From contig NZ_CP017305.1 in the NCBI RefSeq assembly GCF_001747405.1, forward strand, positions 700,001 through 764,000: a stretch of 64,000 nt of DNA, read 5' to 3'. Position numbers and translations under genes: made by a program. Positions 1 through 64,000 of this stretch are shown one piece after another. The stretch is from Chlorobaculum limnaeum. GTDB taxonomy: Bacteria; Bacteroidota; Chlorobiia; Chlorobiales; Chlorobiaceae. Each line of letters opens with the position of its first letter. Positions within the stretch are counted from its first letter, which is position 1. The notes beneath the pieces are model-generated. The model saw only the letters and a list, made by a program, of their open reading frames with translations. It ran no database searches and was not told the DNA's origin.

Positions 1-830
<830 letters not shown>

Positions 831-836
831 TTAATA

Positions 837-852
837 TGCAAGTGCTGTGCCA
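837..852 (-). promoter_or_regulatory. Sigma-54 promoter of nifH
   Basis: The minus strand reads TGGCACAGCACTTGCA, an exact match to the -24/-12 consensus TGGCAC-N5-TTGCA with the invariant GG and GC. Transcription would begin near 825, giving a leader of about 70 nt. The NifA-type activator encoded at 7069..8694 is the likely partner. A canonical TGT-N10-ACA NifA site was not found upstream. Confidence 0.85.
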
Positions 853-1339
853 AAGTGAGGCAAAGAGCCGATTTTATTTGGGTTATTTTTGTGCAAAAGC
901 CATAAGTCTATGCCCGGTATGAGGTTATCGATTCGAAGGTTTTCGGGATGGAAGCCTTGCGCAGGCTCTTGTTTTTATGTCGGGCGGAAATCCTATGGGC
1001 GAGTAACCTACAATTGTGCGGAAAACGAGTTGTGTCTACAAAATGGTAGGATTTGCGACGAGCGTCAGGCTGGATGTTTTAGCGGTCAGGCTGTACCGAA
1101 AAGCTGCTTTTCCTGGACTATTTTGCTGATCGGGAAATAAATCCGGCGTTTCAGCGATGATTTTCCGATGAAACGACCAAAATGTAGGAATTGGCGGTTT
1201 TGTGTTTTTTTCGATGAGGAACCGTTGCAAAGGTGCCGGTGTTTGAACTGAAAATCCAGCGGTTGGCGCTATATCTTATAATAAGAGTGGCCAACCGCAC
1301 AGGAGAGGAAGCATCCACGAACCGAAAAACACCGGTACC
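853..1339. other. Intergenic, no convincing gene; nested inverted repeat at 1259-1298
   Basis: Short open frames here have poor codon structure and no recognisable product. It holds the upstream region of nifH. At 1259-1267 and 1290-1298 lies a perfect 9-bp inverted repeat (GCGGTTGGC / GCCAACCGC) enclosing a second palindrome, TCTTAT-A-ATAAGA (1274-1287 region), whose centre contains TATAAT. This may be a regulated promoter or a structured leader for the gene at 1340. Confidence 0.4.
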
Positions 1340-1666
1340 ATGAAAACCTTCCTTCATCGCCGCCCAACGATTGGCGGCAAGTATCGTCAATGGATGTCCG
1401 GAAAAAGCCGTGAAGCTTCATGCTCCGGTCGCAAACCGATGGCGATTCCGGCAGTCTCTTCTGGCGCAGCAGCCGTTGGCGCGTTCGCCATCGGAGCGCT
1501 CAGCATCGGCGCACTCGCGATCGGCGCGGTGGCTATTGCCCGTCTCGTCATTGGCCGCCTCTTCGTAAAAAAAGCGAAGATCGAAACGCTCGACATCGGT
1601 ACGTTGCGAGTCGGCAAGCTGGAGGTGGCGGAGAGAGGTGGAGGCGAGGTGGCTGATGAGGCGTGA
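1340..1666 (+). CDS. Small protein with hydrophobic AIG-type pentapeptide repeats
   Basis: A 108-residue protein not assigned to a named family. Residues about 45-95 form a regular five-residue repeat (GAFAI-GALSI-GALAI-GAVAI, continuing ARLVI-GRLFV and then KIETL-DIGTL-RVGKL-EV), which is hydrophobic in the first half and amphipathic in the second. Such a period suggests a right- or left-handed beta-helix, or membrane association. The N-terminal 35 residues are basic and variable, and an internal ATG at 1437 (MAIPAVSS) is an alternative start. There is no strong ribosome site before either start. Coding status is supported by the regular repeat rather than by homology. Confidence 0.55.
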   Translation: MKTFLHRRPTIGGKYRQWMSGKSREASCSGRKPMAIPAVSSGAAAVGAFAIGALSIGALAIGAVAIARLVIGRLFVKKAKIETLDIGTLRVGKLEVAERGGGEVADEA

Positions 1667-1750
1667 GGTGTTCGATTGTCATGCTGATTCCGACTGTCGA
1701 GACCGCACAGAACGGCTGGCGAAGGTGTAACGTCGAAGACTTGTCCTCGC

Positions 1751-1790
1751 CTGAAAAAACTTCTCACTATATTACAGTATGATTTTTCAG
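1751..1790 (+). other. Inverted repeat upstream of hepT-mntA
   Basis: CTGAAAAA (1751-1758) and TTTTTCAG (1783-1790) form an 8-bp inverted repeat ahead of the toxin-antitoxin pair. It could end the upstream transcript or act as an operator. GCCTAAC at 1802-1808 resembles an attC R-box, but no partner box was found. Confidence 0.3.
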
Positions 1791-1823
1791 CAACGACAAC
1801 GGCCTAACTGTCAGCTATAACAC

Positions 1824-2246
1824 ATGATACTCGAACTGGAAAGCCTCGTTGCAGCGCTGTCAGCTCTGGAAAAATCCATCACAACCTGGCACAAGCTGTC
1901 GCAGGCGACGGGCCTCACCTCCGATGATTTGCAAACTATCAAATCGGGTGTGATCCAGAATTTCGAGGTGGCCTATGAACAGTGCTGGAAATTCATGAAG
2001 CGTTGGCTGGAAATCAATGTCAGTCCTGATATTGCCGATGGCGTTCCCAGACGCGAACTTTTCAGGCTCAGCGCTGAAAACCGCCTGATTGACGATGTTG
2101 GTCTCTGGATGGAGTTTCACAAGGCGCGCAATCTCACGGCTCACACCTACCATGCAGGCAACGCCGAACAGGCTTTTCAGGCGGCAATCACCCTGCCCGA
2201 ACAGGGGGCGCTCCTGCTTGAACGATTGAGAGCGCGAAATGCTTGA
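1824..2246 (+). CDS. hepT: HepT-like HEPN toxin
   Basis: A 140-residue all-helical HEPN-domain protein of the HI0074 / nucleotidyltransferase substrate-binding family. The diagnostic Rx4H RNase motif is present as RNLTAH near residue 108, followed by TYH. In characterised pairs HepT is a tRNA/mRNA-cleaving toxin neutralised when MntA AMPylates a Tyr near this motif. The stop overlaps the start of the nucleotidyltransferase gene by 8 bp, the usual tightly coupled arrangement. The start is the first ATG; no clear ribosome site is seen. The location in an accessory island fits a mobile toxin-antitoxin unit. Confidence 0.88.
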   Translation: MILELESLVAALSALEKSITTWHKLSQATGLTSDDLQTIKSGVIQNFEVAYEQCWKFMKRWLEINVSPDIADGVPRRELFRLSAENRLIDDVGLWMEFHKARNLTAHTYHAGNAEQAFQAAITLPEQGALLLERLRARNA

Positions 2247-2535
2247 CCTCAAACCGCATGAACTCGAAACGGTGCGAAACATTCTGAACCGTTTCGTGCC
2301 GCAAGCCGAAATCATCGCTTTCGGCTCAAGGATTCACGGAATGGCAAAACCCTGGTCAGACCTCGACCTTGCCATAAAAGCAGAATCAGCGCTCGACTGG
2401 AAAGTGTTGGAAGAGATTAAAGAAGCATTTCAGGAATCCGAATTGTCGTTCAGGGTAGATATTCTGGATTGGAACGATATAACGGCTGCGTTTCGTAGGG
2501 CGATAGAGGGGAGTGGGTATGAAATGTTGGGGTGA
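2239..2535 (+). CDS. mntA: MntA-like minimal nucleotidyltransferase antitoxin
   Basis: A 98-residue nucleotidyltransferase with the signature GSRIHGMAKPWSDLDLAI (GS-x10-D-x-D) at about residues 30-47, which supplies the two metal-binding aspartates; a third acidic site is likely the D in RVDILDW near residue 75. In type VII systems MntA transfers AMP groups to HepT and inactivates it. It overlaps hepT by 8 bp in the order toxin first, antitoxin second. Length is normal for the family and no damage is visible. Confidence 0.88.
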   Translation: MLDLKPHELETVRNILNRFVPQAEIIAFGSRIHGMAKPWSDLDLAIKAESALDWKVLEEIKEAFQESELSFRVDILDWNDITAAFRRAIEGSGYEMLG

Positions 2536-2569
2536 ATATTGATAGCCTGTTTAAAGAGGGCGCAGGTGA

Positions 2570-2705
2570 TTATTAATACGGCCAATAAAATTCTTAAACA
2601 ATTGCCCCGGACTTGAGTCCGGGGTTGATGAATAAGGCAAAATAAATAAGGGCTTTAGCCCAATCTCTTTCATTGAGGTCAGTTGCGATTTATTATGGAC
2701 GGGTG
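2570..2705 (+). repeat. MITE-like repeat with an IS630-type terminal sequence
   Basis: The left end TTATTAATACGGCCAATAAA (2570-2589) matches 18 of 20 bases of each terminal repeat of the IS630-family element at 5145..6258. Inside are two hairpins, CCCCGGACTTGAGTCCGGGG (about 2606-2625) and GGGCTTTAGCCC (2650-2661). The same order of end, hairpin, AT spacer and hairpin recurs on the other strand at about 26944-27051. The right end near 2688-2705 is a weak terminal-repeat match. No coding capacity. Confidence 0.6.
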
Positions 2706-2829
2706 AACGCCATGCTCACCGGTTGGAACAGCATAAGGCAACACTGATACAACGAACAAAACTTTTCATTGGCTCGAAACTTGTCTGAAAGAATTGGCTG
2801 TTCCAATCCGGTGCAGCAAGATGTTATGC
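2702..2829 (-). repeat. attC-like imperfect inverted repeat with bulged bases
   Basis: Arms at 2713-2732 and 2797-2818 pair over 20 bp with two unpaired bases on one arm six pairs apart, like the extrahelical bases of integron attC sites. Outside each arm is a 4-nt spacer, then AAC (2706-2708) and GTT (2823-2825), the conserved ends of attC R-boxes. The flanking R-box bases (GGTGAAC, GTTATGC) deviate from RYYYAAC / GTTRRRY. Total length of 128 bp is within the attC range. It lies just downstream of the small minus-strand genes, where a cassette attC would be. Confidence 0.4.
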
Positions 2830-2874
2830 TTGATAATCTACAAATATTTAACCTTAGAATTGTCGTGCACATTT

Positions 2875-3149
2875 TTAATGTAATCTAAGATTATTAATTC
2901 TTTTTTTGGCTTTTTCAATTGTGAACTCGGATTCAGAAGGCCATTCAACTACACAAGAGTTAATTATATATAGCCAATCAACTACTCTTATGTTTGTTTC
3001 AAGATTATATTCTTTCGAAATACGTTTCAAATCCTTAGTAATTTTTTTTCAAACAATTTTTTTAGCTTTGCTTCTGTAACATTATTAGATTCCTCTTCGG
3101 AAATATTGAATGTTACGATTAAGCTATTGGCTTCTGATAAACAATCCAT
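2875..3149 (-). pseudogene. Small unknown protein gene with a -1 frameshift at an A8 run
   Basis: From the ATG at 3149 (AGGAG two bases before it) the frame reads MDCLSEANSLIVTFNISEEE and on to FEKK, then hits a stop. If one more A is read at the A8 run (T8 on the plus strand at 3042-3049), the frame continues ITKDLKRISKEYNLETNIRV and ends in NNLRLH at 2875, giving about 91 residues. The 275-bp span is 3n+2, consistent with one missing base. The product is unknown. It starts 21 bp after the stop of the gene at 3171..3422 and probably shares its transcript. Programmed slippage, a real mutation or a sequencing error are all possible. Confidence 0.5.
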
Positions 3150-3170
3150 GGCTCCTAATCCTTTATGTTC

Positions 3171-3422
3171 TTAACTTGGTATGTGATGATCTGGAATTTG
3201 TAGAATACGTTCAACTTTTAGCATATTATCATTTAATGCGCCTTCAATCTCAACCATCATACGACAAAAAAACTCGAGTTCATAGTCAGGTTGCCATGGG
3301 TGACGATCTTTAAATTGTAACAAATAATCACCATTTTTAGTTTGTAGAAAATAATCGGGACCTTCACTTCTAGTGCCAACCCGACCGTGTTTAATAAAAA
3401 TTAAACCTTTATAGCTGTTCAT
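3171..3422 (-). CDS. Hypothetical cassette-like protein (83 aa)
   Basis: Starts MNSYKGLIFIKHGRVGTRSE and continues with a PDYFLQTKNGDYLLQF stretch, which looks like a compact beta-rich fold with aromatic residues. GGAGG lies eight bases before the ATG, a better ribosome site than most core genes in this window have. The region is far more AT-rich than the flanking nif genes. It is followed 21 bp later by another small gene on the same strand. I do not recognise a family. A strong ribosome site, small size, AT-richness and nearby attC-like repeats are typical of integron cassette genes; that is inference. Confidence 0.6.
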   Translation of the reverse strand: MNSYKGLIFIKHGRVGTRSEGPDYFLQTKNGDYLLQFKDRHPWQPDYELEFFCRMMVEIEGALNDNMLKVERILQIPDHHIPS

Positions 3423-3887
3423 TTTAAAATCCTCCGTTTTAAATTCTGAAAAATGGAAATAGTAAATAACTTATATTGCTTAAATTATTACAACAATCTG
3501 TACCTTTAAATAATTTTCAAAGATCTTAGCACCAAAAAAATTAAACCATAGAATTATCATGCTCTAAGACCATGTATGCTTACATCTGTTGCATTCATGG
3601 TTGTGTGTGCCCAAAATCTAATCCGCAGGCTATGCGAGCACCTTTCTTTTTGCATTCTGGACATTCTGTTGAGAAGTATGGCCTGAATCTATTGTAATTT
3701 CTTCACTAAAGTATTTATTTTTTATTTTCGTTACTTATCACCTCCTATTTTTTGGGACCTCGAAAAAAAGGGATTTGAAATATTCTCTTGCCAGCAAAGT
3801 TGGTACATGCCAGGCTAGCGGGCACCAATGAACGTTCTTTGACAGATTTGAGTCTACAAACCCAGGATTTGGTCATACTGGGCGCAC
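3423..3887. other. AT-rich spacer with a zinc-ribbon gene remnant and the IS5 element left flank
   Basis: On the minus strand about 3700-3595 reads YFSTECPECKKKGARIACGL followed by DFGHTQP and a stop, with a CPEC knuckle but no start codon and a stop just upstream, so it looks like the tail of a decayed gene. From about 3745 to 3887 is the non-coding left flank of the IS5-family transposase gene. I could not settle the element's left terminal repeat. Confidence 0.3.
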
Positions 3888-4937
3888 TTATCCCCAGAGA
3901 AACACGTTGTAAACCTTTTTGTTGAGCTGCACACAACGCATCATGTTGTAGGTCAGATTGGCCAAGCCAATCTTTGCCGTTGCCCTATCGTAGCCGATGG
4001 TTCTGATGTACATGGCTTTCATCGAATTGGTCAGAAAACCGAAGATATGCTCCACTCGGGCACGATGACGAGTTTTTTCTTGATTTGAGGCTTTCTGGGT
4101 CTCGGTAAGCTTATGGTGTTTGTTGGCTTTCTCATGGACGTTATTGGTCATGCCGCACTGTTCGATGCTTGCTTCCTGGCCGATAGAGGCTGCGTCAGCG
4201 TACAGCGGCTGTCCAGCATCAGTTTGATCGAGAAGCGTCTCGAGTTCCTGGGAGTCATGGACTGACGCATCGGTTACCGTGTAGTCGCTGATAAGCTTGG
4301 TTCCTTTATCAACCTTGATATGGTTCTTGTAGCCGTAGAAGTTCATCTTGTTTTTCTTGGCCCAACGGGCGTCACGGTCTTTTTGATGAAGCTTGTTGGG
4401 ATTAGCTTTCCAAGCCTCAGGGGTCTGGCCCTGCTTGATCTGCTGGTTTTCATCACGACTGTTGCGCTGACGGGGTACTTCAACGAAACTGGCATCAACA
4501 ATCTGACCCGTGTTTGCAAAGATGCACTGGTCGTCAAGGGCTTGATTGAAGCGTGCAAACAGTGCCTCGATGAGCCCTTCCCGGATCAGGGTTTCACGGA
4601 AATGCCAGATGGTTTTGGCATCGGGAACCTTGTCACTCGATTTCAGCCCGAGAAAGCGCTTGAAACTCAAACGATCGGTAATCTGGTACTCCATCTGGTC
4701 GTCCGAAAGGCTGTAGAGGCTTTGCAGAATGAGAATCTTGAACATCATGGTGCGATCAAACGGGGGACGTCCCATCTTGCTTTTGTTGGCCGGCTTGGAG
4801 AACGCGATCTCAAGGACAGGCTGAAAGAGAGCCCAGTCGATATGTGTTTCAAGCTTTACCAGCGGATCTTTCAGCTTGGTCAGGCGTTCCAAGAGAAAAT
4901 GCTCGTCGAAAAAACCCAGAGGATTGATGTTCTTCAT
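3888..4937 (-). CDS. IS5-family transposase
   Basis: A 349-residue DDE transposase. The N-terminal segment (about 50-100) has the GRPPFDRTMMFKILILQSLY and SDDQMEYQITDRLSF motifs characteristic of IS5 proteins. Catalytic residues are likely the D of IVDASFVEVP (about 146), the D of YADAASIGQ (about 245) and the E of RARVEHIFGF (about 295), which carries the IS5 Y/R-E signature. The frame is intact and length is normal, so the element may be active. The terminal repeats were not identified with confidence; the element should extend a little beyond both ends of the gene. It sits between the two attC-like sites of the island. Confidence 0.9.
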   Translation of the reverse strand: MKNINPLGFFDEHFLLERLTKLKDPLVKLETHIDWALFQPVLEIAFSKPANKSKMGRPPFDRTMMFKILILQSLYSLSDDQMEYQITDRLSFKRFLGLKSSDKVPDAKTIWHFRETLIREGLIEALFARFNQALDDQCIFANTGQIVDASFVEVPRQRNSRDENQQIKQGQTPEAWKANPNKLHQKDRDARWAKKNKMNFYGYKNHIKVDKGTKLISDYTVTDASVHDSQELETLLDQTDAGQPLYADAASIGQEASIEQCGMTNNVHEKANKHHKLTETQKASNQEKTRHRARVEHIFGFLTNSMKAMYIRTIGYDRATAKIGLANLTYNMMRCVQLNKKVYNVFLWG

Positions 4938-5085
4938 GGCAGTGGAAATGAGCGATGAGGTTCTGCCATAAAATACGGAATATTGGTCTGATGTCGATGC
5001 ACTATATTGCTTTTTTATAATAGCTTATAGCACATTTGACTTTTTAGAGACGCCCTTTAATAATTCAACGATTAATTGGATCGTG

Positions 5086-5145
5086 GCCTAACCGATTAAG
5101 GCAAGCGCAGAGCAAAGCGAGTCGCCTGCAAGCGGGTCGTTAGGT
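5086..5145 (-). repeat. Candidate integron attC site
   Basis: Sixty base pairs bounded by GCCTAAC (5086-5092, matches RYYYAAC) and GTTAGGT (5139-5145, matches GTTRRRY). The outer arms pair as CCTAAC-(C)-GA with TCGTTAGG, leaving one bulged base, and an inner AGGC/GCCT pair is possible. The 60-bp length is that of classic 59-base elements. Read on the minus strand it would end the cassette that holds the zinc-finger gene at 6320..6538, with a lone GTTAGGC box at 6574-6580 as that cassette's start. The IS630 element is inserted right at its edge. Confidence 0.45.
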
Positions 5146-6258
5146 TATTAATCCAGCCAATAAAACTCGCAAATATATTATATTGCGGGTATGGAAAAAA
5201 TCGATATTAGAAAAGTCTCTGACCGGGAGCGCGCTTTATTGCGCAACCAGGTGATTCGCTTGCGAAAGCAAGGCAAAGGCAACAATGAAGTTGCCGAACT
5301 CTTGGGGTTGTCCCCTGAAACAACGAGTCGTTGGTGGCAACGATACCAGCGAGAAGGCCAGTCCATGCTTGCGGAGCCAAAACGGGGTCGAAAACATGGA
5401 GAACAAAGGAGTCTGAATCCTGAACAGGAAAAGAAGATTCAGAAAATGATTGTCGATCATTACCCTGAACAACTGAAACTGCCATTCGCGCTTTGGGATC
5501 GTCAGGCAATCCAACTCCTGATTCTTCAGCAGTTTGGCATCAACATGCCGATTCGCACGGTTGGCCACTACCTGTCACGCTGGGGCTATACACCGCAACG
5601 TCCGATCAGGAAAGCCTATGAACAGCGTCCAGCCGAAGTCGAGCGCTGGATGCAGGAGTCCTATCCAGCCATCAAAGCGAAGGCAAAGACTGAAAATGCC
5701 GAGATTTACTGGGCTGACGAGACCGGCATCGCAACCAATGGCAACCTGGTCAGAGGCTATGCTCCTGCCGGAAAAACGCCTGAGTTACGACTGAATGCGC
5801 GCAAGGAGCACATCAGCATGATTTCAGCGATCAACAACCAGGGCAAGCTTCGTTTCATGCTCTATGAAGATGCCATGAACAGCAAACGACTCATCGAGTT
5901 CATGAAGCGTCTGGTCAAGGATGCAGGCCGAAAAGTGATCCTCATTCTGGACAATCTGAAAGTGCATCACAGCAAACCGGTCAAAGAGTGGCTGGGAAAG
6001 CATACGGAAAAGATCGAGGTGTTTTATTTACCGTCCTACTCACCGGAATTGAATCCAGACGAATATCTGAACAACGATTTGAAACACGCCGTGCATGTCA
6101 ATTATGGTGGAGTAGCCCGATCAAAAGCGGCAATTCACGACAAGACGATTTCGCATATGAGACATCTTCAGAAAAGTCCTTGCAAAGTCGAAAAACTGTT
6201 TGATCATCCCAATGTTCGCTATGCCAAAAATTGATACCTTTATTGGCCGGAGTAATAA
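5145..6258 (+). mobile_element. IS630-family insertion sequence
   Basis: Terminal inverted repeats TTATTAATCCAGCCAATAAA (5145-5164) and its near complement at 6239-6258 agree at 18 of 20 positions and flank one transposase gene. Length is about 1.1 kb, normal for IS630. The family duplicates a TA dinucleotide; exact edges are therefore uncertain by two or three bases. The same terminal sequence caps the MITE-like repeat at 2570. Confidence 0.8.
5191..6234 (+). CDS. IS630-family transposase
   Basis: A 347-residue protein with an N-terminal helix-turn-helix (NEVAELLGLSPETTSRWWQR, about 30-50), a winged-helix segment, and an RNase H-fold catalytic core. The DDE triad is visible as YWADETG (about 171), LILDNLKVHHS (about 250) and the acidic residue in YSPELNPDEY (about 285), the order and motifs of IS630 / Tc1-mariner enzymes. 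The frame is intact and full length. The start at 5191 sits 27 bp inside the left terminal repeat, so nearly the whole element is coding. Confidence 0.93.
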   Translation: MEKIDIRKVSDRERALLRNQVIRLRKQGKGNNEVAELLGLSPETTSRWWQRYQREGQSMLAEPKRGRKHGEQRSLNPEQEKKIQKMIVDHYPEQLKLPFALWDRQAIQLLILQQFGINMPIRTVGHYLSRWGYTPQRPIRKAYEQRPAEVERWMQESYPAIKAKAKTENAEIYWADETGIATNGNLVRGYAPAGKTPELRLNARKEHISMISAINNQGKLRFMLYEDAMNSKRLIEFMKRLVKDAGRKVILILDNLKVHHSKPVKEWLGKHTEKIEVFYLPSYSPELNPDEYLNNDLKHAVHVNYGGVARSKAAIHDKTISHMRHLQKSPCKVEKLFDHPNVRYAKN

Positions 6259-6319
6259 ATCATCATAGCGCTTTTGCTTTATTTAAAGGGATCAGCAATT
6301 GTGCTCGGATTGGATGCTG

Positions 6320-6538
6320 TCACTCCTTTCCACTTCCACCACAATGCGGACAAGTCATTTTGCCGCTACCCTTGCAATCTGGGCAGTCGACTTCACCCAA
6401 ACCGTTGCAACTAGGACAAGTTCCTAACGGACCCGTACCACTCCCGTTACAACTCGAGCAGGTTTTCTTTTTGCTGCCTGCACAATTACTACACTTAAAT
6501 CTACCTGTTCCATTACAGTAGTGACATTTTGCCATATG
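6320..6538 (-). CDS. Small DnaJ-type CxxCxGxG zinc-finger protein
   Basis: A 72-residue protein made almost entirely of Cys-x2-Cys-x-Gly-type repeats: CHYCNGTG, CSNCAGS, CSSCNGSG, CPSCNGLG, CPDCKGSG and CPHCGGSG. These match the zinc-binding module of DnaJ, but J domain, GF region and C-terminal substrate domains are absent. Six CxxC knuckles could bind three zinc ions. The start MAKCHYC is preferred because AAGGA lies about ten bases upstream; a start six codons earlier has no ribosome site. It is oriented like the other small minus-strand genes of the island and may be an integron cassette gene. Function unknown; protein-binding or disulfide roles are guesses. Confidence 0.75.
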   Translation of the reverse strand, partial: HMAKCHYCNGTGRFKCSNCAGSKKKTCSSCNGSGTGPLGTCPSCNGLGEVDCPDCKGSGKMTCPHCGGSGKE

Positions 6539-6556
6539 ATTATTCCTTTCCGTCAA

Positions 6557-7068
6557 TGGTTCTTATTTTATGAGGCCTAACAATGTTTAGACTGATCTGC
6601 CTAATTCTGGAAAAGCAGAAATCTTCTTTCTGTATAAGACAACCCCAGAATTATAATTACAGGTCAGTCAATTATTTTTTTTATAAATACTTAACAGTGC
6701 TTGCTCTTGTTTGGCTCTGCCGGTTTATACCGATCAGTCTAACCCGGCAAGGTTCAGGCTTCACTCAAAGAACGCTTCACACAAGTTCAAAAGCAAAAGT
6801 AGAATCAAAGCATCTATCAGCAACTTCTGCGCATCACGATGCATCGTGCCTGTACTGCTCATTCGGAAGGCCGTCTCGGGAGGGGCACTGCATAAGCCCG
6901 CCGGCGAAGCTTACGATTTCTATGTACGAAGATTACGGGATTATCACAAGCTAATCCAGACATCAACAGAAAACGCCATTCACCTGATTCCCCGAATGAG
7001 CCCGGAGTAAATCAAACGAATGGCGTCACGATTTATCGGTGCCTTCTCTTATCAGTGTCCTTGTCGTT
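6557..7068. other. Spacer between island and nifA; palindrome and possible nifA terminator
   Basis: The overlapping open frames here do not look like real proteins. GCCTAAC at 6574-6580 is an isolated attC-type R-box. A 14-bp perfect palindrome CACGATGCATCGTG lies at 6835-6848. ACGCCATTC (6973-6981) and GAATGGCGT (7018-7026) form a 9-bp inverted repeat with a long loop, 40 bp past the nifA stop, which may end the nifA transcript although no T-run follows. Confidence 0.35.
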
Positions 7069-8694
7069 TCACGCCCGGAACTTGCGGTAGTCGATGTTGA
7101 ATTTCTTCATCCTCAGCCCCATGATCCTGTCCGACAGGCCGAGTTGGGTAGCGGCTTTGGTCATGTTGCCTTTGGTGCGTTTGAGCGCTTCGATGATCAT
7201 CTCCTTTTCAATCGCGTCGAGCTTCTGCTGCAAGTCGCCGGTGTAGGGCGTGCCGCTTGACTCCGCCGTCTGGAGCGAGGGCGGGAGGTGGTAGCCGTGG
7301 ATGACATTGTCCTCGCTCAGAATCACCGCCCGCTCGATGCAGTTCTGCAACTCGCGCACGTTACCGGGCCAGTGGTAGCGCATCAGCATGTCGATGGCCG
7401 TGGTCGAAATCCGGCGAATGCCTTTGTGGTTGGCCGTGTTGAACTTCTCCACGAAGTAATCCGCCAGCAAGAGAATGTCGGTCTTGCGTTCGCGAAGTGG
7501 CGGCACGGTGATCGGAAAAATGTTGAGCCGGTAGAACAAGTCTTCGCGGAAGCTCCCCTCGCGAATCTGCTCTTCGAGGTTCCGGTTGGTGGCGGCGATG
7601 ATGCGCACGTCGGTTTTGACGGTTTTCGACCCGCCGAGTCGCTCGAACTCCTTCTCCTGGATGATCCTGAGCAGCTTGGCCTGGATCGGCAGGCTCAGTT
7701 CGCCTACCTCATCGAGAAAGATCGTGCCGCCGTCGGCCAGCTCGAAGCGTCCGCGGCGCTGCGCACTCGCGCCGGTGAAGGCGCCGCGCTCGTGGCCGAA
7801 CAGCTCGCTTTCGACGATGCTCTCCGGCAGCGCCGCGCAGTTGAACTTGATGAATGGCTTGCCGTTCCTCATGCTCTTGAAGTGAATCGCGTTGGCCACC
7901 AGCTCTTTGCCGACGCCGCTCTCGCCGAGAATCAGCGCGGTAGCGCTGGTTTTGGCGATCTTGTCGATCATCCGGAAAAGCGAAAGCATCGGCTTGGCGT
8001 TGCCGATGATGTTCGCGGGCCGCTCCGCCTCGGGCAGCTCGTCGTCCGCATCGCCATCGATGAGCTGAAAGCTCGATGGCGCCGTGCGCTCCGCCCGTAC
8101 GAGCACGCCGTCGATGAGCTCCTCGTCGTCGAGCTGCTTGAGGCGCACTGCCTGCGAGATCATCGCGGCGATGATGGAGAGTAGATCGACGTAGTATTGC
8201 AGAATATCAACCCGGTCGCTTTTACGCCGGAGATTGGTGTTGGCGCTTTCGGCGGGAATGGGAATCCGCCGGTCCGCGCTCAGGGTGCCGATCACCTCGT
8301 TGCCCGCCTTGATCGGCACGCAGATGAAGCACAGCTCCTCCTTGTTCTCCTTCGATCTCGATCGGGTGCGGTCGAGAAAGAGCGGCTCTTCGTCGATGCG
8401 CGGCACGACCGTCGGCTTTCCCGTTTTGACCACCTGGCCGATGATTCCTTCGCCCACTTTGTAGCGTCCGAGCTGGCGCTGTTCATCGCTCAGGCCGAAC
8501 GACTCGTTGATGACCATCTCGCCGGTGGTGCGGTTGAGGATCGTGACCATGCCCCTGAGCATGTTCATATGTTCCGACAAGATGAAAAGTACCAGCCGGA
8601 GCACCTTGCTGATGTCCTCCTCGTTGTTGACCGTCCTGCTGACTTCGGCAAGAAGACTGATGCTGCTCTGTTCCTGTTCCTGGGCTATGAGCAT
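7069..8694 (-). CDS. nifA: NifA-type sigma-54 activator
   Basis: A 541-residue enhancer-binding protein. An N-terminal GAF domain spans about 10-185; a linker about 190-225; an AAA+ domain about 230-460 with Walker A GESGVGKE (258-265), the sigma-54 contact loop GAFTGA (304-309) and Walker B GGTIFLDEVGE; and a C-terminal Fis-type helix-turn-helix with TKAATQLGLSDRIMGLRMKK. The NifA-specific SDRIMGLRMKKF ending and the neighbouring nifV support nifA over other activators. The open frame runs on upstream through nifV in the wrong frame; the true start is the MLIAQEQEQ ATG 15 bp after the nifV stop. No cysteine-rich O2-sensing linker is seen between the AAA+ and DNA-binding domains. Confidence 0.88.
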   Translation of the reverse strand: MLIAQEQEQSSISLLAEVSRTVNNEEDISKVLRLVLFILSEHMNMLRGMVTILNRTTGEMVINESFGLSDEQRQLGRYKVGEGIIGQVVKTGKPTVVPRIDEEPLFLDRTRSRSKENKEELCFICVPIKAGNEVIGTLSADRRIPIPAESANTNLRRKSDRVDILQYYVDLLSIIAAMISQAVRLKQLDDEELIDGVLVRAERTAPSSFQLIDGDADDELPEAERPANIIGNAKPMLSLFRMIDKIAKTSATALILGESGVGKELVANAIHFKSMRNGKPFIKFNCAALPESIVESELFGHERGAFTGASAQRRGRFELADGGTIFLDEVGELSLPIQAKLLRIIQEKEFERLGGSKTVKTDVRIIAATNRNLEEQIREGSFREDLFYRLNIFPITVPPLRERKTDILLLADYFVEKFNTANHKGIRRISTTAIDMLMRYHWPGNVRELQNCIERAVILSEDNVIHGYHLPPSLQTAESSGTPYTGDLQQKLDAIEKEMIIEALKRTKGNMTKAATQLGLSDRIMGLRMKKFNIDYRKFRA

Positions 8695-8708
8695 GAAAAC
8701 TTTTGGAG

Positions 8709-9869
8709 TTAAGCGTGTTTGACAGAGTTTCTTTCGCGGATCGCGTCGATCTCCTCGGCCCGGAGCGCCCGCTTGAGCCGGTCGGAGTGGCTGCGGATCG
8801 TGTCGAGCAGTTCGCGGGCCTCCTCTTTCGAAACCGAGACGCCGCGCCGGTTGAAATGGGCGATGACCGCCGCCGTGCCCGAGTGCTTTCCGATCACCAT
8901 TTCGAAATCGTTGCGCCCCACCTGTGACGGCAGAAACGGCTGGTAGGAGAGCGGATCCTGCAACAGCGCGGCGCAATGGATACCCGATTCGTGCTGGAAG
9001 GCCGAGCGCCCGACCACCGGCTTCTGTTCCTGGATCGCTCGCCCGGAGGCGGACGCCACGGCGTCGCACAGCCGCGAGAGCGTCGTTGTGTCGAGACGGC
9101 TCTCGAAGCCGCCGCTCATGGCGAGCGCCATCGCCAGCTCTTCGAGCGCCGCGTTGCCCGCGCGCTCGCCGAGACCCGTCACCGACACGCTGACCGCCTC
9201 GAACCCCGCGTTCAGCGCCGTAAAAGCGTTGGCCGTCGCCATGCCGAGATCGTTGTGCGCGTGGAATTCGAGCGGCAGCGGCGAGCACTCGCGCAACGCC
9301 GCGCCGAGGTTCATCACCGAAACCGGCGTGGCGATGCCCACCGTATCGGCGATCCTGAACCGCTCGGCTCCAGCGGCTTCTGCATCGAGCATGAAGCGCC
9401 GGAGAAAATCGATGCTGCTTCTCGTGGCGTCCTGCCCGCCGACACTGACGAAATCGAACAGCTCGCGAGCCTTTGACAAGAGCGTATCGAGCTGCTCCTG
9501 AATCCACCCCTCTTCCTTGTGCATCAGCTCCAGATAGAGCTGCGAGGCCGGGAAACTGATGTGCACCGCTTCGGTACCGCACGACGCGGCCAGCTCGATG
9601 TCCGCCATGCTGGCCCGCGCCCACGCCGTGAGCCGCACCGGCAGATTCATGGCGGCGATCTCTCGAATCACGTCACGCTCCGCCTGGCTGATGGCCGGGT
9701 AGCCCACCTCGATCTCATCGACGCCCGTTTCGGCAAGGAGTTGCGCGATGCGCTTTTTTTCGCGCGGGCTGAACACCACGCCGGGGGCCTGCTCTCCATC
9801 CCGGAGGGTCGTATCGATGATCCACGGCTTGCGGATCATTCCGGCTCTGGTTTCAGTCTTGGCCGACAT
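8709..9869 (-). CDS. nifV: Homocitrate synthase NifV
   Basis: Condenses acetyl-CoA and 2-oxoglutarate to homocitrate, the organic ligand of FeMo-cofactor. The 386-residue TIM-barrel protein carries the DRE metallolyase motif DTTLRDGEQAPGV at about residues 19-31, the HxH metal site EFHAHNDLGMATAN (about 197-210) and the VTGLGERAGNAALEE segment typical of homocitrate and isopropylmalate synthases. It lacks the C-terminal LeuA regulatory domain, as NifV does. It is followed by nifA after 15 bp, so the two are probably one transcript. An alternative start is the ATG at 9839 (MIRKPWIIDTT). Confidence 0.92.
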   Translation of the reverse strand: MSAKTETRAGMIRKPWIIDTTLRDGEQAPGVVFSPREKKRIAQLLAETGVDEIEVGYPAISQAERDVIREIAAMNLPVRLTAWARASMADIELAASCGTEAVHISFPASQLYLELMHKEEGWIQEQLDTLLSKARELFDFVSVGGQDATRSSIDFLRRFMLDAEAAGAERFRIADTVGIATPVSVMNLGAALRECSPLPLEFHAHNDLGMATANAFTALNAGFEAVSVSVTGLGERAGNAALEELAMALAMSGGFESRLDTTTLSRLCDAVASASGRAIQEQKPVVGRSAFQHESGIHCAALLQDPLSYQPFLPSQVGRNDFEMVIGKHSGTAAVIAHFNRRGVSVSKEEARELLDTIRSHSDRLKRALRAEEIDAIRERNSVKHA

Positions 9870-9929
9870 GGCTGTTTTTTCTGGCGTATTGACTTGATTG
9901 ATCTCTTTGATTTAGGTGAATATAAAACT

Positions 9930-9950
9930 AATCCTAAAAATATTAGGATT
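9930..9950. promoter_or_regulatory. Palindrome upstream of nifV
   Basis: AATCCTAA (9930-9937) and TTAGGATT (9943-9950) form a perfect 8-bp inverted repeat with a 5-nt spacer, about 60 bp before the nifV start in an AT-rich stretch. The symmetry suggests a dimeric repressor or activator operator, possibly for nifV-nifA. It could instead be a weak terminator of hpt. The regulator is unknown. Confidence 0.35.
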
Positions 9951-10099
9951 TAAAACGGTTTTGAAAGAAAAAAACAGACATTATGGTAATATGCCGACAT
10001 TATCAGCCGATGGGGCGCTGAAGTGGCGTGACGGTGAGGTCGGATGGCGGCTCTACTGGAGATGAGCCGCCGCGCCGGGAGTGGGTTGTACGAAGAGCG

Positions 10100-10627
10100 T
10101 CAGGCGTTCAGCGAGGCGACATACGGCAGCTCGCGATGCTTTCCGGCGGCATCGAGTCCGTAACCCACGACGTACACATCCGGAATGGTGAATCCGGTGT
10201 AGTCCGCCTTGACGGGCGTGGTGCGCGCCGAAGGTTTGTCGAGCAGGGTGCAGACGCGCAGCGATGCGGGATTGTGCGTACGCAGCTCTTCGAGGATACG
10301 GGTGACGGTCAGCCCGGTATCGAGGATGTCTTCGACGAGCAGCACATGTTTGCCTTCGACATGCGGATCGTGGTGATGATCGAGCATCACCTTGCCGGTG
10401 GAGGCGCGGTGCGTGCCGTAGCTCGACGCGCGGATGAACTCGATGCGGCAGGGAATGGAGAGATGGCGCACCAGATCGGCGGTAAAGATGAATCCTCCCT
10501 TCAGTACGCACACCACGGTCAGTTCGTCGATGTCAGCGAGATCGCGAGAAATTTCCGCGCCCAGTTCAGCTACTCGCGCCGCAATTTTCTCCGCCGGAAT
10601 CAGTACCGTAAGTCCTTCTGTAGTCAT
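10100..10627 (-). CDS. hpt: Hypoxanthine phosphoribosyltransferase
   Basis: Purine salvage enzyme that joins hypoxanthine or guanine to PRPP. The 175-residue protein has the PRPP-binding motif VLLVEDILDTGLT (about 94-106), the N-terminal VCVLKGGFIFTADLVRHL segment (about 39-56) with the flexible-loop Lys-Gly, the RASSYG loop and the C-terminal DVYVVGYGLD purine-binding segment. Length is typical. The gene stands alone, with a short divergent spacer to the broken Fic gene. Confidence 0.93.
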   Translation of the reverse strand: MTTEGLTVLIPAEKIAARVAELGAEISRDLADIDELTVVCVLKGGFIFTADLVRHLSIPCRIEFIRASSYGTHRASTGKVMLDHHHDPHVEGKHVLLVEDILDTGLTVTRILEELRTHNPASLRVCTLLDKPSARTTPVKADYTGFTIPDVYVVGYGLDAAGKHRELPYVASLNA

Positions 10628-10721
10628 AAGTCATATCATGGTTTGGTTGTCAATTCGGCAAAGAATATAATTCATCAAATCACTTAGCCATTCCGCTAAT
10701 GTAACTCAAGAGGGAAATCAG

Positions 10722-11233
10722 ATGAACTTCGACAAACTCGATGCCCGGAAGCAGCGGCTCGACGGGTTCATGCTGCTGAGTCCGGAGGCGGTTCGCAATC
10801 TGCACGGCGCCTCGTCGTCCGGTGGACGTACCACTCCAACGCCATCGAGGGCAGCACGCTGATCTTGAAGAAGACGAAGGTCGCGCTCGAAGGGATCACC
10901 ATCGACGGCAAGACCATGCGCGAGCTTTTCGAGGCTATCAATCACCGGGAGGCGATTCTGTTTGTCGAAGAGCTGGTCGGCAAAAACGAGCCGCGGTCTT
11001 AATAGCAGATCAAGTCATTGTATCAGCTCGCGCTCAGGAATATCGATGCTCGGAATGCCGGGCGATACCGGACGCAGAATGTCATGATCTCCGGCGCGGA
11101 ACATCGCCCGCCAGATTACCTGAGCGTGCCGCAGGAGATGGAGGCGTTTGGCAGCTGTAGCGCCATCGACTGCCAGCACCTCCATCCGGTCGAACACGCC
11201 GCGAGGCTTCATGCGGATTTCGGAGTTAAATAA
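10722..11233 (+). pseudogene. Broken Fic-family protein gene (N-terminal part)
   Basis: Three frames read in order give the N-terminal part of a Fic/DOC protein: MNFDKLDARKQRLDGFMLLS from 10722, then after a frameshift near 10815 RWTYHSNAIEGSTLILKK to a stop at 11002, then downstream of that stop LYQLALRNIDARNAGRYRTQ and LHPVEHAARLHADFG. The YHSNAIEGSTL motif is the Fic regulatory-type S/TxxxE(G/N) helix. The catalytic HPFxDGNGR core never appears, so the gene is both frameshifted and cut off. RBS GAGGG lies before the first ATG. No activity is expected. Confidence 0.75.
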
Positions 11234-11524
11234 CCTTTTGTGTGGTATTTCGGTCTGTTTTTGAGGCCAGAAAATGGCTGCGATTACTCGCCTGCGTTCG
11301 GGAGAAAGAGCTCGTTGGCGTCGATTGAATCCCATACGTCGAGCATTCACGCCGCACTTTGCACGGTTGCTTTTTCAGTCAGGGGTCGAGGCCCGGTAGT
11401 TCTTTTAAATTCATGGGGATATCGCTCATGGCGCCCCATGCAAAAGTTTACTTCCCGCTATGTTTACAAGGAGGCGTCGCTCGGCCACAGTATGACAGGG
11501 CCATCGCTTTCATGCGTCGACACC
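11234..11524. other. Spacer between broken Fic gene and mdh terminator; no gene supported
   Basis: Two overlapping open frames of 61 and 107 codons occur but have no recognisable motifs and unlikely composition. The stretch probably contains decayed sequence from the Fic locus. Confidence 0.3.
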
Positions 11525-11560
11525 AACAAAAAAACGACCATTAGAGGCCGCTTTTTTGTT
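11525..11560 (-). terminator. Terminator of mdh
   Basis: On the minus strand AAAAAAGCGGCC, a 6-nt loop and GGTCGTTTTTTT form a stem with one wobble and one bulge and a long T-run, 20 bp after the mdh stop. The A-rich opposite arm makes it potentially bidirectional. Confidence 0.7.
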
Positions 11561-11581
11561 TGATTGATGCATCTCTCTTCA

Positions 11582-12903
<1,322 letters not shown>

Positions 12904-12904
12904 G

Positions 12905-12946
12905 CAAAAAAAGCAAGCCGTTCATGGATGGGATCCGGCTTGCTTT
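12905..12946 (-). terminator. Terminator of the rplU-rpmA transcript
   Basis: On the minus strand AAAGCAAGCCG (12946-12936) pairs perfectly with CGGCTTGCTTT (12920-12910), followed by a T-run. An 11-bp stem with 15-nt loop, 33 bp after the rpmA stop. Confidence 0.85.
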
Positions 12947-12978
12947 CAATATAAGCGTAATGCATCTCCGTCCAAAGA

Positions 12979-13234
12979 TCAGGAGGGGATGATATCGACC
13001 TGTTTTTTGTTGTTGCGGCCGTTCCTGAAGTGAACGGTGCCATCGACGAGGGCGAAAATGGTGTGATCCCTGCCGAGACCAGCGTTGTCGCCCGGCTTGA
13101 TGGCCGTGCCACGCTGACGGAGAATGATGGTTCCCGCGTTGACAGTGGAGCCTCCAGCGGCTTTCACGCCGAGGTATTTCGGATTGCTGTCGCGGCCGTT
13201 CTTGGTCGATCCGCCGCCTTTTTTTATGTGCCAT
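12979..13234 (-). CDS. rpmA: 50S ribosomal protein L27 (reading frame shifted by one base as sequenced)
   Basis: L27 sits at the peptidyl-transferase centre. The ATG at 13234 begins MAHKK, but a run of seven A (T7 at 13219-13225 on the plus strand) throws the frame into RRRIDQ; with six A it reads [20 protein letters not shown] and continues [20 protein letters not shown] to VDIIPS at the TGA at 12979, a complete L27 of 84 residues. The span is 256 bp (3n+1). Because L27 is normally needed for growth and everything else is conserved, a base-calling error in the A-run or transcript slippage is likelier than true loss. It follows rplU as usual. Confidence 0.85.
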
Positions 13235-13270
13235 GAGACTTAAAAATTTGTGTTATCAATTCCTGTTCAA

Positions 13271-13558
13271 TCAGAGCGACAGCACTTCGACCTGGGTCAT
13301 GTGCTGGCGGTGCCCGTTTCTTTTCTGGAAACGCTTGCGGCGGTTTTTCCTGAAGACGATGATGGTCTCGTCCCGGACGTGGTCAAGAACCTTGACCGTC
13401 GCGGTGCCTGCTTTCAAGGCTGAATCCGCCTGATTGACCTGCATGAGAGTCTTCACTTCGATAACGTCGCCTGCGGCGGCCTTCTGCCTGGGGACAAAAA
13501 TCCTGTCGCCCGCTTGTACCAGATACTGTTTGTCGGAAATCTCGATCAGCGCCTGCAT
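13271..13558 (-). CDS. rplU: 50S ribosomal protein L21
   Basis: A large-subunit ribosomal protein that contacts 23S rRNA. The 95-residue protein runs from MQALIEISDKQYLVQAGDRI to QVEVLSL; KQY near the N-terminus and the C-terminal RKNRRKRFQKRNGHRQ basic tail carrying the HRQ motif are typical of L21. The start at 13558 fits the family; the open frame extends ten codons further upstream, including an adjacent ATG. Directly upstream of rpmA (36 bp), the conserved L21-L27 pair. Confidence 0.94.
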   Translation of the reverse strand: MQALIEISDKQYLVQAGDRIFVPRQKAAAGDVIEVKTLMQVNQADSALKAGTATVKVLDHVRDETIIVFRKNRRKRFQKRNGHRQHMTQVEVLSL

Positions 13559-13646
13559 CATTAGTAATAGTTTGGTGATAAAGAGCAAGAATATACAAGA
13601 AAGAAACCGTTTTTCAAATCATCACCAATATCTTTCGCGGAGAAGT

Positions 13647-14084
13647 TCAGCGCAGCAAAAAGGTCACGAGCAGCACGATGCCGAACATGCTGAACGAGAT
13701 GGCGAAAAGCCTGTACCAGGCGCGGTATCGCAACACCTCGCAGGGGTAGGTGATAGGCTGGATCGCCTTGATGATATAGCCCATCGTGAGGGCGATCTGG
13801 AGGATCATCAGGCCGATCTTGGCGAAGACCCACGGATGCCATCCTTCGTAGAAGTGCGCCAGCATGAGGCCGGAGAGCAGCACCGAGATGACCGCCACGT
13901 CGGCCACCTTCGTTTCGAGCTTGATGAAGCGGCGCAGAAGCAGCGACTGCTCCTCGGCCTGCTTTTTCTCGCCGGTCAGGCCGGGTTCGAGCGTTTTGAG
14001 CAGGAAGAGGGTCGCGAAGATCGTGCCGAACCATGCGGCAAAACCCGTGATGTGCGTGAGCCGCAAAAGAGCGTGAAAATCCAT
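13647..14084 (-). CDS. Four-helix integral membrane protein
   Basis: A 145-residue protein starting MDFHALLRLTHITGFAAWFG with about four transmembrane segments (roughly 5-30, 62-80, 88-108, 122-144). The RxxHIxxxxxWFG pattern in helix 1 and WVFAKIGLMILQIAL in helix 3 recall HemJ/CopD-like four-helix heme or copper proteins, whose conserved His and Lys lie at these places. The likeness is loose and I would not assign HemJ. The open frame extends 75 codons upstream but the MDFHALL start at 14084 gives the expected length. Alone between rplU and the divergent mutS. Confidence 0.7.
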   Translation of the reverse strand: MDFHALLRLTHITGFAAWFGTIFATLFLLKTLEPGLTGEKKQAEEQSLLLRRFIKLETKVADVAVISVLLSGLMLAHFYEGWHPWVFAKIGLMILQIALTMGYIIKAIQPITYPCEVLRYRAWYRLFAISFSMFGIVLLVTFLLR

Positions 14085-14241
14085 GAGAGAACGAGGGTTG
14101 ATTGCCGGATCAAAATGCGTTCCAAAATATAGAGTTGACGAGAGCTTTTCAAGCCTCTGTGAAGGCTTGTTTTTTTTGCGGGACTGATTTAGTTTGACTC
14201 TCCACGAAATCCGGCGGTAACGACAACTTTCACGACAGAAT

Positions 14242-16878
14242 ATGGCCAAAGAGGCGCAAGCCCGCAACAAAGAGGCGACACCGATGATGCGCCAGTATCT
14301 CGATGTCAAGGAGCGTTATCCCGGCTATCTGCTGCTTTTCCGAGTGGGCGATTTCTACGAAACCTTTTTTGACGACGCCGTCGCGGTTTCGGCGGCGCTG
14401 AACATCGTGCTGACGCGACGCTCGAACGGCAGTTCGGCGGAGATTCCGCTGGCCGGATTTCCGCATCACGCCAGCGAGGGGTATATCGCCAAGCTCGTGA
14501 TGAAGGGGTTCAAGGTGGCGGTGTGCGACCAGGTCGAAGATCCGGCGCTCGCCAAGGGGATTGTCCGCCGCGAAATCACCGACATCGTCACGCCGGATAT
14601 CACCTACAGCGACAAGATTCTCGACGACCGCCACAACAACTACCTCTGCGCCGTCGCGCCGGTGAAACGGGGGCGCGAGCATCTGGCGGGCGTGGCGTTT
14701 GTGGATGTGACCACCGCCGAGTTCCGCATGACCGAACTGCCGCTCGGTGAGCTGAAGGATTTCCTCCAGTCGCTCCGTCCCTCCGAAATCCTGATCTCGT
14801 CGCGCGACAAGGAGCTTCGCGATTCGCTCGCCAAAAATCTTTTCACCGGCGCGCTCTTTACGGTGCTCGACGAGTGGATGTTCACCGACGAGCAGGCGAC
14901 GCGGGTGCTCGAAAACCACTTCAAGACCCATTCGCTCAAGGGATTCGGCATCGAAGGGTACGAAGCTGGCCGGATCGCGGCGGGAGCTATCCTGCAATAT
15001 CTCGAAGAGGCGAAGCAGGGAAGTCTGAAGTATCTCGTGCGGATCGGCCTGGTCGAGAGCGGCGAGAGCATGACGCTCGACATCCAGACCCGCCGGAACC
15101 TCGAAATCATCTCTTCGATGCAGGATGGTTCGCTCAACGGCAGCCTGCTTGAAGTGCTCGACCGCACGCGGAACCCGATGGGGGCGCGGCTTCTGAGGCG
15201 CTGGCTGCTCCATCCGCTCCGGAAACTGGAGCCGGTCGTGCAGCGGCACGATGCGGTCGGGGAGCTGCTGGAGTTGTCCGAGGTTCGCGAGGCGATTCGC
15301 GGGACGCTCGGCGGCATTATCGATCTCGAGCGGGCGCTGGCCCGCATCGCAACCTCGCGGGCGATGCCGAGGGAGGTGCGCCAGCTCGGCTCGTCGTTCG
15401 CGCTCGTCCCGCAGCTCAGGGAGCTGCTCGCGCCGTGCAAGGCGCATCGCCTGCGTGAACTCGCTATCAGGCTCGAAGCGCTGCCGGAGCTTGTCGCCAC
15501 CATCGAACGGGCGCTCGATCCCGACGCGACCGGCGCGGTGCGCGACGGCGGCTACATCCGTTCCGGCTACCACGAGGAGCTGGACGAGCTGCGGGCGATC
15601 TCGTCGGGGGCGCGCGACCGGTTGCTCGACATCCAGCAGGAGGAGCGGCGCAAGACCTCGATTTCGACCCTCAAGGTGCAGTACAACAAGGTGTTCGGCT
15701 ACTACATCGAGGTGAGCCGCGCCAACAGCGACAAGGTGCCGGAGTACTACGAGAAGAAGCAGACGCTCGTCAACGCCGAACGCTACACGATTCCGTCTCT
15801 GAAGGAGTACGAGGAGAAGATTCTGACCGCCGAGGAGAAGAGCCTCCTGCTCGAACATCGCTTGTTCCAGGAGCTGTGCGCCTCGGTCGCCGAAGAGGCG
15901 GCCTCGATCCAGACGACCGCCGCCGCGCTGGCCGAACTCGACTGCCTCGCCTGCTTCGCGAGCTGCGCCGACGAGTATCAGTATTGCCGTCCGGCAGTGA
16001 ACGAAGGCACGGAGCTTGTGATCACGGCAGGCCGCCATCCGGTGCTCGAACGCATTCTCGGCGCGGACGAGCCGTACGTGTCGAACGACTGCCGCGTCGG
16101 CGCGAGCCAGCAACTGCTCATCATCACCGGCCCGAACATGGCCGGTAAAAGCTCGTACCTCCGGCAGGCGGGCCTCATCGTGCTACTGGCGCAGATTGGC
16201 AGCTTCGTGCCCGCCGAAAAAGCGGAGATCGGCCTCGTTGACCGCATTTTCACCCGCGTCGGCGCGTCGGACAATCTCACCTCTGGCGAGAGCACCTTCC
16301 TCGTCGAGATGAACGAGGCGTCGAGCATCCTCAACAACGCCACCGAACGGAGCCTGCTTCTGCTCGACGAGATCGGGCGCGGCACGAGCACCTTCGACGG
16401 CATGTCCATCGCCTGGTCGATGTGCGAGTTCATCCACGATCAGCTCCGCGCCCGCACTCTCTTTGCGACGCACTACCACGAGCTGGCCGAGCTGGAGTCG
16501 CGCTTCGAGCGGATCGCCAACTTCAATGCAACGGTGGTCGAGACCGCCGATACGGTGATCTTCTTGCGCAAGATCGTGCGCGGCGCGTCGGACAACAGCT
16601 ACGGCATCGAGGTGGCCAAAATGGCCGGAATGCCCCCGGAGGTGATTTCGCGGGCAAAAGAGATTCTCGCCGGAATGGAGAGGCGCGAGGTCGAGGTTCC
16701 GGTGCAGCGGCAGACCGCGTCGCCGATCATGGCGCGGCAGATTTCGCTCTTCGAGGAGGAGGAGAGCCGACTGCGCAAAGCGATTTCGGGGATCGACCTC
16801 AACCGTCTCACGCCGCTCGACGCCCTCATGGAGCTGAAGCGGCTTCAGGAGATCGCGCTCGGCAAAGGAGCGAATTGA
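14242..16878 (+). CDS. mutS: DNA mismatch repair protein MutS
   Basis: Recognises mismatches and recruits MutL. At 878 residues it has the normal domain set: an N-terminal mismatch-binding domain with the Phe-x-Glu motif in [17 protein letters not shown] (about 32-48), connector, lever and clamp domains, and the ABC-type ATPase with Walker [14 protein letters not shown] (about 632-644), [12 protein letters not shown] and [15 protein letters not shown]. The start at 14242 fits the family. Its stop is followed 6 bp later by the radical SAM gene, so the two probably share a transcript. Confidence 0.97.
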
Positions 16879-16883
16879 ATCCC

Positions 16884-18311
16884 ATGAGCACGGAACATCG
16901 TCCTCTCTCGGTTTTACTCGTCTTCGTCCAGGCTACGAGCGGCGTGGACGGCGCGGCCTCGCTCGACGGAGCCGCCAAATCCGGCCTCTCGCTCCTGAAG
17001 GATCGCGTCATGAGCGGTGTCATCAAGCGGGCGCAGTTCGCCATTCCGCCGCTCTCGCTGATGATTCTTAGCTCGGTAGAAGTGGCGGGCGTCACGCAGG
17101 AGATCTGCGACCTGCGCTTCGAGAAGCTGCCACTCGACAAGCCGTGGGACCTGATCGGTATCAGCGTGCAGACCGGCGCGGTTCGTCCGGCCGTCGAAAT
17201 CGCCGAGCTGTTCCGCGAGCGGGGCGTGTCGGTGGTGCTTGGCGGCCCGTACGTCTCGATCTTCCCGGAGCGCTGCCGCGACTACGCCGATGTGCTCGTC
17301 ACCGGCGAGGCCGACGAGCTGTGGCGCGAGGTGCTCGAAGATTTGCGGCGCGGCTCACTCAAGCCGGAGTACCGGCAGGGCGAATTTCCCGATCTCTCCG
17401 CGTCGCGCCCGGTCAGCAAATCCGCGCTCCAGATCAGCCGCTACTTCACGACCAACGTCGTGCAGACCACGCGAGGCTGCCCTTACAGTTGCGATTTCTG
17501 CAACGTGCATGTCATGAACGGCCACAAGCTCCGCCACCGCCCGGTCGCGGAAGTGGTGCGCGAGGTCGGGCAATTTCTCGAAAAGGACAAGCGCATCTTC
17601 TTTTTCCTCGACGACACGGTCAACGCCGATGAAGCCTACGCCTCGGAGCTGTTCTCGAAGCTCATTCCGTTCAAGATTCGCTGGGTCGGCCAGGCCACTA
17701 CGCTGCTTGGCGAGAATCCGAAGCTGCTCGACATCTTCGCCCGGTCGGGTTGCGGCGCTTTGCTCGTGGGCATCGAAAGCCTCGCCGACGAGAGCAACCG
17801 GGCGCACCACAAGTTCCACAACCCTGCCGAGCGGCAGTCGCGCTGCATCAGGGCGATTCGCAAGGCGGGCATCTGCGTCTACGGCAGCTTCATCTACGGC
17901 CTCGACGGCGACACGCTTGCCATGCCGGAGCGGATCGAGGCCTTCATCGAAGAGACCGGCGTCGATGTGCCGGGCATCAACCTTCTGCGCCCGATTCCCG
18001 GTACCGGCGTCTTCACCCGCCTCGCCTCGGAGGGGCGGCTCATGCACCCGAGCAGCGACCACGACGCCTTCCGCTTCTCCTGGGGCCAGGAGATGCTCTA
18101 CTACCCGAAGCAGATGAGCCTCGAAGAGTTTATCCCAAGCTACACCGCGCTCACCAAAAAGGTCTTCACCCCCCGCCACGCCATAGAGCGTGCCATGCGA
18201 GCGCCCACGCTCCGATCGGCAGTGTTGATGTTCAACATGCTGTATGTGCACATGTACGGGCTTTCAAGGAAAGATTTGCAGCGGCAACTGGCGGAGCTGG
18301 CGAGAGGCTGA
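16884..18311 (+). CDS. B12-binding radical SAM protein
   Basis: A 475-residue class B radical SAM protein. Residues about 50-150 form a cobalamin-binding Rossmann domain (DLIGISVQTGAVRPAVEIAE, VVLGGPYVSIFPERC); the radical SAM core follows with the cluster motif CPYSCDFC (CxxxCxxC, about 197-204) in TTRGCPYSCDFCNVHVMNGH. The architecture is that of BchE/BchQ/BchR methyltransferases or cyclases and of hopanoid methylase HpnP. The substrate cannot be read from the sequence; closeness to fmoA invites but does not prove a role in bacteriochlorophyll metabolism. The open frame extends upstream within mutS; MSTEHRPLSVLL at 16884 is the sensible start. Confidence 0.88.
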   Translation: MSTEHRPLSVLLVFVQATSGVDGAASLDGAAKSGLSLLKDRVMSGVIKRAQFAIPPLSLMILSSVEVAGVTQEICDLRFEKLPLDKPWDLIGISVQTGAVRPAVEIAELFRERGVSVVLGGPYVSIFPERCRDYADVLVTGEADELWREVLEDLRRGSLKPEYRQGEFPDLSASRPVSKSALQISRYFTTNVVQTTRGCPYSCDFCNVHVMNGHKLRHRPVAEVVREVGQFLEKDKRIFFFLDDTVNADEAYASELFSKLIPFKIRWVGQATTLLGENPKLLDIFARSGCGALLVGIESLADESNRAHHKFHNPAERQSRCIRAIRKAGICVYGSFIYGLDGDTLAMPERIEAFIEETGVDVPGINLLRPIPGTGVFTRLASEGRLMHPSSDHDAFRFSWGQEMLYYPKQMSLEEFIPSYTALTKKVFTPRHAIERAMRAPTLRSAVLMFNMLYVHMYGLSRKDLQRQLAELARG

Positions 18312-18316
18312 GCAGT

Positions 18317-18395
18317 GTGGACTTGGTGGACAACAACTGCGGCGAATCACTCTTCACTCCTCGTCCACAGCGTCCACCAAGTTCACCTCGTCCAC
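18317..18395. repeat. GTGGACNNN nonanucleotide repeat, inverted arms
   Basis: GTGGACTTGGTGGAC at 18317-18331 faces an inverted arm at 18363-18395 made of four GTCCAC-type hexamers at 9-bp spacing (one is GTTCAC). The arms can form a long hairpin between two convergent genes. The same unit occurs at 23764, 30159 and 60693. Confidence 0.75.
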
Positions 18396-18415
18396 ATCTT
18401 ACATTACATTCTTTT

Positions 18416-20173
18416 TCAGCTCAGCGCGCTGATCTCCTCTTCGAGCATTTGCTTCATGTAGAGGTCGGCGTAGTAGCGGCCGTTTTTGAGGAGCTCTTCG
18501 TGGGTGCCGCTTTCGGCGATCTGGCCGTCGTGCAGCACGATGATCCGGTCGCAGTTCCTGACCGTCGAGATGCGGTGGCTGATCAGCACGATGGTGGTTT
18601 CGGGCAGCTTTTTGAGCAGGCCGTCGAAGATGCTCGCCTCGGTGGCGGTATCCACCGCCGAGAGCGCGTCGTCGAGCACGAGAATCGACGGATGCCACTG
18701 GAGCGCCCTGGCGATGCAGGCGCGCTGCTTCTGGCCGCCCGAGAGGTTGATCCCCTTTTCGCCAAGCATCGTGTCGAAGCGATCCGGGAAATCCTCCACA
18801 TCGTCGTGCAGCATGGCGATCCGGCTCGCTTCGATCACGTCGATGCCGCCGCCGTTGCTGCCGAAATCGATATTGTTGCGGATGGTGTCCGAAAAGAGGA
18901 AGTTCGACTGCGGCACGAAGCCGATGGTGCGCCGGATCGCGCCGATCGACATGGTTTTTATATCCTGCCCGGCAATCGTGATGCGCCCGCTTGTCGGATC
19001 GTACAGGCGGGGAATCAGGTTGACAAGTGTCGATTTTCCGGAGCCGGTCGCGCCGACGATGGCGAGCTTCGCGCCCGGCTCGACGGTAAACGAGATGTTT
19101 CGCAGTACCGGGCGGTCGGGCTGCGACGGATAGGTGAACCCGACATTGTCGAACCTCAACTCGCCCTTGAGCGGTTTCTTCGTATCAGCAGTCAATCCCG
19201 CATCTGACGGTTCGACGATCTCTGGCTTCGTGTCGAAAATCTCGTCCAGTCGGCCCTGCGCCGCCGCCGCCTTCTGGATGATGTTGGTCACCCAGCCGAT
19301 CGAGATGATCGGCCAGCTCAGCATCGTCACGTAGACGACGAACTGCGCGATGTCGCCGATGCTTATGGTGCCCTTCATCACGCCGATGCCGCCCGCCCAG
19401 ATGACCGGAATCAGCGACAGCGCCGTCATCGCGGTCAGCACCGCCATGAACCCCGCCTGGATTCTGCCGAGCCGCAGGTTTTTGTCGTAATAGTCCTGGT
19501 TTAGCGCCTCGAAGCGGCTGGTCTCCCACTCCTCGCGATTGTAGTTCCTGACCACCCGGATGCCCGAGATGTTCTCCTGCACGAGGTTGGTGATTGCCGC
19601 GTAGTTTTCCTGGATTTTTTTCGACTGATGCTGGAGCGACACGCCGGTCTTGTACACTGACCAGCTCAGGAATGGCGCGGGAAGCAGCGCGAAGAGCGTG
19701 AGGAGCGGCGAGATCGAGAGCATCGCGACGATGGCGAAGAGCAGCCGGAAGAGCGTGTTGATCGAGTACATGATGCCCGGCCCGAGAAAGTCGCGGATGG
19801 CGTTCAGGTCGTTGGTGCCTCTCGAAATCAGTTCGCCAGAGCCGGTGGTGTCGTAAAACGAGGTGGAGAGGGTTTGCAGGTGGGCATAGTAGTCGTTCTT
19901 CAGGTCGAACTCGATATGCCGTGAGGTGACGATAATGAGCTGGCGAACCAGATAGAGCGTGATGCCGCTGAGAGCGGAGAACAGAATGTAGAGTCCGGTC
20001 TTGCGCAAAATCTCATGCATCTCGAACGGTTTGCCCATGAGGTCGATTGCCTCGCCGAGAAAACGCGGCGCGGCGACGGCGAAAAAATTGGTAGCGACAA
20101 CGCAAACGATGCCTGTGGCAAGCGACTTCCGGTACCGGAAAAGATATGGGCGCAAGGCCAGCAGATTTTTCAT
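18416..20173 (-). CDS. MsbA-like ABC exporter (fused permease-ATPase)
   Basis: A half-transporter of about 585 residues. The N-terminal 310 residues hold six transmembrane helices; the ATPase domain has Walker A VGATGSGKST, the LSGGQKQRACIARAL signature and Walker B SILVLDDALSAVD with H-loop VLISHRIST. Fused exporters of this form move lipids, lipopeptides or drugs; MsbA-like lipid export is plausible but not shown. The ATG at 20173 (MKNLLALRPYLFRYRK) is chosen over a GTG eight codons upstream. It ends opposite the radical SAM gene. Confidence 0.9.
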   Translation of the reverse strand: MKNLLALRPYLFRYRKSLATGIVCVVATNFFAVAAPRFLGEAIDLMGKPFEMHEILRKTGLYILFSALSGITLYLVRQLIIVTSRHIEFDLKNDYYAHLQTLSTSFYDTTGSGELISRGTNDLNAIRDFLGPGIMYSINTLFRLLFAIVAMLSISPLLTLFALLPAPFLSWSVYKTGVSLQHQSKKIQENYAAITNLVQENISGIRVVRNYNREEWETSRFEALNQDYYDKNLRLGRIQAGFMAVLTAMTALSLIPVIWAGGIGVMKGTISIGDIAQFVVYVTMLSWPIISIGWVTNIIQKAAAAQGRLDEIFDTKPEIVEPSDAGLTADTKKPLKGELRFDNVGFTYPSQPDRPVLRNISFTVEPGAKLAIVGATGSGKSTLVNLIPRLYDPTSGRITIAGQDIKTMSIGAIRRTIGFVPQSNFLFSDTIRNNIDFGSNGGGIDVIEASRIAMLHDDVEDFPDRFDTMLGEKGINLSGGQKQRACIARALQWHPSILVLDDALSAVDTATEASIFDGLLKKLPETTIVLISHRISTVRNCDRIIVLHDGQIAESGTHEELLKNGRYYADLYMKQMLEEEISALS

Positions 20174-20240
20174 CCGTTCTTTTTTGATGTGACGCACTTA
20201 ATGTATAATAAGTGAAGAGAAATCAAAACGGACTTCTACG

Positions 20241-20645
20241 ATGGCCTTTGAATCAAGCAAAAGTTACTATTCGATAGGAGAGGTGAGCCGGATTTCTGGC
20301 ATTCCCGCTTACCTGCTTCGCTACTGGGAAGACTACTTCAGCGAGCTTGCCCCGGCGCGAGACACGCGGGGGAACCGGCGCTACACCAACCGCGATATTG
20401 CGATGGTGCTCAACATCAAGGAGCTGGTGTACGAAAAGGGGTACAAGCTGAACAAGGCGAGTCAGATGGTCAAAGGCGGCAAGGTTGAAAATAACGAGGC
20501 TGACCACAAGACCAACGAGATACTGAAGCTTCAGAAGCAGATTTCGCGAGATCAGAAACAGTTTGAGATTACCGACGAAAGACGGCGAATACTGCTGCTG
20601 GAAATCAAGGACGAGATTGAGGAGATTCTCGAGCTGATGGGGTAA
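20241..20645 (+). CDS. MerR-family transcriptional regulator
   Basis: A 134-residue protein with an N-terminal winged helix-turn-helix (YSIGEVSRISGIPAYLLRYW, about 10-29) and RGNRRYTNRDI wing, followed by a helical dimerisation segment rich in K/E. No cysteine-based metal site is visible, so it is unlike CueR or ZntR. The MerR-1 variant with LRYWEDYF is common in Chlorobi and Bacteroidota as a single-domain regulator of unknown ligand. It lies divergent from the exporter gene, which it may control, and convergent with fmoA. Confidence 0.87.
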   Translation: MAFESSKSYYSIGEVSRISGIPAYLLRYWEDYFSELAPARDTRGNRRYTNRDIAMVLNIKELVYEKGYKLNKASQMVKGGKVENNEADHKTNEILKLQKQISRDQKQFEITDERRRILLLEIKDEIEEILELMG

Positions 20646-20750
20646 CTGTTTCGGGCGTCCGCGCCCATGCCAGGATCAAATACCGATTGAAATTCTCATC
20701 GAAATCGAGTCTCGACAAGCATCCCGCTGGCATTTTCCTGAACTTCAACC

Positions 20751-20786
20751 AAAAAAGAAACCGGCGCGAAGGCCGGTCTCTTTTTT
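20751..20786. terminator. Bidirectional terminator between merR and fmoA
   Basis: ACCGGC, a short loop and GCCGGT, extended by AAAGA/TCTTT, with an A-run on one side and a T6 run on the other. It lies 25 bp past the fmoA stop on the minus strand and can also end the merR transcript. Confidence 0.85.
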
Positions 20787-20810
20787 GCATTCGAAACGGT
20801 TGTATTTCGC

Positions 20811-21911
20811 TTACTGGGCGTACAGAACTTCGAACTGTCCGACGCCACCCTTGCAGACGTGCTCGACCCAACGGGCGTAAGCGCCACCGCTCCAGCGATA
20901 CTCTTCGAGGTTCTGCGAGCGATACTGGGGCGCGGCATAACGAACCTTGTAACCTTTCGGAAGAACGACCTTCAACTGGGCGTCAACGTTGAAGTTGTTG
21001 AACTTGCCGACCATGCCGTGGTGAACCAGCGGAATGAGCGGGTGGTTGAGGATCCTGCGGAGACCGCCGCCTGCATCGACCGATACGCCAGGGAATTCGC
21101 CGTCAACCTTGACTTCGATACCCTGAGAGTCTGAGCGGAAACCAGCCTCGACCTGTGCCGGTCTGTTGAGCTTGTCTGACGGGAAGAGTTCTGCCCAGCG
21201 GGAGATGGAATCAACCATACCGGAGCCGCCGTGCGAGAAACGCCAGCGAGATACACCGACCGGACCTTTGGGTCCGCTCTCGGTGTTCAGGCCGTTGACC
21301 TCGATCCTCGAAATTCTCTGGCCACCTTCGTTCAGGGCGGTAAAGGCGGGGCCGATGAACCAGAAATCACGGATCCAGTCGTTGAAAGCGCCGGTGCTGC
21401 CGATCGCTCTCACGGTGCCTTCCCAGGTGTCGATGAGGTCGTTGTTGTCGAGTGGAACTTTCATGAGGATGTCGTGGAACTGGCGACCCTGCATGTAGAT
21501 CGGGTTCGGGACATTGCGGCGGACAGCGTCAGAGCGGTAGTAGTACATGTTCACGACGGAGCCTTCGAAGGAGAAGGAGTGGCTGAAGTCGCCAACCGAT
21601 ACCATACCTTCACCGACGGAGATTCTTCTCTCCTTGGTTTCGTTGGCGATGTCGGCTTCGATGGTGAGCTTGTTCTTGGTACTGTCGACAATCGACTCGA
21701 ATACGGCGGAGATGCGAACGAAACCTTTTGCCGGGTCGAGCGGTTTTACATTCAGCTTGACATTGCAGTCTGCAGGAAGCAGAGGGCTGGCCGGAGGTAC
21801 ATTTACCTTAGCCCGGGCCTTCACTTTTCCCCAAGAGCTGGAACCGCCTTCGAGTACGATTTCATAATCGGAGTGAGCGGTCGTCACGTCGTTTGAGCCG
21901 AAAAGAGCCAT
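20811..21911 (-). CDS. fmoA: Fenna-Matthews-Olson bacteriochlorophyll a protein
   Basis: The trimeric antenna protein that carries excitation from the chlorosome baseplate to the reaction centre; unique to green sulfur bacteria and a few Acidobacteria. All 366 residues are present from MALFGSNDVTTAHSDYEIVL to the C-terminal FEVLYAQ. The histidines that ligate bacteriochlorophyll a are in place: DFSHSF (H111), RQFHDIL (H146) and NHPLIPLVHHG (H291, H298, H299, counting Met1). From memory the protein differs from that of C. tepidum at only a few positions. AAGGAG lies eight bases before the ATG, the best ribosome site among the core genes, as expected for an abundant protein. Own terminator at 20751. 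Confidence 0.99.
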   Translation of the reverse strand: MALFGSNDVTTAHSDYEIVLEGGSSSWGKVKARAKVNVPPASPLLPADCNVKLNVKPLDPAKGFVRISAVFESIVDSTKNKLTIEADIANETKERRISVGEGMVSVGDFSHSFSFEGSVVNMYYYRSDAVRRNVPNPIYMQGRQFHDILMKVPLDNNDLIDTWEGTVRAIGSTGAFNDWIRDFWFIGPAFTALNEGGQRISRIEVNGLNTESGPKGPVGVSRWRFSHGGSGMVDSISRWAELFPSDKLNRPAQVEAGFRSDSQGIEVKVDGEFPGVSVDAGGGLRRILNHPLIPLVHHGMVGKFNNFNVDAQLKVVLPKGYKVRYAAPQYRSQNLEEYRWSGGAYARWVEHVCKGGVGQFEVLYAQ

Positions 21912-22137
21912 AATGATTCTCCTTTTTCTGGTGGCGTTTAAAATGGTATTTTCAGGAAAAACATGGGATGCTTCCTGTTAAATAACAGCTTGTAACAAAT
22001 TTAAAGAATAAATATTAATAAGTAAAGTAAAATATGTCTCTTCCCGGCTTTCGGCGATCTTCGCTGCGTTTCCCGGCGAACTCTTTTTCAGTGTTCCGGG
22101 AAACCATTTTCCTCCCTGTTTTACGTCCAGTAACACT

Positions 22138-23751
22138 TTGCAAGTCGTGAACGTCGTCGGCAGAGGCAATGAACCTCACCGGTTCTCCGGAACTTTTTTT
22201 CTCCCGCTTCTGAGCGGTCTGCTTCTCGGTATCTCCTTTCCGACATGGCCCGCCATCCACCTCGAGCTTTTGGCATGGATCGCGCTGATTCCGTTATTGC
22301 TTTCTCTTGAACGCGAAGAGCGCTTCGGCCCTTTCTTCAGAAAAAGCTGGATGGCAATGCTGCTGTTCTCCCTCATCACTCTCTGGTGGGTCTCTCTGGC
22401 GACCCTTGTTGGCGGCATTCTCACTGTTTTCGTGCAGTCACTTTTTTCTACCGTGCCGTTTCTGGCATTCTACCTGTTCAGGAAAAAGGCGGGTTTCCGT
22501 TTTGCTCTGTTTGCCTTGCCGTTCGTGTGGACTGGCTGGGAGTGGGCGTACATGCAACAGGATTTTTCGCTCGGCTGGCTCACCTTCGGCAATTCGCAGG
22601 CCAATCTGCTCTGGATGGTGCAGTATGCCGATGTGACCGGGGTGTGGGGCGTCAGCTTCTGGCTGGTGATGTTCAATGTGCTCGCGCTGTTGCTCTTCAG
22701 GGTAAAGACGCCGCTCGCGGCGAGAGCGGGCATCGTCATGGTCATTACGCTCATGATTGCCGTACCGCTGCTGTATGCTCACCAGATTTTCCGGAATACG
22801 CCGTCGAAGGCTACTTCATCCGAAGTACGGGTCGCGCTGGTTCAGCCAAATATCGATCCTCACGAAAAGTGGGCCGGACTTGGCCCGGTGCAGACCTTGT
22901 CGCGCCTGTACAGCCTGACCGGAGAGGCGGTGAGCGCAGAGCGCCCGGAGCTGATCATCTGGCCGGAAACCGCCATTCCGTTCTACATCCGCCTGCCGGA
23001 GAACAGGCCCTACATGAATTCGGTGCGGCGCATGGTCGAGCGCTGGAACACGCCGCTCCTGACCGGCTTTCCCGACGAGGAGCCGGTGTATCCGGACTCA
23101 TCGTCCGGCGAGGCCGTGGCGGCTTCCGGCGGAGCGTTCGCTGCTTACAACGCCTCCATGCTGCTCGCTCCGGCAGATGGCCCGGTACAGATTTACCGGA
23201 AGATGCGGCTCGTGCCCTTCGGCGAGCGGGTTCCCTATTCGGATTATTTCCCCTGGCTGGAGAAGCTCAGCTTTTCGATGTCGGGCATATCGAGCTGGCA
23301 GAAGGGAAGGACTGCGACCGTCATGCGCTTCACGAGTCGCGAAGGCCGTCCGGTGAGCATGGCCAATATCATCTGTTATGAATCGATCTTTCCCGGTCTG
23401 GTCTCGACCTTTGTCAAAAACGGCGCGCAGTTCCTGACGCTCGTCACCAACGACGGCTGGTACGGCACCTCATACGGCCCGTGGCAACACGCGGCCATCG
23501 GCAGGCTGCGCTGCATCGAGAACCGCCGGGCGATGGCCCGTTGCGCCAACACCGGCGTGACGCTTTTCTACGACACCTGCGGTCGCAGTTACGCGGAAAT
23601 TCCCTGGTGGCAGCCATCGGTGCTCACCGCCGAAGTGCAGCTTGAAAACGGCATCACTTTTTATACCGCCCACCCCGACGTAGTGCCGCAAGCCTGCCTT
23701 GCGATTGCCGGTGTGCTGGCAGTCGTGGCGGTGGCGAGAAAGCGGCGGTAG
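22138..23751 (+). CDS. lnt: Apolipoprotein N-acyltransferase
   Basis: Adds the third acyl chain to lipoproteins at the periplasmic face of the inner membrane. About 537 residues: six to seven N-terminal transmembrane helices (about 20-225) and a periplasmic nitrilase-fold domain. The catalytic triad is visible as Glu in IIWPETAIPF (about 280), Lys in YRKMRLVPFGE (about 350) and Cys in NIICYESIFPG (about 417), with VTNDGWYG following. The first codon given is a TTG; a GTG at 22147 or a later codon is equally possible because the N-terminus is variable. Confidence 0.93.
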   Translation: MQVVNVVGRGNEPHRFSGTFFLPLLSGLLLGISFPTWPAIHLELLAWIALIPLLLSLEREERFGPFFRKSWMAMLLFSLITLWWVSLATLVGGILTVFVQSLFSTVPFLAFYLFRKKAGFRFALFALPFVWTGWEWAYMQQDFSLGWLTFGNSQANLLWMVQYADVTGVWGVSFWLVMFNVLALLLFRVKTPLAARAGIVMVITLMIAVPLLYAHQIFRNTPSKATSSEVRVALVQPNIDPHEKWAGLGPVQTLSRLYSLTGEAVSAERPELIIWPETAIPFYIRLPENRPYMNSVRRMVERWNTPLLTGFPDEEPVYPDSSSGEAVAASGGAFAAYNASMLLAPADGPVQIYRKMRLVPFGERVPYSDYFPWLEKLSFSMSGISSWQKGRTATVMRFTSREGRPVSMANIICYESIFPGLVSTFVKNGAQFLTLVTNDGWYGTSYGPWQHAAIGRLRCIENRRAMARCANTGVTLFYDTCGRSYAEIPWWQPSVLTAEVQLENGITFYTAHPDVVPQACLAIAGVLAVVAVARKRR

Positions 23752-23763
23752 GCCTGGTGCTTT

Positions 23764-23836
23764 GTGGACGAAGTGGACTTGGTGGACAGGAAATCTTCTC
23801 TTCGTCCACAGCGTCCACTCAGTCCACAAAGTCCAC
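23764..23836. repeat. GTGGACNNN nonanucleotide repeat, inverted arms
   Basis: Three GTGGAC units at 9-bp spacing are followed by four GTCCAC units in inverse orientation, so the two arms can fold back. It lies between the convergent lnt and sigma-54 activator genes, like the copy at 18317. A T5 run follows at about 23839. Confidence 0.75.
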
Positions 23837-23842
23837 CTCTTT

Positions 23843-24970
23843 TTACAGCCCATACTCCCTGATTTTGCGGTAGAGTGTTCGTTCGTTGATGCCGAGGGCT
23901 TGGGCGGTTTTGCGTTTGTTGCCTTCGAATTTCGCGAGGGCTTCGCTGATGGCGCGTTTTTCCAGCTCTTCGAGCGGCACCGTGGGTGCCTCGTCGGGCG
24001 GGGGCGTCGGGTGCGGCACTGGTGGTCGTTCCGGAAAAGCTGGCAGGAGGAGCGGCGAGGCGGGCTGGCGGTAGATGAGCGCCTGCTGGAGCATCTGGCG
24101 GATTTCGCCGATCTCCTGACGGAGCTGGATGAGGCTGCTATAGATAAGGTTCAGCTCGTTTTTCTCCGACTTGCCGGGTTCGTGTACCAAGCCTTTGTGG
24201 CGGCTGCGCTGAACCAGATGCTTTTCGAGAATGTCGGGCGTGATCTTCTTGCCCCGTTCGAGAATGAGCAGCGACTCGATCAGGTTGCGCAGTTCGCGCA
24301 CGTTGCCCGGCCACGGGTAGCGCAGCATTAGCTCGCCCGACTCCTGGCTGAACCCCTCGAAAGCGATGGCGTGCTTGCGCTCGAACTCGTGGACGAAGTG
24401 TTCGGTCAGCAGCAGGATGTCGCTGCCGCGTTCCCGAAGCGGCGGAATTTGTAGCTCCACGCTCCTGAGCCGGTAGTAGAGATCCTCCCGGAAGCGCTTT
24501 TCAGCCACCTCCTGGGTGAGGTTGCGGTTGGTGGCGGCGATGATCCGGGCGTCCGCGGAGATCGTCTCCGATGCTCCGACACGCTGGAACTGGCCCGTTT
24601 CGATGATGCGCAGAAGCTTGACCTGCGTTTCGAGCGGCATTTCGCCGATTTCGTCGAGAAAGATCGTGCCCTTGTCGGCGCTCTCGAAGTACCCTTTCCG
24701 CGCCTGCACCGCGCCGGTGAACGCCCCCTTTTCGTGCCCGAACAGCTCCGATTCGAGAATGCCCGAGGGAATCGCGCCGCAGTTGACCGGAATCAGGCTT
24801 CTGCCCGCCCGGCGGCTGTGGTCGTGGATGAAGCGGGCGAGCACCTCCTTGCCGGAGCCGGTTTCGCCGGTGATGAGCACCGTGACATCCGTGACCGCGA
24901 CCTGCATGGCCAGTTCACGAAGCTGGATGATGGCCGCCGAGCGCCCGATAATATCAATACTTCGGCTCAT
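23843..24970 (-). CDS. Sigma-54-dependent transcriptional activator without receiver domain
   Basis: A 375-residue enhancer-binding protein that starts directly with the AAA+ domain (about 5-240): Walker A GETGSGKE, sigma-54 loop GAFTGA in [16 protein letters not shown], Walker [11 protein letters not shown] and the R-finger region. A proline-rich linker ([20 protein letters not shown]) leads to a C-terminal Fis helix-turn-helix ([20 protein letters not shown]). With no sensor domain, activity must be set by a partner or by expression, as in PspF. It follows the SPOR-protein gene by 34 bp, which suggests a link to envelope state. Confidence 0.9.
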
Positions 24971-25004
24971 GGTCAGGCAGGATCGTCAGCAATGGCAAGC
25001 ATGG

Positions 25005-25775
25005 TCATGGCAACTGCGGCACCACGATTGATTCGATAGGAAGCGTACGGGCGAAAGCCTCCGCCTCCTGCTGCGTCGTGAAGGAGCGTTGCAGCCGAAC
25101 CTTGTAGACGCCGTTGATCTGCCGTACCCTTGCCGGAGCGCGGGAGTTGAGCTGGGCGGCCATCTGGTCGGCATTGGTGACGCTGTCGAAGCTGCCGAAC
25201 TGAAGCGTGAAGCCGCCAGTCGCCGTCGCGCCGCTCATCTGCGGACGGGGAGGCGGAAGCGGTGTGCCGGTGGTTGCTCCGCTGCTGGCGGGCCGTGCCG
25301 GAGCTGGCGGCGGAGAGATGCGTTTCAGCGAAGAGTCGGGCCTGACGGCAGACCGGGTTGGCTGTGAAGGCTGGTATGATGTTGTGGCCAGCGAGGGCCT
25401 TGGGCCGGTCGAGGCTTTGGCCTGCATGACCGGCAGTCCTGGAATTATCGTGATCGCCTGCTCGTAAGCCGCTATTCTGGAACGACTTATCGAGTCAATT
25501 GAGGGGTCGGGATATTCCGCGAGTTGTTTCCGGTAGAGCTTCGCCGCTTTCGGTCCATCATCGGTAAGGAGCGCTTCGACGTGTATCTTCTCGGATGGTT
25601 TTCTGATCTGCGGACGGATATTTTCCAGCAAATAAACCTTATCTTCTCTCACGTATTGCGCGATCTCGGAAGCGTAGGAAATTTCGTCCGCTACGGCTGC
25701 CGGTTGAAGTATCGGAATGCCGAGGCTGGTCATGACGCAAACAAGGATGAACTGACGTATACGCATCGTGAGCAT
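25005..25775 (-). CDS. Secreted SPOR-domain protein
   Basis: About 256 residues. An N-terminal signal segment (RQFILVCVMTSLGIPILQPA) is followed by a short helical region (about 30-110), a Pro/Ala/Ser-rich linker, and a C-terminal SPOR domain (about 185-256; GGFTLQFGSFDSVTNADQMA, then VRLQRSFTTQQEAEAFARTL) that in other proteins binds denuded peptidoglycan glycan strands. Probably an exported cell-wall-associated protein. The start could be either of the ATGs at 25775 or 25766; the first ATG of the open frame (25799) would give an over-long leader. Co-directional with the downstream sigma-54 activator. Confidence 0.85.
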   Translation of the reverse strand: MLTMRIRQFILVCVMTSLGIPILQPAAVADEISYASEIAQYVREDKVYLLENIRPQIRKPSEKIHVEALLTDDGPKAAKLYRKQLAEYPDPSIDSISRSRIAAYEQAITIIPGLPVMQAKASTGPRPSLATTSYQPSQPTRSAVRPDSSLKRISPPPAPARPASSGATTGTPLPPPRPQMSGATATGGFTLQFGSFDSVTNADQMAAQLNSRAPARVRQINGVYKVRLQRSFTTQQEAEAFARTLPIESIVVPQLP

Positions 25776-25882
25776 GGATAGATAAGAGATTCGTTGCAAA
25801 GGTTCAGCCTGCCGGAGGATACCTGCGGGATGACTTTCAAATGAATATGAGAAATATATTACGATAAAATCAATCGCTTTCC

Positions 25883-26743
25883 ATGAAGCACTTTTCGGTC
25901 AAGGCCTGCGCCAAAATCAATCTCGGCCTGCTCATCACCAGCCGCCGGGATGATGGTTATCACACCCTCGAAACGATCTTCGCGCCTATCGACTGGTTCG
26001 ATACGCTCGAATTCACTGACTCCGACGACATCTCGATGGAGTGCACCAACCTCGACCTGCCCGTCGATGACTCGAACCTCTGCATTCGCGCCGCCAAAGC
26101 GCTGCAAGCGCACACGGGCGTGACGAAGGGCGTGGCGATGAAGCTGGTCAAGCGCGTGCCCTTCGGCGCGGGGCTTGGCGGCGGAAGCAGTGATGCGGCT
26201 GCGACGCTCAATGCGCTCTGCAAGCTCTGGCAGATCGACGTGCCCTCCACCGAACTGCACAAGCTCGCCGTCAAGCTCGGCGCGGACGTGCCCTATTTCC
26301 TCGAAATGAAAGGAGTTGCCTATGCTGCGGGTATTGGCGAGGAGCTGGAAGACCTCGACCTCGCGCTGCCGTGGCACGTGGTGACGGTTTTCCCGGAGGT
26401 GCAGGTTCCGACCGCCTGGGCTTACAAAAATTTCCATCGCCAGTTCGAGCGCCCCGTGCCCGACCTGAAAACGCTCGTCCGTAAACTCTGCAACGAGCGC
26501 GACACCTCGGTGCTCGGCGCGTTCGAGAACGACTTCGCCTCGGTGGTGTTCGAGAACTATCCGGTGGTGCGCGAAGTGCGAGACGCGCTGGCGGCGTCCG
26601 GTGCGCTGTTCGTCTCCCTCTCCGGCAGCGGCTCGGCGGTCTACGCTCTCTACGAAGATCGCGCCGACGCGGTCAAAGCCGCCGAAGCGATGAGCGCCCG
26701 TTTCCGCGTCAACATGACCCCGGCAGGGTTTCGGATGGAGTGA
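25883..26743 (+). CDS. ispE: 4-diphosphocytidyl-2-C-methyl-D-erythritol kinase
   Basis: Phosphorylates CDP-ME in the MEP pathway that supplies isoprenoids for chlorophyll phytyl/farnesyl tails, carotenoids and quinones. The 286-residue GHMP kinase has the AKINLGLLITSRRDDGYH N-terminus (about 10-27), the glycine-rich ATP loop PFGAGLGGGSSDAAA (about 93-107) and the C-terminal SLSGSGSAVYALY. All expected motifs present and length normal. It stands alone with AT-rich DNA upstream. Confidence 0.95.
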   Translation: MKHFSVKACAKINLGLLITSRRDDGYHTLETIFAPIDWFDTLEFTDSDDISMECTNLDLPVDDSNLCIRAAKALQAHTGVTKGVAMKLVKRVPFGAGLGGGSSDAAATLNALCKLWQIDVPSTELHKLAVKLGADVPYFLEMKGVAYAAGIGEELEDLDLALPWHVVTVFPEVQVPTAWAYKNFHRQFERPVPDLKTLVRKLCNERDTSVLGAFENDFASVVFENYPVVREVRDALAASGALFVSLSGSGSAVYALYEDRADAVKAAEAMSARFRVNMTPAGFRME

Positions 26744-26795
26744 GGGGAGAATTTTCATCAGGGCGGGCACAAGACCTGCCGGATATTGAACATAT

Positions 26796-27051
26796 CACAT
26801 TCACATTGCCCCGGCTTTCAAGCCGGGGTAGAGTTAATCCGGCAAACAAATACCTGACAGGCTTTAGAGATTTTGCCGCATACTTGGAGCTAATAAGAGA
26901 TAAATGAGTCACCTTTATGGATGCCGGATTAAAGGTTGCTTCAGCAACAAAAAGAAATTGGGCTAAAGCCCTGATTTATTTTGTTTTATCCGCATACCCC
27001 GGACTGAAGTCCGGGGCAATTGTTCAAGAGTTTCAATGGCCTGAGTAATAA
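26796..27051. repeat. Inverted pair of MITE-like repeats
   Basis: The right half, read on the minus strand from 27051, has an IS630-like end (TTATTACTCAGGCCA), CAATTGCCCCGGACTTCAGT hairpin, AAAATAAAT spacer and GGGCTTTAGCCC, the same order as the repeat at 2570. The left half from about 26796 (ATTGCCCCGGCTTTCAAGCC, then CAAACAAATA and GGCTTTAG) is a diverged copy in the opposite orientation. About 60 bp of unrelated sequence separates them. No coding capacity. Confidence 0.6.
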
Positions 27052-27060
27052 TCCCGGTGT

Positions 27061-27921
27061 TCACCCCCGGCGGTTCGCGCCGAGCAGGCTTTCGAGCTGC
27101 GAGGCGAAGAGCTTGGTGTCTTCGTCGAGGAAGTGCGATGACTGGAGGCGCACCCGCTTGACCACCGAGTAGTCGATGGTCGCGTCGAAGCTGTGCTCGC
27201 TGAACATCGGCGCCGAGGTCACGACCGAGCCGTCGGGAGCGGTGACCGCCGAGTTGCCCCAGTAGGTGAAGCTGTCCTCGTTGCCCACGCGGTTGACGCA
27301 GGCCACGTAGCAACTGAGCAGAAACGCGCTGGTCGAGGCGATGGTTTGCCATTGCGACACGATGGCCGGAACGCCCGCACCGGGCGAGAGACGCAGCGGA
27401 CTCGACATCAGCACGAGCAAGAGTTTCGCCCCCTGATGCGCCAGCAGATAGGGCACCGACATGTGCCAGAAATCCTCGCAGATGGCGACGCCGACCTTGC
27501 CGATGCGCCGCGAGTTCACGGTTTCGATCTGCCGCCCCGCCGAGAAGTAGCGCAGCTCCTCGAACATTCCGTAAGTTGGCAGATAAATCTTGCGGTGCAC
27601 GCTCCGTCCCGCGCCATCCTCGAACATGAATGCGGCGTTATAGACGCCGTAATCGTCGCTCAACTCGATCCCCCCGCAGAAGATGCAGATGTCGCGGCTC
27701 AGCTCCCGGAGCGGATCGAGCCGCCGGTCGTCGATGTGCATCGCCATGTCCTGCGCGGCGTCCTGCACGTTGTAGCCGGTCAGCGAAAGCTCCGGGAATG
27801 CGATGGCCTCCGCGCCGTCGCGGATCGCCGCTTCGATGGCACGGATGTGCCGTTCGAGATTCTCCTCGAAATTGGCGAGCGTACAGTCCGACTGGACGAT
27901 TCTGAGCTTTGACTTGAGCAT
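27061..27921 (-). CDS. Carbon-nitrogen hydrolase (nitrilase superfamily)
   Basis: A 286-residue enzyme with the Glu-Lys-Cys triad: AFPELSLTGYN (about 43), VHRKIYLPTYGMFEE (about 115) and GVAICEDFWH (about 152). It resembles the glutaminase domain of glutamine-dependent NAD synthetase (ICEDFWH and YGMFEE are shared) but lacks the synthetase domain. The substrate is unknown; an amidase or a glutaminase partner for a separate NadE are possibilities. The ATG at 27921 (MLKSKLRIVQSDC) is used; the longer open frame upstream is a shadow of the permease gene. It follows the permease by 8 bp and is surely co-transcribed. Confidence 0.88.
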   Translation of the reverse strand: MLKSKLRIVQSDCTLANFEENLERHIRAIEAAIRDGAEAIAFPELSLTGYNVQDAAQDMAMHIDDRRLDPLRELSRDICIFCGGIELSDDYGVYNAAFMFEDGAGRSVHRKIYLPTYGMFEELRYFSAGRQIETVNSRRIGKVGVAICEDFWHMSVPYLLAHQGAKLLLVLMSSPLRLSPGAGVPAIVSQWQTIASTSAFLLSCYVACVNRVGNEDSFTYWGNSAVTAPDGSVVTSAPMFSEHSFDATIDYSVVKRVRLQSSHFLDEDTKLFASQLESLLGANRRG

Positions 27922-27929
27922 CGGTCTAT

Positions 27930-29231
27930 TCAATGGTAAGGATAGAAGAAATAGAAGGTTGCGGAGAGCAACGCGAGCGCCGTCATGCCTGCGTTGATCT
28001 CGCGGAAGCGTCCGGCGAGCAGCTTGATGACGACCCAACTGATGAAGCCCATCGTGATGCCGACGCCGATGTTGAAGGTGAAGAGCATCATGACGATGGT
28101 CAGGAAGGCGGGTAAAAGTTCTGTGTAGTCGCCGAAATCGAAGTGGCCCGCCGACTCGATCATGAACATGCCGACCAGCACGAGCACCGGCCCGTAGGCC
28201 TGCGGCGGCACGATGGTCAGGATCGGCGCGAAGAAGAGCGCGGCGAGGAACAGCCCCGCCACCACGAGCGCCGTGAAGCCGGTCTTGCCCCCCTGCTCGA
28301 TGCCGGAGGCCGATTCGATGAACACCCCGGCGGTGGTGGTGCCGAAGAGCGCGGCGGCTACCGTCGAGAGCGCATCGACCAGCATCGGCTTTTCGATCTC
28401 CGGCAGGTTGCCGTTCTCGTCGAGCAGCCGGGCGCGGGCGGAGAGGCCGATCAGTGTGCCCATCGTATCGACAAAATCCATCACCAGCACGCTCAGGATC
28501 ACCCCGATGAAGCCCCAGGTGAGCGCCCCGGCAACATCGATCTGCATGAAGAGCGGCGCGACCGAAGGCGGCAGACTGAAGAGGGTTTCCGGAAGTTGCA
28601 GCAGGCCGAGCGAGAGCATCAGCGTCGTCGTCGCGGCCATGCCGATCACCAGCGCTCCAGTGACGCGGCGCACGAGTAACGCGCTGGTAAGCGCGAGGCC
28701 GCCGAGGCCGCAGAGCGCCGGCGTCGCCGTCAGGTCGCCCAGCTTCACCGGAGCGCCTGGCACGCCGATAGCCACAACGCCCATGTCGCTGAGGCCGATG
28801 AAGGCGAGGAACAGCCCGATGCCCACCGCGAAGCTGTGCTTGAGGGTCATCGGAATCGCCTCGGCCAGCCACTTGCGCGCGCCGGTGAGTGTGATGAGCG
28901 TGAAAAGTACGCCGCTGACCAGAATCGCCCCCAGCGCCGTCTGCCACGAGTAGCCGAGCGTTTTGACCACCGTGTAGGCGATGAAGGCGTTCTCGCCCAT
29001 GTAGGGGGCGACGGCGAAGGGTCGTTTGGCGTAGAAGCCCATGAGCACCGTGCCGAACACCGCCGTCAGAATCGTCGCGGTCATCGAAGCGTCGCGAGGC
29101 ATTCCGGCCGCTTCGAGGATCGCCGGATTGACCACGATGATATACGAAAGCGTGAAAAAGGTGGTCACTCCCGCCAGAAACTCCTGCCGGTAACTCGCGC
29201 CGAGCCTGTCGAATTCAAAGAAGTGCCGCAT
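27930..29231 (-). CDS. NCS2 family purine permease (AzgA/PbuG type)
   Basis: A 433-residue inner-membrane transporter with about 12-14 hydrophobic segments. The N-terminus RQEFLAGVTTFFTLSYIIVV and NPAILEAAGMP, MGENAFIAYTVV (substrate-site Asn/Ala/Phe region), and VDTMGTLIGLSARA and TTAGVFIESASGIEQGGKTG are hallmarks of the AzgA/GhxP adenine-guanine-hypoxanthine group of NCS2 permeases. A role in purine salvage with hpt elsewhere in the window is reasonable. First gene of an operon with the nitrilase-family enzyme. Confidence 0.9.
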   Translation of the reverse strand: MRHFFEFDRLGASYRQEFLAGVTTFFTLSYIIVVNPAILEAAGMPRDASMTATILTAVFGTVLMGFYAKRPFAVAPYMGENAFIAYTVVKTLGYSWQTALGAILVSGVLFTLITLTGARKWLAEAIPMTLKHSFAVGIGLFLAFIGLSDMGVVAIGVPGAPVKLGDLTATPALCGLGGLALTSALLVRRVTGALVIGMAATTTLMLSLGLLQLPETLFSLPPSVAPLFMQIDVAGALTWGFIGVILSVLVMDFVDTMGTLIGLSARARLLDENGNLPEIEKPMLVDALSTVAAALFGTTTAGVFIESASGIEQGGKTGFTALVVAGLFLAALFFAPILTIVPPQAYGPVLVLVGMFMIESAGHFDFGDYTELLPAFLTIVMMLFTFNIGVGITMGFISWVVIKLLAGRFREINAGMTALALLSATFYFFYPYH

Positions 29232-29440
29232 GGGTGTGATAACTGATAAGTTCCGATAATGCTGAAAAATACGAATAATGCGACAGAATCCTTATCCGGG
29301 AGCGCACCCTTGGCGAAACAGCGAAGCAATCAAAAATAGTTCAGTTTCCTGTTTGACTCTTTCGTCCGGTTTTTTATATTGGACTAAACAAGTCTTATTT
29401 AAAGATCATCAAAATGCAATCACCCAAAGGAGACACAATC

Positions 29441-30028
29441 ATGAGCGTACTCGTAGGCCGTCCAGCCCCCGATTTCAATGCAGCCGCCGTCGTCAACGGC
29501 TCGACATTCGTCGATTCATGCCAGCTTTCGGCGTATCGCGGCAAGTATGTGGTGCTTTTCTTCTATCCGCTCGACTTCACCTTCGTATGCCCGACGGAGT
29601 TGCACGCTTTCCAGGAGAAGATCGACGAGTTCAAAAAGCGCAACGTCGAGGTGCTCGGCTGCTCGGTTGACTCCAAATTCTCGCACTTCGCCTGGCTCAA
29701 CACCCCGCGCAGCAAAGGTGGCATCCAGGGCGTGACCTATCCGCTCATCTCCGATATCAACAAGACGATTGCCAAAGATTACGACGTGCTGACCCCGGAT
29801 GGCAGCGTGGCGCTCAGGGGTCTCTTCCTGATCGACCGCGAGGGCGTGGTGAAGCACCAGGTGGTCAACGACCTCGGCCTTGGCAGGAACATCGACGAGG
29901 TGCTTCGTATTATCGATGCGCTCCAGTTCACCGAAGAGTTCGGCGAAGTCTGCCCGGCCAACTGGAACAAAGGCGACAAAACCATGAAGCCGACCGACGA
30001 GGGCTTGAAAGAGTATTTCGCGGAATAA
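29441..30028 (+). CDS. 2-Cys peroxiredoxin (AhpC/TSA family)
   Basis: Thiol peroxidase reducing H2O2 and organic peroxides. The 195-residue protein has the peroxidatic cysteine in DFTFVCPTELHAF (about 51) and the resolving cysteine in EEFGEVCPANWNKG (about 172), the typical 2-Cys layout with C-terminal tail. The start MSVLVGRPAPDFNAAAV at 29441 is fixed by AAAGGAG eight bases upstream; an in-frame ATG nine codons earlier lacks one. Strong terminator downstream. Belongs with PerR, KatG and OsmC to the peroxide defence of this anaerobe. Confidence 0.95.
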   Translation: MSVLVGRPAPDFNAAAVVNGSTFVDSCQLSAYRGKYVVLFFYPLDFTFVCPTELHAFQEKIDEFKKRNVEVLGCSVDSKFSHFAWLNTPRSKGGIQGVTYPLISDINKTIAKDYDVLTPDGSVALRGLFLIDREGVVKHQVVNDLGLGRNIDEVLRIIDALQFTEEFGEVCPANWNKGDKTMKPTDEGLKEYFAE

Positions 30029-30065
30029 GTTGTAAGGGCGAACCTCTGTGTTTGCTCTTTAATAA

Positions 30066-30143
30066 GGGCAGCCTCGACAGGTCTGGGCTGCCCTCGATAT
30101 AAAGGCTTCCCCGCAAGGCAGTATCGCGGGGGAGTCTTTTTTT
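30066..30143 (+). terminator. Tandem hairpins ending the peroxiredoxin gene
   Basis: A first hairpin GGGCAGCC / GGGCTGCCC (30066-30093) is followed by a second, GGCTTCCCCGC / GCGGGGGAGTC (30104-30136), with a T7 run. The second has the form of an intrinsic terminator. Confidence 0.8.
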
Positions 30144-30158
30144 GTTGTGATGGGCGAG

Positions 30159-30191
30159 GTGGACTTTGTGGACGAGGTGGACGGCGTGGAC
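30159..30191. repeat. GTGGACNNN nonanucleotide repeat, single arm
   Basis: Four GTGGAC units at exact 9-bp spacing (30159, 30168, 30177, 30186). Unlike the copies at 18317 and 23764 there is no inverted arm here. Confidence 0.75.
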
Positions 30192-30200
30192 AGGAGGATG

Positions 30201-30265
30201 AAAAAAAGGGCGAGCCTTGCGCCCGCCCCATAATTATCAATTGTCCATTATCAATTATCCATTGC
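30201..30265 (-). terminator. proS terminator with adjacent ATTATCAATT repeat
   Basis: On the minus strand GGGCGGGCGCAAGGCTCGCC followed by CTTTTTTT is a GC-rich hairpin with T-run, about 35 bp after the proS stop. Between it and the stop, 30231-30265 is an imperfect 14-bp tandem repeat of ATTATCAATTGTCC type. Confidence 0.7.
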
Positions 30266-31711
30266 TTAGTACGCTTTGGCGAACACGACCTTTTGCGCCG
30301 CCGGGTTGCCGCTGTGGATGCAGGTTCCCGGTTCGTCCATGTTGTATTGCTGGCGGTAATCCTCGTCGGTAGGGAGCACGCGGATGGTGGCTTTGGTCTC
30401 CTCCTTGATGAGCGCTTCGGTTTCCGCCGTGCCGTCCCAGTGGGCGATGACGAAGCCCTTCTCCACCTTTGCCTTGAACTCCTCCCAGCTCGAAACTTCA
30501 ACCGTGTTTTCCTGCCTGAACAGAAGGGCGCGGTCGTAGAGGTTCTGCTGGATGTTGTTCAGAATCTCCTCGATGTTGGCCGGGAGCGTGTCGTCGAGCA
30601 AGAGCTCGGTCTTTTCGAGCGTGTCGCGGCGGGCGGCGACGCACTTGCCCTCTGCGATGTCCCGCGGGCCGAGTTCGATCCTGACCGGAATTCCTTGCAG
30701 CTCGTACTCCGCGAACTTCCAGCCGGGCGAGTTGTTTTCGCTGTCATCGACGAAGGTCGGGATGCCGTGGTGGTTCAGAGCTCTGGCGATGAACCTCGCG
30801 TGGGCGCGAACCTCCTCCTTGTTGCCCTTGAGGATCGGGATGATCACCACCTGCCGCGAGGCGAGTTTCGGCGGCAGCACGAGCCCCTTGTCATCGGAGT
30901 GCGCCATGATGAGCGCGCCGATGAGTCGCGTCGAAACGCCCCAGCTTGTCGCCCACACATATTCGAGCACGCCGTCCTTGCTCTGGAACTGGCAGTCGAA
31001 CGCCTTGGCGAAGTTCTGGCCGAGGTTGTGCGAGGTGCCCGCCTGCAACGCCTTGCCGTCCTGCATCATCGCCTCGATGCAGTAGGTCGCGTCCGCGCCG
31101 GCGAACTTTTCGCTGTCGGTTTTCCTGCCCACGATCACCGGCAGGGCCATGTACTCCTCGGCGAAGGTGCGGTAGACGTTGATCATGCGGATCACCTCCT
31201 CCTGCGCCTCCTCCGGAGTGGCGTGGGCGGTGTGCCCCTCCTGCCAGAGGAACTCGGTCGTCCGCAGGAACAGCCGGGTGCGCATCTCCCAGCGCACGAC
31301 GTTGGCCCACTGGTTGATGAGGATCGGCAGGTCGCGGTAGGACTGGATCCACTTTTTGTACGAAGACCAGATGATGGTCTCCGAGGTCGGGCGCACGTAG
31401 AGCTTTTCGGTCAGCTCCTCGCCGCCACCATGGGTCACGACGGCGCACTCCGGCGCGAACCCTTCGATGTGCTCCGCCTCCTTGGCGATGAAGCTTTCGG
31501 GGATGAAGAGCGGGAAGTAGGCGTTGACGTGCCCGGTCGCCTTGAACATGCCGTCGAGCGCCGTCTGCATCTTCTCCCAGATGGCGTAGCCGTTGGGGCG
31601 GATGACCATGCAGCCGCGCACGTCCGAATAGTCAGCCAGTTTGGCCGACCGGACAAGGTCGATATACCATTGTGAATAGTCCTCTTGCCTCGAAGTGATT
31701 TTGTCAGCCAC
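30266..31711 (-). CDS. proS: Prolyl-tRNA synthetase (short, archaeal/eukaryote-like type)
   Basis: Class II synthetase of 481 residues. Motif 2 appears in [20 protein letters not shown] (about 133-152), followed by [17 protein letters not shown]; the [13 protein letters not shown] proline-binding segment (about 226-238) and motif 3 region follow; a C-terminal anticodon-binding domain (about 285-385) and the ProRS-specific zinc-binding-like tail end the protein in VVFAKAY. There is no editing (INS) domain, which marks the ProS type 3 / archaeal-like group found in Chlorobi and Bacteroidota. Confidence 0.95.
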
Positions 31712-31840
31712 GGTAATGCTTGCGATTTGAATTATGGGGAAATGCGGAGGCTGGATTCCTCCGCGCCAATGCGTTTTGTAAAAGTAATGAAATGAAAGCA
31801 GATAACATCGTTCCGGCCAAACCGGCGCGATGAGGCGGCG

Positions 31841-32581
31841 TCACTCTTCGAACTTTTTCATCTTGTTCATGAGCTGGCGCAGATGCTCTTTCTGCTTGCT
31901 GTCGATGGTGGTCTGGCCCGCCTCGACGCGCTGGTAGCCTGCCGGAACGCGGAAGCTCGACTCGGCAACCGCTTTCTGCGTAACCTTTTTCAGCTCCATG
32001 ACATAGAGGCCGTTTCCGTTTTTCTGGACGATCTTGACCGGGAAGCCATCGACGCCGTTCTGCTTGAGCACGCGCGACAGCGAGGTGTTCGAGAGGCGCG
32101 GGTTCTGCGATTGCAGGAGGCGGAAGGTCGAGAAGTCGGCCAGCCCTTTGGTCATCCAAAGGTCGAGCGTGTCGGTGGTGCTCGTGAGGCGCACATGCTC
32201 GCACTGGTAGCCCTTGACGCCTTCCTTGCCGATGCGCGTGAAGCGGTAGTTGCTGTCGAAATCGAGCAAGGTGGCGCTCTCGGCGGCTGCCCGGAGGTTC
32301 ACGACGCTCCAGCTTTTCGACTTGTGATTGACGATCGTCGCCTCGTCGGGCCTCGCGCTGCGGGTGATGACGGTTGTCCTGAGCGGTTCGGGAATCCGGT
32401 CGAGCGTCATCGCCATGTTCATGCGTTGATCGCGCTTGCCGAAGAGGTAGGCAATATCCGCCTTGCCGTTGGGCATGACAAGCCTCATCTCCATCGCGCC
32501 GGTGAACGCGGCACGGGCGTTCGCCGGAACGGCGAGAAGCAGGAGAAGCAGGGCGGCGAGAAAGCTGGGAAGTCGTTTCAT
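31841..32581 (-). CDS. Secreted DUF4412-type protein
   Basis: A 246-residue exported protein. The N-terminus MKRLPSFLAALLLLLLAVPA is a signal peptide cleaved near ANARA. The body has a beta-rich pattern with KGYQCEHVRLTST, then LDLWMTKGLADFSTF (about 140-165) and a C-terminal VPAGYQRVE (about 220), which match the DUF4412 / LolA-like fold of unknown function common in Chlorobi and Bacteroidota. The open frame extends further upstream without a better start. A periplasmic role is inferred from the signal sequence only. Confidence 0.8.
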   Translation of the reverse strand: MKRLPSFLAALLLLLLAVPANARAAFTGAMEMRLVMPNGKADIAYLFGKRDQRMNMAMTLDRIPEPLRTTVITRSARPDEATIVNHKSKSWSVVNLRAAAESATLLDFDSNYRFTRIGKEGVKGYQCEHVRLTSTTDTLDLWMTKGLADFSTFRLLQSQNPRLSNTSLSRVLKQNGVDGFPVKIVQKNGNGLYVMELKKVTQKAVAESSFRVPAGYQRVEAGQTTIDSKQKEHLRQLMNKMKKFEE

Positions 32582-32782
32582 GGGTGGCAATCGGTTGCAG
32601 GTGTCGCGGCGAGATGGCCGCAGTATCGGGGAAAATATCGCAAAAAAACGGAAGATGTTCGCTTTTCCGGTTATGACGCTGTTTTGGGGTGGTTCTTGTT
32701 GGGAGCGTTGTCTCACTGGAGAAAGGACGGCAAAGACGGCAAGGACAGCAAGGACGACTGAGTTTAGGGACGTTATTTTGTA

Positions 32783-32860
32783 GGGGCAGCCCTTGCGGCT
32801 GCCCTTTTGAAGGAAAACCTGTTGGTTGGAGAAGGGCAGACACGCAGGTCTGCCCCTACA
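32783..32860. repeat. Two GGGC-type REP palindromes
   Basis: GGGCAGCC-cttgc-GGCTGCCC (32784-32804) and GGGCAGAcacgcaggTCTGCCC with the trailing CCCCTACA (32834-32860). This REP-like form is found in many bacterial genomes; a related tandem set is at 48976. Confidence 0.65.
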
Positions 32861-32958
32861 GAATCTGCTATACAGAACCGCGCCACGTAGATTCGCATAA
32901 AAAAGCGTATCTTCAACGGATATAACGCTGGAAAACCCAATTCCGTCAGACGAGCGCA

Positions 32959-34065
32959 ATGAGCGACATTTTTATCAGTTATGCCCGTGAAGACAGGCCA
33001 AAGGCGCAGCAATTGGCCGAAGTGCTTGAGCGTCAAGGCTGGTCCGTGTGGTGGGACATCGCTATTCCAGCGGGACAGAAGTTTGGCGATGTGATTTCCG
33101 AAAAGCTCTCTCAAGCCGACGTGATCGTCGTGCTCTGGTCGGCAATATCGGTAAAAAGAGACTGGGTGCTCGATGAAGCGCAGATTGGCAAAAAACGCAA
33201 TATTCTGATTCCGGTATTTATTGAATCTGTTGATCCGCCTTTGGGGTATGGGCAGATACATGCAGCCAATCTCGTCGGTTGGAACGGTTCGCCCAGTGCG
33301 CCGGAATTCATCAGGCTGGTGCGGGATATTGAGAGGATTGCTGGTTCGCCGAAGGGTTCGCCAGCCTCCACGAATGTTCCAGGGGACGGGTCGGCAAAGA
33401 GGGGTGGCGCGTCTGTTGATCCAATCGAGATAAAAATCCCGCAGCGGATGGTCAACCTGCCGGTACTTTCTTCTGTTATAATTCGCAGGAATAGTGTAAT
33501 TGCCATTCTGTTGGTCGGGATGCTTATTATTGGCGGGATATTTATCGCCAGCCGTTCCGATAGTTCATCCGAGACTCAAATTCCTGCCACAGCTACTGTC
33601 GATGGCAATACCTATGCGGAAGGGGTTAAATTATATGACGCAGGCAAGTATGACGAAGCTTATCCTCTGTTGCTTCGGGCAGCCGAGCAAGGTGATGCAA
33701 ATGCACAGTGTTATATCGGTGTAATGTATGATAACGGCTATGGGGTAGCTCAAAACTATGATGAGGCGGTGAAATGGTATCGCAAGTCGGCGGATCAGGG
33801 AGATGCAGACGGGCAGGCGAACCTCGGCTTTATGTATGAAAAAGGGCTGGGATTGGCGCAGAATTATGAAGAGGCAGTGAAATGGTATCGCAAGTCTGCC
33901 GAGCAGGGGAATGCTTATGGGCAGTATGCTCTTGGAGATATGTATGAATATGGAAAAGGAGTCAAGAGGAACAAGGATGAAGCTATCAAGTGGTATCGTT
34001 TGTCGGCAAAGCAGGGAAACACCGATGCGCAGAAAAATCTGAAGCGTTTGGGCGAAGCCTGGTAA
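32959..34065 (+). CDS. TIR domain - transmembrane - Sel1-repeat protein
   Basis: A 368-residue protein with three parts. Residues 1-125 are a bacterial TIR domain: DIFISYAREDRPKAQQLAEV, WSVWWDIAIPAGQKF and the W-x3-E helix DWVLDEAQIG, where E73 is the likely NADase catalytic glutamate. A Pro/Gly-rich linker leads to one transmembrane helix (about 178-198). The C-terminal part (about 213-360) has four Sel1/TPR-like repeats, each with the AxxxGxxYxxGxGVxxNYDEAVKWY pattern. The TIR domain would face the cytoplasm and Sel1 repeats the periplasm if the N-terminus is inside. Defence, signalling or effector roles are all possible; no effector partner lies next to it. Confidence 0.88.
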   Translation: MSDIFISYAREDRPKAQQLAEVLERQGWSVWWDIAIPAGQKFGDVISEKLSQADVIVVLWSAISVKRDWVLDEAQIGKKRNILIPVFIESVDPPLGYGQIHAANLVGWNGSPSAPEFIRLVRDIERIAGSPKGSPASTNVPGDGSAKRGGASVDPIEIKIPQRMVNLPVLSSVIIRRNSVIAILLVGMLIIGGIFIASRSDSSSETQIPATATVDGNTYAEGVKLYDAGKYDEAYPLLLRAAEQGDANAQCYIGVMYDNGYGVAQNYDEAVKWYRKSADQGDADGQANLGFMYEKGLGLAQNYEEAVKWYRKSAEQGNAYGQYALGDMYEYGKGVKRNKDEAIKWYRLSAKQGNTDAQKNLKRLGEAW

Positions 34066-34151
34066 TGTCGCCTCCTGATAATCGCCAAAATTGCCTCACC
34101 CCTGCAAAGGTTGTATACTACCCGCCAATCCCCATAACCAAACCAGATCAC

Positions 34152-35021
34152 ATGCCTGAAGAGAAAGTATGGAGCGTTGTCGAGTTGCTGAAGACGACGA
34201 TGGCGTTTTTTGTCGAGAAGAAGATCGACGAGCCTCGTCTGTCGGCGGAGTTGCTGCTGGGGCATGTGCTGGGGTTGCAGCGGCTTCAGCTTTATCTCGA
34301 TCATGAGCGGCCGGTGAGTCCGTCGGAGCTGGTGGCGTTTCGGGCGGCTTGCCGGGAGCGGTTGCAGGGGAGGCCGGTGCAGTACATCGCGGGGGAGGCG
34401 TTTTTTTACGGCTACCGCTTTTTCGTCGATGAGCGGGTGCTGATTCCGCGCCCGGAGACCGAGCTGGTGCTCGAACATGCCATGGAGCGGCTCGCGTCGG
34501 CGCAATCGCCGTCGATTCTCGACATCGGCACCGGCAGCGGCTGCATCGCCATCACGCTCGCGCTGCGGCTTCCCGGCGCTCTCGTTACCGCCGCCGATGT
34601 TTCCGCCGATGCGCTCGAAGTCGCCCGCCGCAATGCCGAGGCGCACGGCGTGGCGGAGCGCATCCGCTTCGTCGAGGCCGATGCGCTCGATTCGTCGTTT
34701 GCCGAAAAGGTCGGGGGGCCGTTCGATATGGTCATCTCCAATCCGCCCTACATTCCCGAAGCAGAGTGGGCGACCCTTCAGGAGGAGGTGAAGCATTACG
34801 AGCCGAAGCTTGCGCTGGTCGCGCCGCAAGGGTTCGAGTATTACGAGAGTATCGTCGCCGCCGCTCCGGTGCTGCTTTGCAAGGGCGGCGTGCTCTGCTT
34901 CGAGCTTCATGCCGACGGCGCGGCGGGTGTAAGAAAGCTCGTCGCTTCCGGGTTCAGCGACATCGAAGTCATGCAGGACTACAATAAGCACGACCGCGCC
35001 CTATCTTGTATTTCGGAGTGA
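34152..35021 (+). CDS. prmC: Release factor glutamine methyltransferase
   Basis: Methylates the GGQ glutamine of RF1 and RF2. The 289-residue protein has a helical N-terminal domain (about 1-85), SAM motif I ILDIGTGSGCIAITLAL (about 120-136) and the diagnostic substrate motif ISNPPYIP (about 195-202). The ATG at 34152 (MPEEKVWSVVELL) gives the family length; an in-frame upstream ATG inside the end of the TIR gene does not. Followed by hrcA after about 170 bp. Confidence 0.94.
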   Translation: MPEEKVWSVVELLKTTMAFFVEKKIDEPRLSAELLLGHVLGLQRLQLYLDHERPVSPSELVAFRAACRERLQGRPVQYIAGEAFFYGYRFFVDERVLIPRPETELVLEHAMERLASAQSPSILDIGTGSGCIAITLALRLPGALVTAADVSADALEVARRNAEAHGVAERIRFVEADALDSSFAEKVGGPFDMVISNPPYIPEAEWATLQEEVKHYEPKLALVAPQGFEYYESIVAAAPVLLCKGGVLCFELHADGAAGVRKLVASGFSDIEVMQDYNKHDRALSCISE

Positions 35022-35188
35022 ACTCCTCCGGTTTATTCAAAGTTAATTTTCTGTATATTGCTTGCCGTCGCGGGTGAAGGGTTTCGTGGCAACTATCGGG
35101 GCATTTCCGTTGTTGTTGAATGTCAGCCCCAAACGGTCTTGCCGCATCGACCCGTGCGGAATAAGTATCAAGTACAGGCAGTTACCAG

Positions 35189-36259
35189 ATGATCTATCGT
35201 GATTTGAGCCTGCGTGAGCGCCAGGTTCTCGGTATTATCATACAGTCCTACGTCGTTTCGGCGGTGCCGGTCGGTTCGCGCACCATAGCGCGGAACTACA
35301 ATCTCGGCCTGTCGGACGCGACCATTCGCAACGTCATGGCCGATCTGGAGGCGGACGGCTTCATCAGCCAGCCGCACACCTCCGCCGGGCGCGTGCCGAC
35401 CGACAAGGGGTATCGCTACTACGTCGATCTCATCATGAATGTCAGCCGGATCGACGAAGATGAGAAGCGGCTGATCGACGACCGCTTCAGCGCGCGCGGC
35501 TCGGAGCTGAAAGGCACCTCCGCCGAAGTGCTGGGAGCGGCGGCGCGGGTGCTCGGAAGCATCTCTCGACAGCTCGCCGTGGTGCTGCCGCCTCGCCTCT
35601 CCAACGCGGTCTTCGAGCGGCTCGACATCGTGCAGCTCGGTTCTGCGCGAATCATGGTGGTCATCGCCATCCAGTCGCTCTTTGTCAAGACCATCGTCAT
35701 GGAGCTGAGCGCTGAAATCTCGCGGCGGAAGATCGACGCTGTAGTTGGTGTACTCAACGAACGGCTGTCGGGCCTGACACTCGAAGAGATTCGCAGCACC
35801 ATCGGCAAGCGCCTCTCCGACTTCAAGGGTGGCGAGGCGTTGATGGACAGCATCGTCAGTTCAGCCGACACGCTCTTCGACGAATCTTCGATCCTTGAAC
35901 GGCTCTACGTTTCGGGCACCGGCAACATCGTCGATCAGCCGGAGTTCAAGCAGCCGGAGAGGGTGCGCGACATCATCACCATGATCGAGGACAAGTTCGG
36001 CATGGCAAGACTCGTCGATAACGCCGCCCCCACGCCACTCCGCGAGGGCCGCGAGCGCGAGGTGGTCATCAGCATCGGCACCGAAAACCGCACGGACAAC
36101 GCCGCCGATCTGACCATCGTCTCCTCGCCCTACTACGCGGGCAAGATGATCGGCAGGGTCGGCGTCATGGGGCCGAAGCGGATGGATTACGAACACGCCG
36201 TGCGCGTGGTGAACTACATGGCGGGCTGCCTGTCGGAGGCGCTCTCCGGAAACAATTAA
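35189..36259 (+). CDS. hrcA: Heat-inducible transcription repressor HrcA
   Basis: Class I heat-shock repressor that binds CIRCE operators with GroEL as cofactor. The 356-residue protein opens with the winged-helix DNA-binding domain ([20 protein letters not shown] and [20 protein letters not shown], about 4-65, with [16 protein letters not shown]), followed by GAF-like and dimerisation segments ending in the [18 protein letters not shown] motif. First gene of hrcA-grpE-dnaJ. I did not find a CIRCE palindrome (TTAGCACTC-N9-GAGTGCTAA) upstream. Confidence 0.95.
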
Positions 36260-36283
36260 CTTTTCAAGACCTTTATTGCCATC

Positions 36284-36868
36284 ATGACCAGAAAAGAATC
36301 GCATCACAAGGAAAAGGAAGAGATAAAAGAGACGATCGATATCGAATCGCCAGAAGAGGCTGTCGACGAGACGGTGGCGATACCCGCGGAGACCGGGGCG
36401 GATATGGAGGCCGAGATCGCGGCTCGCGACGCGGAGATCACCAAACTTCGCGAAGAGGTGATGCGCCGGGCCGCCGAGTTCGAGAATTTTCGCAAGCAGA
36501 AGGAGCGCGAGGCGGCACAGTCGGGCGTCCGTATGCTCGAGAACACGGTTCGCGACCTGCTCCCGATGATCGACGACCTGAAGCGCCTCATGAGCCACAT
36601 CCCTGCCGAGATGCAGGCGATGGCCGAGGCGAAGCCCTTCATCGAGGGGGTGGAGCTGATCCGCAAGAACTTCATGTCGCTGCTCGAAAAGAAGGGTGTC
36701 AAGGAGATCGAGGCCAAAGGGAAGCAGCTCGACGTGAACTTCCACGAAGCGATCACGCAGATCGACGCGCCGGGCGTGGAGCCTGACACCATCGTCGACG
36801 AGTACCAGACCGGCTACACGCTCGGCGACAGGGTGATCCGTCACGCCAGGGTGATCGTCGCCAGATAA
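36284..36868 (+). CDS. grpE: Co-chaperone GrpE
   Basis: Nucleotide-exchange factor for DnaK. A 194-residue protein with a charged N-terminal extension (about 1-45), a long coiled-coil helix ([20 protein letters not shown], about 43-85; [15 protein letters not shown]), and the C-terminal beta domain ending [16 protein letters not shown], the GrpE signature. 24 bp after hrcA and 37 bp before dnaJ, clearly an operon; dnaK is not in the window. Confidence 0.95.
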
Positions 36869-36905
36869 CTATCAGGTTCAGATATAAATAGCGAGAGTAT
36901 ACACG

Positions 36906-38111
36906 ATGAAAAGAGATTACTACGAGGTTCTTGGCGTCGGCCGTTCGGCGGACAAGGACGAAATAAAGAAGGCCTACCGCAAGCTGGCCCTGAAATATCA
37001 CCCGGACAAAAATCCTGACAACAAGGAGGCCGAGGAGAAGTTCAAGGAGGTCAACGAGGCGTACGAGGTGCTGAGCAACGACGACAAGCGCCGCCGCTAT
37101 GACCAGTTCGGTCACGCGGGCGTCGGCTCGTCGGCGGCATCCGGCGGCGCTTATGGCGGCGCGGGCTATGGCGATATCAACGATATTTTCAGCGCCTTCA
37201 ACGACATGTTTGGCGGCGGCGGAGGCCGCACCCGGGGTGGCGGTTTCGGAGGATTCGAGGATGTGTTTGGTGGCGGTTTCGGTGGTGGCGGTGGACGCCG
37301 CACGCGCTCGGCGGGTATTCACGGCACCGACCTCAAGATTCGCCTCAAGCTCACGCTCGAAGAGATTGCCAAAGGGGTCGAAAAGACGCTCAAGATCAAG
37401 AAGCAGGTGGTCTGCGAGCAGTGCAGCGGCACCGGCTCCAAGAGCGGCAAGACCGAGACCTGCCCGACCTGCCATGGAAGCGGCGAGGTTCGCCAGGCCT
37501 CCAAGACGATGTTCGGCCAGTTCGTCAACATCGCGGCCTGCCCGACCTGCGGCGGCGAGGGGCACGTCGTGAAAGATCGCTGCACCTCCTGCTACGGGGA
37601 AGGGATCAAGCAGGGCGAAACGACCGTCAAGATCAACGTTCCGGCGGGCGTGCAGGAGGGCAACTACCTGACGCTCCAGGGGCAGGGCAACGCGGGGCCG
37701 AGGGGCGGCGCGCCTGGCGACCTGATCGTGGTCATCGAGGAGAAGCCGCACGACCTCTTCAAGCGCAACGGCGACGACATCATCTACGATCTTTCGGTCG
37801 GATTCCCTGACCTTGTCATGGGCGTCAAGATCGACGTGCCGACGCTCGAAGGCCAGGTCAAGCTGACCATTCCGGCAGGCACCCAGCCCAATACGATGCT
37901 GCGCATTGGCGGCAAGGGTATCGGCCATCTGAAAGGCGGCGGCAGCGGCGACCTTTATGTGAGGGTGAACGTTTTCGTGCCGAAGGATGTCAGCGGCAAG
38001 GATCGCGACCTTCTGAAGGAGCTGAAAAAATCCTCGGCCATCTGCCCGAATCATGGCGATGAAAACCATGAGAAGAGCATCTTCGAGAAGGCGAAGGATA
38101 TTTTCAGTTGA
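36906..38111 (+). CDS. dnaJ: Chaperone DnaJ
   Basis: Hsp40 partner of DnaK, 401 residues. J domain (1-70) with HPD in [11 protein letters not shown]; a Gly/Phe-rich linker (about 75-140); zinc-finger domain with four CxxCxGxG repeats ([32 protein letters not shown]; about 170-240); and C-terminal substrate-binding domains. Type A DnaJ of normal length, with a strong terminator downstream. Confidence 0.97.
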
Positions 38112-38144
38112 GGGGAAACGTCCTCACGGAGATCGGATCAAACG

Positions 38145-38177
38145 AAAAAGCCGTCACATTGCGATGACGGCTTTTTT
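38145..38177 (+). terminator. Terminator of hrcA-grpE-dnaJ
   Basis: AAAAAGCCGTCA (38145-38156), 8-nt loop, TGACGGCTTTTTT (38165-38177): a perfect stem with T6. The A-rich left arm also serves the convergent flavodoxin gene on the minus strand. Confidence 0.9.
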
Positions 38178-38199
38178 ATTGCTTCTCGGGCTTTCCGGC

Positions 38200-38862
38200 T
38201 TACATGCCCATCGGACTCGACCTTGCCATGTCGAGCACCTCCGGCGTGATGCAGGTGATACCGTTCTGTTCGGCATAGACCGTGAGGGCGGCCTTGATTT
38301 TGTCGGCGAAAAATGGAGGCATCTGGCTGATCATCTCCTGCGCTTCGCTGCTCCACTGAAGCTTGTTTGCGCGGGAGCCGAAGCGGGGCCTGCTTGAGCG
38401 GCGGAACCCCTCCTCGATCTCCTCCACGAAATCGGCAATGATCTCTTCGTCGCCGATCTGATGCGGAGCGATCACCTTTTCGGCGAGAATCCGGTTGCGA
38501 ATCAGATGAATCTTGAGCTGCGGGAGGTAGAGTGTCTGGGCCATCGCCTCGGGACTTCCACAGGTCACGAAGAGGGCGATGTTCTTGTTGCGCAGGTAGC
38601 GTTTCAGGTTGCTCTGCACCAGCGCGCCGAGCAATTGCGAAGAGACGACCAGGTAGTACACGGGAGCGCCGAGAATCACCACATCGAACTCGCTGACGAA
38701 GCTGTAATCGGCCGTCGCCTTGCAGCGAGCCTTTTCGACATAGGCTCCGGTTTCGGCGAGCTGCTGGCCAATCGAGTCGATCAATCTGTCGGTCGATCCG
38801 CCGGTGGAGCGGCTGTCATAAAGGATGATGGCTCTCATCTGGCGTTCGTTGTCAGGCGTCAT
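38200..38862 (-). CDS. Flavodoxin-like protein fused to a PCP_red-type domain
   Basis: A 220-residue protein. Residues about 10-155 form a flavodoxin-like domain (AIILYDSRSTGGSTDRLIDS, an FMN-phosphate-type loop, and VVILGAPVYYLVVSSQLLGA). Residues about 169-215 (WSSEAQEMISQMPPFFADKI, VYAEQNGITCITPEVLDMA) match the small PCP_red domain otherwise found at the C-terminus of the BchB/ChlB subunit of light-independent protochlorophyllide reductase and in a few stand-alone proteins. The fusion suggests electron delivery linked to (bacterio)chlorophyll synthesis or nitrogenase-like enzymes; this is inference. It follows a shorter flavodoxin paralogue by 18 bp. Confidence 0.8.
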   Translation of the reverse strand: MTPDNERQMRAIILYDSRSTGGSTDRLIDSIGQQLAETGAYVEKARCKATADYSFVSEFDVVILGAPVYYLVVSSQLLGALVQSNLKRYLRNKNIALFVTCGSPEAMAQTLYLPQLKIHLIRNRILAEKVIAPHQIGDEEIIADFVEEIEEGFRRSSRPRFGSRANKLQWSSEAQEMISQMPPFFADKIKAALTVYAEQNGITCITPEVLDMARSSPMGM

Positions 38863-38880
38863 AGAATAGGTTTTGTTGAA

Positions 38881-39366
38881 TCAGTTGGCCTTGCCGTAGG
38901 CATCGAGAATTTTGTTCGCAAATTCAGCGATGGCATTGTGATCGCTGGTCTCGTCGGGCGAGAACGCTTTTTCAGCAAGGATCACCGGGTTGTCGAGATT
39001 CATTTTGAGTTGCGGCAGGTAGAGAAAGTTCGCCATCGGTTCGGGGCTGCCGCAAATGACGAAGAGCGCCACCTTCTTCCCTTTGAGGACGGCTCTCAGG
39101 TTGCTCTGCGAGAGTGCGCCGGTGAGCTTCGAGGCGACGAGCAGGTAGTAGATCGGCGCTCCGAGAAGCACGAGGTCGAACTCCTCGACGAAGCTGTAAT
39201 CCGCGTTGGGCTTGCAGCGGGCTTTTTCCACGTACGTTCCGGCTTCGGCGAGATTTTTGCCGATAGCGTCGATCAGCCGGTCGGCAGAACCGCCGACGGA
39301 CATGCTGTCATAAAGGATTATCGCCTTTTTTGGTTTGTCGAAGGTGCTGGTCATAGGCGTGAACAT
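38881..39366 (-). CDS. Flavodoxin-like protein
   Basis: A 161-residue flavodoxin-fold protein, AIILYDSMSVGGSADRLIDA at the FMN-phosphate loop and LVLLGAPIYYLLVASKLTGA in the second loop region. It is a clear paralogue of the downstream gene, with about half of positions alike over the shared domain and conserved blocks such as YVEKARCK, NADYSFV and LYLPQLK, but it lacks the PCP_red-like tail. The start may be the second ATG (MTSTFDKPKKAI, 39354). Likely co-transcribed with the downstream fusion gene; both share a conserved CGSPE in the third loop. Confidence 0.82.
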   Translation of the reverse strand: MFTPMTSTFDKPKKAIILYDSMSVGGSADRLIDAIGKNLAEAGTYVEKARCKPNADYSFVEEFDLVLLGAPIYYLLVASKLTGALSQSNLRAVLKGKKVALFVICGSPEPMANFLYLPQLKMNLDNPVILAEKAFSPDETSDHNAIAEFANKILDAYGKAN

Positions 39367-39470
39367 TAAGGTTTTGCCTGCCTCTGGAATGTAGCGGAAT
39401 AATAAGACATTACTCTTTCACGGCAAAATCTGGAGTGGGGCGGGGCGAGGGAAGATGTTGTTCCTCTTTA

Positions 39471-39525
39471 TCCTATAGGACTTATACTACCTATAAGTCC
39501 CATAGGTCTCATAAGTCCCATAGGA
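39471..39525. repeat. ATAAGTCCC nonanucleotide repeat
   Basis: Units of 9 bp (ATAAGTCCC, ATAGGTCTC, ATAAGTCCC, ATAGG) follow an inverted unit CCTATAGGACTTAT at 39471-39484. Like the GTGGACNNN arrays it has a strict 9-bp period and a fold-back arm, and lies at the 5' side of a gene pair and 3' side of gap. Confidence 0.7.
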
Positions 39526-39556
39526 ATATGCCCCGCACACTCGCCACCCCTCAAAG

Positions 39557-39586
39557 CAAAAGGGCGCCTTTGAGGACGCCCTTTTT
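39557..39586 (-). terminator. Terminator of gap
   Basis: Minus strand GGGCGTCC-tcaaa-GGCGCCC followed by TTTTG, about 30 bp past the gap stop. The A5 on the other side makes the structure partly bidirectional. Confidence 0.75.
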
Positions 39587-39613
39587 GTCGCAAAATTTTC
39601 GTAACTCTGCGAA

Positions 39614-40639
<1,026 letters not shown>

Positions 40640-40759
40640 TTAACAGAGATGATAATGATAACGGCCCGGTTTCGGATTGTTGCCGCAGTGGCGGCAGTCG
40701 CTCTTCGGTACCGGACAAAAATCACAAGATAAAAAGATAGAACATCGCCGGTGAAATCT

Positions 40760-42184
40760 TCATGAATTTTTTTCAAAACTTTCGGCCAGCATCTCCTTCA
40801 GGCCGCTGAAGCTGCCGTTGCTCAGGAGAACGAGCACGTCGCCCGGCTGGAGTTCGGCTTCGATGAACTCCACGATGTCTCGCGGATAGCCCTCGCCGCC
40901 AGCCGCGAAAACCTGCTTGCCCTTCGCCTCCAGCTCTCGGCGCAACTGCGCCGCGTCGAGCCGCTCCTCCGGCGCGTAGCGCTCCGGGCGGTTCACCTTG
41001 CCGAGCACCACCACAGCCGCGCCGTCGAAGCACTGCGCCAGCTCGCGCTGGAAGATGTTGCGGCTCGTGGTGTTCGAGCGCGGCTCGAAGCAGGCCACGA
41101 TGCGCCGACCGGCATAGTGCGCTGCAATCGCGCCGAGCGTGAGGCGGATGGCGGTCGGGTGATGCGCGAAATCCTCGATGAGCGTCACGCCACCCGCGTA
41201 TTCTCCGACGACCTCCATGCGGCGCTTCGGGCGCTTGAAGCTGCCGAGACCGCGCATGACCGATTCGAAACTCACGCCAGCGCGAATCGCCGCCGCCGTG
41301 GCGGCCAGAGCGTTCATCACGTTGTAGTCGCCGAAGAGCGGCACGCTGACCCGTCCGATCGCTTCGCCGTTGCGCACGACCGTGAATGACGTAGTCTCCG
41401 CATCCGACGTAATATCCGCCGCCGTCCACTCCGCATTGCCGTTCAGGCCGAAGGTCTCGACGCGGCAGAACGCCTTGGCGGCAACCTCCATCGCGACCGG
41501 GTCGTCGCCGTTGACGATCAGCAGGCCACTCGACGGCACGAGGTTCACCAGCAGGCGGAAGCTTTTTTTGATGTCGTCGAGCGAGTCGAAAATGTCCGCG
41601 TGGTCGAACTCGACGTTGTTGATGATGGCGATGTCGGGGCGGTAGAGCAGGAACTTGCTGCGTTTGTCGAAGAACGCCGAGTCGTACTCGTCCCCCTCGG
41701 TCACGAAGAAGCCTGGTTCGGTGAGGCCGGAAGGGCGGCAGCCGTCGCCGAAATTCTCCGGAATGCCGCCGATGAGAAAGCCTGGCAGGAGGCCGCCCGC
41801 TTCGAGTAGCCACGCCGCCAGCGAGGTGGTCGTCGTTTTGCCGTGCGTGCCCGCCACCACGATCGAGGTGTGGTTGCCGATCAGCTCGCGCCTCACCAGC
41901 TCCGGCATCGAGATCAGCGCCATGCGCTGGTCGAGCGCGTACTCCAGGTCGGCATTGCCACGGCTGATCGCGTTGCCCACCACCACGAGGTCAGGCGAAG
42001 CGCTTTTCAGGTTCTCCGCCGAGAAGCTGTTGAAATAGCGGATGTTGTGATTTTCGAGGTAGGTGCTCATTGGCGGATAGAGCTGAACGTCCGAGCCGGT
42101 AACGGCATGGCCCATGTGCGAAAGTGCCACGGCCACCGAAGCCATTGCCGTGCCGCCGATGCCGATGAAGTAGATGGAACTCAT
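40760..42184 (-). CDS. mpl: Muropeptide ligase Mpl (MurC-like)
   Basis: UDP-N-acetylmuramate:L-alanyl-gamma-D-glutamyl-meso-diaminopimelate ligase, which recycles cell-wall tripeptide. At 474 residues it has the Mur N-terminal motif IYFIGIGGTAMASVAVAL, the ATP loop VVAGTHGKTTTTSLAA (about 109-124), and the GFLIGGIPENFGDG segment (about 134-147), which is diagnostic for Mpl over MurC. A C-terminal Mur ligase domain includes DFAHHPTAIRLTLGAI. Stand-alone gene upstream of gap. Confidence 0.9.
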   Translation of the reverse strand: MSSIYFIGIGGTAMASVAVALSHMGHAVTGSDVQLYPPMSTYLENHNIRYFNSFSAENLKSASPDLVVVGNAISRGNADLEYALDQRMALISMPELVRRELIGNHTSIVVAGTHGKTTTTSLAAWLLEAGGLLPGFLIGGIPENFGDGCRPSGLTEPGFFVTEGDEYDSAFFDKRSKFLLYRPDIAIINNVEFDHADIFDSLDDIKKSFRLLVNLVPSSGLLIVNGDDPVAMEVAAKAFCRVETFGLNGNAEWTAADITSDAETTSFTVVRNGEAIGRVSVPLFGDYNVMNALAATAAAIRAGVSFESVMRGLGSFKRPKRRMEVVGEYAGGVTLIEDFAHHPTAIRLTLGAIAAHYAGRRIVACFEPRSNTTSRNIFQRELAQCFDGAAVVVLGKVNRPERYAPEERLDAAQLRRELEAKGKQVFAAGGEGYPRDIVEFIEAELQPGDVLVLLSNGSFSGLKEMLAESFEKNS

Positions 42185-42353
42185 GGTTGGATCGATTGGT
42201 CAGGTGCTAATTTTTCATACACTTATCCCAATAGTACAGAAAATCACCAGCCTCGCAAAACCGATGAGGATTTGACCTTCAGCGCGGGAATGAGGCGATG
42301 AATCCGTATTATAACGGATCGAATTTCATTTCAAATTCTTAGACCGCAATTCC

Positions 42354-43469
42354 ATGCAGTTCATAGACCTTGTCACGCAGAAAAACCGTATCCGCGAGAA
42401 CCTCATGAAGCGCATCGAGCGGATCATCGACAGCGCCCAGTTCGTCATGGGGCCGGAAGTGCTCGAAGTCGAGAAGCAGCTCGCCGAATACGTCGGCTCG
42501 AAATACTGCGTTTCGTGCGCATCCGGCACCGACGCCTTGCTCATTCCGCTCATGGCCAAGGGGGTCGGCCCCGGCGACGCCGTGCTCACCACGCCGTTCA
42601 CCTTCGTGGCCACCGCCGAGGTCATCAGCCTCGCGGGCGCGACGCCGGTGTTCGTCGATGTGCTGCCCGGCACCTTCAATATCGACCCCGACGGCGTCGC
42701 CCCGGCGGTCGAAGAGGCTCGCAAAAAAGGGCTGAATCCGAAGGCGCTGATTCCGGTCGATCTTTTCGGCCTGCCCGCCGAGTACGACCGCCTCGAAAAG
42801 GTGGCCGCCGAGCAGGGACTCTGGATTCTCGAAGATGCCGCGCAGGGCTTCGGCGGCACGGTTGGCGGCAGAAAGGCGGGCGGCTTCGGCCTCGTCGGCG
42901 CGACCTCGTTTTTCCCGGCCAAGCCGCTCGGCTGCTACGGCGACGGCGGCGCGATCTTCACCGACGACGACGAGCTGCTGGAGCTGCTGATCTCCGTCCG
43001 CGTGCACGGCGGCGGTGACGACCGCTACAACAACGTGCGCATCGGTCTCAACGGCCGCTTCGACACCATCCAGGCGGCGGTGATCCTCGAAAAGCTCACC
43101 ATCTTCGACGACGAACTTGACCTGCGCCAGAAAGCCGCCGACGCCTACACCGCCCGCCTGAAAGGCCGCGTCGTTGTTCCGGAAGTCCCCGAAGGCTACA
43201 CCTCCTGCTGGGCGCAATACTCCGTGCTCGCCAACTCCACCGACGACCGCGCCAGGCTCATGGCTGCGCTGAAGGAAGCGGGAATTCCCTCGGCGATCTA
43301 CTACCCGATCCCGCTGCACCTCCAGAAAGCCTACGAAAACCTCGGCTACAAACCGGGCGACTTCCCGGTTTCGGAAGACTTCAGCGCGAGGGTTTTTGCC
43401 CTGCCGATGCATCCGTATTTGAAAGAAGAGGAGATCGAGCAGATTTGCGGGGTGATTTTGGGGGCGTGA
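42354..43469 (+). CDS. DegT/DnrJ/EryC1/StrS-family sugar aminotransferase
   Basis: A PLP-dependent enzyme of 371 residues acting on nucleotide-linked keto-sugars. Motifs: CASGTDALLIPLMA (about 56-69), TPFTFVATAEVISLAGATPV (about 82-101), LEDAAQGFGGTVGGRKAG (about 158-175) and the PLP-lysine in TSFFPAKPLGCYGDGGA (Lys at about 187). Overall closest in form to WbpE/WlbC-type enzymes that aminate UDP-2-acetamido-3-keto-glucuronate for O-antigen or surface glycans; exact substrate not readable. No glycan cluster surrounds it. Divergent from mpl; its terminator is now interrupted nearby by the ISL3 element. Confidence 0.88.
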   Translation: MQFIDLVTQKNRIRENLMKRIERIIDSAQFVMGPEVLEVEKQLAEYVGSKYCVSCASGTDALLIPLMAKGVGPGDAVLTTPFTFVATAEVISLAGATPVFVDVLPGTFNIDPDGVAPAVEEARKKGLNPKALIPVDLFGLPAEYDRLEKVAAEQGLWILEDAAQGFGGTVGGRKAGGFGLVGATSFFPAKPLGCYGDGGAIFTDDDELLELLISVRVHGGGDDRYNNVRIGLNGRFDTIQAAVILEKLTIFDDELDLRQKAADAYTARLKGRVVVPEVPEGYTSCWAQYSVLANSTDDRARLMAALKEAGIPSAIYYPIPLHLQKAYENLGYKPGDFPVSEDFSARVFALPMHPYLKEEEIEQICGVILGA

Positions 43470-43477
43470 GAAGTAGC

Positions 43478-43520
43478 GGGAGCGTTCGACGGTGTAGCAG
43501 CCAAAGCCGTCGTCGCTCCC
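43478..43520 (+). terminator. Terminator of the aminotransferase gene
   Basis: GGGAGCG-tt-CGACGG pairs with CCGTCG-t-CGCTCCC over 13 bp with a short interior loop, 9 bp after the stop codon. The T-run that should follow is poor, and the ISL3 element begins 19 bp later. Confidence 0.65.
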
Positions 43521-43538
43521 GGCTTCGTTTAAAAAAAC

Positions 43539-44896
43539 GGTTCTTCGTAAGATTTAATGGTAACGCTCGTCAGCAATTACGTCAACCGGTAATAGCCATG
43601 TTGAGCTTTCCACAGTAAAACAAAATCCTTATGCGGTAGCTGTGAAAGCTGTGGAACCCACGGGCCGATGCTTTGTACAACTGGATCTTGCTGTTCAGAC
43701 CTTCGGAAACTGCGTTGGTCATTTCGTGCTCGAAATAGTTCAGGATGTTGTCGAGATGCCGCTTCAGCAGCTCTTTGACCTTGATCATGGGTTTCAACGC
43801 TAACTGGTCAACGCGTTCAGACCAGTAATCGAAAAAGAAGCTTGCACTCTCTCGACAACCCAGCCGCCAGAACTCCCGAAACATGTTCTTCATCGACCAG
43901 GCTTTTCCGGTTTTCAGCTCACAGGCCATCAATTGATCAAAGCTTGTCCGCTGGCTTTCCGTCATGTTCTCCGGATTGCGCAGCCAGGTGAATTTCGAGC
44001 CAATCAGAGTCCTGTCCCCTGCATGATGAAGTTGACGGGACTCTTGGCGACGAACCGTGTCGACCGCCTCGTTCAGATATTTGCTGATATGGAAACGGTC
44101 ATGCACAATATCGGCCTGCGGCAGATGCTTTTTGGCAGCAATCGCGAAGGGTTTCCACATATCCATCGAGATCGATTTCACACCCTGGCGTTGCGATGCT
44201 TCAAAGCTGAGGAGTAGCGCTTCTGCTCCATCGGTCGTTCGGCTCTGGACCACCTCAAGTACCCGGCCACCTTTCAGGTCGTTCAGGATCGTCACATACT
44301 GATGGCCTGCCCGGAAGCTCTTTTCATCAAGACCAAGATGAGCAATCGCCTCCTTATTCCGGCGGCTCAGGCCTCGCTTAACTGCACGGTTCATGATCTC
44401 GTTGGTTGCATGCCAGTTCAATCGCAAGAGCCTCGATGCCGACTGAATGCTTGAACACTCCTGAAGCAACTCGACAGCAAGCGCTTCAAACTTCAGGGTG
44501 TAGCGCGAAGAGCGCGTTGCCCACGGAACTTGAATTGTCTTGATCCTGTGCTCTTTGCACTCACACCGAGGCACCCTGGCTATCAGATGCGTCTCGTACT
44601 CCATGGTATCCAGATGCCGCCACCGTTGTTCTGGCGCCAGGTCATAAATTCGTCCGGCCTTGCCGCATTCAGGGCATTCGACTTTGGGTCCGATATACTC
44701 CAGATGGATTTCTATCCGGGGGCCGGACGTCGACAGCCGGACATCAGACACCTTCCATGTTTCTGGTAATCCTAATAACTGCTGGTAATGGGTAATGAGG
44801 CTCGGCATACGTTGGGGTTAGTGTTTTGGCGTTCTTGGATAAATTACACCAAGCCACTCATTTTTACTACCAGCCCATTAAATTCTGCGAAGAGCC
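43539..44896 (-). mobile_element. ISL3-family insertion sequence with 8-bp target duplication
   Basis: Inverted ends GGTTCTTCGTAAGATTTAAT (from 43539) and GGCTCTTCGCAGAATTTAAT (reading inward from 44896) flank one transposase gene; these ends match the GGCTCTT-start consensus of ISL3. Both sides carry the same 8 bp, AAAAAAAC (43531-43538 and 44897-44904), the duplication length typical for ISL3, so the 1358-bp copy is complete and the insertion fairly recent. Confidence 0.93.
43582..44808 (-). CDS. ISL3-family transposase
   Basis: A 408-residue DDE transposase. The N-terminal zinc finger has the cysteine pairs VECPECGKAG and RCECKEH; a helix-turn-helix follows. Catalytic residues are likely in HLGLDEKSFRAGHQYVT (about 165), SMDMWKPFAIAAKK (about 213) and EMTNAVSEGLNSKIQLYKA (about 373), the DDE motifs of ISL3. 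The frame is intact, so the element may still move. Confidence 0.94.
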   Translation of the reverse strand: MPSLITHYQQLLGLPETWKVSDVRLSTSGPRIEIHLEYIGPKVECPECGKAGRIYDLAPEQRWRHLDTMEYETHLIARVPRCECKEHRIKTIQVPWATRSSRYTLKFEALAVELLQECSSIQSASRLLRLNWHATNEIMNRAVKRGLSRRNKEAIAHLGLDEKSFRAGHQYVTILNDLKGGRVLEVVQSRTTDGAEALLLSFEASQRQGVKSISMDMWKPFAIAAKKHLPQADIVHDRFHISKYLNEAVDTVRRQESRQLHHAGDRTLIGSKFTWLRNPENMTESQRTSFDQLMACELKTGKAWSMKNMFREFWRLGCRESASFFFDYWSERVDQLALKPMIKVKELLKRHLDNILNYFEHEMTNAVSEGLNSKIQLYKASARGFHSFHSYRIRILFYCGKLNMAITG

Positions 44897-45075
44897 AAAA
44901 AAACTTGGCAGTGATCATATGGAGGAGATTGTATAGAGGTTTGAGGATTACCGGGAGATGATGAAGATGAGGTTTAAAAGAATGAGAACAGCACCCGAGT
45001 ATCTATTTTGAATTTGTTGTAAACATACTGCCTGTAAATAGTTAATAAAATAGCTTTGATAAACGATATCAAAAC

Positions 45076-45858
45076 ATGAAAATCGCTTTTGTTGACGAAT
45101 CGCATGTTTATTTAAATGGCGAAAAATGCCTGTTATATGGTGCTTATATTTGTTCTGATCTTTCCAGATCATCACAGGCTTTGATAGAAATCCGTAATAA
45201 GTTTAAGCTAAGTCAAGATATAGAAATCAAGTGGACTATTGATACCGGGGATGCCGTTCTTAACTCAAATATTAAAGAAGATTTGTTATGTCAATCTCAC
45301 GGTTATGGTGATGAATTCCTTGTAAGCATAACTTGCGGTAAAGATAAAAATTACGCGTTCAATAGATGTTTAGAACAGGTTTATAATCACTTTAAAATCC
45401 GCTCAGAAGAGACTTATGGAGTCATATTTGACCATGATGTAACCCCAAATAAACAAAAGGCCGCTGCACAAGTTATGAGCTTTAGCGAAAAGCCTTATTG
45501 CCTGCTTTTTGCTGAGGCAGCATCTGAACTAACTGCTGGTATTTCAGTTATTGATGGATTTTTAGGAGCTTACGCGTATATGATTCATAAGCAGGATATA
45601 GAAAAACAGCCAAAAATCGAGGCACATCCTGAACTATATCTCCGGCTTGATGAATTTTTTTGGGAAATTTTCAGAAGAAGTATTCCCGGAGAATTTAGAT
45701 GGGATCACTCCTATAGTGAATATGAAGATGTCGCAAAAGTTGACACTGGATATTGTCATACTCTGGGCCATGGGCTTGTCGTTGATCCAGATTTAACGGC
45801 GGAACAATTTAAACGTATTGAGCCATTTATTGATCTTCATCTTGGATGTACAATTTAA
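45076..45858 (+). CDS. DUF3800-like protein
   Basis: A 260-residue protein whose N-terminus MKIAFVDESHVYLNGEKCLL and the ATEAAS-like segment LLFAEAASELTAGISVIDGF (about 147-166) fit DUF3800, an RNase H-like fold with D/E metal ligands (DES at the N-terminus, internal D, E). Such proteins are common near mobile elements and defence islands; activity unproven. The gene is AT-rich against the GC-rich chromosome and starts about 180 bp from the ISL3 right end, which suggests horizontal gain. There is no clear ribosome site at the ATG. Confidence 0.75.
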   Translation: MKIAFVDESHVYLNGEKCLLYGAYICSDLSRSSQALIEIRNKFKLSQDIEIKWTIDTGDAVLNSNIKEDLLCQSHGYGDEFLVSITCGKDKNYAFNRCLEQVYNHFKIRSEETYGVIFDHDVTPNKQKAAAQVMSFSEKPYCLLFAEAASELTAGISVIDGFLGAYAYMIHKQDIEKQPKIEAHPELYLRLDEFFWEIFRRSIPGEFRWDHSYSEYEDVAKVDTGYCHTLGHGLVVDPDLTAEQFKRIEPFIDLHLGCTI

Positions 45859-46105
45859 ATTTCTGAGCGTGTTGATTTTGTTTACATATCCAAAGGTACC
45901 TCAACAGCACAGCACGTAGAAATTCCTGAAAACCTCAACCCTCTATATCATTCATAAAAAGCCCAGTTGATAACTTCGGTTTCAGGGTGACGACGGTTAG
46001 TCGAACTCGTACTCAGCGTTCCGGTTTGCAGCGTTATTCTGTGGTCGTATCTAAACAGGATGCTTCTCTTCGCTCAGCATGACGAGGCGTTCATTCTTAC
46101 AGGAT
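45859..46105. other. Intergenic, no gene supported
   Basis: About 250 bp between the acquired DUF3800 gene and the katG terminator, with no convincing open frame or motif. Base composition returns to that of the chromosome near 45970. Confidence 0.4.
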
Positions 46106-46163
46106 AAAAACCCCCGGCAGACCTCAACGGGATAACAGCTATCCCTCGGCCTGCCGGGGTTTC
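46106..46163 (-). terminator. Terminator of katG
   Basis: Minus strand AACCCCGGCAGGCC, then a second inner hairpin (GGGATAGCTGTTATCCC), closed by GGTCTGCCGGGGGTTTTTA. A long stem with T5, 13 bp after the katG stop. Confidence 0.85.
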
Positions 46164-46175
46164 TCTCGCTACATC

Positions 46176-48422
<2,247 letters not shown>

Positions 48423-48494
48423 TTAAACAACCTCTTTGAAATCCCGGTTCGTGATGCGAAGTGGATTTTTATCTCAATAATGCAATTCGGAATG

Positions 48495-48506
48495 ATTATT
48501 AATAAT
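48495..48506. promoter_or_regulatory. PerR/Fur-box-like palindrome upstream of katG
   Basis: ATTATTAATAAT, a 12-bp perfect palindrome in an AT-rich spacer between perR and katG, about 120 bp before the katG ATG. It shares the half-site core of PerR boxes (TTATAATNATTATAA), with one unit missing in the middle. A peroxide-responsive operator is likely but unproven. Confidence 0.5.
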
Positions 48507-48540
48507 AGATTAAAAAAATATCCGGTCATTTCAACAGGAA

Positions 48541-48948
48541 TTAACGTTTTACCCGGCAATCGGAGCAGGTTCCGAAAAAGTCTATCCGGTGCATCTCGAC
48601 CTCGAAATCTGTCGAGCGCTCGACGGCCTCGTTGAGTTCCGGAAAGAGGCGCTCCTCGAAATCGATGATCTTGCCGCATTTGTTGCAGATCAGGTGGTAG
48701 TGCGGCGTGGTTTTGGCTTCGAACCGGTCGAAGGTGCTGCCCGCGTCTATTTTACGGACGAGGCCCTGTTCGATCAGGATGGCGAGGTTTCGGTACACCG
48801 TGCCGAGGCTGAGGCTGGGAAACTCCTCCTTCAGCCGGTCGTAGAGCCACGTCGCCGTCGGATGGCTTTCGGTGGCGCGAAGGATCGCCAGAAGCCGCTC
48901 TCTCTGGCGGCTGTGTCGATAGGGTTTGATTGCGCCTTGCTGATTCAT
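48541..48948 (-). CDS. perR: Fur-family regulator, PerR-like
   Basis: A 135-residue metalloregulator. N-terminal winged helix ([20 protein letters not shown] to [20 protein letters not shown], about 11-70), then the metal site [17 protein letters not shown] (about 86-102) and a second zinc CxxC at the C-terminus (GTCSDC, about 128-133), making a Cys4 structural zinc site, with D and H ligands for the regulatory Fe/Mn site. Fur, Zur and PerR are hard to separate by sequence; the gene neighbour katG favours PerR. katG is downstream on the same strand. Confidence 0.85.
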
Positions 48949-48975
48949 TGCCGGATAATTTTGCTTTTCAAGAGG

Positions 48976-49079
48976 GACGGGTGCAAGACCCGTTCCTGCG
49001 TGTCATTCCGGGCAGGCGCAAGACCCGCCCCTACATGTTCATCCAGGACGGGCACAAGACCCGTCCCTACATGTTCATC
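48976..49079. repeat. Tandem REP-like palindromes
   Basis: Three imperfect copies of GACGGGTGCAAGACCCGTCC form (GACGGGtgcaagacCCGTTCC, GGGCAGGCGCAAGACCCGCCC, GACGGGCACAAGACCCGTCC), the last two followed by CTACATGTTCATCC. A partial related unit lies near 26755. They lie between perR and the MFS gene, and their last bases merge with the 3' end of that gene. Confidence 0.7.
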
Positions 49080-50370
49080 CTTCTTTCGCCTCACGCGCCC
49101 GGAGCCACAGGCCGCCGAGCATCACGAGCAGGTTCACCACGCCGACGATGATGAAGGGGGCTTTGGGGCTCATGCCGTCGAAGAGTCGTCCGCCGGTTGT
49201 GGTGATGAAGAGGATACCGATGGCTCCGCTGATGTTGAAGGCGCCGATGACCGAGCCGCGAGCCTCCTTCGGGGCCTCCTGGCCGATGAGCGACTGCGAG
49301 CCGAGGAAGGCGCTGATCTGGCCGATGCCGAGCAGGACGAAGAAGATGAGCGACCAGGTTTCGAGCGGGTTGCCGATGAGCGCCAGCGACAGGTAGCCCA
49401 CGGCGGCCAGCCCCATGCAGAGGGTGAGCGCCGTGACGCGGTTCCATCGGTCGATGAAAATGCCGATGACCGGTGCCCAGAGGAGCGCGGCAGCCTGTGA
49501 GATGATGAAGATGAAGGTGCCCTTCTTGACCGCTTCGGCGGGTTCGAGGCCCATCGCCAGACCGGTGGTCATGCCCCAGAGTGGCACGAAGGTGCCGATG
49601 ATAGACTGGTCCCCGCGAGCCACGAAGGCCGCAGCGTAAGAGAGCAGAATCCTCGGATTCCGGGCGTGGCGAAAGCCGCTGGCGAGAAGCTCTTTGATTG
49701 GCAGGCGCTCTTCGTGACGTACCGGGGTGCCGCCCTTGAGTCCGAAGAAGAGCACGAGAGATGTCAGGGCTGCAGTTCCCGCGATGGCCGCGTGCGCCCA
49801 GAATCCGGCTTCAGTGCCACTCATGCCGTCAGCCACAAGCGTTTTCGGCAGGCCGCCGAAAAACTGGTTCAGTATAACGATACCGAGTCCGTTCAGGAAT
49901 CCGATAATCGCGATGAGCTTGCCCCTCGACCGTTCCCTCGGGTAATCTACAAGCACAGTGGCCAGTCCGCTGGTGACGGCCACCACGCCGACCGCGTAGA
50001 TCATGCGGGCGATGGTGAGCTGGAACACGTCTGTGGCAAGCGGGTAGTAGAGGTAGGCAATCGCCAGGATGATGAAGCCTGAAGCATAGACCGGTCGCCT
50101 GCCGATGCGGTCCATAATCGCCCCGGTTGGGCCGAAGAGCAGAAGCGTGACGATCTCGGTCCAGAAGACCAGATCGCCGCTGATGGTGCCCTGCTCGGAG
50201 ACGGGAATGTGCAGATGCTCGTTCATGATATAGGCCTGGCCAATCGAAACGAAGGTGACCATGCCGATCGAAAAGAACGACGCGAACAGGAACGTCCATG
50301 CATGGCGGGGCATGACGGAAGCTGCCAGTTCGATGGGGCCTAATTTGGCTGGAGAGGAAATGTCGGGCAT
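49075..50370 (-). CDS. MFS transporter
   Basis: A 431-residue major facilitator with about 12 transmembrane helices. The A-motif-like loop GPTGAIMDRIGRRPVYASGF (about 80-99) between helices 2 and 3 and the RWNRVTAL loop in the second half are typical. Substrate not readable; family members of this form export drugs or small metabolites. The gene ends in DNA shared with REP-like repeats and overlaps the last repeat copy. Its neighbours do not reveal a pathway. Confidence 0.85.
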   Translation of the reverse strand: MPDISSPAKLGPIELAASVMPRHAWTFLFASFFSIGMVTFVSIGQAYIMNEHLHIPVSEQGTISGDLVFWTEIVTLLLFGPTGAIMDRIGRRPVYASGFIILAIAYLYYPLATDVFQLTIARMIYAVGVVAVTSGLATVLVDYPRERSRGKLIAIIGFLNGLGIVILNQFFGGLPKTLVADGMSGTEAGFWAHAAIAGTAALTSLVLFFGLKGGTPVRHEERLPIKELLASGFRHARNPRILLSYAAAFVARGDQSIIGTFVPLWGMTTGLAMGLEPAEAVKKGTFIFIISQAAALLWAPVIGIFIDRWNRVTALTLCMGLAAVGYLSLALIGNPLETWSLIFFVLLGIGQISAFLGSQSLIGQEAPKEARGSVIGAFNISGAIGILFITTTGGRLFDGMSPKAPFIIVGVVNLLVMLGGLWLRAREAKEG

Positions 50371-50382
50371 AGGCGGGTGTCG

Positions 50383-50841
50383 TTATTGCGCATGGAACGG
50401 TGAAAGAGAGATGACTTCGAGGAGATCATTGTTGTTGAATCCATTGTCATTAGTGATGATCGCGTGGCATCCCGACCTGATTGCTGTTGCATAGTGGAGG
50501 GCATCGATGAATTTCTGGTTGTATTTCGCACGGAGTTGCGCGGCCAGATCGAAGGTGTCGGCATCATGATGGCAGATCGTCAGAAATTGCTCCGTCTGGA
50601 AAAAGGCTTTGATGCCGGAGACGAGTTCGATGTTGCCGGAGCGATACGGTTTGACCAGTATTTCCGCGACCACCGCATCTCCGGTGTAGCCAGCAATCGA
50701 GCCATATTCGATGGCTTCGACGATTGCCGCGGACAGCGTGAAATAATCCGGATTTCTATCGAGAAAATAGATCAGGACATTGGTGTCGAGATAGACGCTG
50801 CGGCCATGAAGCCGATCGAGAAGCTCTTCTATCGATTCCAT
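50383..50841 (-). CDS. vapC: PIN-domain toxin, VapC-like
   Basis: A 152-residue PIN-domain ribonuclease. The acidic metal ligands are in place: D in VYLDTNVLIYFLD (about 19), E in GDAVVAEILVKPY (about 60), D in KFIDALHYATAI (about 113), and D in ITNDNGF (about 133). VapC toxins cleave tRNA or rRNA. It overlaps the upstream antitoxin gene by 13 bp, the usual arrangement. Confidence 0.88.
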   Translation of the reverse strand: MESIEELLDRLHGRSVYLDTNVLIYFLDRNPDYFTLSAAIVEAIEYGSIAGYTGDAVVAEILVKPYRSGNIELVSGIKAFFQTEQFLTICHHDADTFDLAAQLRAKYNQKFIDALHYATAIRSGCHAIITNDNGFNNNDLLEVISLSPFHAQ

Positions 50842-51083
50842 GAGTCACGGCTTTCTTTCAGTTCAGCTTCGATTTCATCGGTGGTTTCGCCCCAGGTTCC
50901 ACGGGCTATGCCAGCATAGGAGAGGGCTGATTGATGTTTTGGCGCTCTTGTTGCCGGAGTCAGCGTGATGACGCCGTTTTTAGTGGTGATTTCAAGCAAA
51001 TCATCCGGCTTGATGTTGGCTGATTCAGCTATTCGTACCGGAATGGTGATCTGATTTTTACTTCGCACTCTGACTTGCGCCAT
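50829..51083 (-). CDS. vapB: AbrB/SpoVT-type antitoxin, VapB-like
   Basis: An 84-residue protein with an N-terminal swapped-hairpin AbrB domain (VRVRSKNQITIPVRIAESAN then IKPDDLLEITTKNGVITLTP, about 3-43) and a C-terminal tail that should wrap the toxin (TWGETTDEIEAELKESRDSW). First gene of the pair; autorepression of the operon is usual for this type. Confidence 0.87.
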   Translation of the reverse strand: MAQVRVRSKNQITIPVRIAESANIKPDDLLEITTKNGVITLTPATRAPKHQSALSYAGIARGTWGETTDEIEAELKESRDSWNR

Positions 51084-51177
51084 GATGGTGTTCCCTGTTT
51101 TTCCAAAAGTACGACTCTTGGTTGGAATTCTGACTGATAAAACCGGCGAGGATGGGGAAAAAGTGCCCAGAAAATTC

Positions 51178-51870
51178 TCACCCCCCGCACACCCGCAGGC
51201 GGCCGTCCTGCATGTGGAGGCAGCGGTCGGCGGTGGCGGCGAACTCTTCGTTGTGCGTGACGATGACGAACGAGGTCTGGCGCTCCTTGCTGAGCGTGGC
51301 CATCAGCTCGTAGAGCATCCGGCTGTTGCGGCTGTCGAGGTTGCCGCTCGGTTCGTCGGCGAGCACGAGCTTCGGATTGTTCATCAGCGCCCTCGCGATG
51401 GCCACACGCTGCTGCTCGCCGCCCGACAGCTCCGACGGTAGATGGTCGAATCGCGCTTTCAGACCCAGCTTTTCGAGCAGCACGGCGGCCCGCTCTTTGG
51501 CGGGCTTGAGCTTGCCGGTGCCGATGAACTCGGCCATCGCGACGTTTTCGAGCGCCGTGAAGTCCGAGAGCAGGTGGTGGAACTGAAAGACGAAGCCGAT
51601 CTTGCGGTTGCGGAAGGCGGCCAGCTCCTTTTTCGAGAAGAGGCAGCGGCTTCCCTCAAAGATCGGCGCTCCGTCGAAGCGCAGTTCCCCCTCGTCCGGC
51701 GCGTCGAGCGTTCCGAGCAGGTTGAGCAGCGTGGTCTTGCCGCTGCCTGACGCACCGATGACGGTCACCATTTCACCCGGCCCCACCGTGAGGTCGATGC
51801 CGTCGAGAATCCGCAGCGGCGGCTGGCCCGGCAGGGCGTACGATTTGACGAGCTTGCGTGCTTCGAGCAT
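51178..51870 (-). CDS. lolD: Lipoprotein-releasing ABC ATPase LolD
   Basis: ATPase of 230 residues that powers release of lipoproteins from the inner membrane. Walker A GASGSGKTTLLN (about 38-49), signature LSGGEQQRVAIARALMNNPK (about 140-159), Walker B LVLADEPSGNLDS and H-loop FVIVTHNEEFA. The [20 protein letters not shown] start and LNLLGTLDAPDEGEL are LolD/MacB-like; macrolide or FtsE-type relatives are possible. The ATG overlaps the proA stop (TGATG). LolCE permeases are not in the window. The longer open frame upstream is a shadow of proA. Confidence 0.85.
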   Translation of the reverse strand: MLEARKLVKSYALPGQPPLRILDGIDLTVGPGEMVTVIGASGSGKTTLLNLLGTLDAPDEGELRFDGAPIFEGSRCLFSKKELAAFRNRKIGFVFQFHHLLSDFTALENVAMAEFIGTGKLKPAKERAAVLLEKLGLKARFDHLPSELSGGEQQRVAIARALMNNPKLVLADEPSGNLDSRNSRMLYELMATLSKERQTSFVIVTHNEEFAATADRCLHMQDGRLRVCGG

Positions 51871-53132
51871 CAGGCGGGCCTCACTTGCCCCTGGCCGGTG
51901 ACGAGCCACTTGTAGCTGCACAGCTCCCTGAGCGCCATCGGGCCGCGAGCGTGGAGCTTTTGCGTGCTGATGCCGATCTCCGCGCCGAGGCCGAACTGCG
52001 CCCCGTCGGTAAACGCGGTCGAGGTGTTGGCGTAAACCGCCGCCGCATCGACCCGCTTCATGAAGTCGTCGATCGCTGCCTGGTCGGAGGCGATGATCGC
52101 CTCGCTGTGCTTCGAGCTGTGGCGGGCGATGTGGTCGAGCGCCTCCTCGAAGCTCGCGACCGTCTTGATCGACAGCTTCAGCGACAGGAACTCCGTGCCG
52201 TAATGCTCCGGGGTGGCCATCTCCAACAGCTCGTCGGGGTAGCGACCGAGCAGCTTGTAATACGCCGGTTCGTCGGCGTAAAGCTGCACCATTTTCTCTT
52301 CGAGCAGCTCCACCAGCACCGGCAGGTCGTCGATGCGGCTTTCGTGCACAATCAGCGTGTCGAGCGCGTTGCAGACGCTCGGGCGGCGGGTCTTGGCGTT
52401 GAAGACGATGTCGCGCCCCATCGCGATGTCGCCGCTCTCGTCGAAGTAGGTGTGCACGATGCCCGCGCCGGTTTCGATTACCGGCACGGTGGAGTGCTTG
52501 CGGGCAAAGTCGATGAGCTGCTGGCTGCCGCGCGGAATGATGACGTCGATGTAGCCCACCGCGTTGAGCAGGATGTGCGCCGCCTCGCGCTCGGCGGGCA
52601 AAAGGTAGATCATGTCGGCATCGAGGCCCCGGTCGCGAATCACCGTCTGGATCAGCTCCACGATGGCGATGTTCGAGAACGACGCGTCGCTGCCGCCTTT
52701 CAGCACGGTGGCGTTGCCCGATTTCAGGCAGAGCGCGAAGACGTCGAAGGTGACGTTCGGGCGCGATTCGTAGATGATGCCGACGACGCCGAGCGGCACC
52801 GAGACTTTCCGAAGCTCCAGTCCGTTTGGCAGGACGCGCTCTTCGAGTACGCGGTCGAGCGGCGAGGGCAGTGCGGCCACGTTGCGCAGGTCGGCGGCGA
52901 TTGCCTTCAGCCGCGACTCGTTCAGGAGCAGCCGGTCGTAGCGCGGATCGGCGGCGTCCATGCGGTCGAGGTCCTTGCGATTGGCTTCGAGGATCGCATC
53001 GGCAGCGGCGGGAATTCGGTCGGCAAGCTCGACGAGCAGGCCATCGATGGTTTCCGTATCGAGGGTCACGATCTTGCGGCTGGCGTTCTGAACGGCCTGC
53101 AGTTGTTTGACGATAGCTTCGTGTTCGGTCAT
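51870..53132 (-). CDS. proA: Gamma-glutamyl phosphate reductase
   Basis: Second step of proline synthesis, NADPH reduction of glutamyl-5-phosphate. The protein is 420 residues, ALDH-fold: [20 protein letters not shown] (about 109-128), [19 protein letters not shown] and the catalytic cysteine in [16 protein letters not shown]. The ATG at 53132 is preferred since AAGGAG lies about eight bases upstream; the open frame continues six codons further. Translationally coupled to lolD by a TGATG overlap, an unusual pairing of an amino acid and a transport gene. Confidence 0.95.
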
Positions 53133-53225
53133 GGAACGGTGCTCCTTCAAAGAGAATTGGTGAATGCTCGTTGACGCAAAAGATAGTCAATATCCGGCAA
53201 CCGGCGCAATGGCGTTTGCCGTGGA

Positions 53226-53622
53226 ATGATTTCCGGATGGACGGCACGCAACATCTGCGGCGAAACCGTGCTTGTGTGGGTTTTTTTCGCCGGGCCGCTT
53301 GCTCACGTCCTCTTCGAGTGGATCCTCAACGGGCCACCCACCACCGCCGGAACCATCGCCGCCCAGGGGACGCTCGAGATCGACGACGATGAAGTGTAGC
53401 CATCAAGCCAGAAACATACCGGCCATTTCCAGTCGTCACTTTTCCTCTCGGGATACCCGTTTCGAGACACCGTCGTCCGGCGCATGGTCGAATGCACGTT
53501 TCAGCCGGATGGGACCTGCTTCGAGACCTTCCGCCACCTCATCGCGTCGAATCGCTATTTCGCATTCGATTCGAGCGTTATCGTTTTTCCGGCAACCATC
53601 AAGCACCCGCGACCCCGGTGAT
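53226..53622 (+). pseudogene. Split small membrane-protein-like reading frame with in-frame TAG
   Basis: From the ATG at 53226 the frame reads MISGWTARNICGETVLVWVF and FAGPLAHVLFEWILNGPP, ending EIDDDEV at an in-frame TAG (53397). The same frame then goes on PSSQKHTGHFQSSLFLSGYP, FRDTVVRRMVECTFQPDG and FETFRHLIASNRYFAFDS to a TGA near 53620, overlapping the 3' end of the convergent flavin-reductase-like gene. Codon use looks coding in both halves. It may be one gene of about 130 codons with a nonsense mutation, or a complete 57-residue protein followed by chance sequence. Product unknown. Confidence 0.35.
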
Positions 53623-54091
53623 GGATTGTCTTCGGACGCTTCACCACCGGATCGATCCACGCCCTGACCACCTCCAGCACGAAGAGGCCGTAGCGATCGA
53701 CCATGCTGTCGTCCACGACCCGGCACTCAAGATTGGCGAAGCACTCCGCGACGAGCGGCGCGGCGACCTCCGTGGCCGCAACCGGCGTGAGGCCGAACGT
53801 CGCGAACTTGTCGATCTCCGCGCCCGAGCAGTTGCCGCACTTTACCACCTTGTCGGCCAGCTCGACCGACGGGATCGCGATCACGCACTCGCCGCTCGCT
53901 TCGAGCAAGTCGAAGCTGTAGTTGCGGTCGCTGACGATGCAGCCCACCAGCGGCGGCTCGAACTCCATCATCGTGTGCCACGACTGCGCCATCACGTTGG
54001 GTCGTGCTTTTCCGGCGGTCGTCAGCAAAACAACTGGCCCTGGTTCGACCAGTCCGTACACCTCCGAAAGGGGAAAAGCGACTCTCGACAT
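53555..54091 (-). CDS. Flavin reductase-like FMN-binding protein
   Basis: A 178-residue protein of the flavin reductase / FMN-binding split-barrel family. LLTTAGKARPNVMAQSWHTM and EFEPPLVGCIVSDRNYSFDL are FMN-site segments, and the ending HHRGRGCLMVAGKTITL is characteristic of small flavin-reductase-domain proteins of anaerobes. It may use FMN to reduce ferric or other substrates; partner unknown. Convergent with the split open frame at 53226, sharing the last 70 bp. Confidence 0.82.
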   Translation of the reverse strand: MSRVAFPLSEVYGLVEPGPVVLLTTAGKARPNVMAQSWHTMMEFEPPLVGCIVSDRNYSFDLLEASGECVIAIPSVELADKVVKCGNCSGAEIDKFATFGLTPVAATEVAAPLVAECFANLECRVVDDSMVDRYGLFVLEVVRAWIDPVVKRPKTIHHRGRGCLMVAGKTITLESNAK

Positions 54092-54299
54092 GGCGTCTCC
54101 TTGTGTTAAACTCCGTTGTTTTCCGTCAAATCCTGCATTCCAGTCGTAACCGCGTCATGCCGCGATTCATTCGACGGCATGGGCAAGCTCCTTTTCCGCG
54201 CAGCAACTATTAGCGTCGCTTTTCGATTGCCGATCCATGAAGTACTGTCGTTATGCCACGCAATGATACGATGTGAACGTTTGAACGATGGAGGATACG

Positions 54300-54767
54300 A
54301 TGAAACGAAACGTGCTGTTGACCTCATGCATGATTGCGCCTTTGATGCTGGCGGGACTTGAAGGGCAGGCCAGGGATCGGGCGTCGATCCGCAATGGCCG
54401 GTATCTTGTCATGATCGCGGGATGCAATGATTGCCATACCAAGGGATATGCTTTTGCCGATGGGCGCATTCCCGAATCGCAGTGGCTCAAGGGGGATGAT
54501 CTTGGCTGGAACGGCCCGTGGGGCACGACCTGGCCGGTCAATCTCCGCTTGTTGGCCAGCTCGATGAGCGAGAGGGAGTGGATGCGAACCAAATACGCCA
54601 AAACCCGTCCGCCGATGCCGTGGTACGCCCTGCGCGACATGACGGATCGGGATTTCCGTGACATTTACCGCTATCTCCGCCATCTCGGCCCCGCCGGTCG
54701 GCCTGCGCCAGCCTTCCTTCCGCCGGACAAAATTCCGCCGGAACCCTTTGTTCGCTATCCCCGGTAA
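54300..54767 (+). CDS. Secreted monoheme cytochrome c
   Basis: A 155-residue exported protein: signal peptide (MKRNVLLTSCMIAPLMLAGL, cleaved near GQA), then a single heme site AGCNDCHTKGY (CxxCH, C42-C45-H46). A likely sixth-ligand Met is in TRPPMPWYALRDM (about 125). The fold and length match small periplasmic class I cytochromes with GYLVMIAG-type helix before the heme. GGAGG lies six bases upstream of the ATG at 54300; the ATG four codons earlier is weaker. In green sulfur bacteria such cytochromes feed electrons from sulfur compounds to the reaction centre; the exact partner is not known here. Confidence 0.9.
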   Translation: MKRNVLLTSCMIAPLMLAGLEGQARDRASIRNGRYLVMIAGCNDCHTKGYAFADGRIPESQWLKGDDLGWNGPWGTTWPVNLRLLASSMSEREWMRTKYAKTRPPMPWYALRDMTDRDFRDIYRYLRHLGPAGRPAPAFLPPDKIPPEPFVRYPR

Positions 54768-54798
54768 GCTCGCACGGCGCACTGCCGGGAGTTGCTGC

Positions 54799-54827
54799 GT
54801 CAGGCCGGTTTTTTGAGCCGACCTGAC
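54799..54827 (+). terminator. Hairpin after the cytochrome gene
   Basis: GTCAGG-c-CGG, a T6GAG loop and CCG-a-CCTGAC form a hairpin with one mismatch 30 bp past the stop codon. There is no T-run after it, so termination is uncertain. Confidence 0.4.
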
Positions 54828-54984
54828 ATGGGGTTCGTGCTGCCTGCCGATGAATTCATCTGCCCTCCTGTCAATTTTTTTCTACCACAAACCGGATCGG
54901 ATGCCTTGATTTTCAGGCCGAACCCTCTTTGCAGAGTACCCCGTGAGAGGGGGCAATATCTCAACCAGAAGGAGTACTCAGGCC

Positions 54985-55201
54985 ATGTCAAAATCCGGAA
55001 GAACTTGTGTAGCTGATCGCCGTTTCGGCGTTTCTTTGCCTCGCCGCATCCTGTCATGCCGGGGATAATTCAACGGCGGAGGAGAATGCCGCCACCGGCA
55101 AATTCGATCAGGGAAAGCAGGGCGACGCTCTGGGCGGGCTTGAACGCACCGCCGGAAAAACCAAGGACGATGTCAACGTACCGTCAGCGTCGGCTCCGTA
55201 G
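54985..55201 (+). pseudogene. Frameshifted small lipoprotein gene
   Basis: AGAAGGAG lies about ten bases before the ATG at 54985. In the right overlapping frames the region reads IRKNLCS and then LIAVSAFLCLAASCHAGDNS with TAEENAATGKFDQGKQGDAL to the stop at 55201: a signal peptide with a lipobox-like LAASC and a short charged mature part. The frames do not join: there is a stop between them and the ATG frame is a third one, so at least one and probably two one-base changes break the gene. Sequencing error remains possible. The mature part resembles tiny lipoproteins of unknown function. Confidence 0.4.
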
Positions 55202-55760
55202 CCGCTCAATTACTCTTCCGCCACGACGAGCGGCAAGTCAATACCAAACAGTCTTCTACATTCTGCGTCATTGCGAGCCGCGAAGCAGCGCGGCAATCCA
55301 TACGGATTCAGCGCGATAGCGAAAAGGGATGGATCGCCACGTCCCGACAAGTCGTGACTCGCGATGACGAATCTCCGTCATTTTTCTATTGACATATCAC
55401 GAGCGGCAATTGAGCCATACTCAACATCCCGTGGCATATATCAAATATCGCCGCCGGTCTTATCGCAACATTTCCTGTAGTGGGAGCTATTGGTTTCGAG
55501 ACGCAAGAGAAATACTTCCGGTATGCGCTTTCTGAATTTCTTTCGTTGATGGCGCGAAGTCAATAAAACAACGACAGCCAGCGACGAACGAAGCGAATCA
55601 GTGATTCATGCGGGAGCGGATTTCTTATCTTTAATGGAATCGTGTTTCAGGTTTGAAAAGGATGCAAGCAACAGCCGGAGAATATGGTTCCGGGCGAGAT
55701 GAAGTTTCAGTTTTTTTTCGTTGCACTTTCCTCAACCATCAGTTCACAGGAGGACTTTTT
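55202..55760. other. Non-coding region with a dispersed GTCATTGCGAG repeat
   Basis: About 560 bp lacking a convincing gene. At 55266-55365, GTCATTGCGAGCCGCG with trailing CGCGGCAATCC and, about 70 bp on, an inverted CGCGATGAC: the GTCATTGCGAG-type dispersed palindrome known from many bacterial genomes. The rest, 55366-55740, is plain AT-rich leader for the next gene. Confidence 0.5.
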
Positions 55761-57521
55761 ATGAAACGGAGCATTCTTGCCGTGCTGCTCGCGGGCTTTT
55801 TTACCCTGCTGGCCGTTCAGGTCGATGCGGCGGGGCTGAAAAAGGCGCTCATCATCTATCACAACGACTGGGGGGGTACTCCGGCAGCGCTGAAAACCGA
55901 GCTTCAGAGTCGCGGGTACACGGTCTCCATGACCGACAGCGCAACCTCGGGACTGAACGCGCTGACCTCCTTTTCCAATCTCCTTGCCTCCGGCGACCGG
56001 CTCGTCGTCTATCTGGCGGGCCACGGCTCCAATCCGCGCTGGAATCGCAGCGATACCTCCAAAGGCACAGCCGCCTCGCATTTCATCGAGTTCAACACCG
56101 GCACGCTCTACGTCAGCCAGCTTGCGCCGCTGTTCGAAAAGATCGCGGGCAACGGGGCGAGCCTCACGGTGATCGACGGCAGTTGCAATGGCGGCGAATC
56201 GGTGCTCTACGGCATGGGCAAAAGCTATTGCGTCATGGCCACAACGGGCGTCTATTCTCCCAGTCTGACCGGCTTTCCCGCGCCTTCGGACGCCATCGGC
56301 AAGGATTCAACTCCGGCAGCGTTCGGCATGTGGTGGGCCTCGCACAAAAGCGCAAGCTGGCTGAACGGCCAGATCGTGCTCGCCCTTCCGGAGCGCATCA
56401 ACCAGCGCCTCTTCCGGAACGACAACACCGACATCACCAACCTGTCGCTCTTCCTGCGCCCCTCGATCGGGCTTCTGACCGGCCTCGACCTGGGCGGCTG
56501 GAACCTGCACTACCAGTATTGCTACCTTTATCGCCTGATCTACCCCGAAGATTACGCCGCGCTCGACGCCGCCGAAAAGGCAAAATTCACCAACAGCGTC
56601 GATACCTACCTCTCTTCGATGCACGGCTACTCCGATCCTGCCGAAGCCTTCTTCACGCGGCTCGACAGCTACCTGAACAACGCGATGCTGCTCAACTCCG
56701 CCGCCGCGATCTATGCGGCCAACTCCAGCAATGCCTGGAAGACCCTGGCCAACGATCCGAACTGGAACGTCACCGGCGAACCCGGCAAGTACGCCGCGCA
56801 GATGAAGGGCGTGACGCCGGACGCCTATGTCGGCGCATCGGGCTTCATGAAGATGGCGGGCGAGATCGACTTCCTCATGACCGTCCTCAAGACCGGCTAT
56901 GCCGAGCAGGAAGATTTGCTCCGCCAGATCGACGCCGCGGCCAAGGATTTGTACGGCCCTGTCAACATTGCCAGCATCGTCAAACTGACGCCGGTTCAGC
57001 GAGCCTGGCCGCCGGAATCCGTGGAGCAGCTCAAGAAGTTCAACAACTTCGAGCACTCTCTGATCAACCGCTTCGAGCTGATCGACAGGAATCTGAAGAT
57101 CGACCGGCGCAACCTCCTGATGAAGCCGACCGCCACGCGGCCAGTCACCCAGCCATCAGTCGCTCCGTCGCGCCGCCCGGTGATGCGCCTCACGCCGGTT
57201 CGCAACCTCAGTCAAGCCGCTCGGCCCGCCGTTGCCGCTGGAGGCAAGTCCGACGCGAAACAGACGATCGAGCTGAACATCCAGAAATACGAGCCTGGTT
57301 TCCGGACGGTTGTGCCGGTTGACAAGGTCGGCATTTCGCACGGCCTTATCGACGCCATGAAGAAGCAGAAGCTCGAAGCGCTGATCGGCAAGTTCAAGGC
57401 CATCTCACCAATGCTTTATTACGCCAAAGGACGTATCAGCTTCCTGCTTTCGATCGTGGAAGATTCGATCAGCAAGGCGCAGGGAAGCAGCGGATGCGCC
57501 TGCGAACAGAAAGCCTTCTGA
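55761..57521 (+). CDS. Secreted caspase-fold (clan CD) cysteine peptidase
   Basis: A 586-residue exported protein. The signal peptide MKRSILAVLLAGFFTLLAVQ ends near VDA. Residues about 27-200 have caspase-like alpha/beta order: KALIIYHNDWGG strand, then RLVVYLAGHGSNP with the catalytic His (H88-G89) and LTVIDGSCNGGES with the catalytic Cys (C142) after a DGS. These are the HG and (D/E)xxC motifs of clan CD (legumain C13, metacaspase C14, gingipain C25). The remaining 380 residues are helical and have no recognised domain; near the end is a proline-rich basic linker. AGGAGG lies eight bases before the ATG at 55761. Target unknown. Confidence 0.75.
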   Translation: MKRSILAVLLAGFFTLLAVQVDAAGLKKALIIYHNDWGGTPAALKTELQSRGYTVSMTDSATSGLNALTSFSNLLASGDRLVVYLAGHGSNPRWNRSDTSKGTAASHFIEFNTGTLYVSQLAPLFEKIAGNGASLTVIDGSCNGGESVLYGMGKSYCVMATTGVYSPSLTGFPAPSDAIGKDSTPAAFGMWWASHKSASWLNGQIVLALPERINQRLFRNDNTDITNLSLFLRPSIGLLTGLDLGGWNLHYQYCYLYRLIYPEDYAALDAAEKAKFTNSVDTYLSSMHGYSDPAEAFFTRLDSYLNNAMLLNSAAAIYAANSSNAWKTLANDPNWNVTGEPGKYAAQMKGVTPDAYVGASGFMKMAGEIDFLMTVLKTGYAEQEDLLRQIDAAAKDLYGPVNIASIVKLTPVQRAWPPESVEQLKKFNNFEHSLINRFELIDRNLKIDRRNLLMKPTATRPVTQPSVAPSRRPVMRLTPVRNLSQAARPAVAAGGKSDAKQTIELNIQKYEPGFRTVVPVDKVGISHGLIDAMKKQKLEALIGKFKAISPMLYYAKGRISFLLSIVEDSISKAQGSSGCACEQKAF

Positions 57522-57545
57522 GCGGCGGAAATCCGCCATCGAAAC

Positions 57546-57594
57546 CACAAGCCCGAATACCGGAACCCCGGCTCATTCGGGCTTGTGTTTTTTT
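57546..57594 (+). terminator. Terminator of the peptidase gene
   Basis: CACAAGCCCGAAT (57546-57558) pairs perfectly with ATTCGGGCTTGTG (57575-57587) across a 16-nt loop, followed by T7. A 13-bp stem, 24 bp past the stop codon. Confidence 0.92.
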
Positions 57595-57723
57595 GCCGCT
57601 TACGCCACCTCACGTCAAACGCCCGGTGCTGGCCGAACTTTTTTCACTGCGGGCCGGTATCTGAAAGAGCTGGCGCCATGCCGCGCGAATCATCCTTTTT
57701 CAACGTTATCCTCCGCGAAAACC

Positions 57724-58143
57724 ATGCACGCAACCGTCTCTTTCGACAGGAATCTGCCGCTTGTCGGACTCAACGCAAAGGGGCAGCACACCTTTTTCGA
57801 CGTCACGCTCGATCCGTCCAGCCCCGCCATGTACGCCTCGCCAATGGACATCGTGCTCCAGTCGCTGGCGGCCTGTTCGATGCTGGACATCATCTCGATT
57901 CTCGGAAAGATGAAAAAGGAGGTGATCACCCTCGACGCCACGCTCGATGCCGAACGCGCCGAAGAGCATCCGAAGGTTTTTACGTCAATTCACGTCAGCT
58001 TCAAGCTGTGCAGTCCAGATTGCACCAAGCCGGAACTCGACAAAGCCGCCGGACTGTCGATGGATAAATATTGCAGCGTGACTGCCATGCTGAAAGCGTC
58101 GGGATGCAGGGTGACGTGGGATTCGGAGGTCGTGGATGGGTGA
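57724..58143 (+). CDS. OsmC-family protein
   Basis: A 139-residue OsmC/Ohr-like thiol peroxidase. The two redox cysteines lie in LAACSMLDIISIL (about 52) and MDKYCSVTAML (about 118), in the positions of OsmC family members. The form is of the YhfA-like subgroup (SPMDIVLQSLAACSMLD). The ATG at 57724 (MHATVSFDRNLPLVG) is preferred over longer open frame starts. Reduces organic peroxides; goes with the peroxide defence genes elsewhere in the window. Confidence 0.85.
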   Translation: MHATVSFDRNLPLVGLNAKGQHTFFDVTLDPSSPAMYASPMDIVLQSLAACSMLDIISILGKMKKEVITLDATLDAERAEEHPKVFTSIHVSFKLCSPDCTKPELDKAAGLSMDKYCSVTAMLKASGCRVTWDSEVVDG

Positions 58144-58400
58144 ATGTGCTGAAATTGGTCTGTTTTGAAATCGCTACCCACAAGATCATTCGGAACAGTG
58201 TATATCCTGTAAGATTTTATACGTTTGCGGTGCAATGTTTATAAGTCTTGAACAGTTTTGACTGATGCGCGTTTTACAAAGTGTTTATGTTTGGTGCGGG
58301 CTGAAATTTTATTAACTTTAAAATGCTTTATTTTGCGTTGTGAAAGCCTTCCATTTGTTGTTGTGAGACCATTTATGTCAACAAAAAAAGGAGAATAGTC

Positions 58401-58943
58401 ATGAACACAAAGTCAAATCTGTATTTTGCCCCATTATTGATTCTGATGATTATTGCATTTAGCTCTGTATCGGAGGCTAAAAAAATGGTGAATCGATCAG
58501 ATTTACATGTCATAGAAACGGAACAGCCGAATTTAATAATCAATGTTCAATGGGGCTCATCGAATGTTGGGTCAACCCAATATGGCGAGAAGCTTACGGC
58601 TTACATTTCAGTTACCAATACAAGCAAGGTGGATTGTTATCCTCCAGCGGGAGCTTCATTTGTTGTTGGTGCCTATTATAAAACGCTTGGTTTGAAAAAG
58701 GCGACAAGTGTTGGTACGTTTCCAGCAGTAATCAAAGCTGGGGAAACAAGGAGTTTTATTCAGCAATCGTTGGATGATGCTCACCAGGCAGTGATCTATA
58801 ATGGTTACGTTGACTTTTATGTTTCATCGCAAGCCCCCGGTCAACCTGATTTATCTGCCGCAGTGCGTCCGGCGTGTAAAGGTGAATTAAACCTGAAAGA
58901 CAACAATGCGCACTCGGTAAAAAAGGTAATTACGAATCCATAA
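58401..58943 (+). CDS. Secreted protein with an Ig-like fold candidate
   Basis: A 180-residue exported protein with a signal peptide (NLYFAPLLILMIIAFSSVSE) and AAAGGAG ahead of the ATG. The mature part has a beta-sandwich look: LIINVQWGSSNVGSTQYGEK, LTAYISVTNTSKVDCYPPAG, VIKAGETRSFIQQSL. This recalls CARDB-type extracellular beta domains, but I do not assign a family. AT-rich with TTA/AAT codons, unlike neighbours, so probably acquired. A perfect terminator follows. Confidence 0.65.
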   Translation: MNTKSNLYFAPLLILMIIAFSSVSEAKKMVNRSDLHVIETEQPNLIINVQWGSSNVGSTQYGEKLTAYISVTNTSKVDCYPPAGASFVVGAYYKTLGLKKATSVGTFPAVIKAGETRSFIQQSLDDAHQAVIYNGYVDFYVSSQAPGQPDLSAAVRPACKGELNLKDNNAHSVKKVITNP

Positions 58944-59041
58944 CCGAAACACGTGGCAAGCATTGCTATGCCTTTTTGTGTCGCTATTTAAAGCGATGAA
59001 GCATAGTTGTGTAATTTTTATGTTTTAAATCTCTGTCATGC

Positions 59042-59092
59042 AAAAACCTCACCAAGAACGAAAAACACTATTTTAATCTTGGTGAGGTTTTT
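59042..59092. terminator. Bidirectional terminator
   Basis: AAAAACCTCACCAAGA (59042-59057) and TCTTGGTGAGGTTTTT (59077-59092): a perfect 16-bp inverted repeat with 19-nt loop. It lies 100 bp after the secreted protein gene and 30 bp past the end of a possible minus-strand gene. Confidence 0.88.
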
Positions 59093-59118
59093 GATGGTTC
59101 TTGTTGCTGCGGTGTATT

Positions 59119-59367
59119 TTATTTGCTTATAAAAGATTGCGTATCTGGCTGCCATTTCCCGTTTTCTCTGCCTATTTCAAATGGTCTTCGATTCGATCTG
59201 TAGTAAGTACGTAACGTTTGATGCTCTGCGCGATCCGATATTTGCTCATGGTCTGTTGCTGAAACTGCCTGTCTTTTCAGCAAAACGATGAGAAGGAAGT
59301 CTGAGGGATTCGGAAAATTTATATCTCTTATCTGCTGCCTTCCCACCAGAATCACTAGTTTCCTCAA
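59119..59367 (-). CDS. Hypothetical protein (82 aa), doubtful
   Basis: An open frame that starts MRKLVILVGRQQIRDINFPN and ends FISK. The middle (FLLIVLLKRQAVSATDHEQI) has no recognisable motif. There is no clear ribosome site. It fills an otherwise empty 480-bp gap and ends just before a good terminator on the same strand, the only support for its being real. Confidence 0.3.
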   Translation of the reverse strand: MRKLVILVGRQQIRDINFPNPSDFLLIVLLKRQAVSATDHEQISDRAEHQTLRTYYRSNRRPFEIGRENGKWQPDTQSFISK

Positions 59368-59423
59368 GCAACCCTGAGCATATTTGCGCCTGCTCGCAAG
59401 TCTCCCGACGATTCGCTATGTCA

Positions 59424-60455
59424 CTATTTATGCTTTTTCTTGTTGTCGAGCAGAAGGGGCTGGTAGCGTTCGAAGTTTTCGAGGATGGTGCTCAGGCCTT
59501 TGCTGACTGTGGTTTGCGGTTCGTTGCAGATCGTTACGGCGAGTCCTGTCGCGGACTGGATTCTCCTGTCGATTCCGCTCAACAGCGCGCCGCCACCCGC
59601 CAGCCAGATGCCTCGTTCGAGAATATCGACGGCCATGTCCGGCTTGTCGGCCAGCACCTCGATGCTTTTTTTGATGGCCGTGACGATCTCCTGCAATGGG
59701 GCTGCGATAACCTCGCTGAGGACGGCGGTGCTGATCTCCTGGGTTTCGGGAAAGCCTGACCGGAGGTTGAAGCCTTTGACCGTCAGTCGGCCGTCCTGGT
59801 CGGGCCGGTCGGTGGCGGCGATATGCAGCTTGATCTGTTCGGCGGCGTATTCGCTGATCGCCAGATTGTGTGATTCTCTCAAGTGCCGGATGATTTCGTT
59901 GTCGAGCTGGTTGCCCGAAACGTCGAGCGATTCACCTGAAACAATACCGCCCAGCGATATGACGGCGATTTGCGTGGTGTCTGCTCCGAGATTGACGACA
60001 AGGCTTGCGACCGGCTCGAACGGGTCGATGCCCGCGCCTATTGCCGCGGCTATCGGTTCAAACACCAGATGAACTTCCTTTACGCCAAGGTGCTCAGTCG
60101 CCATGTCGAAGAACGCGCGTTTTTCCACTTCGGTTATGCCGTAAGGAATGCTGATCACCAGCCGGTGAATGCCAAAGAGAATTCTGGGTTTGGCGGAGTG
60201 CAGCAGCTCCCGGAACAACCGCTGCGCAGTATCGTAATCGGCGATGATACCTTTGGTTACCGGCTGGATGGAGTGGATGCCCGGATGCATTTTCCGGTGC
60301 ATGTTGAGCGCTTCGTGCCCGATGGCAAGCCACTTGCCCGAATCGCTTGCCACCGCGACAATCGTGGGTTCATCGACTACGATACCTTTATCGCGTATGC
60401 ACATCACCGTGTTTGCAGATCCGGGGTCGAGACCGAGATCGATGTAGGTTTCCAT
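59424..60455 (-). CDS. mreB: MreB-family actin-like protein
   Basis: Bacterial actin homologue, 343 residues. Phosphate-1 loop YIDLGLDPGSANTVM (about 4-18), connect-1, phosphate-2 LVVNLGADTTQIAVISLGG (about 155-173) and adenosine motif IWLAGGGALLSGIDRRI (about 285-301) are present. The METYIDLG start at 60455 is chosen; the open frame extends eight codons upstream. The C-terminal half is a little divergent and the genome likely has another MreB with MreCD; this copy stands alone without mreC or mreD, so it may be an MreB paralogue (Mbl-like). Confidence 0.85.
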   Translation of the reverse strand: METYIDLGLDPGSANTVMCIRDKGIVVDEPTIVAVASDSGKWLAIGHEALNMHRKMHPGIHSIQPVTKGIIADYDTAQRLFRELLHSAKPRILFGIHRLVISIPYGITEVEKRAFFDMATEHLGVKEVHLVFEPIAAAIGAGIDPFEPVASLVVNLGADTTQIAVISLGGIVSGESLDVSGNQLDNEIIRHLRESHNLAISEYAAEQIKLHIAATDRPDQDGRLTVKGFNLRSGFPETQEISTAVLSEVIAAPLQEIVTAIKKSIEVLADKPDMAVDILERGIWLAGGGALLSGIDRRIQSATGLAVTICNEPQTTVSKGLSTILENFERYQPLLLDNKKKHK

Positions 60456-60692
60456 GTTCAATACGTTACCAAAAATCATAGTTCGGGCCTGTTAACGGTT
60501 GCAGAAACGTTGTTCACCGATCTTGATGTAGAGTTATCGTACAGATGTGATGCCTGTGTCGGAAGTCTAATATATAGTATTTTCGTTGTATTCCGGCATC
60601 AGGTCTTTCCGGCGTTCCGAAGCAGTTCTCTTCGAGATTTTCAGGATCTCCGGTATTACAACAATCGGGATGTGTAATCTGTTTATCGGGGA

Positions 60693-60707
60693 GTGGACGA
60701 CGTGGAC
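60693..60707. repeat. GTGGACNNN repeat, two units
   Basis: GTGGACGACGTGGAC, two units of the same 9-bp repeat seen at 18317, 23764 and 30159, 22 bp past the 3' end of the 5'-nucleotidase-family gene. The rest of the 60480-60728 spacer has no feature I could recognise. Confidence 0.6.
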
Positions 60708-60728
60708 TTTGCAGCGGGCTGTTGTTGG

Positions 60729-62717
60729 CTATCGCTTTTCGCTGATAGCATGATTTCGTCTTGCTGCCATCCGGCGCGTCAGCAAAATAACGACAATCAC
60801 CGCGATCACGATCAGCGCGGCGGCGGCGATGGTGAGCCAGTTGCCTCCCGCTACGAGGGCGACGGGGTTCCACGAGGCTTCGGCGATGATGCGCCCTTCG
60901 GGCTTGGCGTAGCGTTCGGGGATCGTCGGAGTGCCGTCCTTTTCCGGGAACAATGCGAGGTACTCGGCCAGCGCGACCCATTCGCGGAGCGGCTCGCCGT
61001 TTCGCATTACCGTGAGTCTGCGGGCATCTTTTTCTGTCACTGGCTTGCCCGCTTCGTCCCGCGGTGTGATCGAGAGGATGCCGTGCGATTTTTTGCCGAT
61101 CAGGTCGATGAAGCTGGCGAGGTAGGAGTTGATCGCCACGCTGTAGAGCCGCTCGCTTTCGACCGGGCGGAACCGCTTGTCGCGCCCTTCGACTTCGACC
61201 GAGGTGACGCGGTCGAACGGCACGCGGTTCGGGTTGTAGCGAAACCTGATGCCGGAGACGCTCAGGAGTGCGTCCTTTTTCGAGGGTGCGATGCTGGTCT
61301 GTACCTCCAGCAGCTTTTTCAGGTCGCGGCCCGTGAGGTAGACGACCACGATGGTGTTGCCGCAATAGCCGTACTGCACCGGGCCGAGCGAGGCGGTCTT
61401 GAAGACGTCCGCCACCCGGATGTCGCCCCGGTAGAGCGACGAGCGGATGCAGCCGAGCACATCCACCGCAACGTCGATGTGGCGGCGGCCTCCCTCCGCC
61501 CGCTCGACGGCGAAGCGATAAGCGTCGGTGACGAGGTTGCCGAGGCCGGTTTCGCCGGGGCGGGCGTAGGCGTCTTCGATGCTCTGGCCATCGAAGGGCT
61601 GGCGGGCGAGCACCTGGTCGAAGCGGTAGCCGAAGTGCGCGAGGTAGCGCTCCTCGACGATGCTCCGGAAGCTGGTGATCATCTGCGCGATCATCGGATC
61701 TTCCGGCGTCCTCGCGTCGATCTTTCGCAGCCGGTAGCCCCTCACCTCAGCGTCGCGCCCCTTTTCGACCATCAGATCGAGCACGCCGAGCCACGCGCCG
61801 TACGATCCGGGGGAGACGATGACTGTTTTTCCCACCTTGATCGGCGACTGCAAAATCGTGTGCGTGTGGCCGCTGACGATCACGTCGATGCCGGGGGCGA
61901 TGGCGGCGAGCTTTTCATCTTCGGAGAGGCGCGGCTCCGGGTTGGTTCCGCCGTGCGACAGGCAGACGATGAGGTCAACCTTTTCGCGCTCCTTGAGCAT
62001 CTTCACGGTTTTTCTGGCGGCTTCGACCGGATCGGCAAAGGTGACCGGCCTGGCGAAACTCGCGTCTTCGGCGGCATCCTTGCCGAGTACGCTGAAGATG
62101 CCGATGCGCAGCCCGCCACGTTCGACGACTGTATAGCCGCGCACCGGGTAGTCGCGGAAGGCCCGTTCCAGCGCGTCGTCGCCGGAGTCGCTTTCGCTGA
62201 AGCGCAGGTTCGAGATGAGCAGTCGCGGCAGCGCGGCGGCTTTGGCGCGGGCGGCGCGAAGCATTCCCGCAGCGCCGGATGGGCGGAAGTCGAAATCGTG
62301 GTTGCCGAAAGTGACGGCGTCGTAGCCCATCGCGCCCATGAGACGCAGTTCGAGCGCCTCGTCCACGAGAACGGTGTGGTAGAGCGTACCCTGGGTGAAG
62401 TCGCCCGCATCGACGACCAGCGTCGCGCCGCCCGCCTGCGCGCGCTCCTCGTCAATCGCTCCGGCCAGCCGCCCGTAGCCGCCCGCCTCGCGAAGGCTGC
62501 CGTCGCTCGCCATCTCGCGGCGCGGCGAGAGGTACGAGTGGAGGTCGCTGGTGAAGAGCACGGTCAGCCGCGCCGGTAACCCGAACGCCGCCGCCGGAAA
62601 GAGGTGCAGCGCGGCGAAGAGCGAAACAAGCGCAAGCAGCATCCCGAACCGGCGCGTGGCCTGCCGGATGCGGGAGTCTGGATGAGCGATGTTGGTGAAG
62701 CTGTCGCGGTCGATCAT
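60729..62717 (-). CDS. 5'-nucleotidase / UshA-like metallophosphoesterase, membrane-anchored
   Basis: About 662 residues. A signal-type helix (MLLALVSLFAALHLFPAAAF) is followed by a calcineurin-like phosphoesterase domain with metal motifs FTSDLHSYL, VVDAGDFTQGT, TFGNHDFDF (GNHD/E) and VIVSGHTHTILQ, then a C-terminal 5'-nucleotidase substrate domain (GYCGNTIVVVYLTGRDLKKL). A C-terminal transmembrane helix (LTIAAAALIVIAVIVVILLT) with a basic tail anchors it. Periplasmic nucleotide or sugar-phosphate hydrolysis is likely. The start may be the ATG at 62717 (MIDRDSFTN) or one 25 codons later. Confidence 0.88.
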   Translation of the reverse strand: MIDRDSFTNIAHPDSRIRQATRRFGMLLALVSLFAALHLFPAAAFGLPARLTVLFTSDLHSYLSPRREMASDGSLREAGGYGRLAGAIDEERAQAGGATLVVDAGDFTQGTLYHTVLVDEALELRLMGAMGYDAVTFGNHDFDFRPSGAAGMLRAARAKAAALPRLLISNLRFSESDSGDDALERAFRDYPVRGYTVVERGGLRIGIFSVLGKDAAEDASFARPVTFADPVEAARKTVKMLKEREKVDLIVCLSHGGTNPEPRLSEDEKLAAIAPGIDVIVSGHTHTILQSPIKVGKTVIVSPGSYGAWLGVLDLMVEKGRDAEVRGYRLRKIDARTPEDPMIAQMITSFRSIVEERYLAHFGYRFDQVLARQPFDGQSIEDAYARPGETGLGNLVTDAYRFAVERAEGGRRHIDVAVDVLGCIRSSLYRGDIRVADVFKTASLGPVQYGYCGNTIVVVYLTGRDLKKLLEVQTSIAPSKKDALLSVSGIRFRYNPNRVPFDRVTSVEVEGRDKRFRPVESERLYSVAINSYLASFIDLIGKKSHGILSITPRDEAGKPVTEKDARRLTVMRNGEPLREWVALAEYLALFPEKDGTPTIPERYAKPEGRIIAEASWNPVALVAGGNWLTIAAAALIVIAVIVVILLTRRMAARRNHAISEKR

Positions 62718-62812
62718 GCGTCGAATCTGATGATATTGGCGGGGCGATTTGTCTGGCGTCCGGCTTGAGGGCCGAGCGCTGCGGGATCGCATCCCGTTCC
62801 AATATAAAGAAC

Positions 62813-62848
62813 AAACCCACGGCTTCGATGCGTGGAAGCCGTGGGTTT
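62813..62848 (-). terminator. Hairpin after the tandem-repeat secreted protein gene
   Basis: AAACCCACGGCTTC and GAAGCCGTGGGTTT form a perfect 14-bp stem with an 8-nt loop, 24 bp past the stop of the upstream minus-strand gene. The T-run is weak (TTTGTTCTTT). Confidence 0.75.
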
Positions 62849-62871
62849 GGATCGGGCAAATCCTGAGCCGG

Positions 62872-63807
62872 TTACTTTCTCAGGTAATTAAAGCTCGGGT
62901 TTGGACGGCCCACAAAGCAGGAGCGGGTGAAGCCATATTTCCTGATGATGGTAAACGCCGTTCTCGCTTCGCTCTCCTTGTCGCCGAAGTCGAAAATCCA
63001 GTGGTTGCCATCGACGATCTTCCAGCGTCCGCCAATGTTTTTGACCTCGATGGTGTTGGGGTTGAAGCTCACGTAATCCTCGCCAGGCATGCTTCCCTGA
63101 GGAGCGTTGCCGTTCACCAGCAGGTAACTGAAGCTCGGATCTGGGCGGCCAACGAAGCAGGAGCTGTCCATACGGTAGTATTTGATGACCTTCAGCGCAT
63201 TCAGAGCCTCGTCCCGTTTGTCACCAAAACTGAACAGAAGATGGTTGCCGTCAGCAATCGTCCAGTTTCCGTTAATGTTTCTGACGGTCGTGCTGGCCGG
63301 GTTGAACGACACGCAATCTTCGCGGAGCATTGGGCCAGGCATCGGCATCGGGCCGGGCATGGGGCGCATCGGCATTGGGCGAAACTGCCGTTTGAAGGTG
63401 TAAACCTCCCTGTAGTCGCTGCGGTTGCTGCGATCCGTGAAACGGGTGAAGACCTCGGCCCGGATAATGTTGTTACCAGCGGGCTTGACGATGAGGAGCG
63501 TCTGGCTGAAGGCGGTGCTGAATACGGCTGAAACCGCCTGCGCCGTTGGATTGACTGGAGCGGAGACGTTCGGCGCGTAGGCATACGCATCGACTTCGCC
63601 CCAGTCGCAATCCTGAGGATGGCACTTGCCCCAGGCGCGCATGCTCAGGTTGTTGGCGTTGCCGTCGATCACGAGGGTTGTGATGCCGCGTGTGTTCGGG
63701 TCGGTGTTTTTCCAGTTGCCGGTCATCTGGTTGAGAGCAGCGAAGCTGATCGAATGACAGAGCAGGAACAAGAACGCCAGCGTGGAGGAAAAAATGGTTC
63801 TTTTCAT
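62872..63807 (-). CDS. Secreted protein with two repeated domains
   Basis: A 311-residue exported protein: signal peptide (MKRTIFSSTLAFLFLLCHSI, cleaved near FAA), an N-terminal beta domain (about 25-150; MTGNWKNTDPNTRGITTLVI), a Met/Pro/Gly linker (PMPMRPMPGPMPMPGPM) and two copies of an about 68-residue domain (about 160-228 and 240-309). Both copies share FNP...G-W-DGNH-F-FGDK-EA and end CFVGRP(D/N)PSF(S/N)YL. I recall this unit from secreted proteins of cyanobacteria and others, function unknown. It carries one Cys per copy near the end, possibly paired. Confidence 0.75.
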   Translation of the reverse strand: MKRTIFSSTLAFLFLLCHSISFAALNQMTGNWKNTDPNTRGITTLVIDGNANNLSMRAWGKCHPQDCDWGEVDAYAYAPNVSAPVNPTAQAVSAVFSTAFSQTLLIVKPAGNNIIRAEVFTRFTDRSNRSDYREVYTFKRQFRPMPMRPMPGPMPMPGPMLREDCVSFNPASTTVRNINGNWTIADGNHLLFSFGDKRDEALNALKVIKYYRMDSSCFVGRPDPSFSYLLVNGNAPQGSMPGEDYVSFNPNTIEVKNIGGRWKIVDGNHWIFDFGDKESEARTAFTIIRKYGFTRSCFVGRPNPSFNYLRK

Positions 63808-63922
63808 GTCAACTCCTTTTTGCGGATTGAAATCGTTTCAGTGTCAGAGCGTTCGGTAATACATCAAAAAGTTAGAGATTCTTCAGGTCAATAAAAAGGT
63901 AACAGGGGTGCTTTTCAGGCGC

Positions 63923-64000
63923 TCACTCCATGATGGTGACGCAGTCGGCATTTTTCGGCGGAGTTTCAGGCCAGGGTTCCGCCGGATAGCCGAAAGCCGC
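63923..64000 (-). CDS. C-terminal end of an unidentified protein (5' part beyond window)
   Basis: The last 25 codons read AFGYPAEPWPETPPKNADCV and TIME with a TGA at 63923. The codon use is coding-like and in line with core genes. The ending is too short to assign. Its strand matches the secreted-protein gene 115 bp downstream. Confidence 0.4.
   Translation of the reverse strand, partial: AAFGYPAEPWPETPPKNADCVTIME

Follow-up and report, generated by a model that had tools for sequence, protein, structure and literature searches.

A flavodoxin fused to a PCP_red domain in Chlorobiaceae is a candidate redox protein of the chlorosome-pigment pathway

The PCP_red domain (PF08369) is a known part of BchB, a subunit of DPOR, and structures are available for the C. 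tepidum BchB copy (2KRU) and for Asr4154 (2L09), as well as for DPOR chains. The partner protein BchL obtains its electrons from ferredoxin or a similar carrier (PMC7948495, PMC12518044). Flavodoxins include a tetrapyrrole enzyme of their own, the FMN protein HemG, or PgdH1 (PMC7242693), and in brown green sulfur bacteria Harada et al. described a pigment gene cluster, bciD-cruB-bchF2 (PMC3613366). Our literature search returned no useful paper on the function of PCP_red or PF08369, and none describing a protein in which this domain is fused to a flavodoxin.

Such a fusion is encoded in a 64,000-nucleotide stretch of the Chlorobaculum limnaeum genome, hereafter the window (Table 1). The first-pass annotation had proposed a pair of flavodoxins there, one of them joined to a PCP_red-like domain, and placed both genes correctly. 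The fused protein exceeds the Pfam cut-offs for Flavodoxin_5 (PF12724; 31.1 bits, cut-off 27) and for PCP_red (36.2 bits, cut-off 32.5; E 6e-9), with model positions 1 to 45 of the latter all covered, so the profile comparison supports the proposed tail. In a genome-wide PCP_red search the fused-gene match was found at 738221-738355 with 38.8 bits. The 161-residue paralogue matches Flavodoxin_5 (28.3 bits, cut-off 27), and the Pfam search found no PCP_red in it, also as proposed. The 18-bp gap and the shared strand suggest that the two genes form one transcription unit, with the paralogue first. Between the paralogue and the GAPDH gene, a 15-bp CATAAGTCCCATAGG-like repeat occurs three times (window 39472-39524; chance expectation 0.01).

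Table 1. Features at the fused-gene locus and a PCP_red radical-SAM gene from a non-phototrophic member of the Bacteroidota (window coordinates unless prefixed by a locus).
Feature	Coordinates	Strand	Evidence
dnaJ, convergent neighbour of the fused gene	36906..38111	+	
Terminator-like hairpin, 13-bp stem, between dnaJ and the fused gene (convergent)	38144..38177	.	
Fused gene (Flavodoxin_5, linker, PCP_red), 220 aa	38200..38862	-	Open frame and Pfam
PCP_red domain of the fused protein (PF08369)	38218..38355	-	36.2 bits
Gap between fused gene and paralogue, 18 bp, genes on the same strand	38863..38880	-	
Unfused paralogue (Flavodoxin_5), 161 aa	38881..39366	-	Open frame and Pfam
Sigma-70-like promoter match upstream of the paralogue	39399..39426	-	Consensus match only; weak
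GAPDH, neighbour upstream of the paralogue at the ancestral locus	39614..40618	-	
Radical-SAM/SPASM protein with C-terminal PCP_red, AhbD/NirJ2-like	L174:4273-5514		NirJ2 347 bits, AhbD 308 bits

In the fused protein the flavodoxin domain spans about residues 9-157, followed by a linker (159-166) and by PCP_red (170-214). Codon 9 is an internal ATG that matches the start of shorter orthologues, and the hallmark residues of PCP_red are numbered from it. Across 68 distinct fused proteins, these residues (W162, P174, A189, G193, I197, T198 and A205) never vary, and orthologous fusions score up to 65 bits with PCP_red (E 1.6e-17), so the assignment is not due to chance. The tail shows the PCP_red pattern W..EA....P.F....YA..G..IT..v..A, but it ends a flavodoxin rather than a nitrogenase-like subunit, and the protein is not itself a BchB or DPOR subunit, as its match to TIGR01278 reached 28.8 bits against a cut-off of 490 and was confined to the tail.

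An AlphaFold2 model based on 23 sequences (mean pLDDT 81.7, pTM 0.66) showed a flavodoxin fold of five strands with flanking helices, a linker of low confidence (residues 159-166) and, at the C terminus, a domain of three helices, in keeping with the proposed architecture. A Foldseek search with this model retrieved Desulfovibrio-type flavodoxins at about 4e-8. The fold is shared with the short-chain flavodoxins 3F6R and 2FX2 (TM-score 0.74-0.77 by target length), although identity in the fold alignment is only 16-17%. Like Flavodoxin_5 proteins and short-chain flavodoxins, the fusion has a P-loop with a terminal Thr. After the first strand, most fused copies read S/T-x-G-G-S-T; the middle Thr of the classical FMN phosphate loop, T/S-x-T-G-x-T, is thus usually Gly, and the last Thr is present in all 68 distinct fused proteins. 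In the window, the fused copy has STGGST and the paralogue SVGGSA, a loop common to its closest relatives in which the Thr is replaced with Ala. Because of this conserved Thr, the fused copy is the better FMN candidate of the two in this genome and may bind FMN, but its middle position departs from the classical motif. Besides the PCP_red tail, two loops set it apart from short-chain flavodoxins: in place of the classical FMN loops it has GAPVYY and CGSPE loops, which we take to be more like those of FMN-reductase or iron-sulfur-flavoprotein types. It also resembles the FMN_red family, just below the cut-off (PF03358; 22.7 bits, cut-off 24). Because of this resemblance, a quinone or flavin reductase role appears as possible as that of a one-electron carrier.

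We searched 394 Bacteroidota genomes, many of them MAGs, for the flavodoxin domain profile at E <= 1e-6. Of the 98 Chlorobia genomes, 96 contain the family, and the two without it are 81-82% complete; the remaining 296 Bacteroidota gave no match. A short-pattern scan of 84,980 species for close relatives yielded green sulfur bacteria only. Protein lengths are bimodal (146-157 and 207-218 residues), and the longer, fused form is confined to the Chlorobiaceae. It was absent from the deeper Chlorobia families (genomes G086 to G097), in which the PCP_red matches that we read closely were of the BchB or BchZ type. On a phylogeny built from the flavodoxin domain, the fused and unfused labels change twice, compared with a mean of 35.5 after shuffling. 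Constraining the 68 fused proteins to a single clade raised the likelihood by 3.6 and was not rejected (p-AU 0.60), so several independent fusions are not required. A single origin of the fused form is compatible with this tree, which, with a short alignment of 145 columns, speaks for compatibility rather than proof.

The first-pass annotation had stated that PCP_red is otherwise found at the end of BchB. This does not hold, as the domain also ends BchZ here and occurs in proteins of non-phototrophs. The second PCP_red match in this genome lies at the C terminus of a 482-residue protein (L001), which from its sequence we take to be BchZ; similar proteins are present in other Chlorobia. BchZ and BchB, subunits of COR and DPOR, thus both carry the domain at the C terminus as the fusion does, and differ from it by their nitrogenase-like domain. 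Outside Chlorobia, 14 of the Bacteroidota genomes had PCP_red matches, which clustered at one place in eight of the nine genomes examined closely. In the cluster that we annotated, L174, the matches belong to the radical-SAM protein listed in Table 1, to a protein that combines two universal-stress (Usp) domains with three copies of PCP_red, and to a small protein with PCP_red at its end; genes resembling cytochrome and oxidase genes are close by. The radical-SAM protein, below the cut-off of 500 for both the NirJ2 and the AhbD haem b synthase models, resembles the fusion in carrying PCP_red at the C terminus of a tetrapyrrole-type redox enzyme; it differs by its radical-SAM/SPASM core and has no flavodoxin domain. 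This cluster of non-phototrophic Bacteroidota (L174:4273-9367; also L173 and L175), which includes an Mrp-like ATPase, is possibly an undescribed haem-related system.

On average, the PCP_red of the fusions is 33% identical to that of BchB, 36% to that of BchZ and 35% to the radical-SAM copies, and it does not keep the BchB-specific basic helix FFVRKKVRKNTE. This equidistance rules out a recent copy of the BchB domain. Since PCP_red occurs on several tetrapyrrole enzymes as well as on other proteins, and since the copy in the fusion is not BchB-like, the domain by itself is not a pointer to DPOR, as judged from sequence comparison. These observations bear on the proposal, made in the first-pass annotation, of a dedicated carrier that docks through PCP_red; for DPOR, such a carrier would feed BchL. 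The place of PCP_red in BchB and the supply of BchL by ferredoxin or a similar carrier fit this idea. We nevertheless regard it as quite unlikely, a narrower case to which the distribution among genomes lends no support: the tail is 33% identical to that of BchB and lacks its basic helix, and DPOR-bearing Chlorobia without the fusion exist. Thus, BchB and BchL were found, and the fusion was not, in the Chloroherpeton-type genomes G086 and G087 and in the Thermochlorobacteraceae-type genomes G095 and G097. The fusion was likewise not found in three Chlorobium genomes that are at least 96% complete (G021, G028 and G038), each of which retains a single unfused copy along with two PCP_red matches of other kinds; a BchB-type frame was found in all three. 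In addition, none of the fused-gene loci that we fetched was seen to adjoin bchLNB, although these genes were not among the markers used there and are masked in several genomes.

This masking affects how searches for DPOR genes are read. No BchB or BchL match was obtained in this genome (G000) or in C. tepidum, in which the stretch where we expect bchLNB reads as N; these misses are therefore not evidence of absence, and we rejected the idea of a genome devoid of DPOR. The stretches G019:C1:2030001-2040000 and L077:10816-20000 read as N and probably cover bchLNB, and the same probably applies to other genomes, including this one, so that PCP_red and BchL searches would be falsely negative in several complete genomes. 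The deep Chlorobiales genomes G088 to G094 have BchZ-type PCP_red matches and no BchB or BchL over the cut-off, owing to masking or to a real absence of DPOR.

The dnaJ-GAPDH-murC locus is conserved across the Chlorobiaceae and represents the ancestral location. In Chlorobaculum, including the window, the fused and unfused genes lie in tandem between dnaJ and the GAPDH gene, and in a luteolum-like group of Chlorobium the fused gene lies there alone. The orthologous fused gene of C. tepidum is located around G019:1388550-1389210, immediately downstream of its unfused paralogue. We found no linkage to pigment genes at the ancestral locus in either group. In most Chlorobium, the unfused copy has stayed between dnaJ and GAPDH and the fused gene has been relocated. 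A CsmB-type gene (74-75 residues) is found within 4.5 kb in 24 of the 38 relocated loci, and 17 have BchU, BchF or a B12/radical-SAM gene resembling BchE at a distance of up to 8 kb; either or both types are present in 36. These loci are related by descent and do not represent 38 independent events. A DUF1997 gene occurs in the fetched stretch at 35 of them and an uncharacterized small gene, c15, at 30; c15 and c32/c40 are two conserved small proteins at the CsmB-linked loci. Profile comparison gave no support for c15 as a relative of CsmB or CsmF. The identifications of BchU (472-484 bits, cut-off 276) and BchF (152-180 bits, cut-off 101) are solid. The matches of the radical-SAM genes to BchE fall short of the cut-off, and some of these genes may be BchQ, BchR or BciD. 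The CsmB-type name is our own assumption: the best match in the C. tepidum genome (2,154,946 bp) lies at 1.95 Mb (63% identity), where we expect csmB (CT2054), and a weaker one at 0.98 Mb, where we expect csmF (CT1046). The relocated loci resemble the cluster described by Harada et al.

Linkage to CsmB-type genes and to the small proteins c15 and c32/c40 would fit a protein of the chlorosome envelope, whose flavin domain would reduce chlorosome quinones or sense redox state while PCP_red contacts bacteriochlorophyll or the envelope. The FMN_red-like GAPVYY motif points in the same direction, as does the Chloroherpeton-type genome G086, which lacks the fusion and gave a weak CsmB match (18.6 bits). 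We consider this unlikely nonetheless, as gene linkage does not show location, the fused protein has no evident Csm motif, and the CsmB name of the linked gene is an assumption. A general flavodoxin, with a tail unrelated to pigment and a linkage reflecting shared gene order only, appears improbable. Chaperone and glycolysis genes are indeed its neighbours at the ancestral locus, and PCP_red is also found on Usp-type and small proteins of non-phototrophs, but within the phylum the family is restricted to phototrophic Chlorobia, and pigment or chlorosome genes are repeatedly present after relocation.

The flavodoxin nature of HemG raised the possibility that the fused protein is a protoporphyrinogen IX dehydrogenase with PCP_red as a substrate-binding tail. 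Both window proteins match the HemG model weakly, but their scores with the equivalog NF008316, 21.3 and 15.5 bits, are far below the cut-off of 142, and HemG identity was rejected on this basis. A role of the HemG type is kept as a very doubtful alternative because no HemJ scored over the cut-off in six green sulfur bacteria and the only HemY-like protein is borderline; its presence argues against this role, as does the ancestral state of the family, unfused and devoid of PCP_red. The HemY-like protein (G000:C1:2285292-2286458; L235:616-1815) is just below the TIGR00562 cut-off (95.0 versus 97.85 bits), and the protoporphyrinogen oxidase of green sulfur bacteria deserves attention for these reasons.

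With a confidence that falls somewhat short of even, we favour a role of the fusion as a redox protein in the chlorosome-pigment pathway, in which the PCP_red tail would make contact with pigment or with tetrapyrrole enzymes. This reading is based on the company that PCP_red keeps (DPOR, COR and haem-type radical-SAM proteins), on the restriction of the family to Chlorobia within the phylum and on the gene linkage. Of the earlier proposal, the link to pigment has thus become stronger, whereas a docking role specific to DPOR is not supported. An ancestral Chlorobia flavodoxin would have given rise to two copies, probably at the dnaJ-GAPDH locus; one of them would have acquired PCP_red and become a two-domain redox protein of the BChl c/d/e pathway in Chlorobiaceae. 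Its flavodoxin domain, presumably loaded with FMN, may act as a one-electron carrier, and PCP_red, on its flexible linker, may direct it to Fe-S enzymes that handle tetrapyrroles or to the pigment on which these act. As clients, we consider most likely either low-potential BChl tailoring steps, those of BchE-like B12/radical-SAM enzymes, or DPOR and COR, both nitrogenase-like reductases. Several observations count against the favoured reading: the flavodoxin domain has its FMN_red-type resemblance and usually Gly at the middle Thr of the P-loop, the Usp-repeat and small PCP_red proteins have no obvious tetrapyrrole chemistry, the fused gene adjoins dnaJ and GAPDH rather than pigment genes in Chlorobaculum and the luteolum-like Chlorobium, and some Chlorobium lack the fusion.

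A broader version, which we think rather unlikely, is that PCP_red is a general docking module on tetrapyrrole-handling redox enzymes (DPOR, COR and AhbD/NirJ2-type radical-SAM proteins). A single fusion to a flavodoxin in Chlorobiaceae would then have produced a reductase reserved for those steps of chlorosome BChl synthesis that depend on radical-SAM and nitrogenase-like enzymes. If so, (bacterio)chlorophyll synthesis would, to our knowledge, gain its first electron carrier specific to the pathway, and PCP_red would no longer be the namesake domain of one enzyme but a functional module common to chlorophyll and haem enzymes. We know of no established physiological electron donors of the radical-SAM methylases and oxidase of BChl c/d/e synthesis; a flavodoxin tied to this pathway both through a domain that it carries and through its gene neighbours would be a direct candidate, testable in the genetically tractable C. 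tepidum.

Three other genes of the window deserve mention. A NifH/BchX-type Fe protein (window 3-746, minus strand; PF00142, 403 bits) runs off the window start, and a protein with a TIR domain and Sel1 repeats (window 32959-34065) is possibly involved in signalling or defence. A 732-residue protein (window 46176-48374) resembles a catalase-peroxidase, in an anaerobic lineage; a stretch of low G+C content that contains a transposase-like ORF (43582-44808) lies nearby.
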